This document shows positions 1 through 64,000 of a DNA stretch of 64,000 nucleotides, in pieces. Numbering within the stretch: position 1 is the first letter of the stretch; every line of letters starts with the position of its first letter. The notes under the pieces are model-generated. The model worked only from the letters and a program-made list of their open reading frames with translations. It did not search any database and was not told the origin of the DNA. The translations under genes and the position numbers were made by a program. This stretch comes from a bacterium SCSIO 12643 (GTDB lineage: Bacteria; Bacteroidota; Bacteroidia; Flavobacteriales_G; Salibacteraceae). Where the stretch lies: contig CP073750.1 of assembly GCA_024398135.1 (NCBI GenBank), positions 3,720,001 through 3,784,000 of the forward strand, read 5' to 3'.

Positions 1-300
1 TGTGGAGGAACAGGGGCATTAGGATTTGATACGCTTGATATAAAATATAGTCAGGAAGAAAATAAGATTAAAATATACGCGGAATTAATCGATAAAGAAA
101 CAAATGAAAAATACCTATTTCCGAGAATGATTTTAGCAACTGTAAGAGAAGACAATGATATATACATACCTAAATCTAAAATCATTAAACAACTGGATGC
201 GACAAATGTGATTGCGGGGGAATTTAACTATACTTCTAATCAAAATATTTATATCTGGGGTTTAGGTTCAACTGTTCTGGAAATCAATATTGAAATTTAA
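1..300 (+). CDS. hypothetical protein, 5'-truncated by window edge
   Basis: The reading frame is open from base 1 and ends with TAA at 298-300, giving the last 99 residues of a protein that starts outside the window. The first visible residues are CGGTGALGFD. A Cys followed by glycines would fit the lipidated start of a Bacteroidota lipoprotein, but the upstream hydrophobic segment is not in view, so this is inference. The rest alternates short hydrophobic and charged stretches, as in a beta-rich secreted domain. I recognise no family. Confidence 0.6.
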   Translation, partial: CGGTGALGFDTLDIKYSQEENKIKIYAELIDKETNEKYLFPRMILATVREDNDIYIPKSKIIKQLDATNVIAGEFNYTSNQNIYIWGLGSTVLEINIEI

Positions 301-409
301 AAAAGGGCTAACAACAATGATCAAAAATGGACCTTTTATTGTTTTTTACCTTTATGATGGTTTGGTAGACAAAATCTCCGTAATCGATGGTTATCAATAA
401 AACAGAACT

Positions 410-1180
410 ATGAATAAAATACTTACCATAATTTTAATTTTCTTGTTGGTCGTTTCTTGTGCTAAGAAAAACGAAAAAAACAAAATTCTGTTCATAGCCA
501 CCAATGTCAGTGAAATGAAAAAAGAGCCCAATGGAACTTATCTCGTTGAATTGGCTATTCCATTTAATCAATTTGCAAAGAGTGGGTATTCCATAGATAT
601 CGTATCTCCAAAGGGTGGAGACATCCCGATTTATCATAGTGGAGATACCACTAGCGAGGTAAAATCAATCATTGAAAGTGATTTGTTTCAAAACAAAACA
701 GAGCACAGTTTAAAGCCTTCGGAGATCAATCCGGAAGAGTATCTGGCTGTTATAATTCCAGGTGGATATGGACAGTTTTGGGACACGCATAAGAACCAGG
801 AGATTCTCGAAATTATTTCAAGAGTATATGATGCAGGTGGAGCTATTGGAACAATTGGGCATGGTGCGGCAACACTTATGGATGTGAAGTTGAAATCCGG
901 AGCATATTTGGTGAAGGATAAAACGATGACCAGTTTTCCGAGTTGGAATGAAAAAAACATTATGAAACAGTCTGACTTTGGAGCGTTACTACCGTATGAT
1001 ATGGAAGTAGAGTTACAAAAAAGAGGAGCCAACCTAAAAGTGTATAATCGCGAAAAGAAAATCAACTATGAAATCGTAGATGCTAAAAATAGGCTGGTTA
1101 CCGCATCATTTTCAACGGGAGGAGAATTTGTATCGAATGAAGTTTTAAAATTGATTACACCTGATACAACTGAGGAATGA
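410..1180 (+). CDS. DJ-1/PfpI (class I glutamine amidotransferase-like) lipoprotein without the nucleophile Cys
   Basis: 256 residues. The N-terminus is a lipoprotein signal with lipobox VVSC (Cys17), so the protein is probably anchored in the cell envelope. The mature part has the DJ-1/PfpI/Hsp31 layout: a conserved Glu in VELAIP (about residue 47), an IIPGGYG loop (residues 115-121) and the nucleophile-elbow region GTIGHGAATL (residues 147-156). Active family members have a Cys directly before the His in that elbow (C-H-G); here it is Gly150-His151-Gly152. Hydrolase, glyoxalase or deglycase chemistry through that Cys should therefore be absent, and a binding or structural role is more likely. 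The stop codon overlaps the ATG of the next small gene (ATGA). Confidence 0.85.
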   Translation: MNKILTIILIFLLVVSCAKKNEKNKILFIATNVSEMKKEPNGTYLVELAIPFNQFAKSGYSIDIVSPKGGDIPIYHSGDTTSEVKSIIESDLFQNKTEHSLKPSEINPEEYLAVIIPGGYGQFWDTHKNQEILEIISRVYDAGGAIGTIGHGAATLMDVKLKSGAYLVKDKTMTSFPSWNEKNIMKQSDFGALLPYDMEVELQKRGANLKVYNREKKINYEIVDAKNRLVTASFSTGGEFVSNEVLKLITPDTTEE

Positions 1181-1317
1181 TACTAATCGAATGGATATTA
1201 GATGCTTTAGTGTGGTTTTTTGAAGAAATCATAATTGAGGGATTTATCTATGTGTTTTATAGATTACCAAAGAAAGGATTCAGATATTTGAGAACAAAAT
1301 TTTCAAAGAAAAGTTGA
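1177..1317 (+). CDS. small membrane-associated protein, 46 aa
   Basis: This short frame starts inside the ATGA overlap with the preceding DJ-1-like gene, which suggests translational coupling. The product has a hydrophobic, aromatic first half (MILIEWILDALVWFFEEIII) and a strongly basic tail with the pattern RLPKKGFRYLRTKFSKKS. That is typical of a small protein that inserts into or lies on the inner membrane. No family is recognised and the role is unknown. The coupling with the envelope protein upstream is the main reason to call it. Confidence 0.5.
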   Translation: MILIEWILDALVWFFEEIIIEGFIYVFYRLPKKGFRYLRTKFSKKS

Positions 1318-1360
1318 ACTTTTTGAAATGACAGAATCTCAATTGGTAACGACCCAATAA

Positions 1361-1639
1361 ATGAACAATTTAAATCAAAGACTAGAATTCCATCCGGAAA
1401 TGAATCTATATAGCCAATATGTACACCTGAAGCATGAAGAGAGTTTTGTGGAAGTTGGAGATTATGTCCAATCTGAACAAGCCATAGGTCTTTCAGGAAA
1501 AACGGATCAAACCGACATGGAACATCTTCATTTCAATGTGTTAAAACCAAATGATTCCGGGATGGAATCTACACCCATTGAATTTGTTGGCGGTCATAAA
1601 GGTGCTGATTTTAAAAAAGGCGATTGGATTAAAAAATAA
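1361..1639 (+). pseudogene. M23/LytM peptidase remnant (C-terminal piece)
   Basis: The 92-residue frame matches only the second half of an M23 (LytM-type) metallopeptidase: YVHLKHEESF, VEVGDYVQSEQAIGLSG and HLHFNV. These correspond to the family pattern Y.HL..V..Gd.V..Gq.IG.sG..HLHF. The first zinc-binding half (HxxxD) is missing, and an in-frame TAA lies immediately before the ATG, so the piece cannot be extended upstream. It is most likely a decayed fragment of a cell-wall hydrolase gene, in line with other decayed pieces just downstream. Confidence 0.65.
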
Positions 1640-1765
1640 TGAGTGAAGAACTATAGTACCATAGGAAAATACAAAACCTTATTGATCCATTAGATAGTTT
1701 AATCAACTTATTGACGTCAAAACAAAAGCTTCATTTATACTATGCATCAATACAAAATTTAGAAG

Positions 1766-2164
1766 ATGAGATTTCATACACGTAAATGGGTAAAACCCGA
1801 AGATTTAAATCCAAATGGGACATTGTTTGGTGGTCGTTTATTGGCCTGGATTGATGAAGAGGCTGCATTGTATGCGGTGGTACAATTAGAAAATCAAAGG
1901 GTGGTGACCAAGTTCATGTCCGAAATAAATTTCAACAGTAAAGCTATGCAAGGCGATATTGTAGAAATCGGAATAGAGGTGAAGAAGTTTGGCAAAAGCT
2001 CTCTGGTCCTTAAATGTGTGGTAAGGAATATGATGACCAGAGAAACCATTATTACCGTAGATAATATTACTATGGTGAATCTGGATGAAAATGGAAAGCC
2101 GAAACCTCATGGTAAAACAGAGGTGGAATACGTTAAAGGTCGTCTCGATCCGGAAGAAAAGTAG
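1766..2164 (+). CDS. acyl-CoA thioesterase, hotdog fold (YciA/BACH-like)
   Basis: 132 residues, the usual length for a single-hotdog acyl-CoA thioesterase. The N-terminal signature NPNGTLFGGRLLAWIDEEAA (residues 14-33) is the family's loop-helix motif with the conserved FGG and the catalytic Asp/Glu region (IDEEA). A beta-strand core follows (KFMSEINF, GDIVEIGIEV, LVLKCVV). The enzyme hydrolyses acyl-CoA to free acid and CoA in the cytoplasm; the acyl preference cannot be read from sequence. It stands alone on the plus strand between decayed gene pieces, so it may be the only intact survivor in this stretch. Confidence 0.9.
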   Translation: MRFHTRKWVKPEDLNPNGTLFGGRLLAWIDEEAALYAVVQLENQRVVTKFMSEINFNSKAMQGDIVEIGIEVKKFGKSSLVLKCVVRNMMTRETIITVDNITMVNLDENGKPKPHGKTEVEYVKGRLDPEEK

Positions 2165-2167
2165 ACA

Positions 2168-2450
2168 ATCTATATTTCACCACAAATTTTTGGGCCTGAG
2201 ATCGAGAAGTACCACTTTGGACTTTCAGCAGATACATTCCCGAATCCAGGCTTTGTGTATTTATGATCAATTCGTTATTAGAACCAGGTTTTTCCAGTCT
2301 CGGTAACTTGTCCCTGCGTAGTGATTTCATAATCGCAAAAAACAGTGGCTAAATAATCATCCACATAAATGATCTCCGTATTGCTAAAAGTAAGTGTTTG
2401 TTGATCGGGAGTATGGATAAAGTCACTTAGATAATCGCCCAATTGGGTTA
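2168..2450 (-). pseudogene. remnant of a T9SS-sorted secreted protein (type A sorting domain)
   Basis: On the minus strand a first frame (about 2450 to 2287) reads as ordinary protein (VITQLGDYLSDFIHTPDQQ..., then IIYVDDYLATVFCDYEIT). It then shifts frame near 2285 into SNNELIINTQSLDSGMYLLK followed by V-x-S-G and QAQKFVVKY. The second part is the typical end of a T9SS type A sorting domain (l.SGmYllkv....qt.KfvK). No start codon or full body is present. I read this as a frameshifted, internally deleted remnant of a secreted or cell-surface protein gene. The exact ends are approximate. Confidence 0.5.
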
Positions 2451-2565
2451 TAACTTTTATTTTGAGGATAAAATCGAAGATCGTGCATCTTTTGTTTTCG
2501 AGTTTAGAATAGGAGTAGGCATAGATATAGGTTATTTAAAACGAAAGGAACATTTGAAGGAATAA
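2431..2565 (+). pseudogene. possible outer-membrane barrel tail remnant
   Basis: An open frame with no start codon follows an in-frame TAG at 2428-2430 and runs to TAA at 2563-2565. It reads LGYNFYFEDKIEDRAS then FEFRIGVGIDIGYLKRK, which resembles the last strands of a Bacteroidota outer-membrane beta-barrel. It overlaps the minus-strand T9SS remnant by a few codons, so only one of the two readings need be correct in the overlap. The evidence is weak: composition and strand pattern only. Confidence 0.25.
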
Positions 2566-2663
2566 TTGGGAGCATATTAAGTGACATACGGGTTATTTAA
2601 AATGTTAAAAATTATACCCACATGGGTCATTTATAGGAGAAGCAAAATTTGTATTTTCATACA

Positions 2664-2730
2664 TCCAATTAATCGATGGTAAATCTCCCCGTTATCATAT
2701 TGTTGGAATATAATAACCATTTGTTGTTGA
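2664..2730 (+). repeat. diverged direct repeat, copy 1 (with 3848-3915)
   Basis: The first 22 bases match 3848-3869 at 19 positions (shared pattern tccaattaa..yatggtaaat). The similarity continues more weakly for about 45 bases, to a TTTGtTGTtg block. By eye the whole segment is about two-thirds identical. Copy 1 directly precedes the inverted-repeat element at 2742; copy 2 lies after the element at 3677-3770. Confidence 0.35.
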
Positions 2731-2741
2731 CTTGGTGTATA

Positions 2742-2837
2742 GGTAACTATACTGTAAACATGAGGTCTAAAACAAAAAATAGAAATACAACATATAGAGG
2801 AGATATATGTAGGGGTACATATATACGTACGTTACCT
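2742..2837. repeat. attC-like inverted-repeat element (left copy)
   Basis: Terminal arms AGGTAAC (2742-2748) and GTTACCT (2831-2837) are perfect 7-bp inverted repeats. Measured over GGTAAC/GTTACC the element is 94 bp, the same as the 3677-3770 element and the 21860-21953 element. Inside the arms there is further imperfect complementarity (TATACTGTAAACATG against CGTACGTATATATGTAC). The layout resembles an integron attC site or a cassette-type recombination site. The simple consensus of the R boxes is only partly met, so a MITE-like element is an alternative. Confidence 0.3.
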
Positions 2838-2990
2838 TTAATTGTGAAGAACAGAGAGAACGAATATTAATTATGCCGAACAAAACGAGATAGAAGTTTT
2901 AATCAGAAACAATTTTGGAATTGAATGAATTAATGGCATCTTAATTTGACGAATGTAATGGAAAAACAAATGACTTTAGATTATTAGACA

Positions 2991-3650
2991 ATGGAAATAC
3001 AGACAAACTTTTGGACTTTTTTGGGTTTAGGAATTGCTTTATTTGGGTCTTTGATAGCTTCGGAATACAAAAAAAATGCTAAAATCGATGTAAATGATTT
3101 GGCTTCAAGGTTTTTTCTTTGGTTTTTGGTTGTTTTAATTTTTTTAATTCTTTTCTACGGAGAAAAAGGAACCTTAATTTCAATAGGTTTTAAAAATGTG
3201 ACTTCAAGAACTTTTCTCATAGGAATTTTAGGAGGAGTCGGTTTAATGGTTATCATGGCAATTATTCAAGTCATATATAGAAAAAAAGGAAACGGTAGCC
3301 CTGAAAATAATTATGAAAAAATAATTAAACTTTCGTATCCTTATAGAATTTTTATTGTTTTGACCGCTGCTTTTGCTGAAGAAATCCTTTACCGGGGTTA
3401 TGCAATCGAACGTCTTTCATTGTTTACCCATAATATTTGGATAGCTGGTATAATTTCCACAATATTTTTTACTGTGGCTCATATTTATGCATGGTCGTTG
3501 CGACATCTCATACCTGTTTTTTTATCAGGATTGTTTTTGGCTATTTTATATATCATCGAAAGAGATATTGTAGCCTGTATCATCGCACATTTTATTGTGG
3601 ATAGTGTTGCTTTTATAGTTATGCCGATCTTAATAAAAAGGAAAAAATAG
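2991..3650 (+). CDS. CPBP-family intramembrane glutamic endopeptidase
   Basis: 219 residues with about six to seven hydrophobic segments. The three CPBP (CAAX protease / bacteriocin-processing, Abi) motifs are visible: EEILYRG (about residues 130-136, the glutamate pair plus Arg), FFTVAHIYAW (about 161-170, with the conserved His) and HFIVDSVAF (about 201-209, with His and Asp/Asn position). The family acts in the inner membrane as an intramembrane protease; the substrate is unknown. The gene is isolated and flanked on both sides by inverted-repeat elements of equal size, suggesting it travels as a unit. Confidence 0.88.
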   Translation: MEIQTNFWTFLGLGIALFGSLIASEYKKNAKIDVNDLASRFFLWFLVVLIFLILFYGEKGTLISIGFKNVTSRTFLIGILGGVGLMVIMAIIQVIYRKKGNGSPENNYEKIIKLSYPYRIFIVLTAAFAEEILYRGYAIERLSLFTHNIWIAGIISTIFFTVAHIYAWSLRHLIPVFLSGLFLAILYIIERDIVACIIAHFIVDSVAFIVMPILIKRKK

Positions 3651-3676
3651 GACTCTCCATAAAATAAACAACTAAA

Positions 3677-3770
3677 GGTAACAATGTATAACCGCAATTA
3701 TGACGGATTCTGAGTTAATAAATGTTGGAAGTGACAGTATTTGTTTTATCATGAACTGGAAAGAGTTACC
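3677..3770. repeat. attC-like inverted-repeat element following the CPBP gene
   Basis: Arms GGTAAC (3677-3682) and GTTACC (3765-3770) delimit exactly 94 bp, beginning 27 bp after the CPBP stop codon. The left arm continues as aatgtataaccgc. The same box (taacaatgtata / taacaatrgctataagc) recurs just after other accessory genes, at 21101-21193 and 21860-21953, and in part at 43520. Interior pairing is weak here, so confidence rests on size, position and the shared box. Confidence 0.3.
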
Positions 3771-3847
3771 AGTAGTTTTTATAAAAAATTAAAAACTATA
3801 TAGTTAGAGGTAGTCTTTAAAATCTTTAAAACGTTTACTTGCACTAT

Positions 3848-3915
3848 TCCAATTAACCTATGGTAAATTATCCAGTTGCGATATTTGGGAGTATGTATAT
3901 GACTGTTTGCTGTCG
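3848..3915 (+). repeat. diverged direct repeat, copy 2
   Basis: Partner of 2664-2730 (19 of the first 22 bases match, weaker afterwards). It lies just upstream of the serine hydrolase gene at 3944. It may be part of an old duplicated intergenic unit. Confidence 0.35.
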
Positions 3916-3943
3916 GTGGTAATAATTAGAAAAAGTACCTATA

Positions 3944-5140
3944 ATGAAATATGAAGGATTTGTTCATACGGATTATGTTGAAATAGCTAATTCATTTACT
4001 GAAAACTTCGTTTCTAAGGATGAAATCGGAGCCTCACTATGTGTCTATCATAAGCATGAGAAGGTAGTAGATGTTTGGGGTGGATTTAAAGATGTTGACA
4101 AAACTAAGAGATGGAACAAAGATACAGTAGTCCCAATCTTTTCAACAACAAAAGCTGTTAGTTCGGCTTGTCTTGCTATGCTACACAGCAAAGGATTGTT
4201 TGACTACAAGGATAAAGTTTATACGTATTGGTGTAATTTTAAAATTAATGGAAAAGAATCCACGACAATTGAAGAATTACTTCAACATAGAGCTGGGTTA
4301 TCTGCAATTGATAAAAAGCTTAACATCAACACAATTAACGATCATGAGTTATTAGAGCAAATAATTGAAACACAAGCCCCACATTGGAAATCTGGAGATT
4401 ATCAAGGATATCATGTATGGAACATTGGCTGGTACATAAGCTCTTTAATTGCCAAAATGGATAATCAAAAAAGATATTTAAAGGATTTTTTAGAGCAAGA
4501 AGTGTTATCAAATATTGAAGGAGAAATCAGAATAGGAATATGCAAAGATTATGACTTAACCAAAATTGCTCACTTAAAGCCCTTCTCAAAACTTAGAGGG
4601 CTTTTTTCCATGCCTTTTAAGTTTGTTTTTGAGTTTTTTAAACCATGGTCTTTAACTTATAAATCCATGCTAAATCCAACTTTTGTAAGTAACCATAGCA
4701 ACTTTAATAAATCTGAGATATTACAATTGGAAATGGGAGCGGGAGGAGGTGTAGCCAATGCAAGAGGGTTAGCCTCCTTTATTGATGCACTTTGCAATGA
4801 AAAACATGTTCTGGGTTTGAATAAAGAAACACTTGGTTATTTAATGACATATCCTAAAAAGCCAACAAAAGGTTTTGTAGATATTGTTTTTAAACAAGAC
4901 TTATTCAGATTTCATGCTGGATTCATGAAACCTTCTGAGAAACACAATTTTTCTCAGAGCACAAAAGCATTTGGTGGATTTGGAGCAGGAGGTAGTTTTG
5001 TGTTTCATGATCCTGATAAAGAGGTAACTATTGCATATACAATGAACAATATGTCCTCGCAGATGATGAACATGGACAGAGAAGTAAATATTAGAGAATC
5101 AGTATATAAAACTATTACCAATAAAAATAATGAGGGGTGA
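3944..5140 (+). CDS. serine hydrolase, beta-lactamase (class C)/EstB family
   Basis: 398 residues, typical for the beta-lactamase-related (Pfam Beta-lactamase) serine hydrolases. The catalytic SxxK is Ser67-Thr-Thr-Lys70 (IFSTTKAVSS). It is followed by LLQHRAGLSAI, the family's LL.HtSGL motif. The C-terminal GFGAGGSFVFHDPDKEV matches the G-G-S/HxG strand region near the active site. No signal peptide is seen, so the protein is probably cytoplasmic. Members include esterases, D-amino-acid peptidases and true beta-lactamases, and which applies is not readable. It follows the 3677-3770 inverted-repeat element and may be a cassette-borne gene. Confidence 0.85.
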   Translation: MKYEGFVHTDYVEIANSFTENFVSKDEIGASLCVYHKHEKVVDVWGGFKDVDKTKRWNKDTVVPIFSTTKAVSSACLAMLHSKGLFDYKDKVYTYWCNFKINGKESTTIEELLQHRAGLSAIDKKLNINTINDHELLEQIIETQAPHWKSGDYQGYHVWNIGWYISSLIAKMDNQKRYLKDFLEQEVLSNIEGEIRIGICKDYDLTKIAHLKPFSKLRGLFSMPFKFVFEFFKPWSLTYKSMLNPTFVSNHSNFNKSEILQLEMGAGGGVANARGLASFIDALCNEKHVLGLNKETLGYLMTYPKKPTKGFVDIVFKQDLFRFHAGFMKPSEKHNFSQSTKAFGGFGAGGSFVFHDPDKEVTIAYTMNNMSSQMMNMDREVNIRESVYKTITNKNNEG

Positions 5141-5220
5141 TTTGCTTGGGCGAATCGGAACTTTGAGTCAAATACTTTCTTATCGTCAGTCCGTTAGGCT
5201 AACAATTCTCTACTATGAAA

Positions 5221-5883
5221 TTAATATTTCTGAATCCGTTCCATCACTTCTTTCCCACAATCTATTCTATCCCATATTTTGGACCCACCGGTGAATCGGT
5301 AAAATTGATAATATTGGGTTAAAGCCAAAACACCCAGATCGGATTTTAGAACTTCTTTTTCGGTCTTCTTTCCCACGAGTTTTCGATCTTCCATGTGAAA
5401 TTCCCGGAAGTATTCCTGAATCTGCGCTTTGATCTCGTCCGCAGTGCCTTCCACCTGGCAATACTCATAATCAAAGCGTAAAGTGACGATGTCATTCCGA
5501 AAAAAAGGAAACTCCATTACATGCCATCCTGTTTCAGATTTAACCAAAAATGCGACTCCGGTTAAACGCGCCTCAATTTGGGATCTATGAACGGTTTCGG
5601 ATGAGGTGATCACATTCATTTCCTTTTTGATGTTAATGAAATCACCCACACGAATCCCAATACCTCGATCATGAAATACATCCAGAATCTGAATTTTATA
5701 ACTGTGATCGGTATGACTCACAATTTTCGATTTGACAATGAGTGAACTCCCAAAGAATAGTCTATGCATTTTGGTTGCTTGTACCTCGCTTTTAGCCGTA
5801 TTGACAGACAAAACCAGTACAAAGAGTAGAATGTATTTTAAAACGTTCAAATCAGTCTTTTTTACAATAACGCATTCATCCAT
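5221..5883 (-). CDS. hypothetical exported protein
   Basis: 220 residues. A hydrophobic segment (YILLFVLVLSVNTAKS, about residues 17-32) looks like a signal peptide with a long charged lead, so translation may really begin a little downstream at a non-ATG codon. The body (SSLIVKSKIVSHTDHSYKI, VGDFINIKKE, ...VAFLVKSETGWHV) has alternating strand patterns and one Cys late in the chain. No family is recognised. It overlaps the end of the PDZ-hydrolase gene by 22 bp and is probably co-transcribed and coupled with it. Confidence 0.6.
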   Translation of the reverse strand: MDECVIVKKTDLNVLKYILLFVLVLSVNTAKSEVQATKMHRLFFGSSLIVKSKIVSHTDHSYKIQILDVFHDRGIGIRVGDFINIKKEMNVITSSETVHRSQIEARLTGVAFLVKSETGWHVMEFPFFRNDIVTLRFDYEYCQVEGTADEIKAQIQEYFREFHMEDRKLVGKKTEKEVLKSDLGVLALTQYYQFYRFTGGSKIWDRIDCGKEVMERIQKY

Positions 5884-7250
5884 TTTAAAGTTGATTTAGC
5901 CACCTGATCGCTGTAACTATCTCTTAATCGTAGTCTATATTCACCATTCAAATGTGCATTGATATTGGCTTCCATAGAATCAAAATACACAAAACCATGA
6001 TCGGTATGGGGAATTATCTGGTAAGATGCATTTCCAGGATGTTTGGAATTGACCACTGCTGCTAAGGTACGAATATGATTGGCATTTAATGCTTCAATAT
6101 CAAATTCTCCATACAATGCCAAAACATGGCTATTCACTTCCAGCCAGGTATCTACAAGGCTTATTTTATTGAGTGATTGCCAATAAGTATAATGTCGGTT
6201 GAGGTAATACCCATTCTTAAAGTCTTCCAGAATTCCGTCTGCCTCCAGCATTTTTCGAATAGATTCATCTTTGAGAATTTCAGTATTGGTTTTATTGGTC
6301 ATCAACATTTCATACCAAAATGGAATGGCATTCCGAACATTACTTTCAATATCCGCAAAAGGGGTATGAAACATTTCTCCCTGTACACGCGTCATTTCCT
6401 GCATATACTCAAACCAGGTGTTGATGATAATCCCATAGGTAATCACACCTTTAGGAGAAAACTCTTGAGCCAGTAGAGGGGCGATAATCCCACCCATAGA
6501 ATGACCGAACAGGAAAATATTTGAGGTATCGATCATGGAATTCTTTTGCAGACTTAAGTAACCTTGTCTGAAACCTTCCAGTTCTTCATTAAAGTTTTGA
6601 TCCATGCATCCTTTTTCGCATTTACTGTCGCCCATATTCGCTTTTTCTACGCGATATACGGCATATCCTGCACGTACCCAATCCTGAATGAGTTTCGTAA
6701 TCGTTAGATCAGGAACGGTAGACAATTCTACGGTTTGACAGACATAACCTTGTAAGAAATAAATCACCGGTGGATTTTGAATGTCTTTTGGTGTATATAA
6801 AATAGAACGAAGTTGGTTTCCGGGATAGTTCACCTGATCATAATAAATATGGGCTTCTTCGAAAACCTCAATCGGTCTTCCAATGGCTTTTGTCGATTTG
6901 GTGATCCATTTTCTATTTTGATAAAAAGTGATACTGATTTTGTCGTTGGCGCGCACGTCTTGAATCTCGGCAAACAGATCATTCATGCTGTTGATTTCAT
7001 GATCATTGATATGAGAAATGATAGCACCATCTTTCATTCCCACTTTACTGGCGGTTGAATTTGGAAAAACAGTAAGGACATAAATTCCTTTTCCCTTTTC
7101 CATATGATGCGCAGTAGAAATAGAATCATTCATAGTTTGTAAACGTACCCCTAAAGAGGCTTTACGTTTTAATTCTTGTGCATTTACAGATATGGAAATA
7201 GTGATACATAGAAATGCGAATGCCAAATGTTTCAATTGATGTGTGCTCAT
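5862..7250 (-). CDS. exported PDZ domain plus alpha/beta hydrolase fusion
   Basis: 462 residues. Residues 1-24 form a cleavable signal peptide (...ISVNA|QELK). Residues 33-115 are a PDZ-like domain (LGVRLQ, GIYVLTVFPNSTASKVGMKDGAIISHINDHEI). Residues about 125-460 form an alpha/beta hydrolase with nucleophile elbow GHSMGG (Ser251) and a late Asp-His region (GEFDIEAL, HTDHGFVYF). The likely location is the periplasm. A PDZ domain in front of a hydrolase suggests recognition of a peptide end or partner; the substrate is unknown, with esterase or peptidase both possible. It is the first gene of a two-gene unit with the 5221-5883 gene. Confidence 0.85.
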   Translation of the reverse strand: MSTHQLKHLAFAFLCITISISVNAQELKRKASLGVRLQTMNDSISTAHHMEKGKGIYVLTVFPNSTASKVGMKDGAIISHINDHEINSMNDLFAEIQDVRANDKISITFYQNRKWITKSTKAIGRPIEVFEEAHIYYDQVNYPGNQLRSILYTPKDIQNPPVIYFLQGYVCQTVELSTVPDLTITKLIQDWVRAGYAVYRVEKANMGDSKCEKGCMDQNFNEELEGFRQGYLSLQKNSMIDTSNIFLFGHSMGGIIAPLLAQEFSPKGVITYGIIINTWFEYMQEMTRVQGEMFHTPFADIESNVRNAIPFWYEMLMTNKTNTEILKDESIRKMLEADGILEDFKNGYYLNRHYTYWQSLNKISLVDTWLEVNSHVLALYGEFDIEALNANHIRTLAAVVNSKHPGNASYQIIPHTDHGFVYFDSMEANINAHLNGEYRLRLRDSYSDQVAKSTLKWMNALL

Positions 7251-7371
7251 TATTTGAGGTATGATTAAAAAAATGATGGAACCTGGAAGTTGGTCTTAAT
7301 TCTATTTCAGCAAATTTGAATTTTGCGCTTAAAAGGGCAGGGGTAATTATTGCTAAAAACAAAAAAATGAA

Positions 7372-8268
7372 TTAACCAATAAGTGCTTTTCGCAGATTTT
7401 TTGGATCAGAGAATCCAACGACTTCTGAAGCTGATGTGTATGTATGTCCTTGGTGTATAAGTTTTTTAGCAGCTTCTAATTTTAAATTTAGCGCATACTG
7501 GTAGGGTGTGCATTGATAAAAATCCCGAAAACTTCTGACAAAATGGTATTTCGACAAACACGAAACGGCCGCCAGTTGATCAATATTTATTTTTTGGTCG
7601 TAGTGCGCATGAATAAATTCACGGGCGGTGGAAAGCCGTCTGTATAGTTCTTCTTTGGTATGTTTTTTAGATGACTTTAAGTTGAGAAGTTGCTGGTTTA
7701 AGTTCAATTGATCTTGTACCAAATGTTCTGCTAATCTCATGTAGATGAGATGAAAATCAATTGGGGAGTTAAATTCACTATTTTGAATAATCCTCGGGAG
7801 GTATTCCTTTAAAAATCTTCCCGTGTTTGTAGACAGCAAAACGTTGTTGTTTTGCGTAAAATGAAATGGAGTAGAGTCAACCTGTTCTAATAACTGTTCT
7901 TTCGTTTGAACACGGTAATTATAGGCTTCTTCAATAATCTGTTTGGGCGGATAGATACAAATTCCCTGCGTGATCTTTGGGGTATGGATATCAATCTCGA
8001 ATTCATCTCCATGATTGACAATAAGGTAATTATTGGCTTGAACGGTATAACGTTGGTTGTTGACTTTATAATGCTCTGTGCCCTCACTTACAATTTTAAT
8101 GGAAATAGGAGAGTCCACCACCGTTTTATGATACTCCTTTAGATGAGATAGAATAAACTTACTTTGAGCGTTTTCACTATCTGCGGACTGCGTGTCAATA
8201 TTTTTTAGAAACGTTTGAATGGTTACCGAATTTGAGGTAAAGCTAGAAAGAAGCTTTCGTTTTACCAT
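7372..8268 (-). CDS. AraC-family transcriptional regulator
   Basis: 298 residues. The C-terminal 95 residues hold two helix-turn-helix units: REFIHAHYDQKINIDQLAAVSCLSKYHFVRSFR, then LNLKLEAAKKLIHQGHTYTSASEVVGFSDP. The tail after GFSDPKNLRKALIG is short compared with usual AraC endings (no FKR..G.SP..YR), so the extreme C-terminus may be trimmed. The N-terminal 190 residues look like a cupin-type sensor. The target is not evident; the neighbouring PDZ-hydrolase and LysR genes read in the same direction. Confidence 0.85.
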   Translation of the reverse strand: MVKRKLLSSFTSNSVTIQTFLKNIDTQSADSENAQSKFILSHLKEYHKTVVDSPISIKIVSEGTEHYKVNNQRYTVQANNYLIVNHGDEFEIDIHTPKITQGICIYPPKQIIEEAYNYRVQTKEQLLEQVDSTPFHFTQNNNVLLSTNTGRFLKEYLPRIIQNSEFNSPIDFHLIYMRLAEHLVQDQLNLNQQLLNLKSSKKHTKEELYRRLSTAREFIHAHYDQKINIDQLAAVSCLSKYHFVRSFRDFYQCTPYQYALNLKLEAAKKLIHQGHTYTSASEVVGFSDPKNLRKALIG

Positions 8269-8336
8269 TCAATAATTGGCATGAGGTCGTATGACTGGAT
8301 AAGTGGGGGATTTATGGGGTGTAATTTGAAAATGAA

Positions 8337-9221
8337 TTATTTGTTCAACATTTTCCAGATTTGCTCCGTCATTTCCTGAGCGGCTCTTTTTTTATTTGCT
8401 AATAAACTTAAAGGTCTAAAGTCTACATGAGCCAAATCCCAATGAATCAAACTTCCTTCTGAAATAAATGGCGCAGCATTTTGTTCTAATGCGATGGATA
8501 GTCCTGAACCTTGTGATTGCTGAAATAAGAGCTCATATTCGTTAGGAATGATGTAGTTGGGGATGATGGCCGGACGTTTTCGATTAAACGTATCAATCCA
8601 AAAGAGTTTAATGTAACCTACAGCGGGATCATGTGCATACCATTTTTGTTGAAGCAGCATTTTTTCAGCCTGATCAGGATGTTTTTTCATAGTGTCTTTT
8701 ATTCTTTCTAAATTGATATCCGGAGTACCCACCAGGATGAGGTTCTGACGTTTTAGCGGACGACATATAATATCAAAAGTGTTGATTTCATCAGGAATAA
8801 TAGCGTAAAGCAATTTACCTTCTTCCACATCGCGAATTAAAGATTGTTTGTTACCAAATTTGATATGTACAAATTCACCGAGTTGCATCACCCGGTGACA
8901 TAGGGTGGTTTTATACAGATGTTCTGAAATTCCAATAGTAATAATGCTTTTAAGATTAGACTTTTTATGTTGAAGCTGATACTCGACTTCTTCCAATGTT
9001 TCAATAGAACCTGAAATCATAGTATTCAATACTTTACCTTCATCGGTTTCTAAAACGCCTTTTGACTTTCGGATAAATAATTTATGTCCCAGATGTGCCT
9101 CGAGAGTAGATATTTGTTGACTTACTGTAGGCTGACTGATACTTAACATTTCTGCTGCCTGACTTAATGATTTGGTTCTATATACCGCTCTAAACGTACG
9201 TAACCACTCTAAATTTATCAT
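8337..9221 (-). CDS. LysR-family transcriptional regulator, ArgP-like
   Basis: 294 residues. The N-terminal winged helix is a clear LysR domain: WLRTFRAVYRTKSLSQAAEM, SISQPTVSQQIS and LEAHLGHKLFIR (residues 5-55). A LysR substrate-binding domain follows, nearer in length to ArgP/IciA types. The gene is divergent from the SDR gene at 9324. A 22-bp palindrome touches its start codon and overlaps its candidate promoter (see 9221-9242), the usual arrangement for autoregulation and control of the divergent gene. Confidence 0.9.
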   Translation of the reverse strand: MINLEWLRTFRAVYRTKSLSQAAEMLSISQPTVSQQISTLEAHLGHKLFIRKSKGVLETDEGKVLNTMISGSIETLEEVEYQLQHKKSNLKSIITIGISEHLYKTTLCHRVMQLGEFVHIKFGNKQSLIRDVEEGKLLYAIIPDEINTFDIICRPLKRQNLILVGTPDINLERIKDTMKKHPDQAEKMLLQQKWYAHDPAVGYIKLFWIDTFNRKRPAIIPNYIIPNEYELLFQQSQGSGLSIALEQNAAPFISEGSLIHWDLAHVDFRPLSLLANKKRAAQEMTEQIWKMLNK

Positions 9222-9242
9222 GATATTGAAATTTCAATATCA
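9221..9242. promoter_or_regulatory. 22-bp perfect palindrome, probable LysR operator
   Basis: The core GATATTGAAATTTCAATATC (9222-9241) is a perfect 20-bp palindrome, and one more T/A pair on each side makes 22 bp. It fits the T-N11-A rule of LysR-type sites. It sits directly on the start of the LysR gene and overlaps the candidate transcription start, so bound protein would block its own gene while facing the divergent SDR gene 80 bp away. Confidence 0.7.
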
Positions 9243-9248
9243 AAAGTA
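9241..9248 (-). promoter_or_regulatory. candidate -7 promoter box of the LysR gene
   Basis: On the minus strand the sequence is TACTTTTG, matching the Bacteroidota -7 consensus TAnnTTTG. Transcription would begin around 9235, inside the palindrome, giving a leader of about 14 nt. A clear -33 TTG box is not evident. Confidence 0.4.
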
Positions 9249-9323
9249 CAAATTATCTATTTTTATCAATAACATATAATCTGTTCTTTTGGATTCTCGA
9301 ATTAATAATCAAATTAAAGAACC

Positions 9324-10067
9324 ATGAAAACAGTAGAACCAAAAGGAAAAATAGCGTTGGTAAGCGGTGCAAACAGAGGTATTGGTAAAGCCATCACCTT
9401 AGAATTATTAAACAAGGGAGCGGCTAAAGTTTATGCAGGTGCCCGAAATGTAGAAACCTTAAGTGAATTGGTCAGTGCATTCGGAGATCGTGTGGTCCCA
9501 ATCCAATTGGATGTAACAGATGACCATTCTATTCAGAGAGCAGCTTCAAGTATTGATGAACTGGATATTTTGGTAAACAACGCAGGGATATTTGCTTTGG
9601 GAGGCATTTTATCGGATGCAGCATTAAGTAGTTTAAAGTCTAATTTAGACATTAACGTTTGGGGACTTGTAAAACTGTCTAATGCTGTATACCCTCAATT
9701 ATCAAAAAGTGAAGGTTCAGCCATTATTAATATTTCATCTTTAGCGGGATTGGGAAATATGCCAATGGCTGCAACATATTCAGTGAGCAAAGCAGCAGTA
9801 CATAGTATCACTCAGGGAATGCGTGCAGAACTATCAGATAAAAATACTTTAGTGATGGGTGTTTATCCTGGACCTATTGACACAGATATGGCTGCAGGTT
9901 TGGAGATGGATAAGGATAGTCCGGGAAATGTGGCTCAAGCTATAGTGAATGGATTAAAGGAAGGAAATGAAGATGTATTTCCGGATGTGATGTCTCAACA
10001 AGCAGGTAATTTTTACTTGTCAAGCCCAAAGGCAGTAGAGCAGGAGTTTGCCAATTTTAGGGCTTAA
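9324..10067 (+). CDS. SDR-family NAD(P)-dependent oxidoreductase
   Basis: 247 residues, the standard length for a classical short-chain dehydrogenase. The cofactor loop is SGANRGIG (14-21). NNAG is at 85-88, the catalytic Ser is in ISSLAG (138-139), and the Tyr-Lys pair is in TYSVSK (Tyr152, Lys156). PGPIDTDM follows, as in most classical SDRs. The cytoplasmic substrate cannot be assigned. It is divergent from the LysR gene and separated by the palindromic operator, so it is the likely regulated target. A terminator follows at 10091. Confidence 0.9.
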   Translation: MKTVEPKGKIALVSGANRGIGKAITLELLNKGAAKVYAGARNVETLSELVSAFGDRVVPIQLDVTDDHSIQRAASSIDELDILVNNAGIFALGGILSDAALSSLKSNLDINVWGLVKLSNAVYPQLSKSEGSAIINISSLAGLGNMPMAATYSVSKAAVHSITQGMRAELSDKNTLVMGVYPGPIDTDMAAGLEMDKDSPGNVAQAIVNGLKEGNEDVFPDVMSQQAGNFYLSSPKAVEQEFANFRA

Positions 10068-10090
10068 TTCGTAAAACATCATTTTAATTT

Positions 10091-10123
10091 AAAAGGCATC
10101 AGTATTTTACTGGTGCTTTTTTG
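10091..10123 (+). terminator. intrinsic terminator after the SDR gene
   Basis: GCATCAGTA and TACTGGTGC form a stem with one G-U pair around a TTT loop, followed by TTTTTTG. Confidence 0.75.
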
Positions 10124-10210
10124 TTTTAAAACCATTGCTTTCTTCAAGAGCGGTTATAACGGTATAGGTTTTATGTGTATTAGTATTTTTTATAGATGTT
10201 GTTTTTCAAT

Positions 10211-10224
10211 CATATTTAAATATG
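10211..10224. promoter_or_regulatory. 14-bp palindrome upstream of katG
   Basis: CATATTTAAATATG is a perfect 14-bp palindrome about 110 bp before the katG start. Its position is compatible with an operator, but AT-rich palindromes of this size can arise by chance and no regulator gene is adjacent. Confidence 0.25.
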
Positions 10225-10283
10225 TTTAATTTGAAGTATGCTCAACAGGTCATGAAGTTCAGGTGACTTGTAGCTTCAAATAA

Positions 10284-12518
<2,235 letters not shown>

Positions 12519-12537
12519 TGGCTAAAAGCTTTTAAAT

Positions 12538-12573
12538 AAAAATCCCCTTTCAATTCAACGAAAGGGGATTTTT
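12538..12573. terminator. bidirectional terminator between katG and the T9SS gene
   Basis: AATCCCCTTTC (12541-12551) pairs perfectly with GAAAGGGGATT (12560-12570). The stem has A- and T-runs on both sides, so it can serve both convergent genes. Confidence 0.9.
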
Positions 12574-12590
12574 ATATTCTATAAGTTCGT

Positions 12591-14135
12591 TTATTTTTTT
12601 ACAAAAGATATCGTTTTAGATTCCTGGGTGTTTTTTGAATATGACTTTAAAAAGTACATTCCACTATGTAGAGATTCCATGTTGATAGTTCCAAGTGTCC
12701 CTTTACCAATTGTAATATCTCTATAGACTAATTCACCTGTAATACTGTAAATGTTAACGACTAAATCAGACCCGCTTTTGTTTTCAAATCGAAGAATATC
12801 TGAACTTAAAGGATTTGGATAAACAGAAAAATCGAGTCCTTCATTTAATGTTGTAACACTATTAATGGTCTTGTCAATTTTAAATTGAACAATCATCGGT
12901 TTGTGCGTATAACTGGCCACATTATAATATCCGGTAGCCAAAATCGTGTTATCCGAACCCAAATGAACTGCATTTAATAAATCATAACTCGGACTGATAG
13001 AAGTACTGAAAATTCCGTTATCCTGAAAACTGGAATCTATACTGCCATTACTATTTAAACCCATGGCAAACAAATCCATTTGTTTGTTACTGGCCGTACC
13101 GGAATTACCTACAATGACGATTTTTCCATTATCGCGTTCCAAGCCATAGATCCCATAGGTATCTTCTCCGGGAAGATTAAACAGAAATTCACCATTATTG
13201 GCAAAAGTTTGATCTTTTGAGCCATTTGGCAATAAACGCATAGCATACACATTAATCTTTGAGGTAGTAGAATCCAGTGCAAATCCCACACTTAAAATTT
13301 TATCATCATTAAGAATAATACTCTGATATGGAAAAGAATAAGGATACTTACTACTGGAAGTCCAATTTGAGGTGAAAGAAACGTCTTCATTTCCGTTGGC
13401 TAACAAACGTACCAGGTTAGGAGAGGAGTTGCTTTGATTAAAACCCGATAGTATAATTTTATCATCAGTCTGAACAGAGAGCCCTCTGCAAATGTCTTTC
13501 CCTCCAAAATCTTTTTCCACTATACCATGGGTACCAAAAGTACTATCAATAAGTCCGGTGCTTAAGAAACGCGCAGCGAAGAAATCACTATTAGACGAAG
13601 ATTTCTCAATATAACCGGCCAGGACAATTTTGTCATTTTGCATGGCAACTGACCGTCCAAAATAGTGTTTTGAGGTATTTAAAGTTCTGGAATACCCTGT
13701 TGTATTAAAACCGGTATCCAAACTGCCATCCGTGTTAAATCGGATTACAATACCATGGAGTTTCCCTTGATAATATTCTTGTCCGGCAATAATGATTTTA
13801 CCATCATCCTGAAGAACCATAGAATAGGCTACACAGGTTGGTAAAGTGGTAAGCAATTGGACTCCTGTAGTATTAAACGTAGAATCAGGGGCTCCATTTT
13901 TTAAGTATCTCGCTACAAAGGGATAGGTGTCATTGGCAGCCGGACTGTAGGATGAACCACAGATCAGGATTTTTCCATCTGTTTGGACTGCAGATAAGAG
14001 CGCTTGATCATCTCCACCATTTACAATTTTTAGTTTATTGAGCCCATTCAAAGCATATGAGGAGTCTATTTGAACTGACTGTGAAAAGGTTAAAAATGAA
14101 ATCAGGGTAAACAATGAGGTGAGAAATATTTTCAT
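12591..14135 (-). CDS. delta-60 repeat protein with T9SS type A sorting domain
   Basis: 514 residues. A signal peptide (MKIFLTSLFTLISFLTFSQS) is followed by about six to seven repeats of about 55-60 residues. Each has a core like G..D..fg..G...., ...dGKIl..G.s......, ...ar.l.nGs.D.sF, as in the 'delta-60 repeat' family (beta-propeller-like). Residues about 437-514 form a T9SS type A sorting domain (LDFSVYPNPLSSDILRFENK, VNIYSITGELVY, SLHSGMYFLK, KTISFVKK). The protein should pass the Sec system and then be secreted or fixed to the surface by T9SS. It shares a bidirectional terminator with katG. Confidence 0.92.
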   Translation of the reverse strand: MKIFLTSLFTLISFLTFSQSVQIDSSYALNGLNKLKIVNGGDDQALLSAVQTDGKILICGSSYSPAANDTYPFVARYLKNGAPDSTFNTTGVQLLTTLPTCVAYSMVLQDDGKIIIAGQEYYQGKLHGIVIRFNTDGSLDTGFNTTGYSRTLNTSKHYFGRSVAMQNDKIVLAGYIEKSSSNSDFFAARFLSTGLIDSTFGTHGIVEKDFGGKDICRGLSVQTDDKIILSGFNQSNSSPNLVRLLANGNEDVSFTSNWTSSSKYPYSFPYQSIILNDDKILSVGFALDSTTSKINVYAMRLLPNGSKDQTFANNGEFLFNLPGEDTYGIYGLERDNGKIVIVGNSGTASNKQMDLFAMGLNSNGSIDSSFQDNGIFSTSISPSYDLLNAVHLGSDNTILATGYYNVASYTHKPMIVQFKIDKTINSVTTLNEGLDFSVYPNPLSSDILRFENKSGSDLVVNIYSITGELVYRDITIGKGTLGTINMESLHSGMYFLKSYSKNTQESKTISFVKK

Positions 14136-14250
14136 AAAGGTGTTTTTGAATTATGGGCTAAATATAAAGTCCAGTCAAGAAACAAGAAAATATTTTTATC
14201 AATAATAGTAGGTGAGTGCTTAGTTCTGCGGAGCTAAAAACTAAGGATAG

Positions 14251-15258
14251 CTATAGATTATATTCTCGCATGATCTTAGCAAACTCTCGATAAGATTTTC
14301 TACGATCTTCGGCATCAAATACATGGGTGATGGCAATGAGCTCATCCACTTGTGTAGCTTCAATAAATGATTTGATTTTTGCTGTTACGGTTTCTTTATT
14401 CCCAATAAAAGCATACTTGGCCATTTGTTGAACCGCAGGCTGTTGGATGATTTCACGGAATTGATCTGTCATTTCAAAGGGAGCTTCCATTTGACCACGT
14501 CTGCCAGTCAAAATTCCAATAACCCGAGAATAATAGGATGTTGAAATACGTTCTGCTTCTTCATCTGTATCGGCAATAATCACAGATATTCCAGCTATAG
14601 TGTATGGTTTTTCTAAAACATCAGATGGTTGGAATTCACGATGGTAAATTTCTAATGCAGGAAACAATTGAGCCGTGGCAAAATGACTGGCAAATGCATA
14701 GGGAAGTCCCTTAGCAGCGGCTAAATGTGCACTATCGGTGCTGGAACCCAAGATGTATAATGGCACATCCACACCTTCGGCTACTTGAGCCCGAATGGGT
14801 TGAGTCGCATTATCTGTGGAGAAATAGTTTTGAATTTTTTGAACTTCACCCGGAAAATCTCGAGCGGCTTGATAAAAATCTGAACGTATGGCACTGGCGG
14901 TAGCCTGATCTGTCCCGGGCGCTCTACCTAAGCCTAAATCAATACGATTTGGATACAAAGTACCCAATGTACCGAACTGTTCAGCCACAATTAATGGAGA
15001 ATGATTGGGAAGCATGATTCCACCGGAACCAACACGCATTCGTTGTGTCGCTTCTGCAATTTTTCCAACCAGGATGGAGGTGGCACTACTGCCAATGGCT
15101 ACAGAATTATGATGTTCTGCTAACCAATATCTGGTGTAACCTTCCTGATCTGCTAATTGCGCTAATTTTACAGAGTCTTCAAGTGTTTGACCTAAAGATT
15201 GTCCTTTGGAAATAACGGCTAAATCTAAGATGGAATATGCCACTTTTTTGTTCCCCAT
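14251..15258 (-). CDS. LLM-class flavin-dependent oxidoreductase (luciferase-like)
   Basis: 335 residues of the bacterial-luciferase-like TIM-barrel family. Typical segments are YSILDLAVISKGQS, RYWLAEHHN (about residues 42-50), VGSGGIMLPNHSPL, EQFGTLGTLYPNRIDLGLGR (about 112-131) and the loop with SS.DSA (ILGSSTDSAHLAA). This matches the YhbW/'MsnO8' group, flavin-dependent monooxygenases or reductases of unknown substrate. It is cytoplasmic, without a clear operon partner. Its start is close to the divergent DUF1853 gene. Confidence 0.88.
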   Translation of the reverse strand: MGNKKVAYSILDLAVISKGQSLGQTLEDSVKLAQLADQEGYTRYWLAEHHNSVAIGSSATSILVGKIAEATQRMRVGSGGIMLPNHSPLIVAEQFGTLGTLYPNRIDLGLGRAPGTDQATASAIRSDFYQAARDFPGEVQKIQNYFSTDNATQPIRAQVAEGVDVPLYILGSSTDSAHLAAAKGLPYAFASHFATAQLFPALEIYHREFQPSDVLEKPYTIAGISVIIADTDEEAERISTSYYSRVIGILTGRRGQMEAPFEMTDQFREIIQQPAVQQMAKYAFIGNKETVTAKIKSFIEATQVDELIAITHVFDAEDRRKSYREFAKIMREYNL

Positions 15259-15386
15259 GGTTCATTTTTGAAGGACACAAATGTAGTGATGAATTTATAA
15301 GTGATAATTGCCCCGGGTTTTATTTTCAATTTGGCTTGACCCAAAACGAAAAAACATTTTCATCTTTGAATCCTTCAAACTATAAA

Positions 15387-16184
15387 ATGAACACCAAAGC
15401 ACGAATCGCATCCATATTTCAAGCAGAAACGCTTTCTGAAAAGATTACAGGTTTTCCTGCCTTTAGCTTAAAACTGTTACAATGCGATGAAAACATAGAT
15501 TTGGAATTGCCAATACATATGCGATTAGGTCATATGGTAGAAAGAATAGTAGGAGAATTGCTCAAAGCATCAGGTAATTTTAAAGTGCTGCATGAAAATG
15601 TTCAGATTGTAGAAAACAAAAGAACAATTGGAGAAATAGATTTTATTCTTCAAGAAATGCCCACTCAAAAAATCATACATCTGGAATTTGCATACAAGTT
15701 TTATTTGTTTGATCCTGGAATCTCAAAAAACACCATAAACAATTGGATAGGGCCTAATAGAAATGATTCGCTGATTGAAAAAATACAAAAACTCAAAGAA
15801 CGGCAGTTTCCCATATTGTATACACCACAAGCAAAAGAACGATTATCTGAAATACATGATGACATTCAACAAGAATTATGCTTGTTAGCATCTTTATACA
15901 TTCCGTATAACTATAATCATGATTTTGATCCTGAATATAAAAACGCGATTAAAGGCTATTATTTACATTTTGTAGATTTTAGGAATTTAGATCATTCACA
16001 GGTTCGGTATTATATCCCGGATAAAAAGGAGTGGGGCATGGATCCTTCCGAAAATAGGGTTTGGTTGTGTTATGAAGATATTCAAGAGAAAATACATTTA
16101 AGAACTGAGGAAAAGCAAACCCCTATGGTATGGTTAAAACGAGAAGGACATTGTGAAGCGTTTTTTGTCACCTGGTGGAGATAA
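15387..16184 (+). CDS. DUF1853 family protein (PD-(D/E)XK-like fold)
   Basis: 265 residues from the preferred start MNTKARIASIF at 15387. A longer frame from 15237 would overlap the divergent LLM gene and looks non-coding in its first 50 codons. Segments IGEIDFIL followed by IHLEFAYKFYL resemble a nuclease-like E..D...HLE.A.K core (restriction-endonuclease-like fold) as described for DUF1853. Late WLKREGHCEAFFVTWW is also typical. The function is unknown. No nuclease activity should be assumed from the residues alone. Confidence 0.8.
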   Translation: MNTKARIASIFQAETLSEKITGFPAFSLKLLQCDENIDLELPIHMRLGHMVERIVGELLKASGNFKVLHENVQIVENKRTIGEIDFILQEMPTQKIIHLEFAYKFYLFDPGISKNTINNWIGPNRNDSLIEKIQKLKERQFPILYTPQAKERLSEIHDDIQQELCLLASLYIPYNYNHDFDPEYKNAIKGYYLHFVDFRNLDHSQVRYYIPDKKEWGMDPSENRVWLCYEDIQEKIHLRTEEKQTPMVWLKREGHCEAFFVTWWR

Positions 16185-16257
16185 CTACTTTAAACTTTGT
16201 TTTACGGTCCGGATAGAGTTATTGGGAGATAATTATTTTTACCACAAATAAATTTTC

Positions 16258-17103
16258 ATGAAAAAGTCAATCATATTTGCAGGCTTATTGGCCTTTGGAA
16301 TACTTACCAATTGTACTGATCCCCTAAAGGATGTTGCAAAAACAGCGCAAACGATAGCCCCAAAAACAGAATCTCCCAAGGAAATGCTGAAACAGGCGTA
16401 TCAGTTGTTTAAAGAAGGAGACGATGCACAATCCATTGAATTGGCCAATAAAGTGTTGGAGATTGGACAAGAAACCGAAAATGATACTTTGATTGGAAAA
16501 GCTTTAACTTCTTTATGTCGGAATGCCCAACGAAGTCTGGATACCACAAGACTGGCTGAGTTAAGTACGCAGTTGAGTGAATTGTCTCAAACAACAGGAA
16601 ATCCCCAATGGATGATGTATCGTGCACATATGAATGCGGAAATGTGGCGTTTGATTGGCGAAATGGATCGTGCCGAGAAGTACTACAATGAAAGTTTAAA
16701 AATCAGTGCAGAAACAGGTGCAAAGGGAATGTATACTATCGATCATTTTAACAAATCATTTGTGTCTATAGCTAAAGGAGACTTTGATACGGCAAAAGAG
16801 CTGATTCTAAAGTATTACGCATTACGAAAAGAGGCAGATCCGGAATCGGAAGATGCATATGGGTTAATTGCGTTATCATATTATTTAGAACAACAGAAAA
16901 ATTACGAAGGGGCTTGCGAAGTGGCATTGGTGACACGTAGACTATTTAAAGAACAAAACCTTTTTCCGGAACCACCTGATGAGAAACCGTTGTTAGCGGT
17001 AGAAGCAAAGGTGAATGAAATGATTTCTGAAGAAAGAAGAGCCGAAATCAAAACAAATTCAGCGTCTTTAGATGTAACCGGTCTTCTGGAGAAGTATTTG
17101 TAA
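16258..17103 (+). CDS. TPR-containing lipoprotein
   Basis: 281 residues. Lipoprotein signal with lipobox LTNC (Cys19: FGILTNC|TDP). The remainder is all-helical with TPR-like repeats (MLKQAYQLFKEGDDAQSIEL, RAEKYYNESLKISAETG, ALRKEADPESEDAYGLIALS). The protein is likely an envelope-anchored scaffold. No enzymatic motif is visible and no operon partner is adjacent. Confidence 0.75.
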   Translation: MKKSIIFAGLLAFGILTNCTDPLKDVAKTAQTIAPKTESPKEMLKQAYQLFKEGDDAQSIELANKVLEIGQETENDTLIGKALTSLCRNAQRSLDTTRLAELSTQLSELSQTTGNPQWMMYRAHMNAEMWRLIGEMDRAEKYYNESLKISAETGAKGMYTIDHFNKSFVSIAKGDFDTAKELILKYYALRKEADPESEDAYGLIALSYYLEQQKNYEGACEVALVTRRLFKEQNLFPEPPDEKPLLAVEAKVNEMISEERRAEIKTNSASLDVTGLLEKYL

Positions 17104-17233
17104 TGAGAACTTTTATTGGGAAGACAAAATAGTAAGATTCCGGTTTTATATTTAGGGAAATGAGAGTTTAATGAAATGTGTGTAGTTTGGCGGTAGGGCT
17201 TTTAGTATAGTGTAAATAGGTTTTAATAGGATG

Positions 17234-17746
17234 TTACGAACTTAATTTATTCTGATATTCCTTTTTAAGAATACCGTCTTTAAACCAGGAGATTAAACAT
17301 AAAAAACGTTCCTTTTTTCCGGGAAGCCCGAAAGTATCTATTTTCTTGTTGGTGACCCGAAGTCTAAAAGAACTATTGGTAATGGCTTGTTTAACATTTT
17401 TGAGTTTGGATTCCGGAATATTAAAACTCGACATAGCCGTTCGGATAATTTCGGTATAGGAAAGTGGACGATCCTCTTTTTGAAGTTGATTGAGAATAAA
17501 CTGTCCCCAAATCGATTTTCTTCCTCGGCTATTTTTTTGATCGGAATCTACTCGTTGTCTATTCTGTTCATGAAGTTGTAAAGAAATTCCATACGTCTCT
17601 GTATCGACTTGTGTTAAATCATCCGATTCCAGCTTTTTAAGAATCGTTTTAAAGTGCTTCACCCTACGAAGCGCCTCTTCCAATTGTTCAAGATAAAATC
17701 GTTTCATTTCTGACCGATCTTCTTGAGTTAGTTTTAGATTGACCAT
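17234..17746 (-). CDS. hypothetical protein with coiled-coil and winged-helix-like domain
   Basis: 170 residues from the preferred start MVNLKLTQEDRS at 17746; an upstream ATG at 17773 would add nine hydrophobic residues. Residues about 10-45 are a charged helix (RFYLEQLEEALRRVKHFKT). Residues about 85-165 (IWGQFILNQLQKEDRPLSYT, IIRTAMSSFNIPESK, VKQAITNSSFRLRV, FGLPGKKERFLCLI) have the rhythm of a winged helix with a C-terminal wing. DNA binding is plausible but unproven. Confidence 0.65.
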   Translation of the reverse strand: MVNLKLTQEDRSEMKRFYLEQLEEALRRVKHFKTILKKLESDDLTQVDTETYGISLQLHEQNRQRVDSDQKNSRGRKSIWGQFILNQLQKEDRPLSYTEIIRTAMSSFNIPESKLKNVKQAITNSSFRLRVTNKKIDTFGLPGKKERFLCLISWFKDGILKKEYQNKLSS

Positions 17747-17832
17747 GATATTTAGTGTTAGGTTTGCTAACAAAGTTAATAAATTAAAAATAAAACATCT
17801 GATTACTAATGTTTTATAATCTTTTTGAAATA

Positions 17833-19188
17833 TTAAAATAACGTTTGTTCGTTACTAAACTGAATAATGGAGAGGGATGCATTTGTAGCCGTTTCCAGAT
17901 AATTGGAAATGTATTTGGAACTTATTCCGGATGGTTTTGCGGTGATGGTATGAGGTTGAAGTTGATTAAAATGCGTTGTTTTTTTGTGGGGTGCAATAAA
18001 TCCGAATCCATAAAATTGGAAATCTTTGATTAGAATAAAAGCTGTTTCATTTGATTTTCTCCCTTCTTCCCAGATCACAAAATCTTTAGGATGTTCAGAA
18101 TGATTATTCAACACATTAGAAAAGTTACTGTTGTGCTCTTCATCTGTAATGTGAGAAAGTCCGGCTATATCGATTTGACAAAATTTCGGATTGAGCTGAT
18201 AGGTTTTAACCAATTCATGTAAACGTTCCCGGGCGCTTAACATACTGTAAGCGGTGATCAGTTTTTTACCTGAGAATTTACCAGACATGATTCCGATTCG
18301 CCAGTTATTGTTTTGATCTGAATAATAACTGATATGAAACTTTTTAGGGTTGTGTTTTTGTGCTTTGTTATACGGTGGCCAGTATTTTCTTATTTCGGAG
18401 TCTTCGTACAACAATGCTAAAAACTCAGAACCTGTGAGATAATAGTCTATTTGGGCCACTTCTTTATGAAAAGCTGTAGACTTGGATGAAGTTTTATCAT
18501 TGGAGAAATGCTGCGCAATTCTGGATTTGATCTTAATGGCTTTTCCAATATACAGGATTTCACCCACGTCATTTTTTAGATAATATACTCCGGGCTGCTC
18601 GGGTAGGTTATTAAAGATTTCAATATCCAATCCTGACGGTAGATTGATTTCTTTTGATTTCCCCTGAATATAGGATTTCCAGTAATCCGAAATATCCCGT
18701 TGAAGCAACTCATGGAGCAGGTGTACTGTAGTGATGGTATCACTCATCGCCCGGTGTGCATTGGGATTATGGATATCAAAATACGAACTGATATTGCCTA
18801 AAGAATAAGATCGTTGTCCCGGAACGATTTTTCGGCTATATCGAACGGTACACATTTTCATTGGCGTAATAGGGAAGCCTGCTTCTTCCAATTGTTTTTT
18901 GACGAATGAATAGTCAAAATTGACATTGTGTGCCACAAAAACTTTGTCTTGTAATAATTCCGAAACGCGTGGTGCAATCTCATTAAAATCCGGGGCATCT
19001 TCAACCATTTGATTGGTGATTCCGGTGAGGTTGGTAATAAAACTGGGAATATGAATTCCCGGATCTACTAAAGATTCGTATTCTTCCAAAATGTTTTCGC
19101 CATCTGTAATCACAACAGCGATTTCAGTAATCTTAGATTGACTGGCATTTCCTCCGGTGGTTTCGATATCTACAACTGCGAATAACAT
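17833..19188 (-). CDS. DEDDh exonuclease plus GIY-YIG nuclease (DnaQ-UvrC/Cho-like)
   Basis: 451 residues. Residues 1-165 form a DnaQ-type 3'-5' exonuclease: Exo I VVDIETTG (Asp7, Glu9), Exo II AHNVNFDYSFV, and Exo III HRAMSDT with the late His and Asp. Residues about 195-275 are a GIY-YIG domain (PGVYYLKNDVGEILYIGKAI, then KIKSRIAQHF and a conserved late ...FLALLYEDSEI with Glu). This order matches the UvrC-like/Cho family fused to an epsilon-like exonuclease, found in several phyla. The C-terminal about 170 residues are family-specific. The likely role is DNA repair or processing in the cytoplasm. Confidence 0.92.
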   Translation of the reverse strand: MLFAVVDIETTGGNASQSKITEIAVVITDGENILEEYESLVDPGIHIPSFITNLTGITNQMVEDAPDFNEIAPRVSELLQDKVFVAHNVNFDYSFVKKQLEEAGFPITPMKMCTVRYSRKIVPGQRSYSLGNISSYFDIHNPNAHRAMSDTITTVHLLHELLQRDISDYWKSYIQGKSKEINLPSGLDIEIFNNLPEQPGVYYLKNDVGEILYIGKAIKIKSRIAQHFSNDKTSSKSTAFHKEVAQIDYYLTGSEFLALLYEDSEIRKYWPPYNKAQKHNPKKFHISYYSDQNNNWRIGIMSGKFSGKKLITAYSMLSARERLHELVKTYQLNPKFCQIDIAGLSHITDEEHNSNFSNVLNNHSEHPKDFVIWEEGRKSNETAFILIKDFQFYGFGFIAPHKKTTHFNQLQPHTITAKPSGISSKYISNYLETATNASLSIIQFSNEQTLF

Positions 19189-19264
19189 TGCTTCAAAAGT
19201 ATATGTTCTGCTTTTTGTAATTTGATTTTGCTGATATATTTGTGCATCTAATTAGAAAAGGATC

Positions 19265-19987
19265 GTGAGACTTGTACTAAACGCCATTCAAATCCTGTTG
19301 ATCTGGATATTGACCTTACTAAGTGCTATCTTAGGTTTGGTGATTTTACCGTTTGTAGGACAAAAAAAATCCATTTGGGTCAGTTCCAAAATATGGTCCG
19401 TACTGGTTTTGGGCGTGTCCGGAGTTAAAATAGAAGTGGAGGGCGTAGAGAATATTCCTACGGATCAACATGTCATTTATACTTCCAATCACGAGTCTGC
19501 ATTTGATATTCCCATTTTGTTTAAAACGATTCCGGTTCCACTATTTTTTCTAGCTAAAGCAGAATTGAAAAAAATCCCGGTATTTGGTTGGTATGTCGAA
19601 GCAGTGGGGATGGTCTTTGTAGATCGTAAGAACCATCAAAATGCGATGGAAAGTTTGAAAAAGGCCGGACGTGAGATCAAGAAAGGCAAAGATATTATTA
19701 CTTTTCCGGAAGGGACGCGCCCAAGAGATGGGCAAATGAAACTATTTAAAAGAGGTTCTTTTATTCTGGCGTTAGAAAATGAAATCAATATGGTTCCGGT
19801 GGCGATTATTGGTTCCAAATACATTAACCCTCCCGGGTACAAGATTAGACCAGGTAAGGTGACGGTGAAAATCGGTAAAATTGTAGATGTATCAGAATTT
19901 GATGTGAATAAACCGGATGTCCTGGCCAAACATATTGAAGATCAAGTGAGAGAAATGTACGGAATTCCGGTTAGAGTGGATGTCTAA
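19265..19987 (+). CDS. plsC: 1-acyl-sn-glycerol-3-phosphate acyltransferase
   Basis: 240 residues from a GTG start preceded by AAAGGATC. N-terminal hydrophobic segments (ILLIWILTLLSAILGLVILP) anchor it to the inner membrane. The acyltransferase motifs are complete: NHESAFD (His76-X4-Asp81) and FPEGTR (147-152), with a VPVAI strand later. It transfers an acyl chain to lysophosphatidate to make phosphatidate. Its end overlaps the convergent thiF-like gene by 4 bp. Confidence 0.92.
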   Translation: MRLVLNAIQILLIWILTLLSAILGLVILPFVGQKKSIWVSSKIWSVLVLGVSGVKIEVEGVENIPTDQHVIYTSNHESAFDIPILFKTIPVPLFFLAKAELKKIPVFGWYVEAVGMVFVDRKNHQNAMESLKKAGREIKKGKDIITFPEGTRPRDGQMKLFKRGSFILALENEINMVPVAIIGSKYINPPGYKIRPGKVTVKIGKIVDVSEFDVNKPDVLAKHIEDQVREMYGIPVRVDV

Positions 19988-21048
19988 TCTTGATATTGTT
20001 CCAAACCGCCTTCTAAACTGTAAAACTGATTTTTGAACTCATGCTTTTGTAATAACATGATGGCTTGCTGACTTGTAACCCCTTGATTACAATAGATCAG
20101 AATAGCACCATCTTTAGGGATTTCATCTAATCTCCAGTCTAGTTCTACAAATGGAATGTGTTGTCCACCTATATGATATACTTCACGTTCTTGTTCAGAT
20201 CTGACATCCAATACTTGAAATTCCTTTTCTGATGCTTTGAAATCTTTTAAAGAAATGAATTGATATGCAGAAGGAACTTCACATTCTAAAGCATAATCTT
20301 CTTCTAGTTGGGTAATATTTAATGATTCGTCTTTTGTGACATTCAAAATCATTTGTTGCATGCTGAGGGTGTTGTAGGTCAGTAGTTTACCAGATAATGG
20401 TGTGCCAATATTACAAATCATTTTAATGACTTCATTGGCTTGAAAACTCCCTATAATCCCCGGTAAAATACCTAGTACGCCAATTTGTGAACAATTTGGA
20501 ACTTCACCAGCTTTAGGAGGTGTGGGAAACACACAACGATAGGTCGGTCCGCCTTTGTAATTAAAAACAGATACCTGACCTTCAAATTTGTAAATGGAGC
20601 CGAATACCACTGGTTTTTGAGCTAAAACGGCAGCATCATTAATTAAATAACGGGTAGGGAAGTTGTCTGTTCCATCTACCACAATATCATATGATTCAAA
20701 AAGCTTTACGGCATTTAAAGTGGTCAGTCTTTCTGTATAGGTTTCAAATTGGATAAATGGATTGAGTACAGCTAGTTTTTTTGCAGCTACTTCAGCTTTG
20801 TATTTTCCTACATCCTCATGATTATACAATACCTGACGTTGAAGATTACTTACATCAATACGATCATGATCGATGATTCCAATGGTGCCTACACCCGCTG
20901 CAGCTAAATATTGTAGAATGGGGCATCCCAGTCCACCCGCGCCAATCATTAAAACTTTGGCAGACTTTAGCTTTTCCTGACCTTCAGCACCAATTTCATT
21001 TAAGATCAGATGACGATTGTATTGTTGTTGCTCTTTTTCTGTAAACAT
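19984..21048 (-). CDS. thiF: ThiF/MoeB-type sulfur-carrier adenylyltransferase with rhodanese domain
   Basis: 354 residues. The N-terminal two-thirds is an E1-like adenylyltransferase: nucleotide loop GAGGLG (36-41), a ...DVSNLQRQ segment (the Arg that contacts ATP) and DGTDNFPTRYLIND. The C-terminal 100 residues form a rhodanese domain with active Cys320 in YCNQGVTS. Such fusions adenylate the C-terminal Gly of ThiS (or MoaD) and feed it sulfur. The strand and the thi genes upstream point to ThiS as partner, although MoeB service for molybdopterin is possible because moeA lies elsewhere in the window. It is separated from thiH by 1.6 kb of accessory genes. Confidence 0.88.
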   Translation of the reverse strand: MFTEKEQQQYNRHLILNEIGAEGQEKLKSAKVLMIGAGGLGCPILQYLAAAGVGTIGIIDHDRIDVSNLQRQVLYNHEDVGKYKAEVAAKKLAVLNPFIQFETYTERLTTLNAVKLFESYDIVVDGTDNFPTRYLINDAAVLAQKPVVFGSIYKFEGQVSVFNYKGGPTYRCVFPTPPKAGEVPNCSQIGVLGILPGIIGSFQANEVIKMICNIGTPLSGKLLTYNTLSMQQMILNVTKDESLNITQLEEDYALECEVPSAYQFISLKDFKASEKEFQVLDVRSEQEREVYHIGGQHIPFVELDWRLDEIPKDGAILIYCNQGVTSQQAIMLLQKHEFKNQFYSLEGGLEQYQD

Positions 21049-21100
21049 GCAGCTACAAAGATAGAGAAGGGCTGATAGAAATTAGGTGAAAATCTTATGG

Positions 21101-21193
21101 AACAATAACTTTTATAATTCGAATTAAAGTAAAAGTGAATCAATTAGGGCGATTTTCATAAGTAGGTAAGAAGGAACGCTTATAGCTATTGTT
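21101..21193. repeat. attC-like inverted-repeat element after parE
   Basis: Arms AACAATA (21101-21107) and TATTGTT (21187-21193) enclose 79 bp. Read on the minus strand it begins 16 bp after the parE stop. The 5' side reads gctaacaatagctataagc, almost identical to gctaacaatggctataagc in the 21860-21953 element. Inner bases continue the partial symmetry (TATAAGCG against TATAATTCG). Size, position 3' of a gene and shared boxes are as in integron attC sites. Confidence 0.45.
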
Positions 21194-21208
21194 AGCTATA
21201 GCCATTTT

Positions 21209-21508
21209 TTATTCATTTAGTCGCGATTCGATATCCATTCTTTGATGTAAAACTCTGATAATTTCAATTACCTGTTTCTTAGAGTTCGTTTTGTAAAAAA
21301 TGGAATGAGATTTTATTTTGGAACGGAAATACCCTTTTTTAAGGTGGTCATAATTTTTTCCGGACTTTGGATTATTTGCCAAATACTCAATTTCGTCCAT
21401 TATAAGGTTGAAATATCTATCTGCTTGTTCAAGTGACCAGTTTTCATAAGTGTAAATCCAAATGTTTTCTAAATCTTGATTTGCTTCGTGACTGATTTTA
21501 TACTTCAT
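21209..21508 (-). CDS. parE: ParE/RelE-superfamily toxin
   Basis: 99 residues, normal for the family. The fold pattern is typical: YKISHEANQDLENIWIYT, a helical hairpin with WSLEQADRYFNLIMDEIE, the LANNPKSGKNYDHLKKG turn, and C-terminal strands FYKTNSKKQVIEIIRVLHQRMD. ParE proteins poison gyrase, while RelE relatives cut mRNA; the EIIRVLHQR.D end is ParE-like. ATG overlaps the stop of the antitoxin gene (ATGA). It lies inside the thi gene cluster, next to an attC-like element. Confidence 0.9.
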   Translation of the reverse strand: MKYKISHEANQDLENIWIYTYENWSLEQADRYFNLIMDEIEYLANNPKSGKNYDHLKKGYFRSKIKSHSIFYKTNSKKQVIEIIRVLHQRMDIESRLNE

Positions 21509-21756
21509 TCTTCAGTCAAATATCTATTATGAAGACTATTTAAAAGTTCTTTACGGTCGAAATTTTCAACAAAACCAGATTTCTCACCCTTTTTTAACTT
21601 TTTAATCAACTCGGTTTTTTTAGATTCTTCGTGCTCGAACATCCTTAATGCTGCCCTTACAACCTCACTTGCTGAAGTATATTTTCCAGTTTTAATCTGT
21701 TGGCTTATAAAACTGTCAAAATAATCGCCTAATAATATAGATGTATTTTTTGCCAT
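21505..21756 (-). CDS. parD: ParD-family antitoxin
   Basis: 83 residues. The N-terminal ribbon-helix-helix (SILLGDYFDSFISQQIKTGK, then TSASEVVRAALRMFEHEE) is diagnostic of ParD/CopG-type type II antitoxins, which dimerise and bind their own promoter. The C-terminal tail (LIKKLKKGEKSGFVENFDRK) would wrap the ParE toxin. It is coupled to parE by a 4-bp overlap and is preceded by its own promoter and palindromic operator. Confidence 0.92.
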   Translation of the reverse strand: MAKNTSILLGDYFDSFISQQIKTGKYTSASEVVRAALRMFEHEESKKTELIKKLKKGEKSGFVENFDRKELLNSLHNRYLTEE

Positions 21757-21775
21757 AATTCCAAAAATATCACTT

Positions 21776-21783
21776 CAAATATA
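21776..21783 (-). promoter_or_regulatory. -7 promoter box of parDE
   Basis: The minus strand reads TATATTTG, a perfect TAnnTTTG. It lies about 20 nt before the parD ATG, and the operator overlaps it. It shows that the pair can be transcribed independently of the surrounding thi genes. Confidence 0.6.
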
Positions 21784-21797
21784 CCAAATGTTGGTAT
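21781..21797. promoter_or_regulatory. parDE operator (7-3-7 inverted repeat)
   Basis: ATACCAA-ATG-TTGGTAT is a perfect inverted repeat overlapping the -7 box, as expected for ParD autorepression. Confidence 0.65.
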
Positions 21798-21859
21798 TAA
21801 ATCGAAATAGGGTTTTCTGATTTCGTTTTAGATGGGTTGTGGCTAATGAATTTAGTGGA

Positions 21860-21953
21860 CTAACAATTACGTTGTTTAAAGCTTAGTATTTTAAGTGCCT
21901 GCTAAAATTTCCAAAGTAGGCGACAACAAACAGTTGCTTATAGCCATTGTTAG
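21860..21953. repeat. attC-like inverted-repeat element after the orphan secreted protein
   Basis: CTAACAAT (21860-21867) and ATTGTTAG (21946-21953) are perfect 8-bp inverted repeats enclosing 78 bp, for a total of 94 bp. On the minus strand it begins 6 bp after the stop of the 21960-22505 gene. Inner bases keep partial symmetry (TATAAGC against TTTAAAGC). It shares the box CTAACAATrGCTATAAGC with 21101-21193. The G^TTAG arm resembles the cleaved box of integron attC sites, but the remaining R-box bases only partly fit. Confidence 0.5.
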
Positions 21954-21959
21954 CTACTG

Positions 21960-22505
21960 CTATTTTTTTCTTCTAAAAATATAGTGTCTTGGTTTATTTA
22001 AATCAGTAATGTCCATAATTGTTAATTCGCTTTCATTTAAGCTTATAATTTTAAATGTCCTTATACTTGGAGGCTCGTATAAATTTGGCCCATGAAACCG
22101 ATATTTCTCTATTGTAAACGTATTTTTTAAGGTATCTAAATGAAAAATACCATAACAATGGCCGAAGAGTAGTTTGTTCTCATATTGAAAATCCCACTCA
22201 CAACTACATATTGTATCGTCCTTTGTAAATGATTCTGTTTGATAGGCTTTATTCCGAATTTTAGCATCTTCTGCACTAATAAAAAAAAGTAAAAAAGGTA
22301 TATCCTTCATGTACCTCCTTTTATTGGTTTTCTGATCACTATGGTAATACTTTTCACTAAGTTTTCCTTTTTGTTCTCCTTTTATCCCTACTTGGACTAA
22401 TCGATATTCCCGATTATTTAATTTTAATTCTGAATAATCTATTGTGAATTGAGCTTTTGTGGTGAGAAAGGTCACGAGGGAAATTATTATGAGAAGGTAT
22501 TTCAT
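21960..22505 (-). CDS. orphan exported protein in the thi gene cluster
   Basis: 181 residues. Signal peptide MKYLLIIISLVTFLTTKA|QF. The mature part has three Cys in CSCEWDF and FGHCYGIF and many Tyr/Lys, and it ends basic (FRRKK). No family is recognised. Its placement is what matters: same strand as the thi genes, followed within 6 bp by an attC-like element and then by the ParDE unit. It therefore looks like a cassette gene rather than part of thiamine synthesis. Confidence 0.6.
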   Translation of the reverse strand: MKYLLIIISLVTFLTTKAQFTIDYSELKLNNREYRLVQVGIKGEQKGKLSEKYYHSDQKTNKRRYMKDIPFLLFFISAEDAKIRNKAYQTESFTKDDTICSCEWDFQYENKLLFGHCYGIFHLDTLKNTFTIEKYRFHGPNLYEPPSIRTFKIISLNESELTIMDITDLNKPRHYIFRRKK

Positions 22506-22655
22506 AGTATTGTTTTTTTGCTGTAGGTTTTGAAGTCAGTATTTGTTTTTTAATGGTTGTCAACAATTGTATAAATATAAGATCTAATCTAAATAACTTC
22601 AAAAGACTATAACCATTTACAATAGGATATTTCATTATATATGCTTGCCTGATAA

Positions 22656-23774
22656 TCAAGTCATTGGTAAGAACTGTTCCCAATCTTTCCAAACGACTTC
22701 AAAGCCTTTGGATTGCAGCATTTGTTCAATTTCTTCGGTAGTTCGATTATCAGAAATTTCAAATTGTTCCAATGATTCCGGTTCTACTGCATAGCCTCCC
22801 GGATTGGTTTTAGATTCTGCGCTTACGGTTGTAATTCCTAAATGGACGACATGATCTCTAAATAATTCACTTTCTCTGGTCGATAGCGATAGCTCCACAT
22901 CTTCATCAAATAATCGATACGCACAGATTAATTGCACCAAATCAGCATCGGTCATTTCCACTTTGGGTTGAACATCACCGGTATGCGGACGTAACCTTGG
23001 AAACGAAATAGAATATTTGGTTTTCCAATAGGTCTTTTGGAGATATTTTAAATGCAATGCAGTGAAGAAACTATCTGCACGCCAATCTTCCAGACCAAAT
23101 AATGCGCCTAAACCAATTTTATGAATTCCAGCCCTTCCCAGACGATCCGGGGTTTCCAGACGATATTGGAAATTGGATTTTTTACCCTTGGGATGATGTT
23201 TTCTGTATTCTTCCTGATGATAGGTTTCCTGATATACCAAAACCGCATATAATCCATTTTCAATCAAAAGTTCGTATTCGTTTTGATCTAATGGTTGTAC
23301 TTCAATGGTGATATTGGCAAACTGTGATCGGATGAGTTGAATGGCATGATTGATATAATCTACACCGACAGTTCTGTTAGCTTCACCGGTAACGAGTAGG
23401 ATATGATCGTAACCTTTTGATTTTAAATAAGCCACTTCTTGCAAAATCTCATCATCGGTAAGTGTACGCCTAGGGATTTTGTTGGTAAAACTAAAACCAC
23501 AATACGTACAAACGTTTTGACATTCATTACTCAAATACATAGGTGCATACATCTGCATGGTATTGCCAAAACGTTTTTTGGTTTGCCGCATGCTGATTTG
23601 CGCCATTTGTTCCAAAAATGGTTTGGCAGCAGGGGAGATCAAAGCTTTGAAATCCTCCAAAGTTCTTTTGGGGGCATACAGCGCATGTTGTACATCTGCT
23701 GTAGTTTTAGAAAGGATACTATCTAAAGTATGCTCCCAGTTATATTGATCAAATATGTCTTTAAACGTTTGCAT
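22656..23774 (-). CDS. thiH: 2-iminoacetate synthase (tyrosine lyase)
   Basis: 372 residues, usual length. The radical-SAM cluster motif is Cys85-x3-Cys89-x2-Cys92 (ECQNVCTYCGF). The enzyme cleaves tyrosine to dehydroglycine (2-iminoacetate) plus p-cresol for the thiazole ring, using an oxygen-sensitive 4Fe-4S cluster. Its presence instead of ThiO indicates the ThiH route. The ATG overlaps the thiG stop by 1 bp (TAATG). The next thi gene (thiF) lies 1.6 kb further on, after two accessory units. Confidence 0.95.
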   Translation of the reverse strand: MQTFKDIFDQYNWEHTLDSILSKTTADVQHALYAPKRTLEDFKALISPAAKPFLEQMAQISMRQTKKRFGNTMQMYAPMYLSNECQNVCTYCGFSFTNKIPRRTLTDDEILQEVAYLKSKGYDHILLVTGEANRTVGVDYINHAIQLIRSQFANITIEVQPLDQNEYELLIENGLYAVLVYQETYHQEEYRKHHPKGKKSNFQYRLETPDRLGRAGIHKIGLGALFGLEDWRADSFFTALHLKYLQKTYWKTKYSISFPRLRPHTGDVQPKVEMTDADLVQLICAYRLFDEDVELSLSTRESELFRDHVVHLGITTVSAESKTNPGGYAVEPESLEQFEISDNRTTEEIEQMLQSKGFEVVWKDWEQFLPMT

Positions 23775-24550
23775 TAATTCGATTCACTTAAGAAACTCGT
23801 TAACGGACTACTTGCTTCCGCGTGTTTTTGGATCGGAGCCAATTTGGCTTCATAGGCCATACGTCCAGCTTCCACAGCCATTTTAAACGCTTTGGCCATT
23901 TCAACCGGGTTTTGAGAAACCGCGATAGCAGTATTCACCAATACTGCATCAGCACCCAATTCCATGGCATGTGCGGCATGTGAAGGGCTACCAATTCCAG
24001 CGTCTACTACCACAGGGACATTACTTTGTTCGATAATGATTTCCAGGAAGTCCATGGTTTTTAAACCTTTGTTACTTCCAATAGGTGCACCCAAAGGCAT
24101 CACACATTGGGTCCCGACTTCTTCCAATCTTTTACATAAAACCGGATCGGCATGGATATAGGGCATCACTACAAAACCCAATTTTACCAATTCTTCAGCG
24201 GCTTTTAAGGTCTCAATTGGATCCGGAAGTAGGTACTTGGGATCCGGGTGGATTTCCAGTTTTACCCAGTTGGTTTCCAGTGCTTCTCTGGACAACTGAG
24301 CCGCAAATACAGCTTCTTTGGCATTTCTTACACCAGAAGTATTTGGGAGTAAGTTAATCCGTGGATGATTCAGATGTGTCAGAATATCATCTTGTTCATT
24401 CTGAACATCCACACGTTTTAAAGCTACCGTGATGAGCTCACTTTCTGAAGTCAACAAGGCATCACGCATGAGTTGACTGGAACTGAACTTTCCCGTTCCG
24501 GTAAATAGTCTGGAATGAAACGTTTTATCTGCTATATGTAATGTTTCCAT
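23774..24550 (-). CDS. thiG: thiazole synthase
   Basis: 258 residues, TIM barrel. The Schiff-base lysine is in WVKLEIHPD (Lys97), and the phosphate-binding region is [20 protein letters not shown]. ThiG joins deoxyxylulose 5-phosphate, the ThiS thiocarboxylate and 2-iminoacetate into the thiazole phosphate. The ends are tightly packed: 10 bp after thiE and 1-bp overlap with thiH. Confidence 0.96.
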
Positions 24551-24560
24551 TTTCTTGTTT

Positions 24561-25166
24561 TTACAAAGTAGGAATGGCTAAAATGTCTTTGATACTTTCC
24601 GGGGATTGATGTGAGATCAGTCCGGAAATAGCGATTCCATAAATGTTTGTTTTTAATAAATCATTGAAGTCCGCTTGTGTAATTCCTCCAATCGCGTAAA
24701 TAGGAGTAGTGGCCCCTGCATGCTTCAATTTTGAGACGATACTTTGATATCCCTCAAGCCCAAGAATGGGACTTAAATTCTTTTTGGTTGTAGTGTATCT
24801 AAATGGCCCCAGTCCAATGTAATCTACTTTTTGTGCAATGAGTTTTTTACAATCTTCGAATGTATTCGCAGTTCCTCCAATAATCTGGTGCGGAGCCAAA
24901 AGTTCACGCGCTTCTATAGGACTGATATCATTTTGTCCCAAATGCACCCCATCGGCATGAATTTCTTTGGCCAAAGCCACATGATCGTTGATGATAAATG
25001 TAGCTTGATGCGTTTTACAAATCTGTTGCGCTGCCAGAGCCAATTCTAAAAGTTCTTGTCCCTTCAAGTTTTTAGCACGTAGTTGTACCAAACGAATACC
25101 TGCTTCACAAACATTTTGGATGTTTTGCAAATGGTACTCTTGCGATATGTAATACCATTTATCCAT
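24561..25166 (-). CDS. thiE: thiamine-phosphate synthase
   Basis: 201 residues from ATG at 25166 ([11 protein letters not shown]), which gives an 8-bp overlap with the thiD stop. A longer frame to 25250 is only thiD shadow. TIM barrel with [34 protein letters not shown] (pyrophosphate and Mg binding), a [12 protein letters not shown] loop and AIGGI. All the usual ThiE residues (Q.R.K, ND, D..HLGQ.D, GP...T.TK, GGI) are visible, so this copy is the likely working enzyme that couples HMP-PP with thiazole phosphate. Confidence 0.93.
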
Positions 25167-25905
25167 GATAGCCCAATAAAGTTTGATTTGAACCCAATAC
25201 CTTTTCCGTATACATTTTACCTTTTGTGCAAGCATCTTCCAATGAATCACCTAAGGCCAAATACCCGGTAATCGCAGAAGAGAGTACACAGCCACTTCCA
25301 TGTTTTTCAGTAACATCTGTGTTTGCAGGCGTTAGTTCTACGGAAGAACCGCTTCTGAAATACAATTGATCATATCCAACCTTTTCGAGATCATGTCCAC
25401 CTTTGAGCAACAGATTAGTTTTAGAAGTAATAAAAGCAATAGTCTGTGAGATATTCAGCTTCGGACATAATGTTTGTATTTCAGGCAAGTTAGGGGTGAT
25501 CAAATAGATTTTGCGCAGTACACTTTCCAAAACAGTATCATTTGATTCATGGAACACATAATCCGAACTGGATTTCAAAACCGGATCTAAAACAATTTTG
25601 ATTTGATTGTTTTTGCTGATCAAATAATCTGTGATTTGATCCAGAACTTCCCAGTTTTCAATAACGCCAATCTTCACCAAATCTATGTGGAATCTCTCAA
25701 ATAAAAGATCGATTTGGTGTCTCATGATATTGGTGTCAGTCCATAAACAATCATCCATGCGAATATCATTCTGAATGGTATTTGTAGAACATACCACTAA
25801 ACCATAACACTGAAGTTGTTCCAGAGTTTTGATATCAGCCAATAATCCGGCACCTCCCGAAGGATCTAATCCGGCAATGGTCAATATGTACGGTCTGTTT
25901 TTCAT
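25159..25905 (-). CDS. thiD: hydroxymethylpyrimidine/phosphomethylpyrimidine kinase
   Basis: 248 residues from ATG at 25905 (MKNRPYILTIAGLDPSGGAG), which overlaps the upstream stop as ATGA. Ribokinase-fold motifs: AGLDPSGGAG with the substrate-binding region, IVLDPVLKSSSD, LLLKGGHD and the late HGSGCVLSSAI with the catalytic anion-hole GSGC. The enzyme phosphorylates HMP twice to HMP-PP. It sits between two ThiE-family genes. Confidence 0.94.
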   Translation of the reverse strand: MKNRPYILTIAGLDPSGGAGLLADIKTLEQLQCYGLVVCSTNTIQNDIRMDDCLWTDTNIMRHQIDLLFERFHIDLVKIGVIENWEVLDQITDYLISKNNQIKIVLDPVLKSSSDYVFHESNDTVLESVLRKIYLITPNLPEIQTLCPKLNISQTIAFITSKTNLLLKGGHDLEKVGYDQLYFRSGSSVELTPANTDVTEKHGSGCVLSSAITGYLALGDSLEDACTKGKMYTEKVLGSNQTLLGYHG

Positions 25906-26498
25906 GTTAAAGCCGTCTGATATTGTTTTTGGATATTTTGAAAGCTTTGTAATGGATTGGTGGCTTGCCAAATGCTTCCCAATACCGCTACACCATCATA
26001 TCCGAGTTTTAGTGTCTGTGCAATGTTATCCGGATGAATTCCACCCAGTCCAACAATCAGTCGATCTTGACGGTGTACATTAAATTGCTTGCCTGAATAT
26101 CCGTTTTTGGAGATAGAGTCAAATACCGGACTTAGGATGTAATAATCTAAATGCGTTTGAAATGTTTGAATCGATGTCACATCATGAAACGAACTACTCA
26201 CTACGAAATCTTGTGCATAATACGTATTTACATATTGATCAAAATCTGCGATTTCGGATTTCGTACGATCCGGAATATGAATCCCCCTCAATCCGTATTG
26301 GATACACAATTCATGGTATTCATGAATCATGATTTTACGATGATATTGGGATTCAATTTGTTCGATTAAATCCTGATATGCCTCCATAGAATATCCGGGT
26401 TTGCGTAAATGCAAGTACTTCAATCCATTTTGAAACATTTGGTTGATCCAATTTGTTTCATTTGGAATGTGGTGCTCAGATGTAACTACAATAAGCAT
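25902..26498 (-). CDS. ThiE/TenI-family protein (second copy)
   Basis: 198 residues. It is shorter and more diverged than the 24561-25166 ThiE. It keeps the barrel signature (KYLHLRKPGYS, IMIHEYHELCIQYGLRGIHI, VVSSSFHD, YILSPVFDSISKNGYSGKQF, VGLGGI) but lacks several ThiE residues: HEY replaces the ND of the Mg site, and HIPDRT replaces HLGQND. This pattern fits TenI (thiazole tautomerase) or a moonlighting ThiE homologue that is common beside thiC in Bacteroidota. It overlaps thiD by ATGA. Confidence 0.82.
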   Translation of the reverse strand: MLIVVTSEHHIPNETNWINQMFQNGLKYLHLRKPGYSMEAYQDLIEQIESQYHRKIMIHEYHELCIQYGLRGIHIPDRTKSEIADFDQYVNTYYAQDFVVSSSFHDVTSIQTFQTHLDYYILSPVFDSISKNGYSGKQFNVHRQDRLIVGLGGIHPDNIAQTLKLGYDGVAVLGSIWQATNPLQSFQNIQKQYQTALT

Positions 26499-26522
26499 AT
26501 CAGAATTTAATTTGAGTTCATT

Positions 26523-28606
<2,084 letters not shown>

Positions 28607-28683
28607 ATTCAAAATGCTTTGCATTGAAATAGGGTAAACCAAAAAATAAAATGAAATAATACGTAGTATTCCGAACGAACACT

Positions 28684-28764
28684 ACAACTTTTCCCTACGC
28701 TGGTATTAACCAAATCAGGTTCAAAGGCTATTTCTCAAACTATTTCTAGCTACACCTAAAGTTT
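28684..28764 (-). promoter_or_regulatory. TPP riboswitch
   Basis: The minus strand holds the conserved thi-box: TTTAGGTGTAGC, then TTTGAGAAAT (for the usual CTGAGA), CCTTTGAACCTGAT, TGGTTAATACCAGCG and TAGGGAAAAGT. The closing P1 arms are ACTTT and AAAGT. It lies about 80 nt before thiS. TPP binding should switch off expression of the whole thi operon. Confidence 0.95.
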
Positions 28765-28791
28765 AATATGTCTTGTCGATTGCCGACCGGA

Positions 28792-28799
28792 CAAACATA
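28792..28799 (-). promoter_or_regulatory. thi operon promoter (-7 box)
   Basis: The minus strand reads TATGTTTG, a match to TAnnTTTG. Start would be near 28785, about 20 nt upstream of the riboswitch P1. Confidence 0.55.
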
Positions 28800-28802
28800 G
28801 TT

Positions 28803-28820
28803 CAATATTTCGAAGTATTG
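28803..28820. promoter_or_regulatory. near-perfect 18-bp palindrome between thi operon and metallo-beta-lactamase
   Basis: CAATATTTCGAAGTATTG pairs at 16 of 18 positions around TTCGAA. It covers the spacer upstream of the thi -7 box and also lies upstream of the divergent metallo-beta-lactamase gene. It may be an operator for an unknown regulator. Confidence 0.35.
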
Positions 28821-28879
28821 TAATTTTTATTTGAACACCGCATATGGAAAACTTGTGTAAAACGTTATTTTCGAAACAT

Positions 28880-29611
28880 ATGAAAATGATCAGATTATTC
28901 GGACTTCTTACTATTGGATTACTAGGATGTACTTCTGCACCGGAAAAGGAACCTTATGAAACAGAAACGCTAAAAATCAAACAGATATCAAAAAATGTAT
29001 ATCAGCATGTTTCATATTTAGAGACGCAGGATTTTGGAAATGTAGCGTGTAATGGTGCGTTTTATGTCGTGGGGAATGAGGCTATAGTCATGGATACACC
29101 TACCGATGATGAAGTGTCACAGGAATTAATGAATTATATACAGGATGAATTGGGAGCGCAAACTGTGGGTGTGATTGTAAATCATTTTCATGTGGATTGT
29201 TTGGGAGGCTTAAAAGCTTTTCATGATGCTGGAATTTCTTCATATGCCAATCAAAAAACAATTGAATTGGCGCGTGAACAAGATCGAGAATTGCCGCAAA
29301 CCGGATTTTATGAAATAGACACCATCTCAGTAGGAGGAAAGATCATCGTAAATAGATACTTCGGACCAGGGCATACGGAAGATAATATAGTCAGTTACAT
29401 TCCTGAGGAAGATGTTTTGTATGGAGGTTGTATGATTAAGTCTGTAGGCGCAGGAAAGGGAAATTTGGAAGATGCCAATGTCAAAGAATGGTCTGTTTCT
29501 GTAGGTAGAATCAAAACGGAATATCCGCAGTTAAAATATGTAATTCCGGGCCATGGGAAATATGGAGGAATGGAACTCCTGGATTATACCATTGAAAAAT
29601 TTAAAGAATAA
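28880..29611 (+). CDS. subclass B1-type metallo-beta-lactamase lipoprotein
   Basis: 243 residues from ATG at 28880 (MKMIRLFGLLTIGLLGC), chosen because it places a good lipobox LLGC near the N-terminus. Numbering from the longer 28844 frame, the zinc ligands are His114-Phe-His116-Val-Asp118, His177 (GPGHTEDN), Cys196 (LYGGCMIK) and His237 (IPGHG). The HxHxD-H-C-H set with Cys in GGCmiK is the hallmark of subclass B1 enzymes, and lipidation recalls NDM. It is expected in the periplasm, attached to a membrane, hydrolysing beta-lactams. Activity is not provable from sequence. It is divergent from the thi operon. Confidence 0.88.
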   Translation: MKMIRLFGLLTIGLLGCTSAPEKEPYETETLKIKQISKNVYQHVSYLETQDFGNVACNGAFYVVGNEAIVMDTPTDDEVSQELMNYIQDELGAQTVGVIVNHFHVDCLGGLKAFHDAGISSYANQKTIELAREQDRELPQTGFYEIDTISVGGKIIVNRYFGPGHTEDNIVSYIPEEDVLYGGCMIKSVGAGKGNLEDANVKEWSVSVGRIKTEYPQLKYVIPGHGKYGGMELLDYTIEKFKE

Positions 29612-29670
29612 TTAATATTAGAATTCAACCAAAACGATCGTGAGATCGTTTTATACTAAAATCTGAACTT

Positions 29671-30384
29671 ATGAAAATATACGCTTATTTAACCGGGTTA
29701 ATGTTATTTACAACCAGTGCTTTTGCACAAATGACCCCTGAGGTACCCACCAAGAAAAACTATATCGAAGTTGTAGGAAATGGCGAATTAGAAATCATCC
29801 CTGATGAAATCTATATTTCGATTACCATTCGGGAAAGACAGGAAGGCAAAAAGAAAATTACTGTGGAATCTCAGGAGGTGGATTTAAAGAATGCCGTAAA
29901 AGAATTAGGTATTCCTATGGAAAACCTGACTTTATCTGATGCCAATGCAGATTACGTTAAAGTAGGCTGGACCAAGAAAGATGTGGTATCCAAAAAGAGT
30001 TATACTCTAAAAGTTGCTGATGCGACAACAGTAGGAAAAGTATTTGAAAAACTGGATGCTCTAAAAATTTTAGATGCGTATATCTCGCATGTAAGTCATT
30101 CAAAAATTGAAGAGTTTAAAAAGCAGGTACGTATTATGGCGATTAAAGCAGCTAAAGACAAAGCGGAATATTTGTTGGCAGCCATTGATGAAAAAATGGG
30201 AAATCCAATCGTGATATATGAGCAAAATTCTGTGCCGAATTTACCTCGAAAATTAATGAATTTGAGGGGTGTGTCTATAGCCAGTGAAGCCGATTATGTG
30301 GACGGTATAAAGCAACTTCCGGAAATCCAATTTAAGAAGATCAAATTACAATCCAGTATTTACGTGAAGTTTGAAATCCTTTAA
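29671..30384 (+). CDS. SIMPL (DUF541) domain protein
   Basis: 237 residues. Signal peptide MKIYAYLTGLMLFTTSAFA|Q. The domain begins with the typical YIEVVGNGELEIIPDEIYISI and contains KKSYTLKVADATTVGKVFE and IKAAKDKAEYLLAAI, all standard for SIMPL proteins such as E. coli YggE. The location is periplasm or outer membrane. The role in the family is poorly defined (oxidative-stress relief has been suggested for YggE). The next gene starts 10 bp downstream. Confidence 0.88.
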   Translation: MKIYAYLTGLMLFTTSAFAQMTPEVPTKKNYIEVVGNGELEIIPDEIYISITIRERQEGKKKITVESQEVDLKNAVKELGIPMENLTLSDANADYVKVGWTKKDVVSKKSYTLKVADATTVGKVFEKLDALKILDAYISHVSHSKIEEFKKQVRIMAIKAAKDKAEYLLAAIDEKMGNPIVIYEQNSVPNLPRKLMNLRGVSIASEADYVDGIKQLPEIQFKKIKLQSSIYVKFEIL

Positions 30385-30394
30385 TGAATAGCGA

Positions 30395-31024
30395 ATGCGT
30401 TTTCCATTAAACAGGTTATTAATATTGGGAATATTGTTGTTGATATCGACAGTATTTGCAAATGATAGGTTTACGAATAAACATATTGCTACAGATTCAG
30501 TTGCATCTGAGTCTGTATTAAAGAACTACCTTCAGGATAAATATAAACTGGTTTTATCTTATTCGGTTGGATGTGCGATGGGAGATGTTCAAACCTATTA
30601 TGCTTTTGGATATCGTGATGAGCGCTGGGAGAAAATAGAACTCAAAGTCCGTTTTAAAAGTCGTAATCGTGTATACGATCAGGTAAAAAGGATTCAGGCT
30701 AAAAAACAAAGATTAAAGGACGCATCGCAAATAGATAGTTTACTTCAGTTTTGGGATCAGAATGAAATCTGTAAATTAAATGCGGATTCTGTCAATGTAG
30801 ATTACATAAAAGTAGCCGGAGAACATCCGGGTGAAATGAAAGAAAATCTGGTAGTTATTCGTGATGGATGTGTAACTACATTAGAAATGTTTGATGCGGT
30901 ATCGTATTGTAACATTAGTAGTTATGAACCGGAAAGGTATCAGGAACAAATTCCAGTAGCGCAACGAGGAAGGTTTATTCAATTAAAAGATACGTTTCTT
31001 CAATATTGGGAAACCGTGAGATAA
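30395..31024 (+). CDS. hypothetical exported protein
   Basis: 209 residues. Signal peptide MRFPLNRLLILGILLLISTVFA|ND. The mature domain is mixed alpha/beta with a basic helix (KVRFKSRNRVYDQVKRIQAK) and scattered Cys (VGCAMGD, NEICKLN, DGCVTT, SYCNIS). The Cys pairs could form disulfides in the periplasm. No family is recognised. It is probably co-transcribed with the SIMPL gene 10 bp upstream. Confidence 0.6.
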   Translation: MRFPLNRLLILGILLLISTVFANDRFTNKHIATDSVASESVLKNYLQDKYKLVLSYSVGCAMGDVQTYYAFGYRDERWEKIELKVRFKSRNRVYDQVKRIQAKKQRLKDASQIDSLLQFWDQNEICKLNADSVNVDYIKVAGEHPGEMKENLVVIRDGCVTTLEMFDAVSYCNISSYEPERYQEQIPVAQRGRFIQLKDTFLQYWETVR

Positions 31025-31154
31025 ATAAGGAATCGTAAAGCATAAAATTGGAAACTAATTTTTGCAAGAAATAAACGGATGTGTAATTTCGCATCGAATT
31101 TTACATCCTATCACTAAGGAAGAAATTGGGGATGTAGAAGTATAATTTTTGTGT

Positions 31155-31212
31155 AAAAAGCGCATACCTTAGTAAGGAGTTTAAAAACTTGTTGCTAGTG
31201 TATGCGCTTTTT
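31155..31212. terminator. 13-bp inverted repeat with 32-bp loop upstream of 31242 gene
   Basis: AAAAAGCGCATAC (31155-31167) and GTATGCGCTTTTT (31200-31212) are perfectly complementary and end in a T-run. It can terminate transcription from the 29671-31024 genes. The long loop is unusual for a simple terminator, so it may also be a leader structure for the gene that starts 30 bp downstream. Confidence 0.55.
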
Positions 31213-31241
31213 GCGTTTATGTTTAATGATTTAAAAAAAGT

Positions 31242-32237
31242 ATGAAAAGAAAACTACTGATTTTAATGTGGATTATATCCCCACTGTGGATATCCGCACA
31301 AAGTGATGAATTTCAGGATCGAAGTTTTAAGGTAGAGCCTCTAAACCTTGGTGGTACGCTGAACTCTGACCTTTCAGAATTTGAAATGCCTTCGATATCT
31401 GCGCTTGAAAAGGATAAACCATTTATAGAACAACCCATCACTTTAGATCTGCCATATACGGATGATATAATCAAGCCAGCGTTTTATTTGGAATTAAGTG
31501 TGGGGATAAACTTTTCAAACTTTAGAGATTTTGCGACTTCGCCATTGGTTTACAATGGGAGTCCTAAATATTTCTCGATAGCATATCAAAAGTACGCAGC
31601 TAAATTCGAAATGAATTTGGGACTATCAAGTTCATTGGGTAAATATAGATCGGTAGTGGGAGATAACGTTGCCATTAGTAATGTGATGACATTTTCTGCT
31701 TTTTATTCCCGATTGTATAACATCGAAAAATGGAGTAATGAGAAATGGTTTTTTAGAGCCGGAGGACTTTTGAATTCGACCTATAACTACCGATTGAATT
31801 CAGCGCTTCAAAATAATGCTGTAGGAATTGAGTGGATTACGACTTTATATGGTTCGGGAAGGGTGCAACGAGATGTTTCCCGAATGAAAGAGAAACACAA
31901 GAAGTTTTTGTTCATTAAATACACGTTAAAGCCACGTACCAAAAGGTTATCCCTGAGATATGATTTGGGTTTGATGAATAATACCTTTAGAAATGGGTAT
32001 GTATATGCCGGGCAATCGAGTGTGTTAAATGATCCCAAATTATTTGACGATTACCAATTCAAGTTTTTCTCCGGATTTAGAACAGGAGCAGCTCTTGAAT
32101 ATCTGATTTACCTGAAAAATAGGAACGCTGTGAAATTCTCCTACTTATGGGACGCGTATTATACCGGTGGTGATTTAGATCGATTTGAAATGGCCAGTCA
32201 TGTGCTAAAGTTTTCTTTAATGTTTAATACTAAATAA
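31242..32237 (+). CDS. outer-membrane beta-barrel-like protein
   Basis: 331 residues. Signal peptide MKRKLLILMWIISPLWISA|QS. A Pro/Asp-rich periplasmic stretch comes first. From residue about 80 on there are many alternating strands (FYLELSVGINFSNF, FEMNLGLSSSLG, FFRAGGLLNSTYNY, LSLRYDLGLMNNTF, KFFSGFRTGAALEYLIYL), ending in HVLKFSLMFNTK as barrels do. Function unknown. Its stop overlaps the start of the S41 peptidase gene (TAATG), suggesting coupling. Confidence 0.7.
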   Translation: MKRKLLILMWIISPLWISAQSDEFQDRSFKVEPLNLGGTLNSDLSEFEMPSISALEKDKPFIEQPITLDLPYTDDIIKPAFYLELSVGINFSNFRDFATSPLVYNGSPKYFSIAYQKYAAKFEMNLGLSSSLGKYRSVVGDNVAISNVMTFSAFYSRLYNIEKWSNEKWFFRAGGLLNSTYNYRLNSALQNNAVGIEWITTLYGSGRVQRDVSRMKEKHKKFLFIKYTLKPRTKRLSLRYDLGLMNNTFRNGYVYAGQSSVLNDPKLFDDYQFKFFSGFRTGAALEYLIYLKNRNAVKFSYLWDAYYTGGDLDRFEMASHVLKFSLMFNTK

Positions 32238-33247
32238 TGAGACTCATGAAAAAGATAGTTGTTTTAATGCTAGTGGTTCCATTGCTTTTTTCTTGTGAAA
32301 AGGTATTGTTTAAACCAAAAGAAGAGTCCTCTAATCCACAAGCCAATCTGGATTATTTATGGAATGAGTGTAATGAAAAATACGCCTATTTCGATTTGAA
32401 AAATATAGACTGGGATCAGGTGAAAGTGAAATATGAATCTCAGATATATGAAGGGATGACCGAGGATTCATTGTTTAGTGTTTTAGGAGGCATGTTAACC
32501 GAATTGAGAGATGATCATACCAATCTGGTATCTAATTTCAATGTGTCTCGTTTTGGGGTGAATTATTTAAGTCAGGACAATTTTGACTGGCGTATTATTG
32601 AGGATAATTATTTGCCTAGAGATTATTATGTTTCAGGTCCATTCTCACATGATTTTATTGCCAATGGAGAAGTGGGTTATGTACGTTTTGCTTCATTTAC
32701 CGGAACAGTAGGAAGTACCAATTTAGATTTTATTCTGGATCGTTATAAAAACACCAAAGGTTTGATTTTGGATTTAAGAGAAAATGGTGGAGGTGCTGTG
32801 TCTGATGTGTTTTCAATTTTAAGTCGTTTTGTAGATCAGGAAACGATCGTATACTATTCGAGAATAAAAAATGGTAAGGGACATAATGATTTTTCTGAAG
32901 CGATGCCTGCTAAAGTATCGCCATACGGAGGAATTAAGTATTTGAAAAAAGTGATGGTACTGGTAGACCGTGGAACATATAGCGCGGGTTCATTTACTTC
33001 TATTTCTACCAAGGCGATTCCGAATATGGTATTGGTGGGAGATACTACCGGAGGCGGATTGGGATTGCCAAATGGAGGTCAATTGCCAAATGGGTGGAAC
33101 TATAGATTTTCAATCACACAAACGTTATCGTTGGATCAAAATCCGGAGTACGAAAATGGGGTGCCACCGGACATTCACGCTTTGATGGATTGGAACGACC
33201 GTACCAAAGACGAGGTGATTGAAACGGCTTTAAAGGAAATCCTATAA
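32237..33247 (+). CDS. S41-family (C-terminal processing) peptidase lipoprotein
   Basis: 336 residues. Lipobox LFSC follows a hydrophobic stretch (VVLMLVVPLLFSC); translation may begin at ATG 32237 or at 32246 (MKKIVV). An S41 N-terminal region (DYLWNECNEKYAYFDLKNIDW, LRDDHTNLV) precedes the protease core GLILDLRENGGG, VLVDRGTYSAGSFTSI (catalytic Ser in YSAGS) and GGGLGLPNGGQLPNGWNY. Unlike typical Ctp proteins it has no clear PDZ domain. Expected as an envelope-anchored tail-specific or Tricorn-like protease. Confidence 0.85.
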   Translation: MRLMKKIVVLMLVVPLLFSCEKVLFKPKEESSNPQANLDYLWNECNEKYAYFDLKNIDWDQVKVKYESQIYEGMTEDSLFSVLGGMLTELRDDHTNLVSNFNVSRFGVNYLSQDNFDWRIIEDNYLPRDYYVSGPFSHDFIANGEVGYVRFASFTGTVGSTNLDFILDRYKNTKGLILDLRENGGGAVSDVFSILSRFVDQETIVYYSRIKNGKGHNDFSEAMPAKVSPYGGIKYLKKVMVLVDRGTYSAGSFTSISTKAIPNMVLVGDTTGGGLGLPNGGQLPNGWNYRFSITQTLSLDQNPEYENGVPPDIHALMDWNDRTKDEVIETALKEIL

Positions 33248-33333
33248 AAAGCGAAACGTCAAAAATATGACGGAATCTTTCCCTGATCCGATACACTTTT
33301 ACACTTTGAAAGTAGAAGGTCGATCAACGAATT

Positions 33334-34152
33334 ATGAAGTTTTTGGGAAAGAACAATGCATTTATTGAATTAGATGTATTGGAACAAAATACATGTGAGA
33401 TTTTTCAACAAAATCCACCAAGCAGTTTAACTATATTATGGTTTGAAACCAATGGGAACGAATTTGTTGTAGATGGAGTGACGCACACTTTCAATAAAAA
33501 TGAAATTGTGTTTTTTACCGAATTCCACCAGATTCAAGTCATACGTAAGGGGCGGACTAAATTGATAAGATTTAACCGCCCTTTTTATTGCATCATAGAT
33601 CATGATGTGGAAGTAAGTTGTAAGGGATTGTTGTTTTTTGGCGCATCTCAGCTTCCCAGAATTCAGATTCCCAAAGAATCCTTAGAACATTTTGAAATAC
33701 TCTGGAAAATGTTTGAGATCGAAATGAACTCTGTAGATAATCTACAAGCCGGAATGCTCCAGATGATGCTCAAACGTTATTTGATCCTTTGTACTAGGTT
33801 GTATAAAGAACAAAGTGATTGGACCGATGAGTTAGAACCATCTGATTTGGTACGGGAGTTTAATTTTTTGGTAGAGCAGCATTTTAAAACCAAACATTCT
33901 GTGATTGAATATGCAGAGCTCTTAAACCGTTCTCCTAAAACGATCTCAAATCTATTTTCCAGGTTGAATCGTAAAACACCCTTACAATACATTCAGGATA
34001 GAAAAATGCTGGAAGCCCGAAGATTGTTAGGACATTCAGATTTGTCGATCAAACAAATTTCAGATGAAATTGGGTTTGAAGATTCACAGTCTTTTAGTCG
34101 ATTCTTTAAAAAACAAGCAGGAATTTCTCCATCGGAATACCGTACGGGATAA
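33334..34152 (+). CDS. AraC-family transcriptional regulator
   Basis: 272 residues. Residues 1-90 form a cupin-like sensor (NEFVVDGVTHTFNKNEIVFF). Residues 170-272 hold two helix-turn-helix units (VEQHFKTKHSVIEYAELLNR, then SPKTISNLFSRL; and LGHSDLSIKQISDEIGFEDS, then QSFSRFFKKQAGISPSEYR), a complete AraC ending. It lies 95 bp before an isochorismatase-family gene on the same strand, which is the natural candidate target. Confidence 0.9.
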   Translation: MKFLGKNNAFIELDVLEQNTCEIFQQNPPSSLTILWFETNGNEFVVDGVTHTFNKNEIVFFTEFHQIQVIRKGRTKLIRFNRPFYCIIDHDVEVSCKGLLFFGASQLPRIQIPKESLEHFEILWKMFEIEMNSVDNLQAGMLQMMLKRYLILCTRLYKEQSDWTDELEPSDLVREFNFLVEQHFKTKHSVIEYAELLNRSPKTISNLFSRLNRKTPLQYIQDRKMLEARRLLGHSDLSIKQISDEIGFEDSQSFSRFFKKQAGISPSEYRTG

Positions 34153-34246
34153 ATGGTTACATCTTCGGGAAATCTGGTCTACAAAAAAGGAGGGAAGTCT
34201 ATGGAAATTTGCCTCGTCAATAAGACATAGAACTTTAAAAATGTAG

Positions 34247-34975
34247 ATGATGAAAAGAATAGTAAGTAACGTAACCGTTTTTATTTTAAGTATAGTAAGC
34301 GTATTTGCGCAGTTACCAGATCCAGGATTTACCGTAGATGCACAAACTGCCATTGTAATCACCGACCCACAAAATGATTTTTTAAGTCCTGATGGTGTAG
34401 CCTGGGGCGTGGTAGGCAAGAGTGTAGAGGAAAACAATACCGTAGATAATATAGAAGCGTTGTTTAAAATGGCAGCGGAAAAGAATATCAAAGTATTTGT
34501 TTCACCACATTATTACTACAAACACGATCACAACTGGGAGTTTGAAGGAGCTTTGGAAGTATTGATGCATAAAATCACGATGTTTGACCGTAAAGGCGCG
34601 TTAACCACTGAAGGATTTGAAGGTTCTGGTGCAGACTGGTTGGAGCGTTATAAAAAGTACATTGATGGAGATAATGTGATTGTGACCAGTCCACATAAAC
34701 TATATGGACCAGAGTCGAATGATTTGGCTTTACAACTACGTAAACATGGGTATAGTAAAGTGATTATTGCAGGGATGTCGGCTAACCTATGTACGGAATC
34801 GCATATGAGAGAATTGGTAGAAAATGGTTTTGAAGTGGCTGTCGTAAAAGATGCTACCGCAGCAGCGATTTTACCGGATATGAATGGTTATGAAGCAGCA
34901 TTGGTTAATTTCAGAATGATTGCGAGCCATGTGTTTACCACAGAAGAATTGATGAAACAATTGTTGAAGTTTTAA
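34247..34975 (+). CDS. exported isochorismatase-family cysteine hydrolase
   Basis: 242 residues. Signal peptide MMKRIVSNVTVFILSIVSVFA|QL, unusual for this mostly cytoplasmic family. The catalytic triad is visible: Asp in VITDPQNDF, Lys in SPHKLYGPESND and Cys in MSANLCTESH. The Cys-neighbouring cis-peptide region (IIAGMSANLC) is conserved. Members hydrolyse amides or vinyl ethers; the substrate is unknown. It is paired with the AraC gene upstream and followed by a strong terminator. Confidence 0.88.
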   Translation: MMKRIVSNVTVFILSIVSVFAQLPDPGFTVDAQTAIVITDPQNDFLSPDGVAWGVVGKSVEENNTVDNIEALFKMAAEKNIKVFVSPHYYYKHDHNWEFEGALEVLMHKITMFDRKGALTTEGFEGSGADWLERYKKYIDGDNVIVTSPHKLYGPESNDLALQLRKHGYSKVIIAGMSANLCTESHMRELVENGFEVAVVKDATAAAILPDMNGYEAALVNFRMIASHVFTTEELMKQLLKF

Positions 34976-35002
34976 GAATTTCAATTGTATATAGTGAGTG
35001 AA

Positions 35003-35031
35003 GAGCAAGCATTTTATGCTTGCTTTTTTTG
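35003..35031 (+). terminator. intrinsic terminator after the isochorismatase gene
   Basis: GCAAGCATTTTATGCTTGC (35005-35023) forms an 8-bp stem, directly followed by eight T. Confidence 0.9.
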
Positions 35032-35091
35032 TTTTATAAAGTGTGAATCTATTTGTAAGTTTGAAGGAGTCATCCATAACCAATTCAAACC

Positions 35092-35643
35092 ATGAGTAGC
35101 TATTTAAACAGTGTCAAAAAGCAATTTGAATATTATCAGATGTTGGGCGAGAAAACGATTCAACAATTGAGTGATACAGAATTGTTTTGGCAACCCCATA
35201 CGGAAAGCAATAGTATCGCAATCATGGTTAAACATCTACATGGCAATATGATGTCGAGATGGACCGACTTTTTGAATTCGGATGGAGAGAAGGAATGGAG
35301 GCAAAGAGATGCAGAATTTGACAATGATATTCCGGATAGAGTAACACTTTTAGCAAAATGGAATGCCGGATGGGGCTGTTTACTTTCAGCATTGGATGAA
35401 CTCTCGGAGTCTGATTTAGAAAGTGAGATTTATATCCGAAACATGGGCCATACCGTGACTGAAGCGATTAACCGACAATTGGCACATTATGCATACCATG
35501 TGGGGCAAATGGTATTTCTGGGTAAAATGATTAAAAAAGAAAATTGGAAATCACTATCCATAGCCAAAGGAAAATCCAGGGTGTATAATCAAGAGAAATT
35601 TTCTAAACCCAAACGGAGAGAACATTTCACTGATGATTTGTAA
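35092..35643 (+). CDS. DinB-like DUF1572 protein
   Basis: 183 residues of the DinB/YfiT four-helix-bundle group. The three metal-binding histidines fit the family: His48 (IMVKHLHGN) and His132/His136 (LAHYAYHVGQM). The first motif, YYQMLGEKTIQQLSDTELFW, is typical of DUF1572. Members are often thiol-transferase-like or stress-induced; no specific role can be named. It is cytoplasmic and stands alone. Confidence 0.85.
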   Translation: MSSYLNSVKKQFEYYQMLGEKTIQQLSDTELFWQPHTESNSIAIMVKHLHGNMMSRWTDFLNSDGEKEWRQRDAEFDNDIPDRVTLLAKWNAGWGCLLSALDELSESDLESEIYIRNMGHTVTEAINRQLAHYAYHVGQMVFLGKMIKKENWKSLSIAKGKSRVYNQEKFSKPKRREHFTDDL

Positions 35644-35683
35644 TTTTGTAATCAATGGTTTTTAGCCAAAAAGTTTAATTCTA

Positions 35684-36340
35684 ATGAAAATCCTAATATC
35701 ATGTTTAATCTGTTTAACAGGTGTTGTATGCTTTGGTCAAACACTTATATTCGAACGAAAACCATTGGTTAATGATTCTATTGAGGTTAAAATAATCGAA
35801 TATGATTCGGTAATTAGCGAGTTCTCCCTTGCATTTCCTGAAAAATCAGTACTTCTAACCAATGAAAATCCAATAGGGATAATTTCTGTATCTGAAACGA
35901 CTAAAAAAGCAATTGTGATTGCATGTGATGCTAAAAACGGATTTGTTCTTTTACCATTTCCCGAAATGGAGAGTAACGATACTCTTTTATTCTCGGAACT
36001 ATATCTAATCCCAAACAATTTTCCTATGTATGTGAAGCATATTAAGGAGTGTTGGAAGGTCAGAGGTGAAAAGAGAACATGGAAAAGCGGATACGAGATT
36101 TATCCTTTAACCATGAATAGAGATACTGTTGTAAATTGGCAAATACTTATTAACGCAAATGACACTAGTATTAATTTATATCCAGTGGGCACATCATTCA
36201 AACATACTATATACCATGGATACAAAAATTATCGTTGGTATAAGTTTAGAAGACTTATATACCGAAACGAACCTAGAAATTATATAAAAACATATGAACA
36301 CATTTCAGAAGGAACTTATAATTGGCGAAACAGAATATAA
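35684..36340 (+). CDS. orphan exported protein
   Basis: 218 residues. Signal peptide MKILISCLICLTGVVCFG|QT. The body reads like a beta-rich domain with many Asn/Tyr and a basic Arg/Tyr-rich end (YKNYRWYKFRRLIYRNEPRN). No family is recognised. It is the first gene of a run of small, unfamiliar plus-strand genes that continues to 40857. Confidence 0.55.
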   Translation: MKILISCLICLTGVVCFGQTLIFERKPLVNDSIEVKIIEYDSVISEFSLAFPEKSVLLTNENPIGIISVSETTKKAIVIACDAKNGFVLLPFPEMESNDTLLFSELYLIPNNFPMYVKHIKECWKVRGEKRTWKSGYEIYPLTMNRDTVVNWQILINANDTSINLYPVGTSFKHTIYHGYKNYRWYKFRRLIYRNEPRNYIKTYEHISEGTYNWRNRI

Positions 36341-36409
36341 AAAATGAAATAAATAATGGATCGTACTTAAATTAATGAGCCAACAATAAATAACTCTAAA
36401 CCCTAGCAA

Positions 36410-36724
36410 ATGAAAAGAAGAAATTATAACACAGGAGGAGGTAGTGCAATGTTCTCCAGTTATCTGCAAAACATTGGATTGTTAAATACAAAAAAGAGCT
36501 ATTTCGAAACCCGAAAAGAATGGTTGAAAGTTTCGAAGAAAAAGCAGATCAAAGACCCTAAAAAAGCAACTCCAGAACAACTTAGACAAATTAGAAATCA
36601 ATTAGTCAAAGACCGGGAACGCGACAATTGGATTAGATTTATTTCTGCACTGGCCACTATCATCATCAGTATGCTGTTGATCTCTGGATTAATTTATTAC
36701 GTTCGTAGGGTGTTTGACTTTTAA
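36410..36724 (+). CDS. small protein with one C-terminal membrane segment
   Basis: 104 residues. The first 75 are charged and basic (TRKEWLKVSKKKQIKDPKKA, LRQIRNQLVKDRERDNW). Residues about 80-99 are a single membrane helix (LATIIISMLLISGLIYYV). A cytoplasmic basic domain with a C-terminal anchor is the simplest topology. No family is recognised. Confidence 0.6.
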   Translation: MKRRNYNTGGGSAMFSSYLQNIGLLNTKKSYFETRKEWLKVSKKKQIKDPKKATPEQLRQIRNQLVKDRERDNWIRFISALATIIISMLLISGLIYYVRRVFDF

Positions 36725-36779
36725 AGGAGTTAAATAATGCAGTTAACCTTGAATTAAAATATTGAGAGTTTAAAACACA

Positions 36780-37406
36780 ATGATAAATTTTGACAACATA
36801 AAAACATACTCCGAGGAATTTCCAAACGTCTGGAGTTTTTTAGGTGATCCAGAAAAAACAGCAAGTATATCACAGAATGATAAAGATCAAATCTTCTTTC
36901 TAAATAATGAGGCGAGTGAGTTTGTCAAAAATTACATTAATAATTCCAATATGATTACGGGCCCCATATGGTCTCCTTTCAACGAAAGGTATTTTAAAAC
37001 AATTCAGGAGTTTCCAGTGACGGAAAACTGTGAAAAAGAATTAAAAAAGTGGCTTTATAGTAAATCAATTCCATTTGACAAGTTTGTATACATGGATAGA
37101 GATAGAAGTGGACAGGCAATTGCATTAACGTGGAAAATGGTTATTAAATATTGTGAGGGGCTATTCTTTGCAGATGACCTGATATTATTTGACGAAACAC
37201 TTAATTGGGGCCTTTATTATTTTCACGAAGACAGACTCTACTATGGAACGGATAAAATCTATGATAAAGATTTTGAGTATGAAAAAACATTGGAACTTAA
37301 TGAATTAAAAAAGAAATTTTTTAAAAAGAATAATCAGGATAATATAGAAGGAAAGAAAAGAATAATAGATTTTAAAGAAAAACATAATGTGAATAGATTT
37401 AAGTGA
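36780..37406 (+). CDS. hypothetical immunity-like protein, first gene of overlapping trio
   Basis: 208 residues, acidic, no signal peptide. Segments KFVYMDRDRSGQAIALTWKM and WGLYYFHEDRLYYGTDKIYD have the aromatic-acidic strand style of polymorphic-toxin immunity proteins, but I cannot place it in a named family. Its stop overlaps the GTG start of the next gene (GTGA), and that gene overlaps the third by 11 bp. The three are therefore surely one translational unit. Confidence 0.55.
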   Translation: MINFDNIKTYSEEFPNVWSFLGDPEKTASISQNDKDQIFFLNNEASEFVKNYINNSNMITGPIWSPFNERYFKTIQEFPVTENCEKELKKWLYSKSIPFDKFVYMDRDRSGQAIALTWKMVIKYCEGLFFADDLILFDETLNWGLYYFHEDRLYYGTDKIYDKDFEYEKTLELNELKKKFFKKNNQDNIEGKKRIIDFKEKHNVNRFK

Positions 37407-37651
37407 ATTTATTATGTAATAAATTAGTGAATAAAGACTTGAATCAGAAAAAAGAAATAAACGCATGTAATGAGTGTGAAAGTGAATATTATGCTGACAC
37501 ATCTGAGATGGAGCACTTATGTCCCAATTGTTCACATTTTCTCTATGGATATGCCAACTGCGATCATAGAATGAAGGATGAACGATGCACAAAATGTTAT
37601 TGGAATGGTAATACGACTGATTATATTAAAGGATTGAAAAATGACCAGTAG
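37403..37651 (+). CDS. small zinc-ribbon protein
   Basis: 82 residues from a GTG start inside the previous stop codon. Two Cys pairs are clear: CNECESEYY and CPNCSHFL, followed by CDHRMKDERCTKCYW. That gives at least seven Cys and two His, arranged as a zinc ribbon with a second small Cys cluster. Similar ribbons accompany toxin or nuclease proteins, but no activity is visible here. It overlaps the following gene by 11 bp. Confidence 0.55.
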   Translation: MNLLCNKLVNKDLNQKKEINACNECESEYYADTSEMEHLCPNCSHFLYGYANCDHRMKDERCTKCYWNGNTTDYIKGLKNDQ

Positions 37652-38228
37652 AGAAGAAGCAATAGCGATATCCAAATCCTTCATAAATAATAATGAATTT
37701 TACCAGAGCTTTGTGATAGATATCGAAAATTTACTGGAGAGAGAAACTTTGTGGTATGTACCATTTAAAGAGTTGAACCCTGCCCCAAACGAGTTTTTTA
37801 CTGGTGCGTATAATGGAATTATTGTAGATAAAAGTTCTACAGATTATTTTCAACCCGGAAGTGCATTGAATCTGGAAGAATGGATGTATGGTTTCAAAAT
37901 TGGACTAAGGGGTGAAAGGTACGATTTGCATATTGAAAAGGTTATTGATTATAGGGCAACTTTAGATATGTTGGATAGGCTTGAACTTACATACGTGGAA
38001 ATTGAACTGGAGGGAGGAGTTGAGTGGAAAATTCCTAAGAGTTTTAAGAGAAAAGAAATAAAGAAGAGATTAAGGAAGATGCCTTGTTTATTTAAGAATC
38101 AATCTTTCACATTTGCAATCAAGGAGTTTAGGCAAATAAAAGAAGAACGAATATTTGAATATAAACTATTAAAAACGGAAAATCGAGATTCCAATTTGTT
38201 GGGAGAATTGATAGAGAACCGGAGTTAA
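37641..38228 (+). CDS. Imm35/YrhB-like immunity-type protein
   Basis: 195 residues. The N-terminal segment, with REEAIAISKSFINNNEFYQSFVI, ETLWYVPFKE and GAYNGIIVDKSSTDYFQPGS (residues about 3-80), follows the Imm35/YrhB pattern: helix, then W.fpf, then G.gp.iVdk.tG....gs. A basic region (PKSFKRKEIKKRLRKMP) comes after. If correct, the protein would bind and inactivate a toxin domain, but no matching toxin gene is in the window. The assignment is tentative. Confidence 0.45.
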   Translation: MTSREEAIAISKSFINNNEFYQSFVIDIENLLERETLWYVPFKELNPAPNEFFTGAYNGIIVDKSSTDYFQPGSALNLEEWMYGFKIGLRGERYDLHIEKVIDYRATLDMLDRLELTYVEIELEGGVEWKIPKSFKRKEIKKRLRKMPCLFKNQSFTFAIKEFRQIKEERIFEYKLLKTENRDSNLLGELIENRS

Positions 38229-38276
38229 AATCTTAATAGTTTTATTCATTAAATTGTGCACTATAGAAGAAAATTG

Positions 38277-38873
38277 ATGGGTATCAACAAATTATTAAAT
38301 AAGAAGGGTTCTCAAAAATCACCAATTGAGAAATACATGAGTCATCTTGATAGAATTTTTCAGGTTGAACCAGAATTCTTTTCCAACGATTCAATTTATC
38401 CGGAATTAAATGGCGTGACCAGCATAGTTTATAAGGATATTCCAGAAAAAGGAATGATTACTGCGTTGACCTATGGACTCTCATTAATCAATCATCCAGA
38501 TTGGAAATATGGAAGGCCAGAACTTCTGATTTCTGTTGATTCGGATGATGTTTCATGGGGTCAAGTGGTTGGTTTTTTAGCTAATAAATTAAGAGGAGAT
38601 TGTTCTTTTAGTTATGGTGAAACAATAAACTTTGGAAAAAAGATATCAGATTCTTCAGAAATGGATGCTTTTTTTGTTTTTGCACCATCTATACTTGAAC
38701 GAGAAGATTATCTGGATGTTGATATTGGACTGGATTATAAGATTAATATCATAGGATTATACCCTATGTATGCTTCTGAGATGGAATTAATAAATAATTG
38801 GGGATTGGAGAAGTTTTGGCATCATTCTGATTTTGATAATTATGATGTAAATAGAAAAAGAGTAGAAGAATAG
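38277..38873 (+). CDS. suppressor-of-fused (SUFU)-domain protein
   Basis: 198 residues from ATG 38277 (MGINKLLNKKG); ATG 38256 would add seven residues. Family hallmarks are ITALTYGLSLINHPDWKYGR followed by PELLISVD, then VGFLANKLRGDCSFSYGETI, and near the end IIGLYPMYASEMELINNWGL followed by an F-W-H-H segment and D-x-N-R. Bacterial SUFU-domain proteins are well known as immunity proteins or accessory modules of polymorphic toxin systems. It belongs to the orphan immunity-like run here; the partner toxin is not seen. Confidence 0.8.
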   Translation: MGINKLLNKKGSQKSPIEKYMSHLDRIFQVEPEFFSNDSIYPELNGVTSIVYKDIPEKGMITALTYGLSLINHPDWKYGRPELLISVDSDDVSWGQVVGFLANKLRGDCSFSYGETINFGKKISDSSEMDAFFVFAPSILEREDYLDVDIGLDYKINIIGLYPMYASEMELINNWGLEKFWHHSDFDNYDVNRKRVEE

Positions 38874-38911
38874 AATTTATAGCTGGTGTATTTTATTCCA
38901 TAAAATAAAAA

Positions 38912-39601
38912 ATGAACAAAACCATTAAAATACTATGGATACTGCTATTACCAGTGATTGGATATAGCCAATGCGATGGAAATATCCGGTTTATAGATTC
39001 ATTAGGGCATGATGTGGATTCGATATATACTGAACCCGTTTATGTGTATAATAACGGAAATGATACATTGCATTTGAATGGATTATATGATCGCAGTTCC
39101 ATTTATACCTATCCGTTTAATATTTCAGTTTCATCAGATTCGATGAGCAAAGAGCAGAGGGATACCACAAGATATTGTGTGACTTGTACAAGAAAGAAGA
39201 TTCGCGTGTTAGACTCCATTGACCTCAATGGTGATGACGTCAAAGAGTTATTTCTGTACCGGGAGTGGTTTTGTTCTTCAGAGTCTCGAAAGCCGACTAC
39301 AGATAACCCTTTGGGCATAAATATAAATCCGTTTGGTATTGGGGTTTATCGTCATTATTATGCGCAGTATGAGGTATGGGATGTAAGAGAAAAGCGTAAA
39401 ATATTTGAAGTAAAAAACAGAAATGAAAGTGATGTAGCGGTATCCACATCTGTAGGTAAGTCTTTTGGCTATTGGTTTAAAGTAGAGATAGATCGTAAAG
39501 GTCATTTTAGGCTATCTTATAATTCTGAAGTTCCTATTGAAGATTATGAAATGGGTGAGTATAAATATGATCGTAAAAAGAATCAGTACGTAAAGAGGTA
39601 A
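38912..39601 (+). CDS. orphan exported protein
   Basis: 229 residues. Signal peptide MNKTIKILWILLLPVIGYS|QC. The mature N-terminus carries Cys; CVTCTRKK and WFCSSES follow, and strand-rich segments run through the rest (VKELFLYREW, YYAQYEVWDVREKRKIFEV, GHFRLSYNSEV). Likely periplasmic or surface-exposed. No family is recognised. It is followed at 39630 by ACAACgacaccGTATACTAA, a box like those after other accessory genes. Confidence 0.55.
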   Translation: MNKTIKILWILLLPVIGYSQCDGNIRFIDSLGHDVDSIYTEPVYVYNNGNDTLHLNGLYDRSSIYTYPFNISVSSDSMSKEQRDTTRYCVTCTRKKIRVLDSIDLNGDDVKELFLYREWFCSSESRKPTTDNPLGININPFGIGVYRHYYAQYEVWDVREKRKIFEVKNRNESDVAVSTSVGKSFGYWFKVEIDRKGHFRLSYNSEVPIEDYEMGEYKYDRKKNQYVKR

Positions 39602-39666
39602 AACCATTGACAATACAATTCTCAGAATACAACGACACCGTATACTAACCTTGTTTATAATCAAGA

Positions 39667-40107
39667 ATGAAAAAACACCAGCTCATATTCGCAAAAATTA
39701 AGAAACTTCTTATTGAACAGATTGGTCAGGATTTAAACCAATACGAAGAAGGAACATATTTAACAATTGGTGATACAGGAATATGGATTTCTGTAAGTGA
39801 ATCTGAACTAACAGTTGGTTATGGTATTAATCATAGACATTACCATCACGAGCATGATGATATTAATGAGGCTATTGATGAATTTTTCGACTTGCTAACG
39901 AGAAGTAAGCGAATTACCGAGTATTATAAAGGAGAATTTGTTTTTAAAAACAAGGTTGAAATTGAAAATGAGAACGGTGAATTTAAGAATTTGAGTACTT
40001 CATTAACCTGGCTGTTTCCATATTGGAAAAAAACACAAACGAAAATGGAAATAGACGAATTGATTGATGAACTAAACAGGGAAGTTGCTACTTATACAAA
40101 ACGTTAA
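39667..40107 (+). CDS. hypothetical cytoplasmic protein
   Basis: 146 residues, no signal peptide. A His-rich turn (GINHRHYHHEHDD, residues about 58-70) lies between two strand-helix units. The C-terminus is helical and charged (TKMEIDELIDELNREVATYT). The size and acid/His-rich style are those of small immunity or antitoxin-like proteins, but no family is recognised. Confidence 0.5.
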   Translation: MKKHQLIFAKIKKLLIEQIGQDLNQYEEGTYLTIGDTGIWISVSESELTVGYGINHRHYHHEHDDINEAIDEFFDLLTRSKRITEYYKGEFVFKNKVEIENENGEFKNLSTSLTWLFPYWKKTQTKMEIDELIDELNREVATYTKR

Positions 40108-40203
40108 AACTTATTGATTAAAGAGAAAGTTATCCAATTTATAATTGTTTAGGAGTTAAAGAAGGATTAAGAATTATGACACCCGAGTGGAGAGGGTAAA
40201 AAA

Positions 40204-40308
40204 TATATGGTAACAAAAGTTCTTTGTAATTTGCAAACATTAGAATTCAGCGAAAACCATGTGATTTTAATCTACCTAATTCCACATACCTTGGTATCGT
40301 ACCATATA
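40204..40308. repeat. inverted repeat between orphan genes
   Basis: TATATGGTA (40204-40212) and TACCATATA (40300-40308) are perfect 9-bp inverted repeats 87 bp apart. The left arm continues acaaaag. It could be another cassette-type recombination site or coincidence; the inner bases show little symmetry. Confidence 0.25.
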
Positions 40309-40329
40309 CATCAGTTATAGACAATTAGA

Positions 40330-40857
40330 ATGAAATTAGAGAAAGAAATACCTACGTGGGCTTATATTAATTTTCAACTTCTTTATCAGATAAATAAAGC
40401 CAAGGATAATGGTGAACTTTCGGAATTAACGGTTTCTGATTTAATAAATAATACCAGTGAACATATTGGATCAAATATTCCCTTAGAAAGCTTTTATTCT
40501 CCTGTGAACAGCGGTTCAGTATTCTCGTTTTTGTACTCTTTGCTTGTAGTCCCCAAAGAATTGTTTAAAAAAGAAAACTATGACTTATTCAAAGAGTTTG
40601 AGTTTAAAATTGAGGATTATTTTGAGATAATTAAAGGGAGAAATTTAATTACTCAGAATTTTAAAATTTTCAGGTTATTGCGTAACTCTATTTCCCATGT
40701 TAACTACGAGATTGATACAAACGATAAATTCACTGTCACCTTGTGGAATACCAATAACGGGAGCATTGATTTTAAACTTAAATCAGATATTCACCGTCTT
40801 TCAAATTTTGCAGTAGAAATAGCAAAATTCTATATTGCAAATAATAACAAGGAGTAA
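40330..40857 (+). CDS. HEPN-like protein
   Basis: 175 residues, mostly helical. The segment LLRNSISHVNYE contains Arg118-Asn119-...-His123, the R-x4-H motif of HEPN-domain ribonucleases, at the expected place in the fourth helix (residues about 112-127). A long helix with FEIIKGRNLITQNFKIF precedes it. HEPN proteins usually cut RNA in toxin-antitoxin or phage-defence settings. No antitoxin (MNT) gene lies directly beside it. The nearby NACHT/sacsin pair makes a defence role plausible but unproven. The gene ends before a bidirectional terminator. Confidence 0.6.
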   Translation: MKLEKEIPTWAYINFQLLYQINKAKDNGELSELTVSDLINNTSEHIGSNIPLESFYSPVNSGSVFSFLYSLLVVPKELFKKENYDLFKEFEFKIEDYFEIIKGRNLITQNFKIFRLLRNSISHVNYEIDTNDKFTVTLWNTNNGSIDFKLKSDIHRLSNFAVEIAKFYIANNNKE

Positions 40858-40880
40858 ATTAGTACCGATAATGAGAATTA

Positions 40881-40908
40881 AAAGGCTGTCAATAATTTGA
40901 CAGCCTTT
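40881..40908. terminator. bidirectional terminator
   Basis: AAAGGCTGTCAA and TTGACAGCCTTT form a perfect 12-bp stem with a TAAT loop, between the convergent 40330 and 40916 genes. Confidence 0.85.
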
Positions 40909-40915
40909 GTTCATT

Positions 40916-41188
40916 TTAAGCTTTCCGCATCCGTTCCAATCCTTCCCATAAGATTTTTAAATTCAGAAGCGCATTTTTCTCATCAGTATCCAAACATAAA
41001 TCGGTGTGATACAAAGCAAAATCATGAATCATTTTTAAAGAATGGATTAATTCCTCAATACCTTGAAATTTGAGATGATCAATAAATTCCTGATCTACAG
41101 AATTTAAAGATGGTAGGGTTTTAGAACCATTAACAGATTCTACTAGATTGCCATGAATACAGGCGGTCTGACCATTTTGTGTTAGCAT
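40916..41188 (-). CDS. small hypothetical protein with structured mRNA leader
   Basis: 90 residues, cytoplasmic, largely helical after residue 30 (EFIDHLKFQGIEELIHSLKM, then HDFALYHTDLCLD and EKNALLNLKILWEGLERM). No family is recognised. The start codon is within MLTQNGQ, and its first codons (UGCUAACACA) are perfectly complementary to a segment 40 nt upstream. Its translation therefore looks controlled by the leader described at 41178-41352. It is the only minus-strand gene between the immunity-like run and the NACHT/sacsin pair. Confidence 0.65.
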   Translation of the reverse strand: MLTQNGQTACIHGNLVESVNGSKTLPSLNSVDQEFIDHLKFQGIEELIHSLKMIHDFALYHTDLCLDTDEKNALLNLKILWEGLERMRKA

Positions 41189-41352
41189 TTTGAATGGGTT
41201 TTAAAAGAATAAAAAGAGGGGGAGTCACTGCTAACACATTCCAAGCAATGCTCAGATAGGTCTCGGAACTTACACCCGTATGCTCCCCCAATATTTTCTG
41301 TTTAAGACGTAATTGCAAATTTTGCATTGCAGATAAATTAAAATGTGTTAGC
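41178..41352 (-). promoter_or_regulatory. candidate three-segment RNA switch (start-codon sequestering leader)
   Basis: On the minus strand, segment A GCTAACACATT (41352-41342) is complementary over 11 nt to segment B AATGTGTTAGC (41240-41230). Segment B is also complementary over 10 nt (TGTGTTAGCA, 41238-41229) to segment C TGCTAACACA (41187-41178), which contains the start codon of the 40916-41188 gene. A:B and B:C exclude each other, as in attenuators. Between A and B a frame from ATG 41327 runs through the leader and past the start codon, like a leader peptide. The layout resembles translational attenuation (erm-type), but its trigger is unknown. Confidence 0.5.
41218..41289 (-). ncRNA. 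72-nt structured RNA element with 7-bp closing stem
   Basis: GGGGGAG (41289-41283) and CTCCCCC (41224-41218) close a 72-nt element. The 3' arm runs into TCTTTTTATTCTTTT. Inside, UGUAA pairs with UUA(g)CA, UUCC with GGAA, and AGC with GCU. G/C runs of this size are striking in an AT-rich intergenic region. It could be the sensor part of the leader, or an attenuating terminator. It is not a tRNA: no T-arm GTTC sequence is present. Confidence 0.45.
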
Positions 41353-41356
41353 GTCT

Positions 41357-41364
41357 CAAAATTA
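41357..41364 (-). promoter_or_regulatory. -7 promoter box of the 40916-41188 gene
   Basis: The minus strand reads TAATTTTG (TAnnTTTG). Transcription would begin near 41350, placing leader segment A at the very 5' end of the RNA. Confidence 0.5.
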
Positions 41365-41405
41365 CGAAAAAGAATGAATTGGGTGAGGTAAAAAGCGGAT
41401 AACAT

Positions 41406-41731
41406 AAAACACCCACACGCATACTAATTTAATCCGCCAGTCTTGTGATTAAATAACCATATGACAAAAATCATAGTAGTGTATTTATTTCAAAATAAGT
41501 GCTTTATAGATTTTTTATCCGTATAAACCACAAAAGTAAAATACGTAGTTACCACATTTTTTTTGAGCGTTGGATAGGGTAGTTTTAGCTGTCTAATTCG
41601 ATAGTAAACGTTTATAGTCGGTTGTAATTATTTGCAATTGAGTAGAAGAGAGGATCTGGTTAGAAATAATGGATTAGAATGTGGGTAATATTTACTGGTA
41701 TATGCCTACGTTGTGAGCAATTAAAAAAAAC
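41406..41731. other. 326-bp intergenic region upstream of the NACHT gene
   Basis: No gene is visible. The stretch is AT-rich with long A and T runs. The end, ATGCCTACGTTGTGAGCAAT (41704-41723), just before the NACHT start, resembles the cleavage-side box of cassette-type sites, but no matching left arm is found. A promoter for the NACHT gene must lie here; I cannot point to a good TAnnTTTG. Confidence 0.4.
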
Positions 41732-43510
41732 ATGGATATAACGACAATAATTACTGGAGTAGTAGGAGCAAAATTAACTTCTTTGTTTACTGGAATTGCA
41801 AAAGATTTTGGAGAGGAGATAAAGCATACTATTTCCAACAATATTCTTGAATACCAAGTTGAAGAATACAATCGTAATTCGATTTCAAAAACACTGTTAC
41901 ATAGAGTTGAACCTAAAAGACTTAAAGAATTTTATCAACCTCTATTTATCACCAATTGTGGCCCAAATAGTAAACCAACTCATTTTGGCCGTAAAAGAGG
42001 TAGCAGAATAGCAACCGATTCAATTGAAAAATTATTTGAAAAGAAGCAATTTATTACTCTGATTGGTAGCGCTGGAAGTGGTAAAAGTACGATTGTAAAA
42101 TATTTGTTCCTGAATGCTATTGACTCGGATTTCAAGGTTCCAATAAAGCTCGAACTTAGATATCTAAATGATTATGACGGAAGTGTTATTGAATATATAA
42201 AAGACAAAATCTTTAAACTTGGACGTTTGGCATCAATTGATAAAATTGTTGAACGACTAATGAAGTCAGGTGATTTTGTTTTCTTTTTAGATGGATATGA
42301 TGAAATTACTTCTGTAAAAAAGGAAAAAATTACCAAAGAGATTGATGATTTAGTCAAATTGTATAACAGCAACAATTATCTTTTGACTTCACGACCATAC
42401 ACAGAAATTGATTTGCTTCCCTTGTTTCATAATTTTGAAGTTTGTGAACTTTCTGACGAAGACATTAACCAATTTATTCAAAAACAAATTCCACTGGAAG
42501 AATCTGAATTACAAGCTAAGATTATTGAGGCCATTAATAGCCCAGAAAACAGTTCTTATAAAACGTTTTTAAGCAATCCGTTATTGCTTTCAATGTTTAT
42601 TCTCACATTTCAATCTTATTCAAGTATTCCTCAGAAAAGAAGTGCGTTTTATAGTCAGGTTTTTGATGCTTTGTTTTCTGTTCATGACAGTATGTCTAAG
42701 CTTGCCTTTGTACGTGAAAAACAAAGTGGCTTATCGAAAGAACAGATTGTCGAGGTGTTAGAACTATTTTCATTCATCAGTTACTTTGAGCAAAAGTTCA
42801 TTTTCACAAATAAGTATTTGAATGATAAATTGAATACAATTAAATCCAAAAAATCCAGTATCAAGTTCACAAACAATAAACTGATTACGGATTTGCAAAT
42901 AGCGATTGGAATAATAAACCAAGATGGGACAGAATTTACCTTTCCTCATCGGTCGTTGCAGGAATACTTTACAGCAGCATATATTTCATCATTAAGTGAT
43001 TCTAATAAAAAGACTGTCTACAAAAAAGTACTTACGGCTCTAACAGATGACCGTACCTTTATAATGAATTCAAATGATAATTTTCACCTACTACTATCTG
43101 AGTTAGACGAAGTTGGCATTATTCGTTTTGGTGTAATTCCATATCTAAAATCCTATTTAGACAGCATCAATATTAAAACTACAAGCACAAAAAAAATCAT
43201 AACCTATTTTATTAATCTTCAAAATGTTTATGAATCCTTTTACTCGGTTATCAAATGCAATGAATTAAGTATTCAGAATGAGGAGTTTTCGAAACTATTT
43301 CGAAAATATAATCCAATGAAAAAAGGAGAAAAACATTCATCAAAAGAGGGGAGAAAACGGAGTGATGTTGCTAGGGCAAAATTAGCAAAGGAAGATATTA
43401 AACCTTTTCTAAAAACTTATATTCCAAAAATTAAGGATAAGATTCAAGAACTGGAATCTTACTTAGAAGAGCAAGACAATAGTGATACTGACATAATATC
43501 ATTAATATAA
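41732..43510 (+). CDS. NACHT-domain NTPase
   Basis: 592 residues. Walker A GSAGSGKST (112-120), Walker B FVFFLDGYDE (182-191, with the LDG.DE of NACHT proteins), sensor region YLLTSRPY (with Arg) and the winged-helix motif FPHRSLQEYFTAAYI (about residues 404-418), all as in bacterial NACHT STAND NTPases. Residues 1-95 form an unrecognised N-terminal domain beginning with a hydrophobic helix (ITTIITGVVGAKLTSLFTGI). No LRR or WD repeats follow; the last 140 residues are helical and Lys-rich. Bacterial NACHT proteins defend against phage. It is followed 100 bp later by the sacsin/DUF3883 gene. Confidence 0.88.
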   Translation: MDITTIITGVVGAKLTSLFTGIAKDFGEEIKHTISNNILEYQVEEYNRNSISKTLLHRVEPKRLKEFYQPLFITNCGPNSKPTHFGRKRGSRIATDSIEKLFEKKQFITLIGSAGSGKSTIVKYLFLNAIDSDFKVPIKLELRYLNDYDGSVIEYIKDKIFKLGRLASIDKIVERLMKSGDFVFFLDGYDEITSVKKEKITKEIDDLVKLYNSNNYLLTSRPYTEIDLLPLFHNFEVCELSDEDINQFIQKQIPLEESELQAKIIEAINSPENSSYKTFLSNPLLLSMFILTFQSYSSIPQKRSAFYSQVFDALFSVHDSMSKLAFVREKQSGLSKEQIVEVLELFSFISYFEQKFIFTNKYLNDKLNTIKSKKSSIKFTNNKLITDLQIAIGIINQDGTEFTFPHRSLQEYFTAAYISSLSDSNKKTVYKKVLTALTDDRTFIMNSNDNFHLLLSELDEVGIIRFGVIPYLKSYLDSINIKTTSTKKIITYFINLQNVYESFYSVIKCNELSIQNEEFSKLFRKYNPMKKGEKHSSKEGRKRSDVARAKLAKEDIKPFLKTYIPKIKDKIQELESYLEEQDNSDTDIISLI

Positions 43511-43610
43511 AACGACTTACAACAATGTATATAAAATCTTAGCACCCTACTTGATGTCAAGACACCATACACAAAATGTCGTATGCCATTTAAAATGCAC
43601 ATATAAAAAA

Positions 43611-46600
43611 ATGCAAGAAGATAGAAACCTATTATTAGAAAAAACTAAGAAGGAAGATGAGCGATCAAGTTTAAAAAAGTTTGCTGATGACATGTTACGG
43701 GGTTTTGAGAAGTTCAACAAAAAATCTTCCGACCGAGCCATTTGGGAATTGGTGCAAAATGCCTGTGATTTAACCGAGCGGTGTAAAATTAAAATTGATT
43801 ATCGAGATAACCAGTTTTCTTTCTCTCATAACGGAAAAGCATTTACCACTATGACCTTAATATCTTTAGTAAAACAAGTAAGTGGTAAATATGGGGATGA
43901 CGATATTCCTGAAGTAGGTAAATACGGAACAGGCTTTTTAACTACTCACACTTTTGGACGGAAATTCAAGCTTAACTCATATTTAGATGCAGGTGGATAT
44001 TACTTGCCTATTAAAGATTTTGAAATTGACAGAACACCAAAAACTTGGCAAGAGCTAAGTGACAATATTTCGGAGCAGAAAAAACGTGTTTACGACTTAT
44101 TAGAGAAAGAAAATGCTGTTGAAGTTTCGGACTTAAAAACCACTTTTGCCTACCTACCCTCATCAAAGAAAGAACTTGAATATATCAAAGAATCATCCAA
44201 ATATTTAGATGATTACATTCCTTTGGTTTTTACTATAAACAATAGATTACAAGAAGTTGTAGTCCATCAAGAAAATGGTGTAACAGACACTTATCGATTC
44301 CGTAGTAAAAAAAGAATAGAAAACGATCAGAAAATTGATTTACACAAATCTATTATTATAAAAAACCATGATGAAATCCATCTATTCAGCATAAGAGATG
44401 AGGAAGAAGAAATTGAAATTATTCTTCCAGTAGATAAGAATAAAGAGGTCATTCAGTTTAATGAGAATATAGCCCGTTTATTCTATTACTATCCTTTAAT
44501 TGGTTCAGAAGATTTTGGGTTAAACTTTATCATTAATTGCAACAAGTTCTTACCCACAGAACCTAGAGACACCATTCATCTAAATAGTGATAAGGACCAA
44601 GTAAAAGCAGATGAAGAGTCGAATAGACTCATCATTGAGAAATGCTCTAGCCTTATTTTTTCGTTTTTAAGAAGCAACATCATTGAAGTTAAAAACCCAT
44701 TACTCTATACCAACGTCAACTTTAGAACAGACAGTGATGATAGCTTCTTGAACGAGTACTTTACCGAGTTGAGTAATAAATGGAATTCAGAATTAAGTGA
44801 ACTACCGTTTGTAAAAACAAATGATGGCTATAAATCTATAAATAGCGTAAGTTATCTATCGGAAGATTTTTTAAATACAGAAGATGACCTTTTCGATTGT
44901 TTTTATGAACTCATCTCTAAGTTTTATTCCAGTATACCTGTTAAGGAAGATATTATCAAATGGAGTGAACACGCCATTAACTGGAACAATGAATCCACCA
45001 CTTTCATAACTCATAATGATTTACTTGAGAAAATAAGTGAATGTAGTCTTCAAGATTTTAACGAGACCATTCTTGTACAATACTATCAGTACATCATTGA
45101 TTTAGTTGATATCGCCTATTTCAACGATTTAGACTTAATTCCCAATATAGAAGGGAATTTCAACAAAATTGGAGTATTGCTAAAACCTGATAATCTCAAT
45201 GATACACTTATTGAACTCGGTAAAGTTTTAATACCTGTCTCCATTGCAAAATTGATTCATCCTGCTTTTCATTTCAGTTTTTCCCTCAATTTATTTAATC
45301 GTAGAAATTTCTCTGATGAAGTTAAAAACAGCTTAGATGAAAAAAATATAGACAATTCTATTTTTTATCCTGAAGAACTAAACAATGAACTTTTTCATTA
45401 TGATTTAGTAGAGACAAAAAACAAAGTTGAGGAATCCTATTTCAAATCCCTATTAGAATTTTGCAAACTCACCAATAGTGTTGATTCAACCAGTAAGCCA
45501 AACCAGCTATTAAAAAAGATTTCAACCTATTACAATTGGGATGAAAGTTTACTACACCTGCCTAGTTTAAGTGAAGACAGTGAAAATATTGAGTCACGCT
45601 CTACCAGAAAAGTGCTAATTAAAATATTCTGCAATTTAATTGCATTACACAATAACAATTGGGTTCAAGAGAACACCGCTTTTTTGAGCGATTTATGCTC
45701 CCTCTATGACGATAGCTATAAAGAGGTTTACAAGGAAAGTAAAATCTATCCAAATCAATTGTTCGAACTTCATTTAGCTGAAGATTTAAAAAGAGATAAT
45801 GGTGTTACCAATGAAATCAAACAGCTCTATTTAGCAGTTGAGAAAAAAGACATCAACGAAATATTAAGCATTGCGACATTTAATAGCTTTCTATCAGAAG
45901 ATGACTACATCAACAATAGGTATCTAACGACTATTATTGAAGAAACCTTATTTCAGGATAATATTAGTGATATAGAGAATCATCCTCTTAAAACCACCAT
46001 ACTCAAAATCATCCCACTTTTAACAGAGCAGAACTATCAACAATTGTTTCCTCAGTTAAACGACAAAAAGGCAAGCATAATGATTTCAGTGGTTTCTAAA
46101 GAAGAAACCAAAGAAGACATATTTTCAATAGTGACATTAGATGATGAAAAAATCAAAAACATTGGTGACCTAGTAAGAAAGTCCAATTTTGAAGAAATAC
46201 TCAATAAAGCACTTGAAAGTCTTGAAGATGAAAATCAACGTAAGGCTAATTTTCAATTCAAACATCAAATTGGAACCCATATAGAAGAAAAATTGAAAGA
46301 ACACCTAAAGCTGTTATTTCAGCCAGAAGATATTAAATGTGAAGTATTAGGTGAGCAAGATGGTCAGGATATAGTCATCAAAATAAAGGATGAGATCAAA
46401 TACTACATAGAAGTAAAATCCAGATGGGATAAACGAACTTCAATCAGAATGTCACGGAACCAAACCTTGAGATCTAATGAGCACCAGAATATTTATGCTT
46501 TATGTTCTGTTGACATGACTGACTATCATGAAGAAGACAGATTTGAAATCTCAGACATCAACAAAATTTTAGACAATATAAAATTCGTCAACAATATTGG

Positions 46601-46781
46601 TGAAAAGGTTGAACACCTTGTAGAAGTGTTTGAGCAAACAAAACAGCTTGATGAAATTCACTTAGATGGTGATTATAGAACTCTAGTGCCTCAAAACGTA
46701 ATCGAAGAATTTGGATTAAGTTTCGATCAATTTGAGGTTTACTTAATCACCTCATTAAAAAGTACAGTAAATGAGGATTAG
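43611..46781 (+). CDS. sacsin-type GHKL ATPase with C-terminal DUF3883 (PD-(D/E)XK-like) domain
   Basis: 1056 residues from ATG 43611 (MQEDRNLLLEKT). Upstream in-frame starts at 43551/43554 add 19-20 His/Cys/Lys-rich residues that look non-coding. Residues about 25-130 form an HSP90/GHKL ATP site of sacsin type: ELVQNACD (Glu46, Asn50), FSHNGKAFT and GKYGTGFLTTH. A long helical middle follows. Residues about 890-990 form a DUF3883-type domain: GQDIVI (Asp920) then YYIEVKS (Glu934-Val-Lys936), the D...ExK spacing of PD-(D/E)XK nucleases. A nucleotide-gated nuclease is inferred. Partner: the NACHT gene 100 bp upstream. Confidence 0.85.
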   Translation: MQEDRNLLLEKTKKEDERSSLKKFADDMLRGFEKFNKKSSDRAIWELVQNACDLTERCKIKIDYRDNQFSFSHNGKAFTTMTLISLVKQVSGKYGDDDIPEVGKYGTGFLTTHTFGRKFKLNSYLDAGGYYLPIKDFEIDRTPKTWQELSDNISEQKKRVYDLLEKENAVEVSDLKTTFAYLPSSKKELEYIKESSKYLDDYIPLVFTINNRLQEVVVHQENGVTDTYRFRSKKRIENDQKIDLHKSIIIKNHDEIHLFSIRDEEEEIEIILPVDKNKEVIQFNENIARLFYYYPLIGSEDFGLNFIINCNKFLPTEPRDTIHLNSDKDQVKADEESNRLIIEKCSSLIFSFLRSNIIEVKNPLLYTNVNFRTDSDDSFLNEYFTELSNKWNSELSELPFVKTNDGYKSINSVSYLSEDFLNTEDDLFDCFYELISKFYSSIPVKEDIIKWSEHAINWNNESTTFITHNDLLEKISECSLQDFNETILVQYYQYIIDLVDIAYFNDLDLIPNIEGNFNKIGVLLKPDNLNDTLIELGKVLIPVSIAKLIHPAFHFSFSLNLFNRRNFSDEVKNSLDEKNIDNSIFYPEELNNELFHYDLVETKNKVEESYFKSLLEFCKLTNSVDSTSKPNQLLKKISTYYNWDESLLHLPSLSEDSENIESRSTRKVLIKIFCNLIALHNNNWVQENTAFLSDLCSLYDDSYKEVYKESKIYPNQLFELHLAEDLKRDNGVTNEIKQLYLAVEKKDINEILSIATFNSFLSEDDYINNRYLTTIIEETLFQDNISDIENHPLKTTILKIIPLLTEQNYQQLFPQLNDKKASIMISVVSKEETKEDIFSIVTLDDEKIKNIGDLVRKSNFEEILNKALESLEDENQRKANFQFKHQIGTHIEEKLKEHLKLLFQPEDIKCEVLGEQDGQDIVIKIKDEIKYYIEVKSRWDKRTSIRMSRNQTLRSNEHQNIYALCSVDMTDYHEEDRFEISDINKILDNIKFVNNIGEKVEHLVEVFEQTKQLDEIHLDGDYRTLVPQNVIEEFGLSFDQFEVYLITSLKSTVNED

Positions 46782-46885
46782 AAGAAAAACAGCATACAAC
46801 TATACGTAATATCCGTCAGGAAACTACTATGCATAGTCAAACCGTTTAATGCAATTAAAAGAAAGCTATTTGGTGAAACTTACTC

Positions 46886-47680
46886 CTACCCATAAAACCT
46901 CCGAATCAACTCCTGCATTTCGGTATGAATCAATCCATTGGTAGCTAGAATTTCAGAACCATCGGTATATTCCTCGCGGTCGGTAAAATAACCGGATTTC
47001 CCACCGGCACGTTCCACAATAAAAGCACCAGCGGCCACATCCCACGGATTGAGTCCGTATTCGTAGAAACCATCAAAACGTCCGCAGGCCACATAGGCTA
47101 AATCTACGGCAGCAGATCCCAAACGTCTAAGTCCACGGGTGTTTTCCATAAAGTATCTTAAAGAAGCCAGAAAGCCTTCCATTTTATAAAAATCATGATA
47201 CGGGAATCCGGTCGCTAATAAAGTATCGCTTAAGTTTTGGGTTTGCGTTACTGAAATTGTGTGGCCATTCAGATAAGCTGCACTGTCTTTCCAGGCATAA
47301 AAACATTCATCCAAATTGATTTCATACACCACACCAATCACGGGTTGGTTGTTTTCCATTAACGCCACACTAATAGAGTAGAGGGGAACCCCATGAATAA
47401 AGTTCGTGGTGCCGTCCAAAGGGTCAATCACCCAATTGTAAGTGTCTCCAATTTTGTCTGAAGTGCCTTCTTCGGCAATAAAACCTGCTTCGGGAAGTAA
47501 CGCGCTTAAACCTGCTACCAGTTTTTGTTCGGCCGTTTTATCTACAAAACTTACCAAACTGTTTAAGCTTTTGGTTTCTACCGCATCTTCGGTAAAGTCT
47601 TTTCTCTGGGCCAGAATATACGTTCCGGTTTCTTTGATCAGTGCGATGGATTGTTCACACAACTCTTGATAGTTCATCAA
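46886..47680 (-). CDS. inositol monophosphatase family protein
   Basis: 264 residues. Mg-binding motifs are complete: EEGTSD (Glu-Glu), WVIDPLDGTTNF (DPlDGT) and NPWDVAAGAFIVERAGG (WD..A). RRLGSAAVDLAYVACGRFD is the usual segment before the third motif. This is the IMPase/SuhB family, dephosphorylating myo-inositol-1-phosphate or related sugar phosphates (3'(2')-bisphosphate nucleotidase CysQ is related). The next gene downstream in reading direction is outside the cluster. It lies 15 bp after the YggS gene, same strand. Confidence 0.93.
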   Translation of the reverse strand: MMNYQELCEQSIALIKETGTYILAQRKDFTEDAVETKSLNSLVSFVDKTAEQKLVAGLSALLPEAGFIAEEGTSDKIGDTYNWVIDPLDGTTNFIHGVPLYSISVALMENNQPVIGVVYEINLDECFYAWKDSAAYLNGHTISVTQTQNLSDTLLATGFPYHDFYKMEGFLASLRYFMENTRGLRRLGSAAVDLAYVACGRFDGFYEYGLNPWDVAAGAFIVERAGGKSGYFTDREEYTDGSEILATNGLIHTEMQELIRRFYG

Positions 47681-47695
47681 TGGAAAGAATGAAAT

Positions 47696-48361
47696 TTACT
47701 TTTTAGAATAATCTCGTGCACCAAATATGGAAGATCCGATCCGCACCATATTGGAACCGTTTTTAATGGCCAACTCATAATCATTGCTCATCCCCATAGA
47801 AAGGATATCAAAATCAGATTTAAACTCCTGGCACGCTAAAAACAGGTTGTGTAACTTTCCAAATTCTTCTTCCACCACAGAGTCAATAAACGTATTGGTG
47901 CCCATGCCCATAAAACCACGGATATTCACATTTTCGTATTTATTGAATAAACCTTCTTTCATGATGTCAAACGCATCAGAAAACAAGAAACCCGTTTTAG
48001 AATCTTCACGGGCAATGTGTACCTGAATCAGCACATCAATTACACGATCATTGTTTTTGGCACGTTTATCAATTTCTGCAATCAAACGTTCACTATCCAC
48101 AGAATGAATCAGATTGACAAAAGGCGCAATATACTTGACTTTATTGGTCTGCATGCGTCCAATCATATGCCATTCGATATCTTTCGGCAGGTCATTGTGT
48201 TTATCGCGAAGCTCTAATGCTTTGTTTTCTCCAAATACCCGTTGGCCGGCATCATAAGCTTCCTGGATGGCTTCGTTGGGTTTGGTTTTTGAAACAGCAA
48301 TAAGTGTTACATTTTCAGGAATTGTCTTTCCGATTTTTTCTAAGTTTTCAGCTATTTTCAT
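47696..48361 (-). CDS. YggS-family pyridoxal 5'-phosphate homeostasis protein
   Basis: 221 residues, normal length for YggS/PROSC. The PLP lysine is in LIAVSKTKP (Lys about residue 26). FGENKALELRDK, WHMIGRMQTNKVKY and LSMGMSNDYELAIKNGSNMVRIGSSIFG are all diagnostic. The protein buffers free PLP in the cytoplasm. It is probably in one operon with the inositol monophosphatase and the DUF1015 gene (14-bp gap). Confidence 0.95.
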   Translation of the reverse strand: MKIAENLEKIGKTIPENVTLIAVSKTKPNEAIQEAYDAGQRVFGENKALELRDKHNDLPKDIEWHMIGRMQTNKVKYIAPFVNLIHSVDSERLIAEIDKRAKNNDRVIDVLIQVHIAREDSKTGFLFSDAFDIMKEGLFNKYENVNIRGFMGMGTNTFIDSVVEEEFGKLHNLFLACQEFKSDFDILSMGMSNDYELAIKNGSNMVRIGSSIFGARDYSKK

Positions 48362-48374
48362 TCCCCAAATAGTT

Positions 48375-49619
48375 TTAATGATCGAATATAGAATAAATAG
48401 TTAAACCACTACGCAATTTGGGTTCAATCCATGTACTTTTAGGAGGCATGGTTAATCCCTGATCTGAAATCTCTATAAGTTGTTCAACTTCAACCGGGTA
48501 TAAGGCAAATGCTAAATCTGCCTTGCCTTTACGTACCATTTTCTCCATTCCTTTAAGACCTTTATCGCCACCATAGAAGTGCATGCGACTATCGGTTTTG
48601 ATATCTTCAATGCCTAAAATCGGATTGAGAATGGTTTCGGAAAGTTGATGGCTGTCCAATTGTGAGATGATATTTTCTTGTTGAATTAAATCGTTGTTTA
48701 ACACCAATTTATACCAGGAGTTATCTAGAAACATATGGATATGGTGTTTTTGCTTGGGACGACTCTTTTTAGGAAGTGGAGTCACCGTATAACTTTCCTC
48801 GATTTTAGCTAAAAGTTGTTCCGAAGTCAAACCGTTGAGTCCGCTTACCAAACGGTTAAATGGCAAAATATTCAACTGATGATCAGAAATCAGATAAGCC
48901 ATAAAGTAATCGTAAGCTTCGCCAAATTCGCTTCCGTAATAATCTCTTAAATCAGATGAGAGTCGGGCAGAGGATGCACAACGGTGGTGACCGTCTGCGA
49001 TATACATATCCGGTACCTGTTGAAAAGCACCCTGCATTTTTCGGATATCTTCTTCATTAGAGATCAACCATAAATTATGAATGGTTTTATCGGTAGTAGA
49101 AAACTCATATTCAGGTCTCGTTTCCGAATACTTTTTCAAAATCGAATCAATTTCATCCTGATGTTTGTAAGTCAACAGCACAGGTTCTGCATTGATTTTG
49201 GTTTCCTTTAGATATTGTGCAAATATCGATTCCCTTTTAGTCAGCGTATGCTCATGTTTTTTGACATGTCCCGTGTTAAAGTCATCAATAGAAACCCCGG
49301 CAATCACTCCAATAAATGAATGGTTTTGCTTGATCTGTTGATACACATAGAACTGCGGCTTTGTATCTCTTTGGAAAATCCCCTGATCGTTGAAATCTTC
49401 GAAACGAGAACGTACTTCACGATAACGATCCAGCATGGTTTGATTGCCGTGATCTTTTAAACCGTAGGTCGGTGTGATGACATGCAAAAAAGTATATGGA
49501 TTGGCCGATAGCTTTTCTTTAAAATCCTTCTCCGAATAGTTGATGTAAGATCTGGAACCTACTAAACTCACTTTATTTCGATGTGGTCGAATGGCTCTGA
49601 AAGGAATAATGTTTGCCAT
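48375..49619 (-). CDS. DUF1015 family protein
   Basis: 414 residues from ATG 49619 (MANIIPFRAIRPHRNKV), the normal start; an earlier ATG at 49640 adds seven residues. Typical DUF1015 segments are FRAIRP at the start, a ...QTMLDRYREVRSRFEDF helix, YVYQQI, YIADGHHRCASSARLS (residues about 202-217) and FMAYLISD. The role is not firmly known; often linked in annotations to PLP-dependent or kinase-like HTH-free proteins. It shares a short operon with yggS. Confidence 0.85.
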   Translation of the reverse strand: MANIIPFRAIRPHRNKVSLVGSRSYINYSEKDFKEKLSANPYTFLHVITPTYGLKDHGNQTMLDRYREVRSRFEDFNDQGIFQRDTKPQFYVYQQIKQNHSFIGVIAGVSIDDFNTGHVKKHEHTLTKRESIFAQYLKETKINAEPVLLTYKHQDEIDSILKKYSETRPEYEFSTTDKTIHNLWLISNEEDIRKMQGAFQQVPDMYIADGHHRCASSARLSSDLRDYYGSEFGEAYDYFMAYLISDHQLNILPFNRLVSGLNGLTSEQLLAKIEESYTVTPLPKKSRPKQKHHIHMFLDNSWYKLVLNNDLIQQENIISQLDSHQLSETILNPILGIEDIKTDSRMHFYGGDKGLKGMEKMVRKGKADLAFALYPVEVEQLIEISDQGLTMPPKSTWIEPKLRSGLTIYSIFDH

Positions 49620-49706
49620 ATCTGAAAAATTAGTTCGCAAAATTAGCCAGAACAGCTAAATTGAACTTGAACAAAATGTTATGATTTGATATTGATGGTA
49701 GATGAT

Positions 49707-49742
49707 AAAAAAGCCGTAAAACACCAGTTTTACGGCTTTTTT
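49707..49742. terminator. bidirectional terminator between 3-hydroxybutyryl-CoA dehydrogenase and DUF1015
   Basis: AAAAAAGCCGTAAAAC and GTTTTACGGCTTTTTT form a perfect 16-bp stem with an ACCA loop. It serves the minus-strand dehydrogenase gene that ends at 49760. Confidence 0.93.
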
Positions 49743-49759
49743 ATGTGAATGTGTTGTGC

Positions 49760-50650
49760 TTATTTTTTGAACGTATCAGCTACGATCAATTCTTTTGTGC
49801 CATGGGTATGGTTATAGAATCCGTTTCCGGATTTTACACCTAAGTGTCCGGCTTGTACCATGTTTACCAATAATGGAGATGGTGCATATTTAGGATTTCC
49901 GAATCCTTCGTACATCACACGTAAAATAGATAAACATACATCCAGACCGATAAAATCAGCCAATTGTAATGGACCCATTGGATGCGCCATACCTAATTTC
50001 ATTACCGTATCAATTTCTGCCACACCTGCTACACCTTCGTGAAGGGTAATGATCGCTTCATTGATCATTGGCATTAAAATACGATTCGCAACGAACCCAG
50101 GATAATCATTTACCTCAGTTGGAGATTTCTTTAAATTTCTGGATAATTCCATAATGGTCTCCGTTACCTCATCGCTGGTTTGATATCCACGGATAATCTC
50201 TACCAGTTTCATGATAGGTACCGGATTCATAAAGTGCATTCCAATTACTTTTTCCGGTCTTGAAGTTACCGAAGCAATTTGAGTGATCGAGATAGAAGAA
50301 GTGTTACTTGCTAAAATCACCTCAGGAGCTGTAAGCTGATCTAAATCTCTGAAGATCTTTAATTTTAGATCCACGTTTTCAGTAGCCGCTTCCACTACCA
50401 GTTGGATATCTTTTACACCCTCAGCCATATCGGTGTATGTCGTTAGGTTCGCAAGAGTTGCAGCTTTGTCGTCTTCAGAAATTCTTTCTTTCTTCACCAT
50501 ACGATCCAGATTTTTCGTAATGGTTCCAATCGCTCGGTCCAAAGAGTCCTGAGAGATATCAATTAAAGATACTTTATATCCAAATTGTGCGAATGTATGC
50601 GCAATTCCGTTGCCCATTGTTCCGGCACCAATTACAGCTACTTTTTCCAT
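49760..50650 (-). CDS. 3-hydroxybutyryl-CoA dehydrogenase
   Basis: 296 residues from ATG 50650 (MEKVAVIGAGTMGNGIAHT). The frame before it is AT-rich leader. The NAD loop is GAGTMGNG (8-15). The catalytic His is in GMHFMNPVPIMKLVEII, followed by a conserved Asn in ...PGFVANRIL. The C-terminal DLGL-like domain reads LADFIGLDVCLSIL. The length matches stand-alone HBD rather than the large FadJ-type fusion. It acts in butanoate or fatty-acid oxidation metabolism. Confidence 0.95.
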   Translation of the reverse strand: MEKVAVIGAGTMGNGIAHTFAQFGYKVSLIDISQDSLDRAIGTITKNLDRMVKKERISEDDKAATLANLTTYTDMAEGVKDIQLVVEAATENVDLKLKIFRDLDQLTAPEVILASNTSSISITQIASVTSRPEKVIGMHFMNPVPIMKLVEIIRGYQTSDEVTETIMELSRNLKKSPTEVNDYPGFVANRILMPMINEAIITLHEGVAGVAEIDTVMKLGMAHPMGPLQLADFIGLDVCLSILRVMYEGFGNPKYAPSPLLVNMVQAGHLGVKSGNGFYNHTHGTKELIVADTFKK

Positions 50651-50885
50651 TATATTATATTTTTTTAAGTGTCGTTTAAAGATTTGCAAATATAGTTTTT
50701 GCGGGCCCAAATTTAGTCTAAATGAAATGGTATTAAAAGCTTATTTTTTGTTGAAATCAATGAGTTAAAAAGAGGATATGAACAGTTTATATTTTGAATG
50801 CGAATGATCCATGGAATTGGATTCCAAAATCCATATTTCCCCAATGTTTTTAAGCTATATTTGAAAAGTGAACAAAATTACTCCT

Positions 50886-52250
50886 ATGAAGAATATATAC
50901 ACTCCTATTGTATTGATCATTGCACTTTTATGGATTCCTTTTAATGGGAAATCTCAGTTAAACTGTTACAGTTTACAAGCACCAACCATCATGGTCGAGG
51001 GCATGGAAAAGATTGCGATCATGAATTTTGAAAACCGTAGAGATACCCATTGGTATTACTATCGTAACAATGATTATGGAGCGCAATTGGCTGATTATAT
51101 GATTGCTTCGTTGTTGGAAAAGCACAGAGGTGTATACAGTTTGGAAGCCGCCAAGCAAAACAAAGCAGATCTATCTGATATTACCATGAGTCAGTTGATG
51201 AGTCGTAATAAAGAAACCAAGCTGGCGAAGAAAGGTAAGAACTATATGGAACGTTACAATACGGATGTTTATACTGTGGTGGAACGTGGTGAGTTGGATA
51301 AAGTGATGCAGGAGCAGAAACTGGGAGCAAGTGGTGCTATTTCTGATGCGGATGCGACAGAAGTAGGTAAGTTATTGGGTTTGGATGTGATGATCACCGG
51401 AAACTATTCTACAGATGTAAAGACTTCTGTAAAGAAGAGTGGAAGTGGTTCAGGTTTGAGCTATAATGCGAAGAAAATTGCGACAGTAGATGTGACTATG
51501 AAAATTATCTCCATTGAAACCGGAGAGATTTTAAGTATGGTGAATAAAACTGCAACCTTAAAAAAGAAAGCTTCCGGAAGTTCTTATTCTGAAGCAAGTA
51601 GCAGTTTATCTACTGATGGACAAATTATCAGAAGTTGTTTGAAAGATGTAGCAAAACAGCTGGTATCTCATTTTGCACCAACATTTGTGTATCAGGAGCT
51701 TGCTGTGGAAAAACCAGCAGGAAAAGGATATAAAGATGACTTTAAAAAAGCGAAGGATTTGGTAAAGGAAAATGATTTATCAGGAGCTTTTGCGATTGTA
51801 AAGAAAGTATATGATAAAGATCCATATGATGCAGCTATGGCGCATAACATGGGTGTTTTATACGAAGCGGTAGGAAACTTTGATCAGGCGATTGAGTATC
51901 ATAAAGCAGCGTATGAAATTGATCCTTCAAAAGAGCATAACGATGCGATGCAACGTGCGATGAATAGTAAAGAAGCTTTAAAAGAACTGGAAAGACTAGG
52001 TGTAGATGCTTCACCGTATCAGTTTGATGAAAGTGCCGGAGCACGTTTGAATATGCAAAAGGTACAAACCATTGGTAAAAAGACCGATCGTTATGATGTG
52101 TATATCGAAGCCAATAAAGCAGCCGATATTGCAGCTAAAGTACCGGGAAGTACAGAATTTGTAAAACTAGGGGAAGAAGGAAACTGGGTGAAAATCAAGT
52201 TGATTGGCGGTAAAGAAGGTTTTATCGATAAAAAGTATTTGAAGAAATAA
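50886..52250 (+). CDS. CsgG-like protein with TPR and SH3-like tail
   Basis: 454 residues from ATG 50886 (MKNIYTPIVLIIALLWIPF); GTG 50868 is an alternative six codons upstream. After the signal peptide, residues about 40-270 resemble the CsgG curli-secretion/lipoprotein domain (EKIAIMNFENR, VVERGELDKVMQEQKLGASG, EVGKLLGLDVMITGNYS). TPR-like helices follow (KKAKDLVKENDLSGAFAIVK, MAHNMGVLYEAVGNFDQAIE). The last 60 residues look SH3-like (DVYIEANKAADIAAKVPGST, then EEGNWVKIKL). It probably works in the periplasm or outer membrane; no lipobox Cys is evident. Confidence 0.75.
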   Translation: MKNIYTPIVLIIALLWIPFNGKSQLNCYSLQAPTIMVEGMEKIAIMNFENRRDTHWYYYRNNDYGAQLADYMIASLLEKHRGVYSLEAAKQNKADLSDITMSQLMSRNKETKLAKKGKNYMERYNTDVYTVVERGELDKVMQEQKLGASGAISDADATEVGKLLGLDVMITGNYSTDVKTSVKKSGSGSGLSYNAKKIATVDVTMKIISIETGEILSMVNKTATLKKKASGSSYSEASSSLSTDGQIIRSCLKDVAKQLVSHFAPTFVYQELAVEKPAGKGYKDDFKKAKDLVKENDLSGAFAIVKKVYDKDPYDAAMAHNMGVLYEAVGNFDQAIEYHKAAYEIDPSKEHNDAMQRAMNSKEALKELERLGVDASPYQFDESAGARLNMQKVQTIGKKTDRYDVYIEANKAADIAAKVPGSTEFVKLGEEGNWVKIKLIGGKEGFIDKKYLKK

Positions 52251-52267
52251 ATTTGGATTTAAATAGT

Positions 52268-52300
52268 AAAAGCCAGATGAATGTTCATCTGGCTTTTTTT
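52268..52300 (+). terminator. intrinsic terminator after the CsgG-like gene
   Basis: AGCCAGATGAA and TTCATCTGGCT form an 11-bp stem with a very short loop, followed by TTTTTTT. Confidence 0.9.
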
Positions 52301-52346
52301 ATGCCTTAACGGTAGAAATGTAATGTTGGATTTAGAATATTTATAA

Positions 52347-52514
52347 GACTTTAAAAATGGCATTCTGGAAGGTTTGGTAGAAAGCAAGAAGAATGTAGTG
52401 GTAATCGAACCCATGTTTGAGCTCAGACATCGACTCGAAGAGGCGTTCATGTCGTTTGCGAGTTTGGGTGAGATAGCGGAATTATTCGTTAGCTTTCAAC
52501 AAAGCTTTCGGTAG
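52347..52514 (+). pseudogene. start-less open frame, possible gene remnant
   Basis: A frame of 55 codons directly follows a TAA at 52344-52346 and ends with TAG at 52512-52514. Its sequence reads as an amphipathic helical protein, quite unlike random AT-rich translation. No ATG in the first 24 codons. It could be the tail of a deleted gene. Confidence 0.3.
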
Positions 52515-52590
52515 CCTTGAACTTTTTAAGCACGTGTTAAAAGCTTTTGAATGTGTGCTTTTCCTTCATTTCATTCCGGTTGGTCCTTAT

Positions 52591-52617
52591 AATCGGACGC
52601 TGAGCGAAGTCGAAGTG
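52591..52617. repeat. short interspersed repeat (CTTCGACTTCGCTCAG type)
   Basis: The plus strand reads gacgCTGAGCGAAGTCGAAGtgtc. The core CTGAGCGAAGTCGAAG is a short intergenic repeat seen in many Bacteroidota and other genomes. Only one copy is found in this window. Confidence 0.4.
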
Positions 52618-52764
52618 TCAAGCCAAAATAGGACAAGAGGAATTGGTCAATTAGATTCTAATCACTTATAAATGAATTTTGTTGTGATTATGATTGAATT
52701 AAATCAATCTAGGTATTGTTCTAATATTCAAAATGAAAGTTAGGATAATTACCCATTTTTTATA

Positions 52765-53910
52765 TCATTTTGCTGTACTACCCAAAAGATTTTCACTATC
52801 AATCATATCCACCCATCGTTTCATTTTCTTTTGAATCACCTTAAAATGGTGTTGATCTTCCGGAGCAACGAATGTGAGTGCTTTGCCCGGGTTCTCTGCA
52901 CGTCCTGTACGCCCAATTCTATGAATAAAGTCTTTTGGTGAGCGTGGTAGCTCATAGTTGATGACATAAGGAAGGAATTCGATATCAATTCCACGACCTA
53001 GTAGGTCTGTAGCTACCAGAACCCGGATATTCTTATTCTTGAATTTGACCAACGAATCCATCCGGGAACCCTGACTTTTCTTACCATGAATTGCAGCTGC
53101 ACGGATGTTATTTTTCTTTAATTTTTTAACGAGATGATCCGCTTTGAATTTAGAAGACACAAATACCAGCACCTGATCCATATCGTGATGTTCGAGTAAA
53201 AACCTTAAAAGTGGTCCTTTACGTTCTTCCGTCACAAAGTATCCCGTTTGTTGGATTAGACTAAGATCCTGTTCTTTTTCAACATCACTAATTTTTACCG
53301 GATCGTTTAGCAATCCCGGGTGTAAAGCGCTGACCTTGTCGTCCAGGGTAGCCGAAAACAATAGGTTTTGGCGCTTTTTAGGAAGCAACTTAAAGATGTG
53401 CTCCATTTCATCTTTAAAACCCAGGTTTAATATTTTATCGGCTTCATCCAGAACCAATGTATCCACACGTGATAAATGAATCGCTTTATTTTCAACCAAT
53501 TCAATCAATCTTCCCGGGGTGGCTACCAGAACGTTGATTCCGTAAAGTGCTTTCATTTGTGGATTGATAGATACGCCACCATAAACTGCCATGGTTTTAA
53601 TGGGTTGGGGTAAGTTTTGTCCAAACGTATGAAACACGTCTTTCACTTGTTCGGCCAATTCTCTGGTGGGTACCATCACCAGTACATCTACGTTTCTGTT
53701 TTTAGTGAGGAACTTTCCCTGAAGGTTCATCAAAATGGGCAACACATAACTCGCTGTTTTACCCGATCCGGTTTTGGCAATCCCCAATACATCCTTTTTG
53801 TCCAGGACAGCCGGAATGGCTTTCTTTTGAATTGGATACGGTTTCTTAAAACCTTCTTGGACCAGTGTTTTTAATAGTGATGGTGTTAAACCCAGTGAAG
53901 AAAATGACAT
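52765..53910 (-). CDS. DEAD-box RNA helicase, RhlE-type
   Basis: 381 residues. All DEAD-box motifs are present: Q motif (GFKKPYPIQKKAIP), I AKTGSGKT, Ia PTRELAEQ, II DEAD, III SAT, V VATDLLGRGIDI and VI HRIGRTGRAE. The length and short C-terminal tail (after IQKKMKRWVDMID) fit RhlE/DbpA-type enzymes without a long basic extension. It unwinds RNA duplexes in ribosome assembly or mRNA decay in the cytoplasm. Confidence 0.94.
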   Translation of the reverse strand: MSFSSLGLTPSLLKTLVQEGFKKPYPIQKKAIPAVLDKKDVLGIAKTGSGKTASYVLPILMNLQGKFLTKNRNVDVLVMVPTRELAEQVKDVFHTFGQNLPQPIKTMAVYGGVSINPQMKALYGINVLVATPGRLIELVENKAIHLSRVDTLVLDEADKILNLGFKDEMEHIFKLLPKKRQNLLFSATLDDKVSALHPGLLNDPVKISDVEKEQDLSLIQQTGYFVTEERKGPLLRFLLEHHDMDQVLVFVSSKFKADHLVKKLKKNNIRAAAIHGKKSQGSRMDSLVKFKNKNIRVLVATDLLGRGIDIEFLPYVINYELPRSPKDFIHRIGRTGRAENPGKALTFVAPEDQHHFKVIQKKMKRWVDMIDSENLLGSTAK

Positions 53911-54010
53911 AGACGTTTTTGCTTTTTAGCTCGTGCAAATGTAGGGTAGTGGACATGACTGATCATGCCGAATCCGGGAATTCTGAATAGAAATTGAAAC
54001 AGGTAGAATT

Positions 54011-54814
54011 TTACAACTCAATAATTCGATCTACATTGGAATAGATGGTGAATTTGTCTTTTCGGCAAAACCCCAATAAAGTGATTCCGAGTTCTTTGGC
54101 GTAATCTACTGCAAGTGATGATGGAGCTGAAACAGCAGCGATTACCGGAATTCCGGCAGCAAATGTTTTGGTCAGAATTTCATAAGAAATCCGTCCGCTC
54201 ACCAGAATGTATTTGGCCGCTTTTATGTTTTGTTGGAGTAGAAGAGTACCAATCACCTTATCCACTGCATTATGTCTTCCGATGTCTTCTTTAACCACCA
54301 GTAAGTTTTTGTCTTGATCGAAAATAGCTGCCGCATGGATCCCACCGGATTGTTCAAATTGCAATTGACTTTTACGCATCAGGTCAAACATTTGATTCAT
54401 ATCGGTAGCGGTCAATTGCAGTTGTTGCGAATCGATTTTATTGGCAGCTGTAATCTCAGGAAGTTCCGGTTTTCCACAAATCCCACAGGATGAAACAGAA
54501 AGTAAACTTTGACCACTTTTATACCCTTTTCCCAATACATCAGGTCCAATGGTTACATTTATTTCGGAGATGTATCCCAGTGGACTCTTTTTAATCACTT
54601 CGGTGTGTAATTGGGCCTCTTTTGATCTGAAAATGTCTTCTGAAAATAGCAAACCACGAATCAATTCCACCTCATCACCAGGCGTACGCATGGTTACCAG
54701 ATATTGCTTTCCGTTGATATGAATTACCAAAGCTTCTTCTACAGTTAATGCGTCTTCCACATCAGTGACCTGTTGCGATTGAATTTTGATTCCCTTGTAT
54801 TTTGCTATAGCCAT
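54011..54814 (-). CDS. fdhD: formate dehydrogenase accessory sulfurtransferase FdhD
   Basis: 267 residues from ATG 54814 (MAIAKYKGIK). The longer frame from 54838 would run into the fhs terminator stem, so 54814 is preferred. The conserved SSCGICGKPE loop supplies the persulfide Cys. VVKEDIGRHNAVDKVIG and SGRISYEI are typical. FdhD passes sulfur to the molybdenum cofactor, needed for formate dehydrogenase activity; no fdh genes are in the window. It fits with moeA and fhs nearby. Confidence 0.95.
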   Translation of the reverse strand: MAIAKYKGIKIQSQQVTDVEDALTVEEALVIHINGKQYLVTMRTPGDEVELIRGLLFSEDIFRSKEAQLHTEVIKKSPLGYISEINVTIGPDVLGKGYKSGQSLLSVSSCGICGKPELPEITAANKIDSQQLQLTATDMNQMFDLMRKSQLQFEQSGGIHAAAIFDQDKNLLVVKEDIGRHNAVDKVIGTLLLQQNIKAAKYILVSGRISYEILTKTFAAGIPVIAAVSAPSSLAVDYAKELGITLLGFCRKDKFTIYSNVDRIIEL

Positions 54815-54822
54815 ATGAAAAT

Positions 54823-54858
54823 AAAAAAGCTGCTCCAAAGTTAATTGAAGCAGCTTTT
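54823..54858 (-). terminator. intrinsic terminator between fhs and fdhD
   Basis: AAAAGCTGCTccAA and TTgaAGCAGCTTTT pair around a short loop. On the minus strand a run of six T follows the stem. It lies after fhs (ends 54938) and just before the preferred fdhD start. Confidence 0.85.
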
Positions 54859-54937
54859 GTAATCATTATTTATTTACAGATTATCTCGGACACTGAATGG
54901 CTTGTATTGAGCCTGTCATTCCCGTTTATAATCGTTC

Positions 54938-56620
54938 TTAGCTTAATCCGGTCACCACACCGTTTTCGTCAATATCCATTCCTTCAGATGCCGGTACAGC
55001 TGGTAAACCAGGCATACGCATCATAGGGCCTAAAATTGGTACGATGAATCCTGCTCCAGCAGCAATTTCAAATTCTCTTACGCTGACATCAAATCCAGTT
55101 GGACGTCCAAATAATTTAGGATTGTCAGAGAATGAGTTTTGAGTCTTAGCCATACAGATAGGAAGGTTATCCATTCCTAAGTTCTTAATACGTTTTAGAT
55201 CAGTTTGTGCTTTCTTACTTAAGATTACGTTATCCGCACCGTAAATCTCTTTGGCTACGATATCCATTTTTTCTACGATATCTGTAGAGTTCCAATCGTA
55301 TAAAGGTTTGAAATCACCTGAACCAGACTCAATTTCTTCTACAACAGCTTTGGCAAGGTCTTGTGTACCTTCACCACCTTTGGCCCATCCTTCAGAAAGA
55401 ACTGCTTTTACACCTAGTGCTGCACATCTGTCTTTGATGATTTGGATTTCTTCCTCAGTATCAGAAATGAAGTTGTTGATCGCCACAACCGGGTTTAGAC
55501 CAAACTTCTTAATATTTTCAATGTGTTTCTCCACATTTGCCATACCGTTAGTTACACGCTCTGCATTTGGTGTATTGTATTCTTCTTTTGGTGCACCACC
55601 ATGATGACGTAAAGCTCTTACGGTTGCAACCAATACTACAGTTTTTGGTTTTAGCTCTGCATGTGCACATTTTAGATCGAAAAATTTCTCAGCACCTAAA
55701 TCTGCACCGAATCCTGCTTCTGTTACGACATAATCAGATAGCGACATTCCCATTTTGGTAGCGATAATAGAATTGGTTCCCTGAGCGATATTCGCGAACG
55801 GTCCACCGTGAACCAATACCGGATTGTGCTCTAACGTTTGAACCAGGTTTGGCTTAATAGCATCTTTTAATAAAAGTGCCATTGCCCCAACACAGTTTAA
55901 TTCTTTTGCATATACCGGACGTTTATCAAATGTTTGACCTACGTAGATATTTCCTAATTTCTCTTTTAGGTCATTGATGTCTTTACTCATACATAAGATC
56001 GCCATGATCTCTGATGCAGCTGTAATATTGAATCCATCCTGACGAGGGATTCCGTTACCTAAACCACCTAAACCAATGGTGATATCACGTAAAGCACGAT
56101 CGTTCATGTCAATCACGCGCTTCCATTTAATGGTTCTGCCATCAATTCCTAAACTTCTGGTTTTACTTTGAAGGTTGTTATCAATTACTGCAGATAAAAG
56201 GTTGTTGGCCTTTTCGATTGCGTTAAAATCACCTGTGAAATGCAGGTTGATATCTTCCATTGGAATTACCTGAGAATAACCACCTCCGGCAGCGCCACCT
56301 TTAATTCCGAAAACAGGTCCCAAAGAAGGCTCTCTTAAAACAGCCATGGCTTGTTTTCCAATTTTGTTTAACCCTTCCGTTAAACCAATCGTTACGGTTG
56401 TTTTTCCTTCACCTGCAGGAGTAGGGGTTAAAGCGGTTACCAAAATCAAATTACTGTCAGCAACCTTTTCATCGTCAATTAGATTTAATGGCAGTTTGGC
56501 TTTGTATTTACCATACATTTCAATATTGTCCTCATCAACACCTATTTTAGCCGCAATGGTACTAATATGGTTCAACTCAGCCGACTGAGCAATCTCTAAA
56601 TCCGATTTTACTTCTCCCAT
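54938..56620 (-). CDS. fhs: formate-tetrahydrofolate ligase
   Basis: 560 residues, full length. The ATP site is PTPAGEGKTTVTIGL (about residues 66-80). LREPSLGPVFGIKGGAAGGG, HFTGDFNAIEKANNLLSAVI, TVRALRHHGG and FGADLGAEKFFDLKC are standard blocks. It makes 10-formyl-THF from formate, THF and ATP in the cytoplasm. The adjoining fdhD gene on the same strand is separated by a terminator, so they are related in formate use but are probably not one transcript. Confidence 0.98.
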   Translation of the reverse strand: MGEVKSDLEIAQSAELNHISTIAAKIGVDEDNIEMYGKYKAKLPLNLIDDEKVADSNLILVTALTPTPAGEGKTTVTIGLTEGLNKIGKQAMAVLREPSLGPVFGIKGGAAGGGYSQVIPMEDINLHFTGDFNAIEKANNLLSAVIDNNLQSKTRSLGIDGRTIKWKRVIDMNDRALRDITIGLGGLGNGIPRQDGFNITAASEIMAILCMSKDINDLKEKLGNIYVGQTFDKRPVYAKELNCVGAMALLLKDAIKPNLVQTLEHNPVLVHGGPFANIAQGTNSIIATKMGMSLSDYVVTEAGFGADLGAEKFFDLKCAHAELKPKTVVLVATVRALRHHGGAPKEEYNTPNAERVTNGMANVEKHIENIKKFGLNPVVAINNFISDTEEEIQIIKDRCAALGVKAVLSEGWAKGGEGTQDLAKAVVEEIESGSGDFKPLYDWNSTDIVEKMDIVAKEIYGADNVILSKKAQTDLKRIKNLGMDNLPICMAKTQNSFSDNPKLFGRPTGFDVSVREFEIAAGAGFIVPILGPMMRMPGLPAVPASEGMDIDENGVVTGLS

Positions 56621-56802
56621 GATATTTTATGTTTTTTTATTCCTAATTTTTGAATGCTTGCGAATTTAAATAATTACAAATGAAAATCCATTTCTAAGTC
56701 AGGCTTTATCTAAGGGAAATGTTATTTTTTTATGAACTATTTTTTACCGTTTCCATTTAGTTTTAAAATGGGATGGTTTTACTTTGTTTTAAATTTATTT
56801 TC

Positions 56803-57987
56803 ATGGTTACTGTAGAAGAAGCAAAAGATCTGATTAATACGCATACGGAGGTATTAGAAGTCAAAACAATGTTGGTTTCAGAAGCTCTTGGATATGTTTT
56901 GGCAGAAGACATTTTTTCTAAAATTGATATTCCGGGTTATCCGCAATCGGCCATGGATGGTTATGCGGTGAATACCGATGGAAATATTGTCATTGGAGAT
57001 GAATTTAAAGTGGTGGCTGAAGTACAGGCCGGAGATGTGAATTCGCATACGATTCAACCCGGAGAAGCCGCTCGGATTTTTACCGGAGCACCTGTTCCGG
57101 AGGGTGCAACTACGGTGGTGATTCAGGAAGTGGTGCGTAGAAATGAGGACTCTATTCATGTGGAGAAAGATGTACGTTATGGCGTAAATATCCGCGCGCG
57201 AGGGGAACAAATCATGACTGGTGATACGGGATTGCAGAGCGGAACGAAAATTACTCCGGCTGCGATGGGGTTTTTAGCTATGATGGGCTATGATCAGGTG
57301 AAGGTGTATAGAAAGCCTGTCATCCATTTGGTTGTGACTGGAGATGAGCTGGTACAACCAGGAAGAGAATTAAAGCATGGCCAGATTTATGAAAGCAATT
57401 CTGTTACCATTTGTGGAGCGGTACAGAATTATGGATTTGAGGTTTTGGAGGTGAAGTTCGTTAAAGATACTTATGAGGAAACATTAAAGAGTTTAAAAGA
57501 CTCGTTAGAGACTGCGGATGTGGTGCTGGCTTCAGGAGGTATTTCTGTTGGAGATTATGATTTTGTGGGTAAAGCTTTTAAGGAATTGGGGGTAGAAGAA
57601 ATTTTCTACAAAATCAAGCAAAAGCCGGGTAAACCGATGTTTTATGCCAAACATGGAGAAACGGCAGTGTTTGCATTACCCGGGAATCCGGCATCGGCAT
57701 TAACCGGTTTTTACCAGTATGTATTGCCATGTCTGGATAAAATGATTGGTTTGGGATTTTCCGGATTGAAAACGAAATGGGTGAAGATGACCGATTCTTT
57801 TAAGAAAAAAGGAGATCGCGCACAATTCTTAAAAGGATTTGTGACTGATGCCGGAGTAGAAGTCCTGGAAGGTCAAAGCTCTGCCATGATGTATTCTTAC
57901 GCCATTACCAATGCGATTATTTACATTCCACAGGATCAAATGGAAGTTCAGGCTGGGGAAGAGGTGATCGTGTATGTCCTGGAATAA
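56803..57987 (+). CDS. moeA: molybdopterin molybdenumtransferase
   Basis: 394 residues from ATG 56803 (MVTVEEAKDLI). Hallmarks: SAMDGYAVN (about residues 47-55), RIFTGAPVPEGAT, a TGDELVQPG strand, SNSVTICGAV, GGISVGDYDFV and ALPGNPASALTGF, with a C-terminal MoeA IV domain (DAGVEVLEGQSSAMMYSYA). It inserts molybdate into molybdopterin. It is divergent from fhs/fdhD, fitting a molybdenum cofactor and formate link. A terminator follows. Confidence 0.95.
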   Translation: MVTVEEAKDLINTHTEVLEVKTMLVSEALGYVLAEDIFSKIDIPGYPQSAMDGYAVNTDGNIVIGDEFKVVAEVQAGDVNSHTIQPGEAARIFTGAPVPEGATTVVIQEVVRRNEDSIHVEKDVRYGVNIRARGEQIMTGDTGLQSGTKITPAAMGFLAMMGYDQVKVYRKPVIHLVVTGDELVQPGRELKHGQIYESNSVTICGAVQNYGFEVLEVKFVKDTYEETLKSLKDSLETADVVLASGGISVGDYDFVGKAFKELGVEEIFYKIKQKPGKPMFYAKHGETAVFALPGNPASALTGFYQYVLPCLDKMIGLGFSGLKTKWVKMTDSFKKKGDRAQFLKGFVTDAGVEVLEGQSSAMMYSYAITNAIIYIPQDQMEVQAGEEVIVYVLE

Positions 57988-58028
57988 AAAAATCCCGCTA
58001 AGTTCAACTTAACGGGATTCAGTTTTTT
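57986..58028 (+). terminator. terminator after moeA
   Basis: AATCCCGCTAAGTT and AACTTAACGGGATT pair (one C/A mismatch) around a tight loop, with A- and T-runs on either side. Convergent with the 58043 gene, so it may serve both. Confidence 0.85.
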
Positions 58029-58042
58029 TATGAATTCAAAGA

Positions 58043-58426
58043 TTAGTTGTTCTCCGCGTAATCTTTTAATGCTAAGTTGTATTCCTTTAATTCAGCGTGA
58101 TTCATTTTGTTGTGTGCATCGCTCATGATTGATAATAGATACACCAAACTATCAGTATCAGTTTCATTAGCCGCTTCAATAACGCCAATCACTTCACCAT
58201 CTTCATCTACCATTTCATCTTCCGGCTGCGGAATAAAAAAGCCTTCGTATTCTTCAATATGCTCGTAAGTTAAACGGATAGCCTTTGCTAAACGTGGAAT
58301 TTTTTCTGCAACAGCATATGTACGTAATTCTTTAAGGTCATTCACCATTTCTTCAATGACTATTCCGTTATCAGAAATGCTTTGTTGCATTTTTTGGATG
58401 AGATCTTGTGCTTTTTTATTTACCAC
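58043..58426 (-). CDS. hypothetical cytoplasmic protein
   Basis: 127 residues, acidic and mostly helical (AQDLIQKMQQSISDNGIVIE, KAIRLTYEHIEEYEGFF, VYLLSIMSDAHNKMNHAELK). No signal peptide, no catalytic motif. A small conserved-looking Bacteroidota protein, but no family is recognised. Confidence 0.65.
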   Translation of the reverse strand: MVNKKAQDLIQKMQQSISDNGIVIEEMVNDLKELRTYAVAEKIPRLAKAIRLTYEHIEEYEGFFIPQPEDEMVDEDGEVIGVIEAANETDTDSLVYLLSIMSDAHNKMNHAELKEYNLALKDYAENN

Positions 58427-58538
58427 GATATATCGATTTAATATTGCTTGTATTAGAATAGAAAGGTTCTTTAAAGAACTTTTCGGAGGCCAAAATTAAA
58501 ATATAATACCAAACTCTACAGACATGTGATGGAATAAT

Positions 58539-59384
58539 TTAAGTATTAAACCATTTCCATAATTTACCATACCAGGTTGTTGGTTCTGGTGCTGTAGGTG
58601 TGGTATTTTCAGCTTTTTCTATTTTATAGTTGTTTTTCTTTTTCGTTTTTTTCGGAACAAATTTTTGAGCGTCCGGTTTTGATTTTTCCTTTTGCTTAGC
58701 GGCAATCCTTTTTTCACGATGTTCCAGCTTTTTAGACATTTCCTCTGCGGCTTTGTCTCTTTTAATTTGTTCTAGCTGCGCTTCACTCTTAATTCTGGAT
58801 TTACGCGCTGAACTTGCAGATCGCTTTTCACGCTGTTTTTGCTTGAACTCACGTTGTTCTCTACGTTTTTCTTTCTTACGATTAGCCAATTCTTCTTTAC
58901 TAATCATGACACCATCTACCTCAACCATTTGCTCTGAGAGGGGTGGAGGAAGTTCAATTTTACCAACAACTTTAGGACCTGTGAGTTCCACTTTTTCGGC
59001 TTTAATCAATGGTGCGTTGGCAATGGTGGAAGCATCTACTTCCTGATGGAGTTCAAATTCAATGGATGCTTCCGAATCAGAACTTTCTGTTTCTTCAATT
59101 GAAACGCTGTCTTCTGATGATTCATTTTCTACGACTGAAACCTCTGGCTCAAAAGTTTCTTTGATTTCGGATGTTTCTACCAGGTCGGAAACCGGAGTTG
59201 ATTCTTCTTTAGATTCCGAAGGCTCTGGCGTAGGATTGAATTTAGCGACTACTTTTTCAACTAAAGCATCTTCTACTTTGGTGTTTAGATGCGATCCTAA
59301 TTCAACGTCAAATTCCAATTTTAAATAATTTAAAATTTCGTTTGGCTTAACGTTTACTTTTCTGGAAAGTTGACCTAATCTCAT
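58539..59384 (-). CDS. IF-2 N-terminal-domain-like protein with long charged linker
   Basis: 281 residues. Residues 1-50 (MRLGQLSRKVNVKPNEILNY followed by LKLEFDVELGSHLNTKVEDA) resemble the small N-terminal helical domain of translation initiation factor IF-2. Residues about 55-130 are acidic and Ser/Glu-rich, and residues about 170-250 are very basic (KKEKRREQREFKQKQREKRS). No GTPase or catalytic domain follows. The protein would be a two-part disordered linker on an RNA- or partner-binding head. Function unknown. Confidence 0.65.
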   Translation of the reverse strand: MRLGQLSRKVNVKPNEILNYLKLEFDVELGSHLNTKVEDALVEKVVAKFNPTPEPSESKEESTPVSDLVETSEIKETFEPEVSVVENESSEDSVSIEETESSDSEASIEFELHQEVDASTIANAPLIKAEKVELTGPKVVGKIELPPPLSEQMVEVDGVMISKEELANRKKEKRREQREFKQKQREKRSASSARKSRIKSEAQLEQIKRDKAAEEMSKKLEHREKRIAAKQKEKSKPDAQKFVPKKTKKKNNYKIEKAENTTPTAPEPTTWYGKLWKWFNT

Positions 59385-59457
59385 ATTCTATCGCTATATG
59401 GTTGCAAATATAATTGTACGAATTAGTTATAAAAATGGCTATGAATATTTATAACAT

Positions 59458-60390
59458 TTAATTTAATCGATTTGCCATTTCATTGAATGCATGTTGCTGG
59501 TTGGTACGCATTTTAGAGGTCACACCTTCTCTTAGGGCCAATCGCGTAAAAACATGAATGTCGGAATCCATAATTTCAACATCAATGGGGCCGTTTTGAG
59601 CTGTTTTTGTGCCTTTATAAATAAGTACAGTACTGGTAGAACTTGCGGTAGGATCGTTTTTAGAATGGTATACTTTCATATATGCAGAGTTGGGGAGGGT
59701 AATTCCATTTTCCAACTTCTTTTGTACCCGTTTCATAACGAAGTTAAGTTCCGAAACCGTTTCATGGGGTCTGAATTTATACCAGTATTTGGTTTCATTG
59801 CCTTCCACACTACTTTCTACGTATCCCAACATCGGCCCAATGATTCCCGCAATAGATTGGATTTTTATGGAAGAAACGACAATAGGGTCGATACAGAATG
59901 CATTTTGTGGAGGAATATGGGAATCAAAATAGTCTGAGGATAACAGTTCCAGAATAAGTGTTGCTCCGGTAGAGGAACCTACCAGACTGATTTTTTGATA
60001 TCCAAGTTGTTCCAGCTTTTCATATTCTTCAATAATAGCTGATTTCCAATCTTCCCAGGAAGCATCTTTGAAATCGGCATATGTTCTGCCATGTCCACCA
60101 AGTAAGACCTGAGAAATCCGATATGAGTTTTGATTAGCCGACCAATCTTGAAATTCCTGCCATTCAAAGGTAGAAGCAGAATATCCATGTACTGCAATTA
60201 AAATATGTCGATTTAGATCATCCGCGGTGGGATTGGGATATTTGGCAGAAACCAAAAAGTCTTCCGGTTGATATAAAGAAGCATCAAAGATCACATCACC
60301 ATCTAATAAATCATCGGTGATATTGGGATCTTTACACTGCTGAGTCAGAAGAGAAAAACCGATAAGGAGTATATAAACGATTCTATTCAT
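59458..60390 (-). CDS. alpha/beta hydrolase lipoprotein
   Basis: 310 residues from ATG 60390 (MNRIVYILLIGFSLLTQQC), placing the lipobox Cys at residue 19. The hydrolase pattern is ILIAVHGYSASTFEW (oxyanion region), LVGSSTGATLILEL with the nucleophile Ser in GSSTG, a VYHSKNDPTASS acid strand and late SDIHVF His. It is most like lysophospholipase or carboxylesterase enzymes (Est/YhbE type). Its start overlaps the previous gene by 8 bp. Confidence 0.82.
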   Translation of the reverse strand: MNRIVYILLIGFSLLTQQCKDPNITDDLLDGDVIFDASLYQPEDFLVSAKYPNPTADDLNRHILIAVHGYSASTFEWQEFQDWSANQNSYRISQVLLGGHGRTYADFKDASWEDWKSAIIEEYEKLEQLGYQKISLVGSSTGATLILELLSSDYFDSHIPPQNAFCIDPIVVSSIKIQSIAGIIGPMLGYVESSVEGNETKYWYKFRPHETVSELNFVMKRVQKKLENGITLPNSAYMKVYHSKNDPTASSTSTVLIYKGTKTAQNGPIDVEIMDSDIHVFTRLALREGVTSKMRTNQQHAFNEMANRLN

Positions 60391-60922
60391 GATTTCCAGA
60401 TTTAAATAAGGTGTAGTAAACATCCAGATGATAATAGAGTGGTTGGAGGGTGCCCGGTGAATATCCGGGTTTGGAAAAGTCAATGTAATAACCCGAACCT
60501 AATTGTAGTTTTACCGGATATTTTTGAAATTCATAACTAAATGCAATTTCCGGTGATAGAAGAAAAGCTGTATTCGGAATGTCATCAAAAAAATCATATT
60601 CCAGATTGGAGTAGAAGTACCCCATATTTAATCGTGTGACAAAATGATACGGTTTATTCTGAATAAAATTCCAACTACCTGAAAATAAGAAATGACTTTG
60701 CTTGATCGCATTTGAATTAAAAGCTGAACCCAATCTGGAAGTCACAAAATCAAATCCGAGATGAAACCTTTCCGGTTTGAAGTTTTTAAATGCGTATTGA
60801 ACGGAAATTCCGTTTTCCCAATACATGTTTTGTGTTTTTTGAATTCGGATTCCCAGATTCAAATTTTGCGCATATATGCTTCCTGTCAATAGAAGGGTGA
60901 GTGAGATTAGAAATTTCTTCAT
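60383..60922 (-). CDS. outer-membrane beta-barrel protein
   Basis: 179 residues. Signal peptide MKKFLISLTLLLTGSIYA|QN. The mature chain consists of about eight amphipathic strands (LNLGIRIQKTQNMYWENGIS, VQYAFKNF, FHLGFDFVTSRLGSAF, HFVTRLNMGYFYSNL, FLLSPEIAFSYEFQ, VKLQLGSGYYIDFS, YYHLDVYYTLF). An 8-stranded barrel is likely; the function is unknown. Followed by the hydrolase with 8-bp overlap. Confidence 0.75.
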   Translation of the reverse strand: MKKFLISLTLLLTGSIYAQNLNLGIRIQKTQNMYWENGISVQYAFKNFKPERFHLGFDFVTSRLGSAFNSNAIKQSHFLFSGSWNFIQNKPYHFVTRLNMGYFYSNLEYDFFDDIPNTAFLLSPEIAFSYEFQKYPVKLQLGSGYYIDFSKPGYSPGTLQPLYYHLDVYYTLFKSGNHE

Positions 60923-60954
60923 AGGCTTCAGAATTGTTTGGGCCTACAAGATCA

Positions 60955-61638
60955 CTATAAAAATTGTAAAAAACCTAAAGTGCGCTGAAATTCGGGGTGA
61001 TAGTCTGCATTTATTCGCATAGGTTCATTCGTTATCGGATGATGAAATGCAATTTCCTGCGCATGAAGCATCATAGTGATCATGTTCCATTTTTCCTTAA
61101 ACAAACGATTTTGTTTATTGCATCCATGTGGACGATCTCCTATAATTGGATGTCTTAAATGTGCAAAATGTTTCCTGATCTGATGAAATCTTCCGGTTTG
61201 TGGTTGGACTTCTATTAAAGAATATCTGGATGTTTCAAATTTTCCAAAAGGTACCGGAACCTCTGTGGTTTGAATCGTTTTGAAATGGGTAATTGCATCT
61301 TGTTTTTTCCCGCTGTCATTAATCAGGGCATAATCGATGATCCCTTTTTCAGGAGCAAAACCTCTAACAATCGCGTGATAGGTTTTTGTGATCTGATGTA
61401 ATGCAAACTGATTTTGCATTAGCGAATTCACTTCTTGAGATAAAGCAAAAACAAGAATTCCACTGGTTTTACGATCTAAGCGATGAATTGTATAGACATG
61501 CTGACCAATTTGATCTCGGAGAATTTGCAATGCAAACTCTTCCGCATTAGCCGCTATTTTACTGCGATGAACCAAAAGACCGTGGGGTTTATTGATCACC
61601 ACCAGATGGTCATCGCGGTATAGTATTTCTAAATCCAA
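60955..61638 (-). CDS. RluA-family pseudouridine synthase (TruC-like)
   Basis: 227 residues. The catalytic Asp is in HRLDRKTSGILVFA (about residues 51-64), the RluA/TruC motif. The chain starts with LEILYRDDHLVVINKPHGLL, and QTGRFHQIRKHFAHLRHPIIGD is characteristic. The short length without an S4 domain fits TruC (tRNA U65) or RluA-type enzymes. It acts on RNA in the cytoplasm. Confidence 0.9.
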   Translation of the reverse strand: MDLEILYRDDHLVVINKPHGLLVHRSKIAANAEEFALQILRDQIGQHVYTIHRLDRKTSGILVFALSQEVNSLMQNQFALHQITKTYHAIVRGFAPEKGIIDYALINDSGKKQDAITHFKTIQTTEVPVPFGKFETSRYSLIEVQPQTGRFHQIRKHFAHLRHPIIGDRPHGCNKQNRLFKEKWNMITMMLHAQEIAFHHPITNEPMRINADYHPEFQRTLGFLQFL

Positions 61639-61647
61639 TAATTTAGA

Positions 61648-62481
61648 TTACTGATTTCTTTTAGCGTTGATAACAAAACCAATGGTACCTGTAAATTCTG
61701 TAAACCAGAATGTTTGCATGGCTCTATCTGTTGGATTATCTCCGGTAGTTAGGATATCCTGCATGCTAATGAATCCATTTTTCCATTCTGCATTGAAAGT
61801 TAAATGTTTCCATAAAACAGCTTGAAGCCCCACTTTACCAGATAAACCATAACCCGCAACATGGAATTCATCGTAACGATCGTAGCCCATTAATGTAACG
61901 TTAGAACGAGGTACCAATAATCCAAATCCAGGGCCTGCATAATAATTGATACTATGCTTATCATTGAATTGATAGATGTTACCATGATATTCTAATTCAA
62001 TACTTCCATAATTGAGACCATCAGTATGTTCAAACATCAAGAATTCTGATGTTAATTCCTGAGGTTGACGGTTATAAGCTCCATTGTATTCTCCATTCGG
62101 GATATTAATATAACCTTCCATAGCCACATACTGGTTTTGTTGCATCACATATTTCATATGGTCGGTACCTATAGAAATAGACCAACGATCAGCAAAGAAA
62201 TACCCAAATCGTAAATTCCATTGCGGAATAGATAGGTTTGCAGGATTAAAATACAGATCGAAATCAAATGGAGTAGGACGGTCGTTGGCTTTTACATCAT
62301 ATATGGTAAAATTATAGTTCTGTCCTACAAATGAGATATCAGACTTAGAATACGCAGATACATTGTATCCCCAGTATCCGTAAATTTGATTTTTGCGACT
62401 ATACTTTTGATTCCATCCTTGTTGCGCTTGAGCGGTATAACCCAAAATCAAAAGGAAAATAACGATATATGATTTTTTCAT
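61648..62481 (-). CDS. outer-membrane beta-barrel protein
   Basis: 277 residues. Signal peptide MKKSYIVIFLLILGYTAQA|QQ. Many alternating strands with aromatic belts (KNQIYGYWGYNVSAYSKSDI, WNLRFGYFFADRWSISIGTD, NYGSIELEYHGNIYQF, INYYAGPGFGLLVPRSNV, YGLSGKVGLQAVLWKHL, FTGTIGFVINAKRNQ). It is expected to form a barrel in the outer membrane. No family is recognised beyond that. It lies 9 bp from the TruC-like gene. Confidence 0.75.
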   Translation of the reverse strand: MKKSYIVIFLLILGYTAQAQQGWNQKYSRKNQIYGYWGYNVSAYSKSDISFVGQNYNFTIYDVKANDRPTPFDFDLYFNPANLSIPQWNLRFGYFFADRWSISIGTDHMKYVMQQNQYVAMEGYINIPNGEYNGAYNRQPQELTSEFLMFEHTDGLNYGSIELEYHGNIYQFNDKHSINYYAGPGFGLLVPRSNVTLMGYDRYDEFHVAGYGLSGKVGLQAVLWKHLTFNAEWKNGFISMQDILTTGDNPTDRAMQTFWFTEFTGTIGFVINAKRNQ

Positions 62482-62614
62482 TTTGCTTTATAAAAGAATT
62501 CGCAAATATAATTGTTGATTGTATTGAGAATATGACTTTTATACATAAAACCAAATCAAAATCACATAGATTGTTTTGGTAATGACAAATTGAACCAAAT
62601 AAAATTTGATGTTG

Positions 62615-63163
62615 CTACTTATTTTTCTTGTCCTTCTTTTTCTTTTTGCCTTTAGATTCTTCTTCGGTTTCCGGCTCAGCAGGTTGCGGTAAATTAAAAC
62701 TGATCGGAAGCGTATATTTCACTTCAACAGGGTTTCCTTCACTGTCGTAACCTGGAGTCCAGGCAGGCATCATTTCAACCAGACGTTTGGCTTCTTCATT
62801 ACATCCATGTCCGGGACCTCTCAAGACATTAACATGATCAATGGAACCGTCTTTCATGACCATAAAGGCGACATAGGCACGTCCCTGAATTCCATTTGCT
62901 TTAGCTTCTGTAGGGTAGACAAAGTGAGTGGAGATAAACTTGTGCATTTCTTCCTTGCCGCCAGGAAAACTTGGATATACGACTGGTCTGGGTGGCAATC
63001 CCAATGCCTTTGTGATGGAGTCTTGTTTCTTTTTAAGATCCGCGGTGGTCATTGTAGTTGTAGTGGTGGTGTCTGTCTTTTGCGAAGCGGTATCTTGAAT
63101 ATCCTGAGCGTTGAGTTGGATAAATGGGAAAAGTATTGTTAGTATTATCAGTGTGTGTTTCAT
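62615..63163 (-). CDS. TonB C-terminal-domain (energy transducer-like) protein
   Basis: 182 residues. Signal peptide MKHTLIILTILFPFIQLNA|QD. Then a linker and a TonB C-terminal domain: YPTEAKANGIQGRAYVAFMV, MKDGSIDHVNVLRGPGHGCN, EEAKRLVEMMPAWTPGYDSE and YTLPISFNL (residues about 85-160). The protein ends with a very basic, Lys-rich tail. Unlike true TonB it has a cleavable signal rather than an N-terminal membrane anchor and no Pro-rich spacer, so it is TonB-like and possibly a peptidoglycan-linked or scaffold form. Confidence 0.85.
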   Translation of the reverse strand: MKHTLIILTILFPFIQLNAQDIQDTASQKTDTTTTTTMTTADLKKKQDSITKALGLPPRPVVYPSFPGGKEEMHKFISTHFVYPTEAKANGIQGRAYVAFMVMKDGSIDHVNVLRGPGHGCNEEAKRLVEMMPAWTPGYDSEGNPVEVKYTLPISFNLPQPAEPETEEESKGKKKKKDKKNK

Positions 63164-63202
63164 GATCTAAAATAGAAAGTTGGTTGTTGTTTTGAGTTGA
63201 AT

Positions 63203-63243
63203 AAAAAAATCCCATCAGTCTGTAGAAAGACCAATGGGATTTA
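63203..63243 (-). terminator. intrinsic terminator after lpdA
   Basis: On the minus strand AAATCCCATtgGTCT pairs with AGACtgATGGGATTT around a six-base loop, then TTTTT. It is placed 22 bp after the lpd stop. Confidence 0.88.
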
Positions 63244-63265
63244 ATAACATTATTTTGAATAGTGC

Positions 63266-64000
63266 TTAGATGTGAATACACTCATCGTAAGCATCAGCAG
63301 CAGCTTCCATAATCGCTTCACTCATAGTTGGGTGAGGATAAACAGTAGTGATGATTTCGTGTCCGGTAGTTTCCAGTTTACGGATTGAAACTAAATCAGC
63401 CACCATTTCAGTTACATTATAACCGATCATATGACCACCTAATAACTCTCCGTACTTTGCATCAAAGATCAATTTAACGAAACCTTCGTTATGACCTGCA
63501 GCAGATGCTTTACCTGATGCAGAGAATGGGAATTTACCTACTTTGATATCGTAACCAGCTTCTTTAGCCGCTTTTTCTGTCATACCTACAGAAGCGATTT
63601 CAGGAGTAGTATAAGTACATCCAGGGATGTTTCCTTTATCGATTGGTTTTGGATCTAACCCGGCCATTTTCTCAACAGCAACGATTCCTTCGTGTGATGC
63701 CACGTGAGCTAGAGCAGCACCAGGAACGATGTCACCAATTGCCCAAACACCAGGAATGTTAGTTTGACCATACTCGTCAACCAATACTTTTCCTCCGTCA
63801 GTTGCTACACCTACATCTTCTAAACCGATGTTTTCAATATTAGAAACTACACCTACAGCAGAAAGAACAACATCAGCATTTACAACTTCTTCGCCTTTCT
63901 TAGTTTTGATCGTCACTTTACATTGATCACCAGAAGTATCTACTGATTCCACAGAAGAGTTAACCATCACTTTCATTTTTGATTTCTTAAATGAACGTGC
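63266..64000 (-). CDS. lpdA: dihydrolipoyl dehydrogenase, N-terminal part outside the window
   Basis: The frame is open to the window edge; the visible 244 residues are the C-terminal half of the flavin-disulfide reductase. Typical parts: SAVGVVSNIENIGLEDVGVA, GVWAIGDIVPGAALAHVASH (FAD-binding), IPGCTYTTPEIASVGMTEKA, SASGKASAAGHNEGFVKLIF, and near the C-terminus TTVYPHPTMSEAIMEAA, the catalytic His-Glu pair (HP...E). It oxidises dihydrolipoamide of the pyruvate, 2-oxoglutarate or branched-chain complexes. Confidence 0.95.
   Translation of the reverse strand, partial: ARSFKKSKMKVMVNSSVESVDTSGDQCKVTIKTKKGEEVVNADVVLSAVGVVSNIENIGLEDVGVATDGGKVLVDEYGQTNIPGVWAIGDIVPGAALAHVASHEGIVAVEKMAGLDPKPIDKGNIPGCTYTTPEIASVGMTEKAAKEAGYDIKVGKFPFSASGKASAAGHNEGFVKLIFDAKYGELLGGHMIGYNVTEMVADLVSIRKLETTGHEIITTVYPHPTMSEAIMEAAADAYDECIHI

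Follow-up and report, generated by a model that had tools for sequence, protein, structure and literature searches.

The minus-strand leader at 41178–41364 of the window, by which we mean the whole 64,000-nucleotide stretch of SCSIO 12643 DNA that was analyzed, probably belongs to a new Bacteroidota family of antisense RNAs of the C4/CI immunity type, here in the form of a solitary chromosomal unit with a gene for a protein of 90 amino acids (aa). The fold, the complementarity of its guide segment B to an upstream segment A (obligate) and usually also to a downstream segment C, the linkage to genes, the occurrence ahead of antirepressors in viruses and the domain order of C4 can all be read from the sequences compared, and from them we infer processing, action in trans and repression. 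Most likely, the chromosomal units are immunity units derived from phages or satellites, with the antirepressor lost.

The locus is a self-contained unit in which a promoter is followed by A, segment X, a P1/P2/P3 RNA carrying guide B, C, the 90-aa gene and a terminator (Table 1). A sequence-only reading of this DNA had proposed a leader of three segments with competing pairings, and its letters and coordinates were all confirmed on the minus strand. The mutual exclusion of A:B and B:C within one molecule likewise stood, as did the coverage of the start codon by C, which shares its first G with the ATG, and the place of A at the presumed 5' end of the RNA behind a conserved Bacteroidota promoter box, TAATTTTG, which we take to be of the TAnnTTTG type. 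A through C span 175 nt, and the element running from GGGGGAG to CTCCCCC measures 72 nt end to end. The window unit looks monocistronic, and a candidate hairpin around the gene start would possibly present the start codon and C in its loop.

Table 1. Features of the window unit and its neighbors, in window positions.
Feature	Position	Strand	Observation
Promoter −7 box TAATTTTG	41357..41364	-	T1, A2, T5, T6, T7 and G8 each conserved in ≥90% of the 70 units
Segment A, upstream target of B	41342..41352	-	analogue of a1 (phage P1) / seqA (P4)
Segment X	41322..41330	-	carries leader ATG 41327-41325; partner of the P3 loop; analogue of b1
Segment Y	41304..41308	-	partner Y' 41263-41260
Structured RNA core, extent of R1 model	41208..41311	-	covariance model match
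P1 5' strand GGGGGAG	41283..41289	-	99.2% paired in 70 units, double changes at 4 of 7 pairs
P2 hairpin, CGGGTGnAAGTCCCG type	41264..41278	-	covariation
P3 hairpin, X' in or beside loop	41243..41253	-	analogue of b'; double changes at 5 of 5 pairs
Segment B, unpaired guide flanked by P3 and the P1 3' strand	41230..41240	-	analogue of a'; covariation and swap test
P1 3' strand CTCCCCC, then U-rich stretch	41218..41224	-	covariation
Segment C, downstream target of B, overlaps start codon	41178..41186	-	analogue of a2; B:C covariation
Candidate hairpin CCATT/AATGG, start codon and C in loop	41172..41197	-	by eye in alignment of 70 units
90-aa gene	40916..41188	-	ATG 41188-41186
Inverted repeat 3' of gene, terminator-like	40880..40908	-	sequence
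HEPN-like gene	40330-40857		neighbor
NACHT gene (SNaCT9)	41732-43510		neighbor
TmtA-type defence gene	43554-46781		neighbor

As sole evidence, the triple occurrence of a 9-mer is weak, such triples being present in 23 of 40 first-order random copies of the window (the real window has 8). The energy from plain RNA folding is also ordinary (z −0.73), as is to be expected because P1 and either A:B or B:C cannot be drawn together without a pseudoknot. Both results would suit chance repeats devoid of function. What raises the three-segment pairing above chance is the comparison between units: concerted changes occur in dozens of them, and this covariation already refutes an origin by chance, which we consider next to impossible.

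Leader and gene occur as four paralogues in the SCSIO 12643 genome, across which A, B and C change in concert: A/B/C is GCTAACACA/TGTGTTAGC/GCTAACACA in the window unit and GACAACACA/TGTGTTGTC/GACAACACA in the second paralogue, and the other two are of GCGAAA.. types. With the four proteins as queries, 71 gene loci were recovered from public genomes (84,980 species genomes), in Reichenbachiella, Aquimarina, Fulvivirga, Agaribacillus, Dyadobacter, Roseivirga, Leeuwenhoekiella, Flavobacterium and others, and the RNA lies immediately 5' of the gene at 64 of these loci; a gene search found no copy in 34 other genomes from the family to which SCSIO 12643 belongs. Seventy units from Bacteroidota make up the alignment; the second copies of L080 and L021, which are without A or without A and C, were dropped before alignment A3, which L022 entered minus its first letters. 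Pairing in the 70 units amounts to 95.3% for A:B (double changes at 9 of 11 pairs), 96.9% for B:C (8 of 10) and 76% for X:X' (6 of 6), and sliding one strand by 1–3 columns lowers pairing from 93–97% to 22–51%. A:B is on average wobblier than B:C, and its column 22-149 is U-G in 34 of the 70 rows, the matching B:C column being mostly G-C.

Partners were also compared between units in a swap test (34 non-redundant units, 2000 permutations). A pairs with its own B at −15.4 kcal/mol and with the B of other units at −7.5 kcal/mol, none of the 2000 permutations doing as well, and B:C (own −14.5 vs. −7.6 kcal/mol) beats all 2000 permutations. X:P3 loop and Y:Y' each gave 0/2000, the own Y:Y' pairing being the best in 9 of the 34 units, and the control pairs A:C and A:P3 showed no own-pair advantage in these units. 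The covariation among homologues that the sequence-only reading had named as its check was found in the 70 units, and its A:B and B:C pairings are real, kept through double changes. Five loci (L022, L064, L067, L068, L077) have an intact RNA core with a gene that is shortened, frameshifted or ended by the contig, hinting that the RNA is able to outlive its gene. At L029, a decayed RNA relic (1154-1257, 32.1 bits) with gene remnants shares the locus with an intact copy, and at L028 (4875-5234) an unrelated insertion splits the N-terminus of the gene from the conserved helices.

The 72-nt element had been described as overlapping the switch. The element itself is real, but mere overlap understates it: it is the core of a conserved three-helix RNA (P1/P2/P3) that displays B single-stranded, and as such the centerpiece of the system. 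When chromosomal and viral members are taken together, P1/P2/P3 are 95.2% paired with double changes at 14 of 16 pairs (P1, 7 of 7; P3, 5 of 5) in a 38-row set whose alignment was fitted to the structure. CAGTGAC after B and the CGGGTGnAAGTCCCG hairpin in P2 are constant. R1, a covariance model of the core that was used to find further members, returns the core as its sole match on the window (103.1 bits, E 5.7e-29, the window sequence itself being part of the model). Rfam gave only sub-threshold chance matches in the window at 40500-42000, such as YrlA (19.3 bits) and MIR396, and none of its riboswitch families matched there. With no Rfam family match in the tests made, the structured RNA seems to be previously uncatalogued, and it occurs in many Bacteroidota and their phages.

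The leader was also proposed to work by erm-type translational attenuation, with a leader peptide read from the ATG at 41327. An ATG does lie at X in 66 of 70 units. However, the frame over the P2 motif, the most conserved one, is split 34:32 between units, only 53 of 70 frames pass B, and 13 of 66 stop before B; therefore, no leader peptide is conserved, and it is the RNA that is. We have given up the leader peptide and regard attenuation of the erm type as highly improbable. The P3 loop may block the leader start at X in the way that B would block the start of the gene.

Viral contigs were examined in three sets, and the viral loci counted here are the matches listed, a list that is not exhaustive. 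At least 20 viral loci were found by R1 at E < 1e-3, and none of the 36 viral contigs of the third set gave a match below E 0.03. Among the viral loci in the matches listed, A matches B in every one of the 20, and C matches B in 14 (score ≥9), the other six being without C, in one case because the contig ends. In cellular genomes, the RNA turned up in 5 of the 395 genomes sampled from the phylum, 12 of the 394 sampled from a class, 2 of 108 genomes and 33 of 350 from two orders; weak cellular matches, e.g., L092 and L282, may be chance. Among 43 units looked at next, 36 had an A and 31 a C that attained the score. Five GC-rich units (L142, L124, L251, L210, L091) keep A:B and have no C, and their first genes are mutually similar. 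The whole unit had no BLAST match in phage and plasmid collections; of two phage-derived queries, one gave none and the other gave two chance matches of 33–37 bases in Streptococcus phages. A protein scan of the viral contigs with the four proteins of the SCSIO 12643 genome found 0 relatives among 99 candidate stretches. Scanning phages for the pattern of the chromosomal type of C returned 67 stretches, the known L097 among them, and in the remaining 66 the R2 model detected no copy of the RNA, so that the window's own guide has no known viral partner.

A phage antirepressor gene lies 0.02–0.65 kb downstream of the RNA in at least 8 of the 20 listed viral loci, a minimum count from a sample that is not representative, because only ORFs that looked promising by eye went to hmmscan. 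The first gene in viral loci is small and variable, and the antirepressor comes next or is itself the first gene. Its types comprise Bro-N (L093, Pfam 2e-25, anti-repressor Ant 7e-47; L244), P22_AR_N (L097, behind a 90-aa gene), Rha (L236, L247) and AntA/Ant (L259, L271), and the match at L198 is weak. Among 206 other ORFs on those 20 contigs, none is similar to the antirepressors, a control that is partly circular, since the queries were mostly drawn from the downstream ORFs. L247 and L271 have nearly the same RNA and first gene, but different antirepressors. Loci in cellular genomes repeat the linkage (L219, Rha; L294, AntA), the genome locus L286 has a KilA-N gene, and in genome G904 the RNA units precede a BT4734-like/PriCT_2 primase gene. 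RVT_1 reverse transcriptase genes, which we take as possible parts of a diversity-generating retroelement, lie upstream of the RNA at L093 (9748-10698) and L097 (4677-5645), each followed by a small gene. At L221 (1042-1488) and L315 (1250-1696), a RadC/JAB-like gene comes first after C (Pfam E 0.0012 and 2e-7).

The layout had been likened to a riboswitch or attenuator acting in cis, in which A:B opens the start codon, B:C closes it and a signal chooses between them. Both helices covary, and the forced window folds (A:B −41.3, P1+P2 −39.7, B:C −42.8 kcal/mol) differ by only about 3 kcal/mol, so that a cis switch is energetically feasible. Further, A-X-Y is nearly complementary to Y'-X'-B, and therefore a long leader hairpin would exclude the P1/P2/P3 fold, barring a pseudoknot. 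That much of the proposal stands; its purely cis form does not fare as well, since antirepressor operons, the C4 layout and the avoidance of shared B segments are better fitted by trans antisense action. An attenuator confined to cis leaves unexplained why B differs among copies in the same genome, even in tandem at L025 and L027, why C can be absent with A:B kept, and why the RNA is linked to antirepressor operons, nor is a core resembling a ligand pocket in evidence. We therefore consider it rather doubtful.

The differences in B are best seen among units that share a genome. Across 57 same-genome unit pairs, identity over the last 10 nt of B was never seen (permutations gave 5.2 expected, P 0.0016), and identity over the last 9 nt was seen once (6.9 expected, P 0.0016). 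The tandem copies of L025 and of L027 differ in B though their proteins are nearly identical, and G904 has seven units with seven guides. In tandem arrays, with RNA units about 160–300 nt apart (L311, L312, L313 (G904), L314 (G890), L315 (G916)), the guides are all different and most units have their own A, B and C, two of the three units of L314 being without a clear C; some array guides (the second in G890 and in G1051) were chosen by a simple rule, and their A and C are weak or absent. That copies in one genome almost never share B suggests action in trans, as a cis-only attenuator needs no such difference, and mutual silencing between equal guides may be what selects for this avoidance. 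However, once G-U pairs and up to one mismatch are allowed, 42 of 114 foreign same-genome B:C pairs fit (37%, vs. 39% between genomes), so that the within-genome difference in B vanishes in terms of cross-pairing, which limits the argument for trans action. We offer as a tentative possibility that banks of chromosomal C4-like RNAs in Bacteroidota, some in tandem arrays and each RNA with its own guide, form a repertoire of RNA-guided immunity, a resident RNA silencing the antirepressor or primase operon of an incoming phage or satellite with matching A and C. If so, guide diversity within a genome would be selected in the manner of CRISPR spacers.

The 90-aa protein is predicted to have a disordered N-terminus and three helices at residues 30–89 (structure model with mean pLDDT 74.6, residues 1–24 below 50). 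It has no relative in Pfam, NCBIfam or PADLOC at the cut-offs used, a single PHROGs match at E 0.1, and, in a PDB fold search with the model, a best hit at a meaningless E of 3.2. Against the first gene of L097, the match is confined to 16 N-terminal residues, and two other phage first genes gave no match; homology to the three phage first genes was rejected, the shared part being the C-encoded N-terminus of one of them. A type I toxin-antitoxin pair, with the 90-aa protein as the toxin and the RNA in excess as the antitoxin, would account for an antisense block at the start codon, for solitary multi-copy units in accessory regions and for the several loci with a broken gene behind an intact RNA. 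In phage P1, moreover, icd, the first gene behind C4, is described as inhibiting cell division and taking part in the control of ant (PMC8198154). However, the protein is predicted to be soluble with three helices and matches no toxin family, and the RNA also stands in front of antirepressor and primase operons whose first genes are unrelated, which makes such a pair unlikely.

The window unit stands alone among accessory and defence-like genes, of which the HEPN-like, NACHT and TmtA-type genes form a small defence island (40330-46781). By eye, no recognizable prophage surrounds the unit and no phage genes are in view. A recurrent neighboring gene as partner was considered and rejected, as most loci have none; type I restriction and DUF-like genes (named by eye) recur at some Dyadobacter loci only.

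Taken together, we favor an immunity antisense RNA, for which we propose the following course. The nascent transcript would be processed to an RNA of about 75 nt, and the mature RNA would pair through B with C, so that the first gene would not be translated. On further transcripts, A and X at the 5' end would be bound by B and the P3 loop, lowering read-through. Such pairing would be possible in trans as well, in which case copies with equal guides might silence one another, as in phage immunity. If this is true, phages of a second large phylum have their antirepressor and primase operons under the same three-way antisense logic, the covariance models can be used to find such operons, and chromosomal repertoires of immunity RNAs become testable with simple reporters. 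A table in a 2010 survey lists C4 antisense RNA for Proteobacteria and phages only (PMC2864571). In the open-access literature searched, we found no such RNA in Bacteroidota.

The C4 RNA of phages P1 and P7 (RF01695; c4-a1b1, RF03163) has the same order of upstream targets, RNA, downstream target, small first gene and antirepressor. The record of phage P1 gives a1, b1, c4 (77 nt), a2, b2, icd and ant1, and the Rfam C4 structure has helices P1, P2 and P3 with a pairing loop, b', and a single strand before the 3' side of helix P1; the places of a' and b' in c4 were read by eye against the annotated targets. A corresponds to a1, X to b1, the P3 loop to b', B to a' and C to a2. The two RNAs share their topology (a P1 stem, P2, P3 with a pairing loop and a single-stranded guide before the P1 3' strand), the size of the core (about 72 nt here vs. 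77 nt), a variable guide in a constant frame, and a guide with one upstream and one downstream target, although C is missing here in 6 of the 20 listed viral loci. They also share, in at least 8 of the 20 listed viral loci, an operon of small first gene and antirepressor, the window locus being monocistronic. By contrast, guide B here targets the start codon itself and there is no clear b2 target, the P3 loop giving 34/2000 against downstream sequence (weak) and 598/2000 against C in the swap test; the CGGGTGnAAGTCCCG hairpin in P2 and the CAGTGAC after B are constant here; and the chromosomal units are without an antirepressor. The Rfam C4 model, which scores 68.8 bits on phage P1 itself, has no match at E ≤ 1 in the window at 40500-42000, in six genome loci or in four viral loci, and R1 and R2 found nothing at c4 of phage P1. 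With no match in either direction, homology to C4 is unproven, and we therefore liken the RNA to C4 and do not file it in RF01695.

Solitary relatives of C4 are known from chromosomes. Acinetobacter baumannii Group 1 is described as having many solitary C4-derived sRNAs per chromosome, with differing guides, a reported GGW site, and incoming phage or host mRNAs as proposed targets (PMC5320573). The units studied here are alike in being solitary, in multiple chromosomal copies and with differing guides; however, the A. baumannii RNAs fit the Rfam C4 motif and were reported as sRNAs, whereas the present units mostly keep a protein gene under C. The conserved TGG at the 5' side of helix P1 may recall the GGW site and, with it, the RNase P processing that yields the C4 RNA of about 77 nt, a repressor in trans. 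In Salmonella prophage Gifsy-1, a leader RNA and a downstream RNA (IsrK/STnc1160) are described as regulators of a first ORF and of a gene behind it (PMC4825925). This is a different RNA in a different phylum, and the Rfam isrK model matches phage P1 weakly and the loci of the present RNA not at all.

For satellite phage P4, the CI RNA is described as carrying one guide complementary to sites upstream and downstream on its own transcript (PMC4825925). Its layout of seqA, cI/seqB and seqC is that of A, B and C here; silencing by premature transcription termination is a feature of P4, and the likeness is one of layout. The G904 arrays in front of a primase gene also recall P4, whose alpha gene encodes a primase. 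If the RNA belongs with C4 and CI as proposed, the same domain order combined with no detectable sequence relation would make it a clean case of either deep homology or convergence.
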